Of a DNA stretch of 26,484 nucleotides, positions 1 to 26,484 are shown piece by piece. Every line of letters starts with the position of its first letter. Positions within the stretch are counted from its first letter, which is position 1. A program made the translations under genes and the position numbers. Under the pieces are notes generated by a model that had not been told where the DNA came from, ran no database searches, and was given only the letters and a program-made list of their open reading frames with translations. Source of the DNA: a virus; the IMG/VR virus record IMGVR_UViG_3300048672_000154, positions 1 to 26,484 of that record. One strand, written 5' to 3'.

Positions 1-21
1 TCAATCATAGGAGTTTAACAA

Positions 22-531
22 ATGCGTTATTCTGCATCTTGGTCTTCAATTACAAGTGACACTGGCACTGCTGATGGATCATCTTTAACCAGTAACAAAT
101 ACCCAATGGAAATCGTTGGAGGTAGTAGCACACAACGTGTCGCTATTAATGAGGTGTTTATTGGGGGCGAGGCTTCGGCTACTAGTTCTCCAATGGTCAT
201 GCGTCTTGGACGTGATTCTACTATTGCTGTAACAGCGACTAGCGCAGGTAATGCTTTGCTTCTTGCAATGGATGCTTCTGCTACTGCGCCAGCATCAATT
301 CCTTCGCTAGTGCAGTCGGCCACAACCAATCCCACTCGTAGTACGACTCTTGGTCGTCTGCTAGCATTATCATTTAATGCTTATGGTGGTATTGCTCGTT
401 GGCAAGCACGATTTGGTGAAGAAATTTGCATGGTTGGAAACACTGCCTCTCTTGGTGCTATTTCGTTATCATCCTTCACTGGTAGCACTGCTGCTAGCAC
501 ATCTGGACACATTGTTCTTGAAGTAGCGTAA
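22..531 (+). CDS. Hypothetical phage virion-associated protein
   Basis: A 169-residue protein with no family I can name. It is rich in Ser, Thr, Ala and Gly and has alternating hydrophobic residues, which suggests a beta-rich structural protein. No signal peptide or membrane segment is visible. The ATG at 22 has a good Shine-Dalgarno site (TAGGAG, around 8-13). It is followed after 3 bases by the tail-fibre-like gene at 535 and lies at the head of a run of virion genes, so a capsid decoration or tail appendage role is the best guess. That role rests on position only. Confidence 0.7.
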   Translation: MRYSASWSSITSDTGTADGSSLTSNKYPMEIVGGSSTQRVAINEVFIGGEASATSSPMVMRLGRDSTIAVTATSAGNALLLAMDASATAPASIPSLVQSATTNPTRSTTLGRLLALSFNAYGGIARWQARFGEEICMVGNTASLGAISLSSFTGSTAASTSGHIVLEVA

Positions 532-534
532 GAA

Positions 535-1545
535 ATGGCCGATACCAAAATCAGTGCTCTAACGGCGGTTGCGACTGCCGCAGATACTGACGAGTATGCC
601 ACCAATCAGGGCGGTACGAGTAAGAGAACTACTCGCGCCGTCCTGATGACGAACCCTCTTTTCCCCAGCTACAACGATCACACGACGATTGCGGACCCCT
701 CTGCCCCATCTGACGGGACCCTCCGGGTCTATGCTAAGAAGATTGCGCAGAGGCACTTCCTTAAAATGATTGGTCCAGCAGGTGTAGATACAGCCCTGCA
801 GACTGCGGTCTTCCAGAACCGGATTCTGATGTATGTGCCTTCGACCGGCACCACAGGGACCGGATCGGGAACGGGTTGGGGGCCGGTGTGGACTTCTGGC
901 GGCACCGTCAGCCACCCTACCCCTGCTACCACCGCCCCGGCAATCTCCAACCAGATGCGCCGGACGAGGTATGCAAACGTCGCCACCACGACGAATCAGA
1001 CGCTGGGTATAAAAGCTGCAGCCGCTGATACGTTGAACTACTGGATCGGAAATGCGGCGGGTCTGGGTGGATTCTTCTACGCCGCCCGCTTCATTGTAGA
1101 GTTGTACCCGGCATCGACGGTACGCATCTTCGCCGGACTTGTGGCGTCGTCTTCCACCTATGTTGTCGCCAGTGACACAGTGATCAACAACACCTGCGGA
1201 CTCTGGCATGACACAACCGACCCGAGTACTGGTGCGGGTGCCTTTAATTTCGTCACACGCAATACCGCCACCACGACGAAACAGCAGATCACACTCTCAA
1301 ACGCAATTGCAGAGGGCAACGGTTACGACTTCTACATGTTCTGCGCGCCCAATGGTAGCACGATCTACTGGCGGCTCGATGATATCGTGAACGCTGTGAC
1401 GTACGAGGGGAACACTGGCACGACGCTCCCGACCAATACCGCGTTCATGGGCCCGCAGTGCGCCATGTCTAACGGGACGGCAAATACCACCGTCACGACT
1501 TCAGCAATCGGCATCGCCGGGGTATACACAGAAGCTGATCGGTAG
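535..1545 (+). CDS. Tail-fibre-like protein, GC-rich, probably acquired
   Basis: A 336-residue protein. The N-terminus (ADTKISALTAVATAADTDEY, then a QGGTSKRTT stretch) resembles the short anchoring segment at the start of many phage tail fibres. The rest is Thr/Gly/Ala-rich and beta-like, with no catalytic motif visible. Base composition stands out: I count 42 G+C in the 60 bases at 841-900, against 20 of 60 at 1621-1680 in the next gene. That fits an exchanged receptor-binding module. Its stop (TAG, 1543-1545) overlaps the GTG start of the next gene by one base, so it is fitted neatly into the operon. Receptor binding is inferred, not shown. Confidence 0.65.
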   Translation: MADTKISALTAVATAADTDEYATNQGGTSKRTTRAVLMTNPLFPSYNDHTTIADPSAPSDGTLRVYAKKIAQRHFLKMIGPAGVDTALQTAVFQNRILMYVPSTGTTGTGSGTGWGPVWTSGGTVSHPTPATTAPAISNQMRRTRYANVATTTNQTLGIKAAAADTLNYWIGNAAGLGGFFYAARFIVELYPASTVRIFAGLVASSSTYVVASDTVINNTCGLWHDTTDPSTGAGAFNFVTRNTATTTKQQITLSNAIAEGNGYDFYMFCAPNGSTIYWRLDDIVNAVTYEGNTGTTLPTNTAFMGPQCAMSNGTANTTVTTSAIGIAGVYTEADR

Positions 1546-2519
1546 TGGCTGATCGCTATCTCCTCGAATCAGGAGCACCTGATGGTTATCAGCTAGAAGA
1601 TGCTAGTGGTGTTCTTCTACTTGAAGGATTAAATCCACTAAATTTTTCTAAAGACTCTGCTAATCATAGAGGGATTAGCGACAAAAGACCACACTTCTAT
1701 AATCCTGTAATTGATGTACGGAATCATTTAGCCAATGCAATTCCGCCTGCATCATCAGGGATTACTCGTGCTCCATTAGTATTTAATCCACATGCACGGA
1801 GTCCTAAACATCAACTAATTGAGGATTGGTCTAGTCCAATTCTGCTGTTTGAATTAGCAACAGCACCGCAAGCCCCCTTTGTTAATGAGTTCTTTGAGTC
1901 TGCCGGAACTCATAAAAGAGATATCAGATCAGATGTATTTGAAAATACACTAGTTAGATATTTAAATCCAGTCCAAGAAGGACTGGTTGAACTCTACCAA
2001 GCGGGTGATTATAGAAAAAAATATGTTAATCTTATTTTTGACTATAACCTACTTACTAACACACTTGCGGTTCAAGGTTCAGTTAGTGGTTCATTAGCAT
2101 ATACAAATCTTAATGATACCTTAAGTGCCAGTGGAACTACGACAATTGTCGGCACACTAGCCACCACTAATGCAAATGATACATTGTCTGCATCAGGTAC
2201 TACCACAGTAACAGGCACTCTTGCTACTACAAATGCAAACGACACACTAAGTGCTTCAGGATCAGTTGGTTCACCAGTCGATGGTACATTAGCGTACACG
2301 AACAACAATGATACTTTGTCAGCTAGTGGAAGTCCAGTTATTGTTGGCACATTAGCAACGACAAATGCGAATGATACTCTTGCTGCGTCTGGAACAACCA
2401 CTGTTTTAGGAACGTTAGCAAGAACTAACAATAATGATACTTTGGCGGCTTCCGGCACAGTCGGTAATCCTGCTGCAACAAGATCACAACTACCACTAAC
2501 AGGGGCGGGACAAACATAA
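1545..2519 (+). CDS. Virion protein with six 21-residue tandem repeats
   Basis: A 324-residue protein starting at GTG 1545, which overlaps the previous stop. Residues 1 to about 175 hold a non-repetitive domain that I do not recognise. From about residue 182 to 307 there are six repeats with the core GTLAxTNxNDTLxASG, joined by short variable Thr/Val/Gly linkers, followed by a short tail. Alternating hydrophobic and small polar residues suggest a beta-strand repeat stalk. Stacked repeats of this kind are common in phage fibre or adhesin-like proteins. It ends in a TAATG overlap with the next gene. No enzyme motif is visible. A tail-appendage stalk is the likely role. Confidence 0.65.
   Translation: MADRYLLESGAPDGYQLEDASGVLLLEGLNPLNFSKDSANHRGISDKRPHFYNPVIDVRNHLANAIPPASSGITRAPLVFNPHARSPKHQLIEDWSSPILLFELATAPQAPFVNEFFESAGTHKRDIRSDVFENTLVRYLNPVQEGLVELYQAGDYRKKYVNLIFDYNLLTNTLAVQGSVSGSLAYTNLNDTLSASGTTTIVGTLATTNANDTLSASGTTTVTGTLATTNANDTLSASGSVGSPVDGTLAYTNNNDTLSASGSPVIVGTLATTNANDTLAASGTTTVLGTLARTNNNDTLAASGTVGNPAATRSQLPLTGAGQT
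2088..2465 (+). repeat. Six in-frame tandem repeats of 63-69 bp
   Basis: Copies start near 2088, 2151, 2214, 2283, 2346 and 2409, giving spacings of 63, 63, 69, 63 and 63 bases. The protein core (GTLA-T-N-NDTL-ASG) is strongly kept while many codons differ synonymously between copies. The array is therefore old and held by selection on the protein, not a recent slippage product. The 69-base unit carries a two-residue longer linker. Confidence 0.9.
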
Positions 2520-2839
2520 TGGCAAGTCGTAACTTATTTTGGCCAGGGGCAACAACATCTATTAATGCCACTACCACTACAGCCAATGCTGCACTACCAC
2601 GAGCTGGTGGAGTAATCAGATTGGCAAATACTGGATCAACGGCAGTATTTGTTGTGTTGGGCACATCTGGTGTAACAGCAACATTATCAACTGGTTTCCC
2701 TATTCTGCCAGGAACGGCCGAACTATTTACAAGCGCACAGGATCGTGCTGGAAGTAGTCAGTCTCCCACTCATTTTGCCGCTATTACAGAAACCGGCACT
2801 TCGAGAGTTTCAGCAACCATCGGTGAAGGTGAACTTTAA
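2519..2839 (+). CDS. Small beta-rich virion protein
   Basis: A 106-residue protein with a start translationally coupled to the upstream stop (TAATG at 2517-2521). It is rich in Ala, Thr, Gly and Ser, with short hydrophobic beta-like strands (IRLANTG, AVFVVLG) typical of small decoration or fibre-associated folds. No cysteine cluster, membrane helix or catalytic motif is visible. It lies between the repeat protein and the lyase-like gene, so a role as a structural or adaptor piece of the tail appendage is plausible but unproven. Confidence 0.6.
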   Translation: MASRNLFWPGATTSINATTTTANAALPRAGGVIRLANTGSTAVFVVLGTSGVTATLSTGFPILPGTAELFTSAQDRAGSSQSPTHFAAITETGTSRVSATIGEGEL

Positions 2840-3849
2840 TGTCTCGTATTAGGAGTAGACGTAGAGCGTTTAATCGTCTGCATAGTCTCCCAATACCTCC
2901 AGTACAAGCCGCTCCATCAGTTCCTACTATCGAAAGTATTCACGCCGACACTCCATTTTCTAGTATGATTGGCTATGTCCAACTATTGGGTGGAAGTCAA
3001 TCGCTATCTTCAGTTAATGAAAGTACAGGTATTGTACAAACTGCTGGAACTGGATTTGGTGGTAATGCTAAGAGTCAAATTAACATTGGTGGAACTAACA
3101 CATGGATGCGTTTTGGGAAGATTGCTGATCCAGTAACACCGTCTAGAACTGTTATTGCATGTGCTGGACAGGCACAAGATGGTCCTACCTTTGGACATGC
3201 GGCTCGTTGTGAGATGGGATTTGGCAATGCACCAGTAAACCAAGAAGGTACTACTTACTGGTATGCTATAGAAACCTACATGCCTTCCAGTCGATACAAT
3301 GAAGGTAATGGAGTTATTCTACAGACTCACGTTAATGACCCTGGTGGTCCGGCAACTGGTCCCTTTACATTAGGATTCTTAGGTGGTATTTTCCCTAATC
3401 CTGGTGTCGGCATTGATTTGTATCGTTATCCTATTGGTGGACCTAACAATGAGTATTATCCCTGGATTACTGATAATCTAGGTTTTGCTGGTAATTCTGT
3501 GACATTGAACCAATCAATGACATCAGACAGATTGTGTGATTTTGTACAAGGAACTTATACCGACAGATGGCATAAATGGATTTTTAAGTACAGAGGATCA
3601 AAAGGAACTGGCACTGCTGGGATGCTATTAGGTTGGTTAAATGGTACTCAAGTTCTAAACCTAACTAATTTAGCAATTGGTGTGGCAGATACCACACAAG
3701 GAACATATCCAACTGATTATGTCAAATTTGGATTTGACGTAGATTCAGGAGCAACTACCACAGGTAGTTATGCGTTAGTGCGCTCTAGTCATTTAGTATT
3801 AGATAACGGTTCTTACACTGAACCACAAATTAGGGCGTTATTAACATGA
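2839..3849 (+). CDS. Putative polysaccharide lyase / depolymerase
   Basis: A 336-residue protein that resembles the heparin-lyase-I-like polysaccharide lyase family (jelly-roll fold). The supporting pattern, in order, is an R-x-E at about 123-125, a GTTYWYAIETYMP strand at about 137-149, ILQTH at 160-164, a WHKW segment at 244-247, and a W-x-N-G strand (GWLNGTQVL) near 265-273. In that family these positions line the sugar-binding groove. An Arg-rich N-terminus (SRIRSRRRAFNR) precedes the domain and may anchor the protein. If correct, it would cleave capsule or exopolysaccharide at the cell surface during adsorption. No secretion signal is visible, as expected for a virion component. A non-catalytic lectin-like domain is the main alternative. 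Confidence 0.55.
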   Translation: MSRIRSRRRAFNRLHSLPIPPVQAAPSVPTIESIHADTPFSSMIGYVQLLGGSQSLSSVNESTGIVQTAGTGFGGNAKSQINIGGTNTWMRFGKIADPVTPSRTVIACAGQAQDGPTFGHAARCEMGFGNAPVNQEGTTYWYAIETYMPSSRYNEGNGVILQTHVNDPGGPATGPFTLGFLGGIFPNPGVGIDLYRYPIGGPNNEYYPWITDNLGFAGNSVTLNQSMTSDRLCDFVQGTYTDRWHKWIFKYRGSKGTGTAGMLLGWLNGTQVLNLTNLAIGVADTTQGTYPTDYVKFGFDVDSGATTTGSYALVRSSHLVLDNGSYTEPQIRALLT

Positions 3850-4082
3850 GTGAATTAGATATCCTAAAATGGATTGTACTAGGAGCACTTGGTTTGATTT
3901 CATGGTTTCTCCAGCATAATTTAGCTGACACTAAAGAACGCATCACGCATCTTGAAAATGATATTCAAGGTATGCGTCGAGACTATCTGCACAAAGATGA
4001 TTTCAAAGAATTCAAGACAGAACTTCGTGCAATGTTTGAAGAACTACGAAAAGATATTCGAGCAGTAAATGAGAAAAGTTAG
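3846..4082 (+). CDS. Membrane-anchored coiled-coil protein
   Basis: A 78-residue protein with one N-terminal hydrophobic helix (about residues 6-23, ILKWIVLGALGLISWFL) followed by a long charged helix with coiled-coil character (about 28-75). It starts in an ATGA overlap with the lyase-like gene. This architecture recalls small phage membrane proteins of the XhlA/holin-associated kind and some spanin-like proteins, but there is no diagnostic motif. It is the only holin-like candidate in the rightward operon. No endolysin is recognised nearby, so a lysis role stays speculative. Confidence 0.6.
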   Translation: MSELDILKWIVLGALGLISWFLQHNLADTKERITHLENDIQGMRRDYLHKDDFKEFKTELRAMFEELRKDIRAVNEKS

Positions 4083-4320
4083 ATGGCCAGGTGAATGGAA
4101 GGTAGTCTGCGACGTGTGCGGATTCCAATACGCCAGCACAGAAGTGAAGAAGCGTTGGGACGGTGCCGTCGTTTGTGAACGTGACTGGAATGTACGTCAT
4201 CCTCAAGACTTCCTGCGTGTGCGTGGAGAAAAGGAAACTCCTCCTATTGTCAGGCCAGAGCCCACAGATACTTTTGTCTCAGTGACGTATCCATTTCCTC
4301 TTGATCCGGCGACACACTAA
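4069..4320 (+). CDS. Small zinc-ribbon-like phage protein
   Basis: An 83-residue protein. A CDVCG knuckle at about residues 14-18 is followed by WDGAVVCERDW near 30-40 and then RHPQDF. The C-x2-C pair plus a later Cys and conserved Trp/His residues suggest a small zinc-binding fold. I recognise the general pattern from small phage proteins found next to tail genes, with no known function. The ATG at 4069 overlaps the preceding gene by 14 bases and the stop shares a base with the next ATG (TAATG), so it is translationally coupled on both sides. Confidence 0.65.
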   Translation: MRKVRWPGEWKVVCDVCGFQYASTEVKKRWDGAVVCERDWNVRHPQDFLRVRGEKETPPIVRPEPTDTFVSVTYPFPLDPATH

Positions 4321-5036
4321 TGACTACTTCCGCTACCACGATTTATGAACTAAGTCGAGACAATTTAATTAAAGCCGCACTGCGAAAGATCGGTGCGTTG
4401 GCTGCTGGAGGCACACCTACAGCCGAAGACCTAACCAATGGACAGACAGCTTTAAATTCTTTAATTGCTCTCTTCCAGGGGTTGGGTTTAACTATTTGGA
4501 AAAGACGTGAGACTGATATCACTCTTGTGGCTTCACAACGAGACTACACAATTGGTATCGGTCAAACTATTAACCAAGCATTTCCACTTCGTATTGAGTC
4601 TGCTGTACTGCTAACCACAGCAACAGGTAATAGACAAGATATGGACATTTTAAGTCTTACAGAATTTAGTCTTCTTAATTCAAGCACGACAGGCAATCCA
4701 GTAAACATCACATACACTCCTAAAGTTAATCTAGGTGTGTTGTCTGTGTGGCCTAAGCCAGATGCGACAATCGCTGCTGCTGCAACCATTCATTTGATTT
4801 ACCGAACAGCATTTGAGGGTTTCACTTCTGCGGCTGAAACTCCAGACTTCCCACAGGAATGGCAATTGCCCCTGATCTATGGGGCGGCTGTCTTGCTGGC
4901 TCCTGAATATGGCGTGCCACTTAACGACCGCAACCAGCTAGTCAAAGAGTACACGATGTACTTGGATATGGCTGTTGGTGCTACTCAAGGTGAAGACGAA
5001 AGCATTTTCTTCCAGGTGGATAATAATGGCGTTTAA
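4320..5036 (+). CDS. P22 gp4-like head-to-tail adaptor (tail accessory factor)
   Basis: A 238-residue protein resembling the P22 gp4 tail accessory factor family. It has an alpha-helical N-terminus (ELSRDNLIKAALRKIGAL, then ALNSLIALFQGLGLTIWKR) and a beta-rich middle, and ends in a helical region with FPQEWQLPLIYGAAVLLAPEYG. That layout is characteristic of these podoviral adaptors. In P22, gp4 binds under the portal after packaging and is the platform for gp10. It is longer than P22 gp4 (about 166 residues). The gp10-like gene follows directly, matching P22 order. Start is at the TAATG overlap. Confidence 0.75.
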   Translation: MTTSATTIYELSRDNLIKAALRKIGALAAGGTPTAEDLTNGQTALNSLIALFQGLGLTIWKRRETDITLVASQRDYTIGIGQTINQAFPLRIESAVLLTTATGNRQDMDILSLTEFSLLNSSTTGNPVNITYTPKVNLGVLSVWPKPDATIAAAATIHLIYRTAFEGFTSAAETPDFPQEWQLPLIYGAAVLLAPEYGVPLNDRNQLVKEYTMYLDMAVGATQGEDESIFFQVDNNGV

Positions 5037-6657
5037 GAAAGCTCCTGAACAGGATACCTACTCCACTGTTGAATTCCCCATCTTTGGAGGAAACAATCAA
5101 CGTGGGTTTCCTGGTACTTTAGGAACTGATGACACAGCAAAAGATTTTAGAATAGTTAATCTTATTCTGGAGCGTGAAACCAATACTATTACTAAAGAAC
5201 AAAACTACAGTTTTATTACAAGACCAGGAACAAAAACAGCACTGACAGCTCCTATTTCTGGAGGCGTAACTAGTACAATTCACGCCATGTATTGGTGGGG
5301 ATCAGCCTCAACTAATGGTAGATTAATCATAGTTTCAGCGGATAGTACAAGTAGTCCAGCAGACTTAGATATTCATTCATATGATCCTCCAGCCAGTGCA
5401 ACAGATAGTACATGGCAATTAAATACTACGTATGATAAAGCATTTCCTAGCGGAATTGTTGTAGATGCTACAGCAGGCTTAGTAAAAACTAAAATATCCT
5501 TTGCCGAATTCCAGTATGATTCTGGGGCAGTTGATCTAGTTATCTCAGATGAAATTGGTGGTAAATTAGTAAAAATTACTCAGGCTGGAGCACTAACCAC
5601 TTGTGCAGATGCTGATTATCCTGCTGGATTAATTGATATTAAACATATTGATGGTTACTTAGTAGGTATTAAACCAGGAACAGCCGATATTTATAATAGT
5701 GATTTAAATAATCCATTCTCATGGACTGCTGGTAATTTTATTTCAGCAGAGCAGTATGGAGATACAGCAAAAGCATTAGGTACACATCACAATTATATTG
5801 TGATATTTGGAACTCAATCTATTGAATTTTTGTATGATGCCGGAATTGCAACCGGTTCTCCTTTCCAACGAAATGTATCCTATTCTAAACAAATTGGATA
5901 TGTGGGAGGATTAGCACAACATGGCGATCAATTGTTCTTTCTTGGACAAGCGCGTGATGGTTCTGTAGACCTATATGTAATGGAGAATACGGATGTAAAA
6001 GCAGTCGGTGGAGGATTAGCACAACAAGTATTGATGCAGTTTTTTTATGGAGCTGACGATGCTTTTTCTCTTGATCCTTATGTAATGACGTGCACAATTG
6101 TAAATTGTCCAAAAACAGGACATAATTTTTATTCATTGTCTTATGTACCTCCTACTGGAGCAAAATCTTTTGTATTCGATTTAAAGACCTTTGTGTGGAG
6201 CGAGTGGAAATATAGTAATAATCCTTCTTGGGGAATTAGATATTCTGCATCCTTTCAAACAGTATATCCATTAAGGCACTTCAGTTTGGTTCTTGCACGA
6301 GAGACTAATACATCCATTCTCACTTTTGATCCAAGTTTATTTCAGGATGTTGGGGCCACTCTAACTTGGAATCTTCAAACTGATTTACAAGATTTTGGAA
6401 CTATCAATCAGAAATCCATGCATCGTTTATCTTTCTATACAGATAAACCAACTACTAGTAGAACAGTATCTATCCAATGGACAGACGATGACTACCAGAA
6501 TTATAATACAGCAGTCACAGTGGATTTAAATCAGGAATTACCAGCTATTCGTAGACTAGGTAGATTTCGTAGACGTGCCTTGAAACTCACTGGAACATTC
6601 AATGATGATTTCCGTTTGTTTAAAATTGAATGTGATATTAATAAAGGTGGACATTAA
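5026..6657 (+). CDS. P22 gp10-like packaged DNA stabilisation protein
   Basis: A 543-residue protein resembling P22 gp10, the tail-hub component that seals the packaged head. Visible signs are the start (FPIFGGNNQRGFPGTL, then a TRPGTK motif), a long series of beta-strand blade-like repeats (GGKLVKI, IDGYLVGIKPGT), and a C-terminal beta region ending near RLGRFRRRALKL. I chose ATG 5026 because AGGTGG lies 6 bases upstream. The frame stays open upstream to 4975, but that part lies inside the gp4-like gene. It overlaps that gene by 11 bases and the next by one. Confidence 0.78.
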   Translation: MAFKKAPEQDTYSTVEFPIFGGNNQRGFPGTLGTDDTAKDFRIVNLILERETNTITKEQNYSFITRPGTKTALTAPISGGVTSTIHAMYWWGSASTNGRLIIVSADSTSSPADLDIHSYDPPASATDSTWQLNTTYDKAFPSGIVVDATAGLVKTKISFAEFQYDSGAVDLVISDEIGGKLVKITQAGALTTCADADYPAGLIDIKHIDGYLVGIKPGTADIYNSDLNNPFSWTAGNFISAEQYGDTAKALGTHHNYIVIFGTQSIEFLYDAGIATGSPFQRNVSYSKQIGYVGGLAQHGDQLFFLGQARDGSVDLYVMENTDVKAVGGGLAQQVLMQFFYGADDAFSLDPYVMTCTIVNCPKTGHNFYSLSYVPPTGAKSFVFDLKTFVWSEWKYSNNPSWGIRYSASFQTVYPLRHFSLVLARETNTSILTFDPSLFQDVGATLTWNLQTDLQDFGTINQKSMHRLSFYTDKPTTSRTVSIQWTDDDYQNYNTAVTVDLNQELPAIRRLGRFRRRALKLTGTFNDDFRLFKIECDINKGGH

Positions 6658-7217
6658 TGGTATTTCGTGTTGGTCCAATTAAGTTAGATAGTGCTTCTCC
6701 ATTCACAAAACAAGAATGGAATCAGCAGGTATTGGATCAACTTAAAGACTTATATAACGGTATTGGTTTTGGTGGAATTTTATCTTGGAATTCCGCTGGT
6801 AATGTTGTTATTGCTAAACCTACAAGTGGGACAACACTAGCTCTTAATCAAGCTAATGGAGCCACATATGGATATGGAATTACTTCAACTAATGGAAATT
6901 CGTCTAGTACATATTTAGAGCAAACTAGTGTTTGTATTTGGAAATGGACAAATACAGCAACAACAGGAACTTTAGTTTTAGATGTTGGCGGAACAACAGC
7001 ATTTTCAGTAGATACTGGACAAATATTCACATTTGCAAAGCACCATATGCAAGCACCAATTACTGTGGCTTCTCTCCCAGCAGCAGCGGCTGGTAATAAA
7101 GGTGCTAGGTATTTTGTATCTGACGCCAATGCTACTGCATTTGCCTCAGTTGTTGCTGGAGGCGGTGCTAACATTATTCCTGTATATAGCGATGGAACTA
7201 ATTGGAGGATTGGATAA
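6657..7217 (+). CDS. Short tail fibre or tail-needle candidate
   Basis: A 186-residue protein. The C-terminal 40 or so residues (GARYFVSDANATAF, GGGANIIPVYSDGTNWRIG) match a pattern common at the ends of phage fibre and appendage proteins. The N-terminus holds a short helix (KQEWNQQVLDQLKDLYNGI) that could trimerise or anchor. It sits directly after the gp10-like gene, where P22 has its tail needle gp26, so a needle or central-tip fibre is a reasonable guess from synteny. I see no strong long coiled coil, which argues against a true gp26 homologue. TAATG overlaps occur at both ends. Confidence 0.6.
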   Translation: MVFRVGPIKLDSASPFTKQEWNQQVLDQLKDLYNGIGFGGILSWNSAGNVVIAKPTSGTTLALNQANGATYGYGITSTNGNSSSTYLEQTSVCIWKWTNTATTGTLVLDVGGTTAFSVDTGQIFTFAKHHMQAPITVASLPAAAAGNKGARYFVSDANATAFASVVAGGGANIIPVYSDGTNWRIG

Positions 7218-7603
7218 TGGACCTTAAGTTTGAGAATCCTGGACTAGGTCAATTACTCAGTGGTTTCAAATCCAAACACTTTGGAACTGATGAAAAGTTC
7301 AATGAGAACAATGATGGTATTGGTTACATGAACAATGATGGTTATCTTGGAGGCATGTATAAAAACAGCCTAGGCAAGACATCTCTATATGGTGGCAAAG
7401 AATTCAAAACCAATCTTATAGACAATCTAGTTGATGTTGGATTGATTCTGGGACTAGTGTCAGGCTATGGTGGAATTAAACCTATGGCTTTGCCAGAAGC
7501 TATCTTAAAGAATGGTAACAGTGAATATGCACTTGGGCTAGTGCCTCCGATCCCTAATGTGACACCTGCGACATTGGCGTTGCAGTATCGTAAGAAATTT
7601 TAA
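7217..7603 (+). CDS. Conserved-looking phage protein, unknown function
   Basis: A 128-residue protein. I chose ATG 7217 because it forms the TAATG overlap used throughout this operon; the frame is open to an ATG at 7202. Distinct motifs are NENNDGIGY (about 30-38), GGMYKNSLGKTSLYGG (about 46-61), GLVSGYGGIKP (about 80-90) and LVPPIPNVTP near 109-118. The spacing of Gly-Tyr-rich strands gives a beta-rich impression. I recall similar patterns in unannotated phage proteins but can name no function. By position it matches P22 gp14, an assembly factor, but I see no clear sequence likeness. Confidence 0.55.
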   Translation: MDLKFENPGLGQLLSGFKSKHFGTDEKFNENNDGIGYMNNDGYLGGMYKNSLGKTSLYGGKEFKTNLIDNLVDVGLILGLVSGYGGIKPMALPEAILKNGNSEYALGLVPPIPNVTPATLALQYRKKF

Positions 7604-7612
7604 GGAATACAC

Positions 7613-9001
7613 ATGGCACTTTCAGGAATGTTTCAGCCGTTGTTAAATCAAGGCACTACTCCTCCACCTATTGCACAACCTCAGCAACAAGCTGATCCTT
7701 ACGCTGGGTTCCAATGGAATAAAATTGATCCTAGTCAGTACATGAATCCAGATCAAAGCGCAGCTTGGGATTTAGGTAATGTTCCTAAAAATTTAGGTTA
7801 TTCCGGAAATGTGTGGGATTCTACACAACAGGGTGGTTTTGGTGAGAATGGTAATGACATGCGGGAGATGTTTTCTCCTAACCAAGGTTTCCTTGATTGG
7901 TTAAAACAAAACAACTACTCTATTGGTCAAAGTTATGGTCCTGGTGGTGAGCAGAAACGTGGGACTGCTCATCAGGGAATTATAGGAGCGGACGGCAAGC
8001 CTGTTGGAGTAAATAGCTTCGAGTATGATAATACTGGTGGCTGGATGGGTAAAGTAGTGCCAGGTGTATTAGCTGGCATGCTTGGTGTAGCAGGTGCAAG
8101 TGCTTTGGGCTTTGGTCCGGCTGCCGGTGGTGCAGCAACATCTGTGCCGGCGGGTGGTTTGCCTGGATCGTTGTATCCGGGGCTTGGTGCTGGGACTAGT
8201 GCCGGTGCAACCCTTCCAGCAGGAGTTGCTGAAGCAATTGCCGCTGATGCCACTGGTGCTGGTGCCGCAGGTGGTTTTAATGCCGCTATGGACTCTCAAC
8301 TCGCTAATCTAGGTGGCGATGCTGTTTGGGGTGGTGCTGGTGGTGGTATGACTGGAGCTACTGTGGGAGGTTCTATTCCATCAGCAGTTAATCTTGGATC
8401 ATTAGGTGGCACACTAAGCACAGGTGCTGGTTTATCTTCCGTATTCAATGCTGCTAAAGATTCACAGGCTGCATCAGAACAATTAGGATATAATCCTGCT
8501 ACTATGTCTGGTCCAACAAATCCAGCCATACCAATAGGATTCCCAACTGGTGCTAAAACTCTTACTGATATCCTTACCGGTGCAGGAAAGAATCTGTTTA
8601 ATAATGCAACCTCTCCAAATGGTCTTGGAAACCTTCTGGGATTGATAAATGCTCGCAACCAGCGTAATGGTTGGGACGAGCAAATGAGAGAACTTGATAA
8701 GAACTTTTCTGTTGACAGCCCATATGCAAAGAATATGCGCCAGCAAGTTGAGCGCAGGGATGCTGCTGCTGGGCGTAATAGTCAGTATGGTACTCGTGAA
8801 GTGGAACTTGCCGGTAACTTAGCTGAAAAGAAAGCCAACGCAGTCAAGGATTTAATCACTATGCAGAATAACAAGTATGCTGCTGACAATTCATTCAATC
8901 GTGATCTAGGTGCGATGTTTAGTGCTGGTGGCAATAACAGTATCTTCTCTGGACTAAGTTCTAGTTTCCAAGATTTACTAAAATTAATTGGTGAGGGCTA
9001 A
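7613..9001 (+). CDS. Probable DNA ejection (internal virion) protein, Gly/Ala-rich
   Basis: A 462-residue protein. The Pro/Gln-rich N-terminus leads to a long Gly/Ala-rich central part (about 145-300) with hydrophobic stretches such as VVPGVLAGMLGVAGASALGFG that could insert in membranes. The C-terminal part is helical, with a SPYAKNMRQQVERRDAAAGR block and SQYGTREVEL at about 371-397; I have met this type of block in podoviral internal proteins. Its place between the tail genes and two further large helical proteins corresponds to the P22 gp7/gp20/gp16 cassette, whose products are injected with the DNA. The start has AAGGA 6 bases upstream. Confidence 0.6.
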   Translation: MALSGMFQPLLNQGTTPPPIAQPQQQADPYAGFQWNKIDPSQYMNPDQSAAWDLGNVPKNLGYSGNVWDSTQQGGFGENGNDMREMFSPNQGFLDWLKQNNYSIGQSYGPGGEQKRGTAHQGIIGADGKPVGVNSFEYDNTGGWMGKVVPGVLAGMLGVAGASALGFGPAAGGAATSVPAGGLPGSLYPGLGAGTSAGATLPAGVAEAIAADATGAGAAGGFNAAMDSQLANLGGDAVWGGAGGGMTGATVGGSIPSAVNLGSLGGTLSTGAGLSSVFNAAKDSQAASEQLGYNPATMSGPTNPAIPIGFPTGAKTLTDILTGAGKNLFNNATSPNGLGNLLGLINARNQRNGWDEQMRELDKNFSVDSPYAKNMRQQVERRDAAAGRNSQYGTREVELAGNLAEKKANAVKDLITMQNNKYAADNSFNRDLGAMFSAGGNNSIFSGLSSSFQDLLKLIGEG

Positions 9002-9003
9002 AC

Positions 9004-9990
9004 ATGCCACAAGTAACCACAGAATACCCTGATCTGAGCCAGATGTTTGGTGCTCAGTCTGCTATGCCCGCTATTCTTGGGATGGAGCGTTTTAGACAAG
9101 CCCAACAAGCACAACAAGGTAACATGGCGGATCAAGCACAGCAGATGCAGATCGCCAAAGATCGTGCTCCTGTTGATCTGGCCCACATTGCTTCACAGAC
9201 TAGTGAGGCTAACGCCAGAGTTCCTTTTATTCAAGCACAAACACAAGGTTTGAATCTGACAAATGAAGTCACAGCCGGTATTCCGAAGGAGGAGCGAATT
9301 GCTGCCCATCGGACTAAGATGGCCAAAGAAATGGGCAATGATCAATTAGACGCACAGGAAGCGCAGCTAAACAAGATTATGTTAAATCCCCATATCACCC
9401 CGGAGGCTCGTCAACAAGTACGTGCTCTCCTGGATGAAATGCCAAAGATTCGTGCAGAAAAACTCAAATTAGCTTCTCAAGAGGCTATTCATAAATATGA
9501 TTCTGATACTCGTGCGCAGGCATCCCGCGATGTAGCTGGAATCAATAAGGACCGTGCTCTCGAAGTTCAACGACTAAAGAATGAGGCGGCTCAGAAGGGT
9601 AATGCAATTCTTAATGCTGCTAAAGCTGGTAAGTTAGACCCAGCGCATGCTCTAGGCTCTTTAAGTGTACTTGCTGCCTTTGAGAAAGACCCAGAAATCC
9701 AGGCAACATATCAATCAGTTGCAGATCAGATGGATGTGTGGATCAAGCAGAAGGAACGTGAGAAGGCTGCTGCTGTTCCGCAAGTTGCTCCAGATAAGGT
9801 TCCTGGTGCTCCATTGACCACACCAGTACCACCTGTTGCTACTCCACGAGTGATGCCAAAAGCTGCATCAGCACCATCACCGGATTTACAGAAGGCTGTT
9901 ACAACCTCTGGATGGGCTTGGGAACCAGATAAGTATGACTATAGAATTGGACCAGACGGAAAAGTACAACGCAAGCCGAAAGGTAAATAA
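9004..9990 (+). CDS. Probable DNA ejection protein, helical
   Basis: A 328-residue, Gln/Ala/Lys-rich, mostly helical protein (AQQAQQGNMADQAQQMQ near 33-49, and long charged helices between 95 and 260). A Pro/Ala/Val linker near 260-300 precedes a short C-terminal element ending in a basic KVQRKPKGK. No catalytic motif or membrane helix is visible. It lies between two other probable ejection proteins with a 2-base gap before and a TAATG overlap after, the place occupied by gp20-type proteins in P22. The function is inferred from context and composition. Confidence 0.58.
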   Translation: MPQVTTEYPDLSQMFGAQSAMPAILGMERFRQAQQAQQGNMADQAQQMQIAKDRAPVDLAHIASQTSEANARVPFIQAQTQGLNLTNEVTAGIPKEERIAAHRTKMAKEMGNDQLDAQEAQLNKIMLNPHITPEARQQVRALLDEMPKIRAEKLKLASQEAIHKYDSDTRAQASRDVAGINKDRALEVQRLKNEAAQKGNAILNAAKAGKLDPAHALGSLSVLAAFEKDPEIQATYQSVADQMDVWIKQKEREKAAAVPQVAPDKVPGAPLTTPVPPVATPRVMPKAASAPSPDLQKAVTTSGWAWEPDKYDYRIGPDGKVQRKPKGK

Positions 9991-12900
9991 TGAGTGATTG
10001 GGAAACAGCCGGTGACGGTTGGGAGACTGCCGAAAGCGGTTGGGAGACTGCTTCTCCTACAAAAGGCAAAGCAGTTATTCCAGGCACTCCTCCACAACCT
10101 CAACGTCCATCAACGGATGCTGAGAAGGACAAAGCTTACGCTAAAAATATACTAGGTGTTCCAGTAGGTATCGGTGAACAAGCACTGAATTTGATGGGTG
10201 GTATTGGGGGTCTGTTTACAGCCCCTATTGGTGCTACTCTGAATAAGTTGAATGCTCTTGGAACAGGTAAGTCTACTGACTGGCTAAAGGATTATGAATC
10301 TATCCTCCAGGCGTCTGGACAAACAGGTACTAACCTAATGCCAGATGCTGAAGTCTTGGATTCAGGTTCTAGGGATGCTATCTCTAAGCAAGTTGGTAAC
10401 GTTGTCAATAACGTTCTAGGACCACTCGCTGGTGGGCCATTCCCACATAGTCCTCCATTCCTACGCAACACATACAAAGAGCCCAAGCCTAAAGTTGATG
10501 TGGAAGGTATTATTGCTAAGAGCAAAGAACCTGTTGGCCCTGCTGATGCTACGGAACATCCAGCTCCTATTCCCAATGAGGCTCAAACTGAGCTTCCAGA
10601 TGGAGCCATGATCCAGGCACCACAATATGGGGTTATGAAGGGTATGTCTCGTATTGATGAGAATGGCATCCCCATCAAGGCGGATTTGTCTATGGAAGTC
10701 CAAAACATGGAGAACCCTCTACAGCGTAATCTGTGGGGGGATGAACTCCCACGTAAGTCTGAACAGGAAGCTCCAAGAGGTATTACCACGGCTATGGATC
10801 AGATGCAGCCGGGCATGCGGTCAGGAGCTATCTTCCGAGAAGGGCTCCAGGAACCTCTAGAAGCGCCCAAGGACCTCTCAAAGGCTGTGGAGGATGCCAC
10901 CCTACCTTATCAGTCAAAAGAAGGCCCATTCAGCCTTCCAGACACCGCTATGGGCAAATTGGTTCCCAATGAGATAAACGGTGGTATGGGTAGTGGGCAG
11001 GCTGGTAAGATTAACCTTAGAGACATTCAGGAGACTTTTGCCAGATTTAAAACTGGTGTGGCAGATGCCCATGAATATCTTAAAGCCTGGACTGGTGCTT
11101 TTAATCCAGTTGAATGGAAAAACAAATTAGAAGATTTACGTGATCCAAAAGCTCGTAGTACCATCGTATTTATGTCACCTGGTGTATTTCATGATTTGGC
11201 GGATCAAAGAAAAAAAGGTTATTTGAGTGGGCCACTTCCTGAAATAAAAAGAGAAAGCATTCGTGAAGGTTTACAAAGTAATGAGGGTTTGTCTGATATT
11301 CCAACCTTATTTACCAAGACTGATCCTAAAACTGGGGAAACCCAAGTGTGGGGACATGAAGGCAGACATCGGATGGATGTGTTCAAGGAAAATGGTATTG
11401 AAGCTGTTCCTGTGCATATCCGTGATCAGACAATTAGATGGGGAGAAGTAGAAAAACTCCCACACACAATTGTTGGTGAGACTGGGAATTCATTTAACTT
11501 TCCACATATTCTTACAGACCGTCAATGGGCTAAAGGACAGACAGAAAGGTTGCCAGTTGGAGAAGCACGCGACCTTGGTCCAATGCATCGTGATTTACAA
11601 ATCTTGAATGATTTGCCTAATTCAGAACAGAGGGCCAGAGATGCTATTGCAGAGCAACTTAATCATGGTATTGGTGGTACTCAACGTGGTGCTTTACTAG
11701 TCCCAGGTAAGCGCAAGCCTAGACCAGATACAGTTGCTGAACCTACAAGCCCAGAGAACATCGCCCTTAAAGCAGAACGCGCTGCTAAAGCCAAAGCTCT
11801 TGGACTAGAGGGAACACCTTACGAGAATGTGACTACTCTAGAAGATGTTCTATCCGATCCAGGTAAAGATATCAGCAAGAACCCAGCCAGAGATTATGCT
11901 AGTTCTGGTGTGAACGGCATGGTATATCGTAACACCGATAACCGTGTGCTTAAGTACGTTCGCCACATCTTCACAGAATCTCGCCAGATGGCGGAAGCAT
12001 TCTCTACCAAGCATGTAACCGGCAAGGAAGGTGTCAACAACGTCTACCGTAAGCTAGATAAAGGTGAATGGCCTCTGGTAGCAGAAGCACTCCAAGAAGG
12101 TTCACGCCAGAAGATAAAGTTAACTGAAGAAGCCATGACTGCTATGGGCATGTCTGACAATCAGAAGGCTATGGTAAATCGTGTGTACACGGCTCTAGAT
12201 GCTATGTACAAGATTGGCAATGATGCCCTTGAGAATGCTGGTTTTAAACCTCTAGATTACCACCCCGGTTATGTGCCTTCTATGTTTAGTGGGGCATTCA
12301 CATCTTTGGTTGGTGAGTACAAGGTTAACAAGGACGGCAGCAAGACGTTTCACACTAAAACTGTGGTGCAGGCTGACACACTATGGGGCCATAACAAGGG
12401 GCTAGAACATCCTTCCTTGAAGGGACTGGATGTAATTCCACTTGGCCGCAAAGGACTCAATACCAAGACTGGCTACAGCCGTGTGTATGATGGCTTTAAT
12501 GATATTATTTCAGAGATTGCCAAGCATGATCCTGAGTTTGCTGATCTAAAGGCCGAGGTCGATCACCATATCGCAGAGTCCACCAAGAAACTATATCAGT
12601 TCGACGTGCACGAAAAGCGTAAGACTGGTGTTGTTGGAGCCATGGGTAATAAGCCCTGGCTGGATCAACAGACTAATGCCAAGCAGTTCCTGGAAGGAAT
12701 GATCAACTACCTGGAAGAAGGTAGCCGCTATTACTCCTATCAAGATGCTCTTAACAAGGCAGGAGAAGTCACAGCACACCCTGACCTACAGAATATGCCA
12801 AACACACTGGCTTATGTAGATCGTTACGCCAAGCATGTGGCAGGCAAAAATCTGTCTGTATTCGGTGCTGCCGGTAATGCTCTAATTGATTTCGCTACTA

Positions 12901-14396
12901 CAGCCAATTTGGTTGGTCCACATGTAGCTAAGGATGTGTCATCCGCCATGCGTACAGTCAGTGGTGTACACATGATGGGTCTTTACAATCCAGCATTCCT
13001 ATTAACACAGTTATCACAGTTCTGGACTGGTGGTATGCCAGAGGGCACTGCAATTCGCAATGCCACTGGACTGTCTCACGTAGACATGACTGCTGGGTTT
13101 GCTAAAGCTATTTTCCAGAACAGCGCCGTGTTTATGGAGAAGGTGCTAGGGAAAGAACTTTCCTACACAGAACCATACATGCGGGATGCCTACAATTGGG
13201 CGCAAGAACAAGGCATGATGCACTTCTCTGAAGCTGAATTGGCACGAGATGTGTTGCAATCCAATACATCACGAGTGGCTAAACGCGTTGCCACCGCTCC
13301 AATGTGGCTTGGTGAGAACATGACACGCCCACCTATCTATATGTGGTATGTGGAAATGTTCCATCGTGCTGGCTTGGAAGGTAATGAGTTGTATACCACT
13401 GCCAAGAGAGCATCAGATTATGCTATGGTGGATTACCACCCTGACGAACGTCCGATGATCTATAGTGCACTTGGTCAAGGTGGACAGTTCATTGGTGGTC
13501 TAACTACCTACAAGCACAACCTGATGGATCAATGGACCACACGTCTGTCTGAGCCTATTAAGAATCCAGAAGCTCTGGCAGCCATGTTTGCTGGTGCTTA
13601 TATGTTCTATGGTATCTCCGGATTACCTGGTTACCAGGAAGCTGACTTGCTGGTGCAAGAATTAACCTCCATTGGCAAAGGCAACAACGGTAAGACCATT
13701 CGCCAGTTAGCCACTGGCAGTATGGAAAAGAGCAAACTGTGGGATGGGGTTTTGTCTGCGACAACAGGGATTGATTTCCAGTCTCGCATGTCGATGGCGA
13801 ATCTGATTCCCGACGGACCGGTGGCCAGCGTCGTTGGTCCACATATAATGAACCTAGCTAACATTCTAGCTAAGGGTATTACATATGCCCGGAATCCTAA
13901 TGAAGCTGCTTTGAAAGATTTTGCCTATACAGCAACACCAGTTGGTATGAAGGGCCTGGCTGAAGATGCCCTGTATACCGATAAGGAAAATTATGTTCTG
14001 AATAACAAGGGACAGCGTAAGTATGAGTCACCTAGAGGCACTAATGATGCCGGCCTAGATGAGCGCAACACCCGCAAGTACCTTGGTATCCGTCCCATTA
14101 GGGAACGGTTGTATGATGAAAACCTTTACGCTAGAGACAAAGCATATAAGAATATGACAGATGGTCAGAGACAAGCTATGAACAGATTGACTGCTTCTAT
14201 CAATATGAAAGACGAGAAAGGCACTGAAAAGGCAATCAGTGACTATCAAGCGGAAGGGGGTGATCCTAAAAACCTCAATAACGCCTACTTTAAGCAATTG
14301 TTAGAGGATGCTGGTATGTCCGGATTACAACGCCGGATCATTGCACCAAAGAACAATATAGGTAGTATGAATAAGTACAGGGAGTATCAAGAATGA
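9990..14396 (+). CDS. Giant internal virion / ejection protein with ParB-like module
   Basis: At 1468 residues this is the largest gene in the window and sits at the gp16 position of the P22-like cassette. It opens with three 7-residue repeats containing WETA (residues 4-20). A Gly-rich hydrophobic segment follows at about 52-85. At about 389-510 there is a domain with SPGVFHDLADQ, a GHEGRHRMDVF motif near 453-463 and a following VPVHI, which recalls the ParB/sulfiredoxin-like nuclease fold often found in phage polyvalent proteins. The rest is long and mostly helical with hydrophobic stretches (for example AAMFAGAYMFYGISG near 1197-1211). It probably enters the cell with the DNA and spans the envelope. 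Lytic-transglycosylase motifs were not seen. Confidence 0.68.
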   Translation: MSDWETAGDGWETAESGWETASPTKGKAVIPGTPPQPQRPSTDAEKDKAYAKNILGVPVGIGEQALNLMGGIGGLFTAPIGATLNKLNALGTGKSTDWLKDYESILQASGQTGTNLMPDAEVLDSGSRDAISKQVGNVVNNVLGPLAGGPFPHSPPFLRNTYKEPKPKVDVEGIIAKSKEPVGPADATEHPAPIPNEAQTELPDGAMIQAPQYGVMKGMSRIDENGIPIKADLSMEVQNMENPLQRNLWGDELPRKSEQEAPRGITTAMDQMQPGMRSGAIFREGLQEPLEAPKDLSKAVEDATLPYQSKEGPFSLPDTAMGKLVPNEINGGMGSGQAGKINLRDIQETFARFKTGVADAHEYLKAWTGAFNPVEWKNKLEDLRDPKARSTIVFMSPGVFHDLADQRKKGYLSGPLPEIKRESIREGLQSNEGLSDIPTLFTKTDPKTGETQVWGHEGRHRMDVFKENGIEAVPVHIRDQTIRWGEVEKLPHTIVGETGNSFNFPHILTDRQWAKGQTERLPVGEARDLGPMHRDLQILNDLPNSEQRARDAIAEQLNHGIGGTQRGALLVPGKRKPRPDTVAEPTSPENIALKAERAAKAKALGLEGTPYENVTTLEDVLSDPGKDISKNPARDYASSGVNGMVYRNTDNRVLKYVRHIFTESRQMAEAFSTKHVTGKEGVNNVYRKLDKGEWPLVAEALQEGSRQKIKLTEEAMTAMGMSDNQKAMVNRVYTALDAMYKIGNDALENAGFKPLDYHPGYVPSMFSGAFTSLVGEYKVNKDGSKTFHTKTVVQADTLWGHNKGLEHPSLKGLDVIPLGRKGLNTKTGYSRVYDGFNDIISEIAKHDPEFADLKAEVDHHIAESTKKLYQFDVHEKRKTGVVGAMGNKPWLDQQTNAKQFLEGMINYLEEGSRYYSYQDALNKAGEVTAHPDLQNMPNTLAYVDRYAKHVAGKNLSVFGAAGNALIDFATTANLVGPHVAKDVSSAMRTVSGVHMMGLYNPAFLLTQLSQFWTGGMPEGTAIRNATGLSHVDMTAGFAKAIFQNSAVFMEKVLGKELSYTEPYMRDAYNWAQEQGMMHFSEAELARDVLQSNTSRVAKRVATAPMWLGENMTRPPIYMWYVEMFHRAGLEGNELYTTAKRASDYAMVDYHPDERPMIYSALGQGGQFIGGLTTYKHNLMDQWTTRLSEPIKNPEALAAMFAGAYMFYGISGLPGYQEADLLVQELTSIGKGNNGKTIRQLATGSMEKSKLWDGVLSATTGIDFQSRMSMANLIPDGPVASVVGPHIMNLANILAKGITYARNPNEAALKDFAYTATPVGMKGLAEDALYTDKENYVLNNKGQRKYESPRGTNDAGLDERNTRKYLGIRPIRERLYDENLYARDKAYKNMTDGQRQAMNRLTASINMKDEKGTEKAISDYQAEGGDPKNLNNAYFKQLLEDAGMSGLQRRIIAPKNNIGSMNKYREYQE

Positions 14397-14434
14397 AAAA
14401 GAAATCCGGTGGTGGTGGCAAGAAACGCTGCTAA
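14393..14434 (+). CDS. Tiny 13-residue basic peptide ORF
   Basis: ATG 14393 overlaps the preceding TGA (ATGA) and has AGGGAG at 14379-14384 with 8 bases of spacing. It encodes MKKKSGGGGKKRC and stops at 14434, just before the terminator. The strong ribosome binding site and coupled start make translation plausible. The sequence is Lys/Gly-rich with a terminal Cys. I do not know a function. It may be a small virion or membrane-associated peptide, or chance. Confidence 0.45.
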   Translation: MKKKSGGGGKKRC

Positions 14435-14442
14435 CAAAGAAT

Positions 14443-14466
14443 AAAGGCCCCGAAAGGGGCCTTTTT
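14443..14466. terminator. Bidirectional intrinsic terminator between convergent operons
   Basis: A 9-bp perfect stem (AAAGGCCCC at 14443-14451, GGGGCCTTT at 14456-14464) closes a GAAA tetraloop, and the T run ends at 14466. Read on the minus strand, the same hairpin is followed by TTTATT. It sits in the only gap between the rightward virion genes and the leftward replication genes and can stop transcription from both sides. Confidence 0.9.
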
Positions 14467-14469
14467 CAT

Positions 14470-14919
14470 TTATAGCTTGTACTCTTTGATCCCTCGTCCT
14501 GTATTAGGGTCATGCTTGGAAGCGATCCTTACCGCCTCGGCAGGAGTTGCTCCAGCAGCCATAGCGGCAATAGCCAAGTGCATACCACTACCGATAGAAA
14601 AGTAAGGTTCATCAATCTGCATCCAATTTTGTAGATTAGTTCCATGATAGATTTTACCTTCATCTGTTAACATCAGTAATTCAATATTCTTGAGCTTTGG
14701 TGGTTTGTCAGTTGGCACAGCAAACCATGCCACTAACTCTCCCCAAATATCAGCATTGCCGGCAAAGCCAATGAGAACACGTTTCGCACCGAAGATACTC
14801 TTTGCTACCTCTGGCTTTAAATCAACTACTTTAGTCTTGCCTTTGAACTTAATTCCACCTGAATGGGTGAACTGAAGGTCACAGGCAATCCCAGTTTTAT
14901 TTACTGCTATTGTTGTCAT
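14470..14919 (-). CDS. HslV/proteasome-beta-like Ntn-hydrolase (peptidase)
   Basis: A 149-residue protein resembling the HslV peptidase. It begins MTTIAV, so removal of Met would expose the Thr nucleophile as in HslV. The catalytic Asp (IACDLQFT, HslV Asp17) and Lys (KGKTKV, HslV Lys33) are both present, as are GFAGNAD (HslV GFAGGTAD) and IGSGMHLAIAA (HslV IGSGGPYAQAA). It is shorter than HslV (about 175). The frame opens upstream to a TTG at 14931, but ATG 14919 is in a TAATG overlap with the preceding stop and gives the expected N-terminal Thr. It is the last gene of the leftward operon. No HslU-like ATPase is in the window. A self-compartmentalising protease of the phage, or a partner for host HslU, is inferred. 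Confidence 0.78.
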   Translation of the reverse strand: MTTIAVNKTGIACDLQFTHSGGIKFKGKTKVVDLKPEVAKSIFGAKRVLIGFAGNADIWGELVAWFAVPTDKPPKLKNIELLMLTDEGKIYHGTNLQNWMQIDEPYFSIGSGMHLAIAAMAAGATPAEAVRIASKHDPNTGRGIKEYKL

Positions 14920-14951
14920 TATACGCCGCAAGACCCTCCATGGCCGGTGAT
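14919..14951 (-). repeat. Downstream copy of the reductase C-terminal tail
   Basis: The last ten codons and stop of the HNH gene encode ITGHGGSCGV. Eight residues equal the reductase tail at 15304-15336, but of those eight codons seven differ at the third base. I count 19 of 30 identical bases. The stop is shared (TAA). Confidence 0.8.
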
Positions 14952-15314
14952 GTCGAGATACTCAATGGCTTTTTCGAGGTTCTCTTTTGAGTCTTGGAAG
15001 TGGCCGAGGGCTCGATTACAGTTGTTGCAGAGGAGCCCGCGAATTTCTTTCGTTTCGTGGCAGTGGTCAACATCTAAATTCCTACCTTCTTTTGGAGGTT
15101 TACCACAGATAGCGCAAACCCCGTTTTGTTTACGAAGCATTTCTAACAAGTCTTCTATGGTAAGGTTGTACCTAGATTTAAGAGAACGTTTAGAGGTTCG
15201 CTTGATTACACGATCTTTATTAGCTTCGTAGTATTCTCGGTTACGCTCTTTCTCCGCTTCTTTGTTTTTATCGTACCAAACCTTGCCGTATTTCTGATAA
15301 TGGTTAGACACCAC
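14919..15314 (-). CDS. Endonuclease VII-type HNH nuclease, probable mobile gene
   Basis: A 131-residue protein with a basic helical N-terminus and a His-Me finger domain of the T4 endonuclease VII type. Zinc-type pairs CAIC (67-70) and CNNC (96-99) flank the catalytic LDVDHCHE segment (80-87), followed by N100. GTG 15314 is preceded by AGGGGAGG at 15320-15327, inside the last codons of the reductase gene. The final residues (ITGHGGSCGV) copy the end of the upstream reductase (ITGRGGTCGV). The stop forms a TAATG overlap with the HslV-like gene. This layout suggests a free-standing homing endonuclease inserted at the reductase 3' end. The alternative is a true Holliday-junction resolvase of the phage. 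Confidence 0.8.
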   Translation of the reverse strand: MVSNHYQKYGKVWYDKNKEAEKERNREYYEANKDRVIKRTSKRSLKSRYNLTIEDLLEMLRKQNGVCAICGKPPKEGRNLDVDHCHETKEIRGLLCNNCNRALGHFQDSKENLEKAIEYLDITGHGGSCGV

Positions 15315-15336
15315 AAGTGCCTCCCCTACCAGTAAT
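15304..15336 (-). repeat. Upstream copy: reductase C-terminal tail
   Basis: The last ten codons and stop of the ribonucleotide reductase encode ITGRGGTCGV. The HNH start (GTG 15314) lies inside this copy in another frame, and its AGG-GGA-GGC codons act as the HNH ribosome binding site. Pairs with the copy at 14919-14951. Confidence 0.8.
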
Positions 15337-16962
15337 CAAACACTGGTCGTGTTCTTCAAAGACGGTTCCTTTGTGCTTGATTGCTTCGTCATAATCAATC
15401 TCAGTTATGGGCTGACCTCCTCGACTTCCATCTGGATAACATGTGAACCCGCGAAGTCTGGGTGCATAGTTTGCAAGTACCTGCGCAAAACGGCCAACTG
15501 ACCCCTCGTTGTTCTCCCTCGTGCCCCAAGCCGGGAGATTAATTGTGCTGGAAATTGACATGTCAACGTAATCTTGTATGTCTGCTTGGAACTTGATTCT
15601 TCGTTCGTAGTCATGACTTAACTTGTAGGCGGTGTCGATTGTTTCTGGTTTGATTCCATACTCTTTAATTAGGTGGTCTGCTGTGGCATCGATGACATAG
15701 CTGTACTTCCACTTAGTCCCGTCAGTGAGGAATCTTCGTTTATAAGCCACAGCAAAAAGTGGCTCAATACCTGTAGTTGTGCTAGCGAGAATGCCGATTG
15801 TGCCAGTTGGCGCGATAGCTCGATAGGCAACTGGCCTACTAATGTAGAAACGGTCACAGTGCTCGTCCGCGCTTCTTTCACTTTCTGCTCGGTATACTTC
15901 AAGCCATTGTTTAAGTTCATCTGTTACTTCGTACTTCTGTCCACGTTTGAGTAGCCATTCATGAATGCCCATAAGGCCGAGCCCGAGGCGTCTATTTTTT
16001 TCCCGAACCTTATAGACCTTTTCGTACGGTAGATCGGCTCTAAGTGTTCCGCAGACGAGGAACTTACTTGCAAGCGCCACCACTGATCGAAATTCGTCCA
16101 AATTTGATATATTACCCAAATTAATAGACCCAAGGTTGCATACGTCGCTATCATCTTCAGACGTAACCTCAGTACAAGCATTTCTAAGTGTTTCATTTTG
16201 TTTATTACCAAAGTTAAAAGAGAATCCTGGTTCCCCAGTCATCATCGCTTGTTTGCAATTTTCTAGGAATATATTGTTTGTAGATAATGTTCCCCATAAA
16301 CCATTGTAACCTGTCGCTGCATCATCATAGTTCACTGAGATATTAGTCATATCCAGTGGAGCAGGGAAATTGAAGTCTGCTGCCTTTAAGTCTCGGAGTT
16401 GTTGGTTCCAGTTTTTGGCTGATAGGAAGAGAGGAATATCTTCATGTTGCCAATTAAGACTTGCATAGATTGCAGAACGTCTTGAGCCTCCTTGCATGAC
16501 GTTTCGGCCGATTTCATTAATGGCATACATGAGAGGCAGAGGTCCGCTAGCAACTCCCCCTGTTCGTGCCAAAGGGCGTCCAGCGGGCCTGAGTCTTGAG
16601 TAATCAATTCCAATACCTCCACCTGTCATTAGACATGACATAGCTCGCCATGTTACTGCGCTCCACTCTTCTCTGGTGTCTTCTTCCGCTCGTAGAAGGT
16701 AACAGTTATTGTACGCCTTATAAGGTCTTCCTGCATAGTAGAGGTAACGTCCACCGGGAATAAACCGCATGCATTTAATATGCTCGGCAAGTTCTCTTCG
16801 ATCTTCGGAAGACATGAGTACAGGTAAGGTTCCTCCTCTTTCTCCACATACGTCGTCCACCAAGCGGTCACTAAGGGCATCCCAGGAGTCGTTTGGTCCT
16901 TGTGCATATTTGTTCCTAAAAATTGTTTCAGCGAACTCAGTCTTGAATCTTTGTATTTGCAT
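15304..16962 (-). CDS. nrdJ: Class II (adenosylcobalamin-dependent) ribonucleotide reductase
   Basis: A protein of about 552 residues that would reduce ribonucleotides to deoxyribonucleotides. Visible are the first redox Cys (YNNC, about 87), GGGIG near 114, the active-site N-x-C-x-E (NACTE, about 261-265), the partner Cys in DVCNLGSINL (about 275), PTGTIG near 385, and the SISSTINLP strand, which points to class II. The C-terminus DQC...GGTCGV supplies two Cys for re-reduction. No radical-generating small subunit or activase is in the window, consistent with class II. ATG 16962 follows a GGAG; a TTG at 16965 is possible. The 3' end is overlapped by the HNH gene whose own end copies this tail. 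Confidence 0.85.
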   Translation of the reverse strand: MQIQRFKTEFAETIFRNKYAQGPNDSWDALSDRLVDDVCGERGGTLPVLMSSEDRRELAEHIKCMRFIPGGRYLYYAGRPYKAYNNCYLLRAEEDTREEWSAVTWRAMSCLMTGGGIGIDYSRLRPAGRPLARTGGVASGPLPLMYAINEIGRNVMQGGSRRSAIYASLNWQHEDIPLFLSAKNWNQQLRDLKAADFNFPAPLDMTNISVNYDDAATGYNGLWGTLSTNNIFLENCKQAMMTGEPGFSFNFGNKQNETLRNACTEVTSEDDSDVCNLGSINLGNISNLDEFRSVVALASKFLVCGTLRADLPYEKVYKVREKNRRLGLGLMGIHEWLLKRGQKYEVTDELKQWLEVYRAESERSADEHCDRFYISRPVAYRAIAPTGTIGILASTTTGIEPLFAVAYKRRFLTDGTKWKYSYVIDATADHLIKEYGIKPETIDTAYKLSHDYERRIKFQADIQDYVDMSISSTINLPAWGTRENNEGSVGRFAQVLANYAPRLRGFTCYPDGSRGGQPITEIDYDEAIKHKGTVFEEHDQCLITGRGGTCGV

Positions 16963-17185
16963 CAATCTCCCTCAGCCGTGCTTGAATGTTTTTAAGTGTT
17001 TTATGAATGTCTACCATCGCTGTGTTGTAATGCGCAAGGCACCAGTCTAAGTGAGCTTGATTATTTGCGTCAGTATCTACTCCTCGAAGCAAATCTTTAA
17101 GAACACTAAAATCAGTAATATAGCTACTAGCCAAACGATCAATGTAGTCATTTAGACTTTTTAGATTCTTGTTTTTTAAACTCAT
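16937..17185 (-). CDS. Small helical protein, unknown
   Basis: An 82-residue, mostly helical protein (MSLKNKNLKSLNDYIDRL to the end) with a single HLDWCLAHYN segment in the middle. I chose ATG 17185 because AGGA lies 5 to 6 bases upstream and the longer open frame (to 17266) overlaps the previous gene heavily. It overlaps the reductase start by 26 bases, so it is co-translated. No recognised family. A dimeric helical regulator or scaffold is possible, but nothing supports a function. Confidence 0.55.
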   Translation of the reverse strand: MSLKNKNLKSLNDYIDRLASSYITDFSVLKDLLRGVDTDANNQAHLDWCLAHYNTAMVDIHKTLKNIQARLREIDANTKIQD

Positions 17186-17306
17186 AGATTTCCTGATCGG
17201 CCTCTTGTTCTTGCTGCTTCCGTACTCGGTAACGGACAGATTTCCCATTATTTTTGGATAAACCACTGTCGTCTTCTTTATTCTTCTTCGGTTGTGTATT
17301 GCCCAT
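17148..17306 (-). CDS. Small Lys/Glu-rich protein, unknown
   Basis: A 52-residue, highly charged protein starting at ATG 17306 (MGNTQPKKNKEDD...), ending in KKQESKKSK. It overlaps both neighbours (29 bases with the gene before and 38 with the gene after), and the ribosome binding site is weak. The frame is open to 17354, but the upstream part lies inside the preceding gene. Low complexity and composition give no function. It may be real because the overlaps follow the pattern of this operon, but the evidence is thin. Confidence 0.4.
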   Translation of the reverse strand: MGNTQPKKNKEDDSGLSKNNGKSVRYRVRKQQEQEADQEIYEFKKQESKKSK

Positions 17307-17439
17307 ATAAATACTCGTAGCGTTCGTCAATCCGATCAAGGAAAGCGTCAACAATCTCCGTTGACGTCAGGTTCAACAGGTCTATTAGAAGGGTTTCCTC
17401 TTCGTTACGCAGCTTTAAAATAAGCTCGGTCTTTGTCAT
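17278..17439 (-). CDS. Small acidic helical protein, unknown
   Basis: A 53-residue ORF. It starts at ATG 17439, inside the 3' end of the DUF1937-like gene (35-base overlap), and ends at 17278. The protein begins MTKTELILKLRNEEETLL and continues with a DLLNLTSTEIVDAF helix and DRIDERYEYL. The pattern of a short two-helix acidic protein resembles tiny phage proteins that I have seen beside such genes. It fills what would otherwise be a gap in the operon. Function unknown. Confidence 0.6.
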   Translation of the reverse strand: MTKTELILKLRNEEETLLIDLLNLTSTEIVDAFLDRIDERYEYLYGQYTTEEE

Positions 17440-17776
17440 CAAAATATAAATATTCAATAGGCAAGCCTAGGCGCTTAGCACGTTCAATTTCTTTCCCAAC
17501 ACCATAACTCTTTTCCCATCCAGGCATCATATATACCCACAGTTCATCACACTTGTCAAGTACAGCGAAGTCTTGATGTAGCCACCAATCACCGTCCATA
17601 ACCTCATCACCCATGCCATGCTTCTCAACAGAGTGGCTATGGGCGATAGGACAGAACACGGCGTAGCCCATGCTCATTACTTCTGCTGCCTTTTTACAGG
17701 CAAACACAAATGCTTCCTTACGACCACCCTTGTAGGCAGAGTAAGGTGAAGCCAGATATATTAGTTTAGTAGACAT
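17405..17776 (-). CDS. DUF1937-like nucleoside deoxyribosyltransferase-fold protein
   Basis: A 123-residue protein. The start MSTKLIYLASPYS, then GYAVFCPIAHSH, VLDKCDELWVYMMPGW and a GVGKEIERAKRLGLPI helix match the DUF1937/DUF4406 group, which shares the nucleoside 2-deoxyribosyltransferase-like Rossmann fold. Such proteins may act on nucleotides, but their reaction is not established. I chose ATG 17776 as the natural domain start; the frame stays open to 17806 and includes an ATG at 17782. It overlaps the upstream gene by 11 bases. Its location among nucleotide-metabolism genes agrees with a role in nucleotide handling. Confidence 0.68.
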   Translation of the reverse strand: MSTKLIYLASPYSAYKGGRKEAFVFACKKAAEVMSMGYAVFCPIAHSHSVEKHGMGDEVMDGDWWLHQDFAVLDKCDELWVYMMPGWEKSYGVGKEIERAKRLGLPIEYLYFDDKDRAYFKAA

Positions 17777-18011
17777 CGCCATTTTCCGTGATCTTGATAT
17801 CTTCATATGGTACTACCATACGGCGATAGAATTCCAACTTAGCTGCTTCAAGAGCACCAATAATATCGTTGAATGTCTGGTAACCATTTCCATCATTCTC
17901 ACGATATGCTTTACATAACTTGGTAATTTGATAATTCAATTCGCCAGCAGTTCCTGCCGGTATAGTGGATTTTGGAAGTAATTCTGTGCGTAGATGTTTA
18001 ATATAAGGCAT
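17766..18011 (-). CDS. DUF6899-like small phage protein
   Basis: An 81-residue protein with the pattern MPYIK...GELNYQITKLCKAY, YQTFNDIIGALEAAKLEFYRR, VVPYEDIKITENGDVY. I recognise this as a widespread small phage family (DUF6899-like) of unknown function. The invariant-looking GALE-K-EFYRR and the PYED-K--ENGDVY ending are the best signs. The start is in a TAATG overlap with the MazG gene, so the two are translationally coupled, hinting at a link to nucleotide pool control. Confidence 0.65.
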   Translation of the reverse strand: MPYIKHLRTELLPKSTIPAGTAGELNYQITKLCKAYRENDGNGYQTFNDIIGALEAAKLEFYRRMVVPYEDIKITENGDVY

Positions 18012-18328
18012 TATCGGTTATCTCCACTACCTAAGATTTTTCCACGAAGAGCACGGGATTCCAACTTGTCCACATTCGCTTGAGCGATATCAGAGAGCTT
18101 AAATCCATTGTCGAACGCAATTTGAGAGAGATACCACAATATGTCCCCCAACTCAGCGTGCAGTTTGGTAGTAGCCACGTCGTTACTGTAGTCGCCTCGG
18201 AGTAAACGTTTGAATACACCAGCAAGTTCTCCGGCTTCTTCAAGAAATCCCATAACACGTTCTTCGGGGGATGCAGACGCCACACGGAATGTGAAGGCTT
18301 TATTCTGATAGTCATTAAACGATTCCAT
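18011..18328 (-). CDS. MazG-like nucleotide pyrophosphohydrolase
   Basis: A 105-residue, all-helical protein with the metal-binding signature EExxE...ExxD: LEEAGE at 29-34 and ELGD at 59-62, as in MazG and MazG-like NTP pyrophosphohydrolases. It would hydrolyse a (d)NTP to (d)NMP and pyrophosphate in the cytoplasm. It overlaps the DUF5664 gene by 14 bases and is followed by the coupled DUF6899-like gene. The start has AAGGA upstream. Substrate cannot be read from sequence. Phage MazG proteins have been linked to dNTP pool adjustment and to lowering of the host alarmone, but neither is shown here. Confidence 0.78.
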   Translation of the reverse strand: MESFNDYQNKAFTFRVASASPEERVMGFLEEAGELAGVFKRLLRGDYSNDVATTKLHAELGDILWYLSQIAFDNGFKLSDIAQANVDKLESRALRGKILGSGDNR

Positions 18329-18662
18329 TTTGTTCCTTTAGTAATAGTTCTAGTCGTGCCATAGCATTCCAGGCTACTTGAGCAGCATGATCCAAACCTG
18401 TAGTTGCATCCACAGGTCCCTCACTAGACTCAGCGATGATATGACGCATAAGAGCGTCAGAATAGCGCTCAAAACCATCAGGGACAGTCTCCCATCCTTT
18501 CCAAGCATACTTTGAGGCGCCATAAGTTGATACAGCAGCCACAGCGAGGCAAGCGTTAGGAAAGTAATTGATAAGTCCCCTAAAAACAGCAGGCTTTCCA
18601 GCATCTAATTTTGCTCCTGGTTCATGTGGATTTTTTCCATTTGGATCAGATTCCATAACCAT
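18315..18662 (-). CDS. DUF5664 / dATP-dGTP diphosphohydrolase N-terminal-like protein
   Basis: A 115-residue protein. LDAGKPAVFRGLINYFP, YGASKYAWKGWETV, RYSDALMRHIIAESSEGPVDATTGLDH and AAQVAWNAMARLELLL follow the DUF5664 pattern, whose Pfam name is dATP/dGTP diphosphohydrolase N-terminal. In some proteins this domain is joined to a MazG-like domain; here the next gene, overlapping by 14 bases, is MazG-like, so the pair may act together on purine dNTPs. Start at ATG 18662; ATG 18656 is equally possible. Confidence 0.7.
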   Translation of the reverse strand: MVMESDPNGKNPHEPGAKLDAGKPAVFRGLINYFPNACLAVAAVSTYGASKYAWKGWETVPDGFERYSDALMRHIIAESSEGPVDATTGLDHAAQVAWNAMARLELLLKEQNGIV

Positions 18663-18861
18663 CTTCTTCTAATTTTTTATCTACTGTCCAATTTAGAAAC
18701 ATATTCAAAAGATGCCAATAGCGAAAACCACCGAGTGTTATTGCCCATAAAAGAGTTCCTGGAATCAGTGTAGTCATTGTTGGTAACAACCAAATTAACA
18801 TCCATGGAAGGTTAATATTTATCTTTGTGAATGGAATTTTTGCAAAATCATTAAACTGCAT
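18646..18861 (-). CDS. Small membrane protein
   Basis: A 71-residue protein with two likely membrane segments (about 19-45, LPWMLIWLLP then TLIPGTLLWAITLGG) and a charged C-terminus (DKKLEEDGYGI). AGGA with 5 bases of spacing precedes ATG 18861. It overlaps the phosphoesterase before it by 11 bases and the DUF5664 gene after it by 17. The sequence is more AT-rich than its neighbours. It could be a holin, a superinfection factor or a membrane anchor for replication proteins. Nothing decides between these. Confidence 0.55.
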   Translation of the reverse strand: MQFNDFAKIPFTKININLPWMLIWLLPTMTTLIPGTLLWAITLGGFRYWHLLNMFLNWTVDKKLEEDGYGI

Positions 18862-19615
18862 AACGTTCCTTTAGATATTTTAAGCTCACATACATCGGTA
18901 GGTAGTGTCCATTACTTACTTCATGCTTCATCCAGATACCTCTGTCATAGGTGTTTCCTTGTGGTCCGAGGTAATCCTCATTATGCTCATAGCAAGACCC
19001 AACAAACAGTCCTAGGACAGGGACACCATCTGCACGAACTTCTCGATGCATTTCCCAATTCTGCACATGCCCCATAGTACAAGACATGTGCTTCTTGATT
19101 ACTAAGTGTCGTGCCGATGCCACGGGTCTTCCAAGAACTCCAGAAGTAAAATAATGACAATAGGCAATACCATCAATAACAATGGGCTGCAAATAAGGAA
19201 TAACATCCCAACCGAAAGATTCATACTTTAGGTCGGCAAGCCCGATAGTTCCGTCAAGCTTAGGATCGTTTTCGGTCGCTCGTGTGATACGATCTTCGTG
19301 ATTGCCCAAGGTGAGTACGAGGCGTGGGTTGTACCGCTCTTTATGATTTGCTTTAGCTCTGAGATTGTAATCCCAGATAGGCGCCAAGAGAGCTTCCATG
19401 CCTGCATGTGCTGCTTCAATGTCGGATTTGTACCTTCGTCCCTCAAAGCTTTTCTTACCCACGTCATACGACGATAGACTAGGCATATCCGCAAAATCGC
19501 CAATACAAACGACAACATCTGGCTTTTTCTCCGTGATGTATTTCCCAATATTGGTGAGAAATCCGGAATCATTTCCCGGTTTGAACTGAACATCTGGTAT
19601 AACTAAATGCTTCAA
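18851..19615 (-). CDS. Calcineurin-like metallophosphoesterase
   Basis: A 254-residue protein with the five metal-site motifs of the family in order: a DVQ block at 8-10 (D-x-H replaced by D-x-Q), GDFAD at 39-43, GNHEDR at 104-109, a CHYF histidine near 154, and TMGHVQ at 181-185. Such enzymes use two metals to cleave phosphomono- or diesters, and phage members may act on nucleotides, DNA ends or cyclic signals. The substrate is not visible. The start is a TTG at 19615 overlapping the stop of the preceding 54-residue gene. The D-x-Q is a small departure from the common D-x-H and occurs in several subfamilies. Confidence 0.8.
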   Translation of the reverse strand: MKHLVIPDVQFKPGNDSGFLTNIGKYITEKKPDVVVCIGDFADMPSLSSYDVGKKSFEGRRYKSDIEAAHAGMEALLAPIWDYNLRAKANHKERYNPRLVLTLGNHEDRITRATENDPKLDGTIGLADLKYESFGWDVIPYLQPIVIDGIAYCHYFTSGVLGRPVASARHLVIKKHMSCTMGHVQNWEMHREVRADGVPVLGLFVGSCYEHNEDYLGPQGNTYDRGIWMKHEVSNGHYLPMYVSLKYLKERYAV

Positions 19616-19776
19616 TCTGGAAGCTCCACATAAATTATTCTTTTACAATGATTACATTGATAGGATGCTTCACACCAATCACCATTATCATGATCATCAA
19701 GATATTCCCAATCATCATGATCACAATTTTTACATGGTTTTAATGTCACATCATCATATACTTTTGTATTAGTCAT
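19612..19776 (-). CDS. Small acidic zinc-ribbon protein
   Basis: A 54-residue ORF. It starts at ATG 19776 in a TAATG overlap with the preceding gene and ends in a TGA that overlaps the TTG start of the phosphoesterase. It carries two CxxC knuckles, CKNC at about 15-18 and CNHC at about 41-44, with a CEASYQ Cys at 35 and a D/H-rich middle (CDHDDWEYLDDHD). This is a treble-clef or ribbon-like zinc fold. Function unknown; a small DNA- or protein-binding factor of the replication operon is plausible. It fills the otherwise empty gap between its neighbours. Confidence 0.72.
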   Translation of the reverse strand: MTNTKVYDDVTLKPCKNCDHDDWEYLDDHDNGDWCEASYQCNHCKRIIYVELPD

Positions 19777-19973
19777 TAATTAAGGGTAATGTCTGGATTA
19801 CCTTCCTGATCTGGTTCATTGAATTTTTGTACCAGCATCTTCACACTCATGCCGGTTGATGCAAGGAAATTGATTGCAAACTGCAAGAGCACTTGTACTT
19901 CCTCGGCTGTAACCACTTGTGTAAACTTCACAGAACCATCGTCATTAAAGACAGGTACATCAATTATTTTCAT
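19776..19973 (-). CDS. Small acidic protein, unknown
   Basis: A 65-residue protein: IIDVPVFNDDGSVKFTQVVTAE, a helix EEVQVLLQFAINFLASTGMSV, then an acidic tail. No recognised family. It overlaps the nuclease gene by 14 bases, and its stop is coupled to the zinc-ribbon ORF. The short strand-turn-strand then helix layout could be a small adaptor. Confidence 0.55.
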   Translation of the reverse strand: MKIIDVPVFNDDGSVKFTQVVTAEEVQVLLQFAINFLASTGMSVKMLVQKFNEPDQEGNPDITLN

Positions 19974-20259
19974 TATTCTTCTTTACAAGTTCCATGAAAT
20001 GTTCAAGTGAAACAGTGGCAAGGGTAACGTCATTGTTGCGTTTAACAATGAGAAGGGGTTCATGGTCCCCGTGACTTGCGGCCTGCTCATACCACGTATG
20101 CAGTTGACTGCGTGCTTTGTTTTTACACTCAGTCTGATACGGGATTAGTTTACGTGCAGCAGTAGATAACTGCACATCTTCTCCACCCATGCCCATAGAA
20201 GTACTACGGACATCATCCTTTCCCAAGGATGGGAATGTTTTCAGGAATACATCACGCAC
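19960..20259 (-). CDS. PD-(D/E)XK-type nuclease
   Basis: As delimited here (GTG 20259) the protein has 99 residues with a nuclease core: SMGMGGEDVQLS (Asp at about 28), then TECKNKAR (E44, K46, the E-x-K), and a Gln in YEQA near 58-61. This D...ExK layout is that of restriction-endonuclease-fold nucleases. The family reading suggests a resolvase or recombination nuclease. The open frame continues upstream with conserved-looking residues (QSAKSKGRRLQQYVRD), so the true start is probably the CTG at 20307, which has GGAGG 4 bases upstream and overlaps the exonuclease stop. A 115-residue product is then expected. Confidence 0.65.
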   Translation of the reverse strand: MRDVFLKTFPSLGKDDVRSTSMGMGGEDVQLSTAARKLIPYQTECKNKARSQLHTWYEQAASHGDHEPLLIVKRNNDVTLATVSLEHFMELVKKNNENN

Positions 20260-20281
20260 ATATTGTTGTAGGCGTCGTCCT

Positions 20282-20983
20282 TTACTCTTTGCTGATTGTG
20301 GTGTCAGGGAACCTCCAAATATCGCCCGGTTTTCTCCAAATCCACAGACACTGCCCGGACATTAGCATGTAGTCATCGTTGGAATAAGCGTCTCTTACTG
20401 CCTCAAACATTTCTTGTTCTGATAGGCCCTCTAAAATCGCTTTTGCTTTCTTCGGCCCAATCCCAGGGACGCCTTTGATGTTGTCAGTGGAATCGCCGAC
20501 AAGCATCTGATAATAAAAGTTATAAATCGCTTCATCTGGTGTGATAAAGTATTTATGAGGTTCATGAATTACTTTGCCTTGCCTAGTTAAACCCCAGTGG
20601 AAATGCCAACCAGGGATCATGTTGATATCCTTATCTATGTGTGCAATGATGGTGGAGTCTGTTTGTAGTGCTCCCACCATGTCATCTGCTTCACATCCTT
20701 CAGATAGTTTAGCACCAAACTTGTCAATTAAGAACTGTCTAACTTCTGGTTCCCATTTTGGTCGGATTGCTCCGATTCGGTTCGCTTTATACTCTGGGTA
20801 ATAATTGAATCTAAAATTTCCAGACCCCGTGAGCCACAACTCGAATGAGTCAGCGTCTGTTCCTTCAAGAATTCCATCCACCATTCTCTCTGCTCTAGAG
20901 GTAGCGACCCAAAGTGGATCGTCATCCGCAGTAGAGGCAGCGGGAGCGAAAGCGCAGGTATCTCCATCAATCAGGACTAGCAT
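20282..20983 (-). CDS. 5'-3' exonuclease / flap endonuclease (FEN-like)
   Basis: A 233-residue protein similar to the 5'-3' exonuclease domain of Pol I and phage T5/T7 exonucleases. Motifs: LIDGDTCAFAPA at the N-terminus (metal-binding Asp), a YPEYKANR arch segment near 62-69, CEADDMVGAL near 97-106, IAHIDKDINMIPG near 112-124, and VGDSTDNIKGVPGIGPKKAKAIL near 161-183, the helix-hairpin-helix with metal-binding Asp residues. It would remove primers and flaps during replication. The polymerase here lacks its own 5' nuclease domain, so this separate gene supplies it. The start overlaps the deaminase end by 7 bases. Confidence 0.85.
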   Translation of the reverse strand: MLVLIDGDTCAFAPAASTADDDPLWVATSRAERMVDGILEGTDADSFELWLTGSGNFRFNYYPEYKANRIGAIRPKWEPEVRQFLIDKFGAKLSEGCEADDMVGALQTDSTIIAHIDKDINMIPGWHFHWGLTRQGKVIHEPHKYFITPDEAIYNFYYQMLVGDSTDNIKGVPGIGPKKAKAILEGLSEQEMFEAVRDAYSNDDYMLMSGQCLWIWRKPGDIWRFPDTTISKE

Positions 20984-21339
20984 CGCGCAGTCTGTATAAT
21001 GCCTTCCTCATTAATGAAATGTATTCGTTTAATGCCGACAGATTGGATAAGATTATGACAAGTAGGACAAGGTTTACTACACCCAACAGAGCCACCACGA
21101 GTAAAGCGGGTAACATATATTTCTGCTCCTAAAAGGTCGTGCAGCCTTCGTTCTTTTAACAGTTTAAGAATTGCAGCGGCCTCGGCGTGCAAATGAGGAG
21201 TCTTCAGAAGCCTTGATGGCCTAAGTGAATTGTAGCCGCTCGCTAGAATTCGTTGCCCCTTGACAATCACTGCACCTAATTTATGTTGTTGGTGAGGACT
21301 CTTAACTGCCTCTTTGGAGGCTGCACGAAAACCAATCAT
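20977..21339 (-). CDS. dCMP/cytidine deaminase-like enzyme
   Basis: A 120-residue zinc-dependent deaminase of the CDA fold. Metal ligands and catalytic Glu are visible as HAEAAAI (H51, E53) and KPCPTCHNLI (C91, C94). GAVIVKGQRILASGYN (about 22-37) is the usual substrate-side strand. It would convert dCMP to dUMP (thymidylate precursor) or act on a related pyrimidine. dCMP is favoured because of the phage dNTP context, but the substrate is not fixed by sequence. It starts in an ATGA overlap with the preceding gene. Confidence 0.75.
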   Translation of the reverse strand: MIGFRAASKEAVKSPHQQHKLGAVIVKGQRILASGYNSLRPSRLLKTPHLHAEAAAILKLLKERRLHDLLGAEIYVTRFTRGGSVGCSKPCPTCHNLIQSVGIKRIHFINEEGIIQTARC

Positions 21340-21578
21340 TTGAAGAATCTCTCTCTGTCTTTCGAGATTAAAGTGATTCGTACAATTCGATTATCTCCTG
21401 ACGGATAGCTTCGTACAGATACGCGACACATATGCTCCCAAGCCCACATATGAGAAGCAATGTATATGTTATACGCTTCACGTTTAGAGAGGGGCTCTGT
21501 TTGAACAAAGTCCCCTACCCGAGTTAGATACTCTGAGAATCCGTACTTGTTATTGTGACTCGTCCGACTCCGACGCAT
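21336..21578 (-). CDS. Small basic protein, unknown
   Basis: An 80-residue, basic and aromatic-rich protein (YGFSEYLTRVGDFVQ, YIASHMWAWEHMCRVSVRSY). It overlaps the ssDNA-binding protein gene by 29 bases and the deaminase gene by 4. No recognised family or catalytic motif. The overlaps and codon continuity support a real gene. A role tied to DNA replication is suggested only by position. Confidence 0.55.
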   Translation of the reverse strand: MRRSRTSHNNKYGFSEYLTRVGDFVQTEPLSKREAYNIYIASHMWAWEHMCRVSVRSYPSGDNRIVRITLISKDRERFFK

Positions 21579-22026
21579 ACACCCAATCGAAGTAACGTTG
21601 TGCTAGATCGAGTACTTCTTCGGCATGAACTGGAGTTTCTCTGGTAGCAAGCGTGGCAATGGCATTACTGATACTAGACTGGCGAACAATACGTACGCGA
21701 TTGTCAGCACGTTCTTGTGGAGTTTCATAGTTTGATCCTGTTACCCTGCCCACACCGGGTGATGCCGCCTTAGCTTCCGCAGTTGCCGCTTCGACTTTGG
21801 CCCATTCGTTATAACCGGCCGCATTCTTGGTAGAAGTAATTTCAATTCGATCCCCATCTTTAAGGGTTTGTACTGTCTCAAATACGCCAGGGTTGGTGAA
21901 GCTCATCACCTTCTGAGTACGTGTCTCTCCCTGGTAGTCATAGGTAACGGTAGCTACCGAGTAACGTGCCTTACCTTTGACGACGTTCTGTACGTCCACA
22001 GACTTAACTGTTGCTTGAAAGCTCAT
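21550..22026 (-). CDS. Putative OB-fold single-stranded DNA-binding protein
   Basis: A 158-residue protein. The N-terminal 80 residues form a beta-barrel-like pattern (ATVKSVDVQNVVKGKARYSV, TVTYDYQGETRTQKVMSF, LKDGDRIEITSTK, EWAKVE) of OB-fold single-stranded DNA-binding proteins. A central linker is followed by the helical RIVRQSSISNAIATLA segment found in several phage SSB-like proteins. The C-terminus is acidic (SESDESQ), like SSB tails that recruit partners. Placed directly after the polymerase gene (23-base overlap), it fits a replication SSB. The barrel is weakly conserved, so this stays putative. Confidence 0.6.
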   Translation of the reverse strand: MSFQATVKSVDVQNVVKGKARYSVATVTYDYQGETRTQKVMSFTNPGVFETVQTLKDGDRIEITSTKNAAGYNEWAKVEAATAEAKAASPGVGRVTGSNYETPQERADNRVRIVRQSSISNAIATLATRETPVHAEEVLDLAQRYFDWVYASESDESQ

Positions 22027-22720
22027 ATAGTTCTAAATCCTTTTTATTTGGTCCCACCATAATTTCACAATTTAATGGAAGCGTGAAATCATAGTTGAAG
22101 TATTCTCTGCACATGGATGGGACTGATTCCACTGCATTCTTTAACATGATACTAATATTATACACGTTTTTGGACGGCGTGTCAACTACTAAGCTATCAT
22201 GGATCGTTTGAATAAAGAAACCCTCTAAGCCAGAAGCAATAAAGTCTTTAAAGAATTTAATTCTGGCTAGCATCACTAACTCTGCCCCAAACCCCTGTAC
22301 GGGGTAGTTCTTAATCTGTGTTAGGGGCCATTTCCATTCACCCCTGTCGTTTCTCTTTGGTATAAAGTTGTAGTATCTTCCTGATGGGATAGTGAGGAAA
22401 GCGTATTCTTTAGCTTCTCGTTCAATTTGTTGATGCCATCTTCCAATGCCTGTGTACTTGGCGTAGAACTCGTCAATAACTGCTTGCCACTGTTTGCGCG
22501 TAAAGCCAACATCCAGGAAGTCACTGTCTTGTACATATCCAAAAGCTGTTGCTCCGTACAAAAGCTTAAAGATGAATCTCTTCGCAGTGACGCGATCAGG
22601 GAGTTTAAATCTCTCCTGATTGAGTGCATGCAAATCAAGTTTTCGTCGTAATTCATCCTTCAATACCTCGTCTTGTGATAACTCTGCTGCTACTACAACC
22701 TCTAGGAAGCCCCTTGACAT
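22004..22720 (-). CDS. DNA polymerase family A, C-terminal fragment (fingers/palm)
   Basis: A 238-residue C-terminal half of a Pol I-type polymerase. LEVVVAAELSQDEVL aligns with the region just after the motif A Asp (E. coli IELRIMAHLSRDKGLL). Motif B is RVTAKRFIFKLLYGAT (R43, K47, Y55) and motif C is TIHDSLVVD (172-180). From ATG 22720 the fragment lacks the catalytic motif A Asp. In the +2 frame just upstream, the DNA reads LINVDVKGL (22707-22733) and matches motif A, but 4 extra bases (22703-22706) put it out of frame. TTG 22736 (AGGAGG 8 bases upstream) would start that frame. It cannot work alone as a polymerase. Confidence 0.8.
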   Translation of the reverse strand: MSRGFLEVVVAAELSQDEVLKDELRRKLDLHALNQERFKLPDRVTAKRFIFKLLYGATAFGYVQDSDFLDVGFTRKQWQAVIDEFYAKYTGIGRWHQQIEREAKEYAFLTIPSGRYYNFIPKRNDRGEWKWPLTQIKNYPVQGFGAELVMLARIKFFKDFIASGLEGFFIQTIHDSLVVDTPSKNVYNISIMLKNAVESVPSMCREYFNYDFTLPLNCEIMVGPNKKDLELYELSSNS

Positions 22721-22737
22721 CGACGTTAATCAGCAAG
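22710..22737 (-). repeat. Motif A segment, copy 2 (after the HNH gene)
   Basis: In coding direction it reads GCTGATTAACGTCGATGTC and continues to GGGG. Translated in the polymerase frame this is LINVDVKG, the motif A core. Copy 1 lies at 23251-23280; 16 of the first 18 bases match. Confidence 0.75.
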
Positions 22738-23250
22738 GGGCAAACCTCCTTCGGAAGCCAGCACCCAGTTAGCAAAAGCAAGTCTCTCTTCACGAGTCGA
22801 GTCCCACTTCATAGCATTAGCTAATTGAGAAATCACTTGTACATTTCCTTTAATATAACCAAGCTCAGGAATAATTCTGTCTAAAGAATACCCAAGACGC
22901 CGATTACTTTTACTAAATGGCCGATTAAACACCGGACATACTTCCGGTAACATTAAATCTTCCTCTGTTAAATCAAAGGGAACTTGTTTCATTACTGCAC
23001 GGGCTTTGGCATGTCTAAGTAGAAAGGCTTTAATATTACTAGGGTCTGCTTTTCGCCTATGATATGAGTCCCTTGCCCATTGCTTCGCCTTTTCTACATA
23101 AGCATCACCACCCTCTTCTTTTAGTTGTTTTGCAGTCTTCCACTTATGCTTATTTTGCTTATAGTAATCATGAACTTTTAATTTGTACTGTATAAGCTTT
23201 TCAAACTCACCTTTACGTTCTAAAGTCTTTATATAAGTTTCTCTTGGCAT
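22726..23250 (-). CDS. HNH-like homing endonuclease candidate in the DNA polymerase locus
   Basis: A 174-residue protein with a basic helical N-terminus, then FDLTEEDLMLPEVCPVFNRPF (92-112), a SLDRIIPELGYIKGN segment (122-136) and VISQLANAMK (139-148). The CPV..., S-L-D-R-I, G-Y-x-x-G-N-V and A-N-x-x-K pattern is typical of mobile phage HNH-like nucleases. It lies exactly between two pieces of the polymerase gene, and the DNA is AT-rich (17 G+C of 60 at 23161-23220, 30 of 60 at 22261-22320 in the polymerase). It begins at ATG 23250 with AGGAGG 3 bases upstream, a short spacing. It is flanked by diverged copies of motif A. It might be encoded in an intron. Confidence 0.75.
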   Translation of the reverse strand: MPRETYIKTLERKGEFEKLIQYKLKVHDYYKQNKHKWKTAKQLKEEGGDAYVEKAKQWARDSYHRRKADPSNIKAFLLRHAKARAVMKQVPFDLTEEDLMLPEVCPVFNRPFSKSNRRLGYSLDRIIPELGYIKGNVQVISQLANAMKWDSTREERLAFANWVLASEGGLPLAD

Positions 23251-23280
23251 AATCCTCCTACATCGCAGTTAATCAGCATC
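23251..23280 (-). repeat. Motif A segment, copy 1 (before the HNH gene)
   Basis: In coding direction it reads GATGCTGATTAACTGCGATG, then TAGGAGGATT. In the polymerase frame this is MLINCDVGGL, another motif A-like core. The same bases give the stop of the 62-residue ORF and the AGGAGG ribosome binding site of the HNH gene. Confidence 0.75.
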
Positions 23281-23457
23281 TTCAATAGTGATAGCAAAGA
23301 GAGTTACTTCAGGTCCCATTATACTATCTGAGAGATACTCACTCTGTTCCTTATTTCTACGTTCCACTGCTTTATCATAATCATAATAAGCAGCAAATGG
23401 ACTAGTATATCCTTCATATGGATAACTGGTTGCCAGCACATAAATTTCTTTAGTCAT
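23269..23457 (-). CDS. Small protein inserted in the polymerase locus, unknown
   Basis: A 62-residue ORF. It starts at ATG 23457, inside the last codons of the polymerase N-terminal fragment (8-base overlap), with GGTGAG upstream. The protein (KEIYVLATSYPYEGYTSPFAAYY, then KAVERRNKEQSEYL, then VTLFAITIEDAD) has a strand-helix-strand pattern like other small phage proteins of unknown function. Its last codons and stop come from the copy 1 motif A repeat. It may be a passenger of the insertion or a separate moron gene. Confidence 0.5.
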   Translation of the reverse strand: MTKEIYVLATSYPYEGYTSPFAAYYDYDKAVERRNKEQSEYLSDSIMGPEVTLFAITIEDAD

Positions 23458-24664
23458 ATCTACTCACCAATAGTTCGTCCACTTCCACCGGAGTATTTTG
23501 GAGATTAGGTCCGCTGGAACTAAGACGCCCAGTAACAGCCACATTTTGATTAAATTGACCGTGTATGTAGTCATTTTCCCAATTCATTTCTTTAGATTTG
23601 TTTGTAATACTTGCAATCATTTCTGAAACTTTAATGAGTTCCGATCTTTCCAGGAGAAGCCTGAGCAAATCACGACTCTCCTTCCTACGACTGGTAAGTT
23701 GTTTGATGGTGGGAGCATCTGTTTGATAAAAACGTACCTTCGCTTCTGGGTCTTTCGCAGTCTTCGCAACTTCAGTACCCTCAAGTGGTACAAACCTAGG
23801 TGTAAACCGTACCAACTCTCGTCTCCAAGAGTTCTTTGTATAGCTCTGTCCCACACGTTCACCAGACTTATACACCGATTCCGTAGGTATTGCCCATTCA
23901 AACTCTATTTCTCCTCCGTAGAGTAGTGCTGACACTTGGTCACCACTATCCCAGTTGAAGTGTACTCCTTGTGGTATTTCGGGAAGATAGGTCTTGAGTG
24001 ATTCTTCGAGTTTCTCAATACTTCCTTCAAGATCACTTTGCCTTTCAGTTGCTTTTTGTTTATTCCACTTGACACCGGCATATTCTGCATGTTGTAGCGC
24101 CTTTAAATCTTCTCCCATAAGGTAAACCAATCGTTTTTGTTTGTCATCCATGATGGATTGCTGATGGCAATACAACGCATAGGTCCCGTCGGTGTCATAA
24201 AGATTGTATTCCTCAAGGATGTCCAGAGGGATGTCTTCGGTGCTAATGCCGCATGCCCAATACTCAGCCACAAGGTCTGGTTTTCTAGGTTCTCCATAGC
24301 TTTCCAATGCCTCGTTTAGCGAAATAAATCTAGCAGTTTGCCCGGAGATAACGAACTCAGCAAGCGCACAATCCCAAATCCGGCAGTCAGCAGGAACCCT
24401 AACACCAACCCGCTGACTCCAATGAAGATCGAACTTGAAACTAAATCCGACCAACTCTGTTGCTGACTCCACATTGTTACGAAGATCAGTAATGAAATCA
24501 GGATCAGAAAAATACCGGAATCTACTAGGATTTCCGACAGGCTTATAGGCGTAGCTGACAAGTTTGTTTCGCGGATCAAATGGATGACCTTTGTTATACG
24601 TGGAAGTTTCAACATCAATAGTGACCTTCAGATTTTTCTCCTGCCTCTGCACGTTTAATAGCAT
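23450..24664 (-). CDS. DNA polymerase family A, N-terminal fragment (exonuclease and thumb)
   Basis: A 404-residue N-terminal piece of a Pol I-type phage polymerase. It has a 3'-5' proofreading domain: ExoI TIDVETS (D17, E19), ExoII FSFKFDLHW (D79) and ExoIII YNLYDTDGTY (Y153, D157). The polymerase part begins later and breaks off after GRLSSSGPNLQNTP (the GRLSSxxPNLQNIP motif, about 379-392) and a short run ending SRYD, then TAA. In intact relatives the motif A Asp follows about 15-30 residues later; here it is missing. ATG 24664 overlaps the phosphoesterase end by 50 bases; nearer rare starts are possible. The break coincides with the insertion of the 62-residue and HNH genes. Confidence 0.8.
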   Translation of the reverse strand: MLLNVQRQEKNLKVTIDVETSTYNKGHPFDPRNKLVSYAYKPVGNPSRFRYFSDPDFITDLRNNVESATELVGFSFKFDLHWSQRVGVRVPADCRIWDCALAEFVISGQTARFISLNEALESYGEPRKPDLVAEYWACGISTEDIPLDILEEYNLYDTDGTYALYCHQQSIMDDKQKRLVYLMGEDLKALQHAEYAGVKWNKQKATERQSDLEGSIEKLEESLKTYLPEIPQGVHFNWDSGDQVSALLYGGEIEFEWAIPTESVYKSGERVGQSYTKNSWRRELVRFTPRFVPLEGTEVAKTAKDPEAKVRFYQTDAPTIKQLTSRRKESRDLLRLLLERSELIKVSEMIASITNKSKEMNWENDYIHGQFNQNVAVTGRLSSSGPNLQNTPVEVDELLVSRYD

Positions 24665-25154
24665 CTTCTAGCAGTAGTGGGGTGTAGTTGTTAGCATCAA
24701 CACCAACATCCCATTGCTTATATTTGTTTTTATAACCCTCAAGAGAATGCCAATGTCCGTGTAGATTGTAGTAGCCTCGTTCCCAAGATGAGAATGGAAA
24801 GTGGCAAAGAACAAACTTTCCCTTTGGTGTTTTTAGTCTGTAGTAGTCATGGCTGTCAACAAAGAATTCTTGCCAGTCTCTATTGAATAGCTGATCACAC
24901 CTACCAATTCGGTCGTGGTTACCAACAATAAGATGCTTTACACCTTTGAGCTGACGCAGAACATCTTTGGTTGGATCAGGCTTACCAAAACTGAAGTCAC
25001 CTAGAAACCATACATGGTCCTCTTCACTAACAACGGTGTTCCAATTTTTAATTAGAACATCATTCATTTGCTCAACAGAACCAAATGGCCTATTACAGAA
25101 TTTAATTACATTGGTGTGAAAGAAATGGGTATCACTCGTAAAGAATGTTTTCAT
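24615..25154 (-). CDS. Calcineurin-like phosphoesterase (COG4186-type)
   Basis: A 179-residue protein with the metallophosphoesterase metal-site set: TSDTHFFH (D8, H10), GDFSFG (52-57), GNHDR (78-82), a CHFPF histidine at 118, and LHGHWHS (131-137). The SDTHFFHTNVIKFCNRPF start resembles the COG4186 group of small predicted phosphohydrolases. Substrate unknown; nucleotide or DNA 3'-end processing is a guess. It is adjacent to the helicase gene (no gap) and overlaps the polymerase start. Confidence 0.8.
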   Translation of the reverse strand: MKTFFTSDTHFFHTNVIKFCNRPFGSVEQMNDVLIKNWNTVVSEEDHVWFLGDFSFGKPDPTKDVLRQLKGVKHLIVGNHDRIGRCDQLFNRDWQEFFVDSHDYYRLKTPKGKFVLCHFPFSSWERGYYNLHGHWHSLEGYKNKYKQWDVGVDANNYTPLLLEDAIKRAEAGEKSEGHY

Positions 25155-26384
25155 TTAATCAAATTTAATGATGTCTTTGTAGCGAGCTATCTGTGGCTCG
25201 ATGATTACTTCAAACCTGCCATGTCGTAGATCAGGGAGGCTATCCTCATCCCCAAACAACTTGTTCTTACTGATATTTAGGTATCGGATGTATTCTTGAT
25301 CTTCGCTGTTTTGTTTTCCAATTCCAATGATAAAGTCTGCTTCAGCTTGCTTAGACGTTTTAGCATTGGCAACGTGTTCCATAGTAAGGTAACGAACTCC
25401 TTCTGCGTGCCCGTCAGCCTGGCATACTCCAATTGCGGCATGACCGCCTTTAGCGAGTTCTCTAGCCCACTGATAGATTGATCCCAGTCTAAGGTCGTCT
25501 CTGTCGTTTGTGAAACCACGGATTTTGTCGATTTGGTCATAGATTACAAGCGACGGTTGAGTTGCCTTGATAACTGCTTCAATGTCATTCTTCGATAGAA
25601 GGGCCTCGTCAAACAGTTGTATCCTGTCTCCAACCTCTGCGTTAAAGCGTTCGCGGTAGACACCACGCTTGGCCGTAAGTTGATCCAGAGTAATTCCAAA
25701 GTAAGCCTGGATAATTCTAACACCTACTTTTTCTCCTTGTTCTTCGTTGTTAAACCATAGTACTGGTCCAGAATGTCCTTGTCCTGCGAATTGAGTTGCC
25801 TCACTAGCGAGGAGCGTCGTTTTTCCAGATTCCGGACGCGCGAATATAAATCCGAAATCTCCCGGTCGAAGCGACCCAATTGACTTGTTAAGGCAGTCGA
25901 GTCGCCATCTAAGTCCTCGGTTTTTGTAGACATGATCTAGAATTTCCTCCAGGTCCAGGCAAACACGCTTGATTGGCAGGGCGCCAGGATGATCGTCCTC
26001 ACCATACCTACTAATTAACGACAGTAATTCATCCCTTGGCAGGATTCCCTGTGCCACTTTAAAAGCCGTCTCAGACAGCTTTAAAGCCTCTCTACGCGTT
26101 TTAATCTGCTGGATGATACCCAGACCCACGTCTGGTGTAATTGAAGCCTCCTGGAGGCTTTTAAGCAGGCTGCCGTAGATTTGTCTGTCAGCATCAGGGT
26201 ATTTGCTATTAAAGGCAATAGCAAACTCGTCCAAGGAAATGTCTTGATTGTGTCTTAGGTGTAGATCATCAAGAGTGTTGTATAAATACGACAGTTCTCT
26301 GTAGTTGGTTTTAATGTATTCACGATCTACATAAGAACTAAAGGATGCGTAGGCATCCTTGTTTAGTAGAATCTTTAATATCAA
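25155..26384 (-). CDS. DnaB/RecA-fold replicative helicase
   Basis: A 409-residue protein with an N-terminal helical domain (1-150) and a RecA-type ATPase core. The P-loop is FARPESGKTTL (181-191), and Walker B is LVIYDQID near 279-286. A GVCQADG motif near 321-327 and a SKNKLFGD segment near 375-382 match DnaB/gp4-type helicases. It would unwind DNA at the fork. No primase domain is visible. TTG 26384 is a conservative start. The frame continues upstream to an ATA at 26405 (IEYNPELLILKIL), with AAGGAT 6 bases before it, so the real start may be this rare ATA. First gene of the leftward operon. Confidence 0.75.
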   Translation of the reverse strand: MILKILLNKDAYASFSSYVDREYIKTNYRELSYLYNTLDDLHLRHNQDISLDEFAIAFNSKYPDADRQIYGSLLKSLQEASITPDVGLGIIQQIKTRREALKLSETAFKVAQGILPRDELLSLISRYGEDDHPGALPIKRVCLDLEEILDHVYKNRGLRWRLDCLNKSIGSLRPGDFGFIFARPESGKTTLLASEATQFAGQGHSGPVLWFNNEEQGEKVGVRIIQAYFGITLDQLTAKRGVYRERFNAEVGDRIQLFDEALLSKNDIEAVIKATQPSLVIYDQIDKIRGFTNDRDDLRLGSIYQWARELAKGGHAAIGVCQADGHAEGVRYLTMEHVANAKTSKQAEADFIIGIGKQNSEDQEYIRYLNISKNKLFGDEDSLPDLRHGRFEVIIEPQIARYKDIIKFD

Positions 26385-26410
26385 TAATTCAGGATTGTAT
26401 TCTATTTTAT

Positions 26411-26416
26411 ATCCTT
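26411..26416 (-). promoter_or_regulatory. Ribosome binding site that points to an ATA start
   Basis: AAGGAT lies in the leader of the helicase gene, 5 to 6 bases before an in-frame ATA (26405-26403). No comparable site precedes the TTG at 26384. This supports an upstream, non-standard start for the helicase. Confidence 0.5.
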
Positions 26417-26432
26417 TATATATTTATATATA

Positions 26433-26457
26433 TATACATATATATGTATACATATAT
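26433..26457. repeat. Overlapping AT-rich palindromes at the early transcription start
   Basis: Two perfect 18-base palindromes overlap here: TATACATATATATGTATA at 26433-26450 and ATATATGTATACATATAT at 26440-26457. They cover the expected transcription start and reach into the -10 hexamer (26456-26461). They could form an operator, or an AT-rich melting element. Simple AT-rich DNA readily makes palindromes, so function is uncertain. Confidence 0.6.
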
Positions 26458-26484
26458 TATATCAGATTTCTTTGGGTTTGTCAA
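26456..26484 (-). promoter_or_regulatory. Consensus sigma70 promoter for the leftward operon
   Basis: Read leftward: TTGACA at 26484-26479, a 17-base spacer, and TATAAT at 26461-26456. Both hexamers match the sigma70 consensus exactly with the ideal spacing, and TG-A before the -10 gives an extended -10 element. Transcription should start near 26449, leaving a leader of about 45-65 bases before the helicase gene. It would drive the replication genes down to the terminator at 14443-14466. Confidence 0.88.

Follow-up and report, generated by a model that had tools for sequence, protein, structure and literature searches.

Why should an endonuclease gene in a phage end in almost the same residues as the ribonucleotide reductase gene that precedes it? 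The window analysed here is a stretch of 26,484 nucleotides (positions 1 to 26,484 of IMG/VR virus record IMGVR_UViG_3300048672_000154), in which the class II reductase gene nrdJ ends in HDQC-LITGRGGTCGV and the following HNH gene ends in IEYL-DITGHGGSCGV, each followed directly by a stop codon. Our results make it likely that a free-standing homing endonuclease gene of the Endo VII type has inserted into the 3' end of nrdJ and replaced its tail. The locus is composed of the following features:

15304..16965, minus strand: nrdJ, class II (B12-type) ribonucleotide reductase with replacement tail (Pfam Ribonuc_red_lgC; structures; relatives)
15340..15342, minus strand: TGT, encoding the first cysteine of the tail, at the left edge of the insertion (invariant Cys; flank joining)
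15307..15339, minus strand: replacement reductase tail LITGRGGTCGV, with the stop codon at 15306-15304
14955..15339, minus strand: inferred mobile unit of 385 bp, replacement tail plus HNH frame without a stop codon of its own
14955..15314, minus strand: Endo VII-type HNH (DHHRN) endonuclease, residues 1-120 (Pfam PF02945; model)
15314..14919, minus strand: whole HNH reading frame, including the old tail
14922..14954, minus strand: original tail of the reductase, DITGHGGSCGV, now stranded and forming the in-frame C-terminus of the HNH protein
14470..14919, minus strand: HslV-like gene (phrog_1040), original 3' neighbour of nrdJ (adjoins nrdJ in uninserted relatives)

The new tail starts at 15339 and the old one at 14954, leaving an insert of 15339..14955. 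The GTG start of the HNH gene sits within the last reductase codons, so that the two genes overlap, and the ATG of the HslV-like gene overlaps the HNH stop, which is the old reductase stop, in the sequence TAATG. The solved structures nearest to the window reductase are those of B12-dependent reductases (1xje/1xjk).

Uninserted relatives preserve the original reductase end

A search of IMG/VR with the window reductase yielded 80 relatives with 75-85% identity. In uninserted relatives the reductase ends in HDxC-DITGHGGSCGV (e.g. HDVCDITGHGGSCGV and similar), and in several the HslV-like gene follows directly or within 0-10 nt (L009, L012, L020, L021, L039, L040, L050 and L059); L002 is also among the HNH-free relatives with this tail beside the HslV-like gene, and the TAATG layout of L050 is identical to that of the window. 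The tail fused to the window HNH is that of the uninserted relatives in 11/11 residues, with the commonest residue of their reductase tails at every position. The tail now in use by the window reductase departs from the family consensus at 3/11 positions (D to L, H to R and S to T). Both cysteines and the glycines are invariant in 87 other distinct reductase tails.

The nucleotide sequence placed the 3' boundary at the same point. The stranded tail is identical to L022 at up to 31/36 nt, stop codon included, and from its start onward the 3' flank of the window shows 80% identity over 74 nt to the empty site of L002, similarity to empty-site relatives resuming at query position 59-61. Joining the window flanks at 15340|14954 produced HDQCDITGHGGSCGV followed by a stop codon, a consensus reductase end. 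The 385-bp unit is thus inferred from its absence from relatives, from the similarity that marks its 3' boundary and from the joined flanks. Its 5' boundary is less direct, being itself an inference: the two tails share homology, and a conversion tract might have reached further upstream.

The original prediction, made without database searches, had described the tail pair, with seven of eight shared residues recoded, and the TAATG junction; both were confirmed on the sequence, the tail match extending by one residue (the D before ITG) to 11 residues in total. Its central claim, that the HNH gene entered the 3' end of the reductase gene, supplied a new tail and stranded the old one, also held. 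So did its expectation that HNH-free relatives would carry the HNH-type tail on a reductase next to the HslV-like gene.

We found no such insertion in the remaining nrdJ relatives whose reductase ends were compared, indicating that tail-replacing insertion is rare. We also considered whether Ser in place of Asp after the cysteine (L002, L005) might be the scar of a past insertion, but rejected this because 17/87 tails have Ser, mostly in other lineages without an HNH gene.

The inserted gene encodes a DHHRN-type nuclease

Pfam PF02945 matched the window HNH (7e-25) over residues 44-121 of 131, stopping exactly where the old tail starts. Other HNH homologues stop at residue ~120-121 without an added tail, and those of L126 and L128, ending in YLKT and YLKEHT, reveal the natural C-terminus. 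Residues C67, C70, D83, H84, H86, R92, C96, C99 and N100 were invariant in a 20-sequence alignment (A3), and the window HNH contains the CX2C ... DHxH ... R ... CX2C-N catalytic/zinc pattern of the DHHRN homing family (PMC6083498). Its Endo VII motif is C-terminal, as in the endonuclease clade, and not N-terminal as in resolvases. An AlphaFold2 model (pLDDT 90), confident save for the last ~8 residues, matched T4 Endo VII and Hpy99I. Since the key residues are conserved and the model is confident except at its end, we infer that the nuclease is probably active, although cleavage is untested, and the model predicts that the stranded tail is likely no more than a loose appendage. Identity with the Holliday resolvase T4 Endo VII was rejected, because 1en7-type chains match residues 58-108 only.

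In the window, as in L087, L126 and L127, the nuclease start falls within the last reductase codons in the +1 frame; AGGGGAGG, just ahead of the window HNH start, might act as a ribosome-binding sequence. Between the window and L126, identity is 80% over a single 51-nt block that spans the new tail and the HNH start, as compared with 50% in the 30 nt preceding the tail. A single-sequence search for close HNH relatives gave one weak locus, and an alignment query was needed. The resulting HNH tree (107 columns) was unresolved and did not group the nrdJ-linked HNHs in one resolved clade; we therefore do not claim a single nrdJ-specialised HNH lineage.

Similar insertions occur in other phages and in a second gene

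Targeted searches detected three further insertions at the same place in nrdJ (L087, L127 and L119), and a fourth in which the invaded 3' end belongs to a gene for a cytosine-5 DNA methyltransferase (L129). Each of the four contains a replacement tail and a stranded old tail, and all cases are metagenomic contigs. L087 came from a scan for stray tails; such scans of IMG/VR returned only one further nrdJ insertion. Its reductase ends in HDVCSITGHGGSCGI and a stop codon, with the HNH gene overlapping, and GACATTACCGGACACGGAGGAAGCTGTGGGGTTTAA (DITGHGGSCGV and stop) lies out of frame in the HNH 3' end, followed by the HslV-like gene. An HNH-driven search, blind to nrdJ, gave L126, L127 and L128 as its three best matches, with the HNH gene directly behind nrdJ in all three. 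L127 carries an out-of-frame stranded FTGHGGSCGV with its stop, and where this tail begins, the 3' flank starts to match the empty locus L003 (82% identity over 77 nt). In L119 the nuclease is of a different HNH type (PF01844) and frameshifted, and the stranded VCDITGHGGTCGV with its stop codon lies beyond the HNH stop. In L129, an Endo VII-type HNH occupies the methyltransferase 3' end; the tail in use is IVPSVACEIIRAIVSCGR, followed by a stop, and the stranded one, beginning IVPQVAEEIIRAIANSH, is out of frame. The motif of the L129 tails also ends other phage methyltransferases (e.g. GNAIVPQVAFEIFSAIERYE in L277). A near-identical empty relative of L129 was not found, only general family tails, and a short-peptide tblastn with its stranded tail gave no match, the query being too short to be informative.

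Joining the flanks restored the reading frame in 5/5 cases, and the right boundary fell on the same codon, within about two, in 4/4 nrdJ cases. L087, L127 and L129 have the old tail in another frame than the HNH gene and L119 has it behind the stop codon, indicating that the in-frame fusion in the window is incidental and that the old tail is a DNA relic rather than a chosen C-terminus. This corrects the earlier view that the HNH protein had kept the old tail as its own C-terminus.

Several of these loci showed further peculiarities. L126 (3974-4360) and L128 (3940-4342) hold an Endo VII-type HNH directly behind nrdJ without a stranded tail; these might be donors, old insertions whose relic has been lost, or insertions made after the stop codon, a layout neither required nor explained by the simple model. 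In L119 the nuclease frame is broken by the frameshift and both tails are intact, which could reflect a decaying insertion or a sequencing error. The 869-aa reductase of L127 (1375-3984) further contains an insert of some 300 aa that resembles an intein, so that two different kinds of selfish element reside in one gene.

Tail matches and codon differences exceed chance

As a control for the tail matches, we made all-against-all comparisons over 150 HNH loci, with 600 mismatched pairs as the null, scoring the best 12-residue match between the tail of the upstream gene and the region behind the HNH. The null scores had a 99th percentile of 29 and a maximum of 34, which L127 (44) and L129 (41) both exceeded. 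The sole other score over the null maximum was that of L217 (37), which reflects HNH-to-HNH similarity; there, the gene upstream of the HNH is a ~1000-aa frame, itself with an Endo VII-like C-terminus. With 10-residue scoring, the window reached 47 and L087 (the same locus as L136) 57, against at most 35 at any locus without a stranded tail. A candidate tail match in L151/L154/L157 was rejected, its score lying within the null. Where a related HNH follows a phage DNA polymerase gene (e.g. L147, L186), no stranded polymerase tail was found. Among the 150 Endo VII-type loci, the ITGxGGxCGV tail occurred only behind nrdJ, so the case that would have refuted the original prediction, an HNH with this ending away from any reductase, was not met.

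The two window tails share 8/10 of their last residues, and 7/8 of these use different codons, only GGA being kept. This is not in itself beyond chance: synonymous differences between random tail pairs average 0.67, and 12.7% of pairs reach 7/8. When the five cases were pooled, however, codons differed at 37/42 shared residues, as compared with 27.2 expected from the codon usage of each locus (P=5e-4); for the four nrdJ cases alone, they differed at 28/31 (P=0.005 against random tail pairs). The searches that found the cases did not select on codon differences within pairs, although the sample is small. Recoding above chance is thus apparent only on pooling, and the claim of recoding holds for the set of cases and not for the window alone; that the replacement end resists cleavage remains an inference.

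A model for tail-replacing insertion

In the mechanism that we propose, the insertion point would lie straight after the codon of the first tail cysteine in nrdJ, and the mobile unit would open with a substitute copy of the last 11 reductase codons and a stop, a stretch that also houses the start codon of the endonuclease. The reductase would thus retain a working C-terminus with both cysteines, and the original tail would be displaced 385 bp downstream, where in the window it is read as the end of the HNH protein. Because tail and nuclease start form one block, the tail would travel with the gene. The insert would split the empty-site sequence TGY^GAY ATH ACN GGN; with the site split and the substitute tail differently spelled, neither copy would match the uninserted site, and we infer that the carrier is thereby shielded from its own nuclease, leaving uninserted co-infecting relatives open to cutting and conversion. 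Repair from the carrier would copy the whole unit into the uninserted genome and strand the recipient's own tail. The right boundary shared by the four nrdJ cases suggests that the target likely lies at TGY^GAYATHACNGG, although its position, like cleavage activity, homing and self-protection, is inferred. The insertion, the replaced and stranded tails, the empty sites, the recurrence and the excess recoding are shown. Mobility is supported by no biochemical or genetic data, and the search for a donor of the window replacement tail gave nothing, an exact degenerate pattern for this tail having no match in IMG/VR.

Alternative explanations

The arrangement might instead have arisen by illegitimate recombination without homing, a foreign nrdJ 3' end and an HNH gene having been joined by mosaicism with the nuclease as a bystander. 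Phages do recombine at gene ends, the 5' crossover could be anywhere in nrdJ, and in L126 and L128 the HNH gene that follows nrdJ comes with no stranded tail. We nevertheless consider this unlikely: random joins would be expected to scatter and to bring other genes, whereas four differing nrdJ insertions share the start point of the stranded tail to within about two codons, each stranded tail comes right after the HNH frame, and the same layout recurs in the methyltransferase. Still less probable is that insertion of the HNH gene duplicated the tail locally and that the copies then drifted apart, without any imported tail. Breaks can yield short duplications, and the recoding in the window alone is unremarkable (12.7% of pairs being as different), but it is the reductase copy that has diverged and the idle HNH copy that is consensus, the reverse of what drift predicts. 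Moreover, codons differ more often in the five cases than independent choice would give, the new tail resembles that of L126 as one block with the HNH start, and we saw no close relative in which two nearly identical tails flank the same HNH.

A group I intron or intein with an HNH frame can be practically ruled out. Group I introns in phage polymerase genes do house HNHs of the DHHRN family (PMC6083498), but Rfam gave no match for a ribozyme core, 360 of the 385 bp are coding, and an in-frame reductase stop and a complete functional tail stand ahead of the HNH frame. An alternative that leaves the insertion itself unchanged, and which is a real possibility though less likely than not, is that the recoding reflects avoidance of deletion between direct tail repeats and not nuclease immunity. 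Recombination between similar tails would remove the HNH gene, only dissimilar pairs surviving, and this predicts the same statistical signature as immunity. Conversely, the repeats are only 33 nt long, limiting recombination, and the site is already split by the insert; deletion avoidance and resistance cannot be separated by sequence alone.

Comparison with known systems

Tail-replacing insertion of an endonuclease gene, our preferred reading, follows a logic already known from fungal mitochondria, its occurrence in phages being new as far as the papers searched show. In Allomyces atp6 and Glomus atp6, atp9, cox2 and nad3, endonuclease ORFs occur with C-terminal replacement (PMC3630166); as here, the endonuclease sits at the 3' end of an essential gene, with a foreign C-terminus in use and the native one downstream, and the two tail copies differ mostly at synonymous sites. 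The window shows the same hallmarks of a gene hybrid, since the host gene end is duplicated on both sides of the endonuclease gene and the downstream copy is closer to uninserted relatives than the copy in use. However, the fungal hybrids are mitochondrial, with LAGLIDADG or GIY-YIG endonucleases and longer tails, whereas the window, a virus contig with neither endonuclease type, has a phage Endo VII-type HNH and a tail of 11 codons, the last of which contain the nuclease start.

F-CphI and the DHHRN homing endonucleases (PMC6083498) share the catalytic motif and its C-terminal position in the protein, and are free-standing beside a conserved gene, but F-CphI is spared self-cleavage by the psbA intron and the window HNH, as we infer, by tail replacement and site splitting. 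Aeh1 mobE in nrdA (PMC2988022) is likewise a homing endonuclease gene inside a phage ribonucleotide reductase gene. It splits NrdA into two polypeptides, whereas the window reductase stays in one piece and is complete with its new tail; a genes-in-pieces arrangement of the Aeh1 nrdA type was therefore rejected. Intronless homing and a start codon overlapping the end of the upstream gene are also found in T4 Seg/Mob (PMC2988022), but these sit between intact genes and no stranded gene end is described there. We did not find a phage case of tail replacement in the open-access literature searched, subscription journals not being covered.

Interrupted polymerase genes

Separately, the family A DNA polymerase of the window (22004-24664, minus strand) consists of two frames, split right before palm motif A. 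The gene is split in 15/18 relatives (L006, L007, L008, L010, L011, L013, L018, L020, L024, L025, L030, L031, L039, L047 and L050), with spacers ranging from overlapping frames up to 524 nt, some holding an HNH-like gene (window 22726-23250; L018), and is intact in the more distant relatives L042, L057 and L083. Rfam gave no intron match for the split. Both loci with an HNH-like gene in the polymerase gap contain a small insertion at the same place in motif A: TCCT in the window (about 22700-22720), which shifts the catalytic Asp out of frame, and TTAGCT, with a stop, in L018 (about 770-800), where a partial extra copy of the start of motif A lies behind the first polymerase half. In L277 (MW202733.1 13881-18603), a cytosine methyltransferase gene is flanked on each side by a gene with a DNA polymerase annotation, possibly another interrupted polymerase.

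Implications

Homing endonuclease genes that are free-standing are regarded as mostly restricted to intergenic sites, being unable to splice out (PMC13405050). The phage endonuclease genes described here enter coding sequence by bringing a substitute for the gene end that they displace. A bolder reading, towards which we lean by a narrow margin, is that phages harbour a general class of free-standing endonucleases that invade the 3' ends of conserved genes with a dissimilar spare end, drawn from at least two nuclease families (Endo VII-type and classical HNH) and affecting two host genes (nrdJ and cytosine-5 methyltransferase), the recoding having been selected for nuclease immunity. The components are small and can be handled separately (a tail of 11 codons, a nuclease of 120 residues and empty alleles that are already known, L003 among them), which opens both the target site and the suggested immunity through recoding to direct tests in vitro. 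Unusual C-termini in phage enzymes and in HNH proteins may likewise trace back to insertions of this kind.
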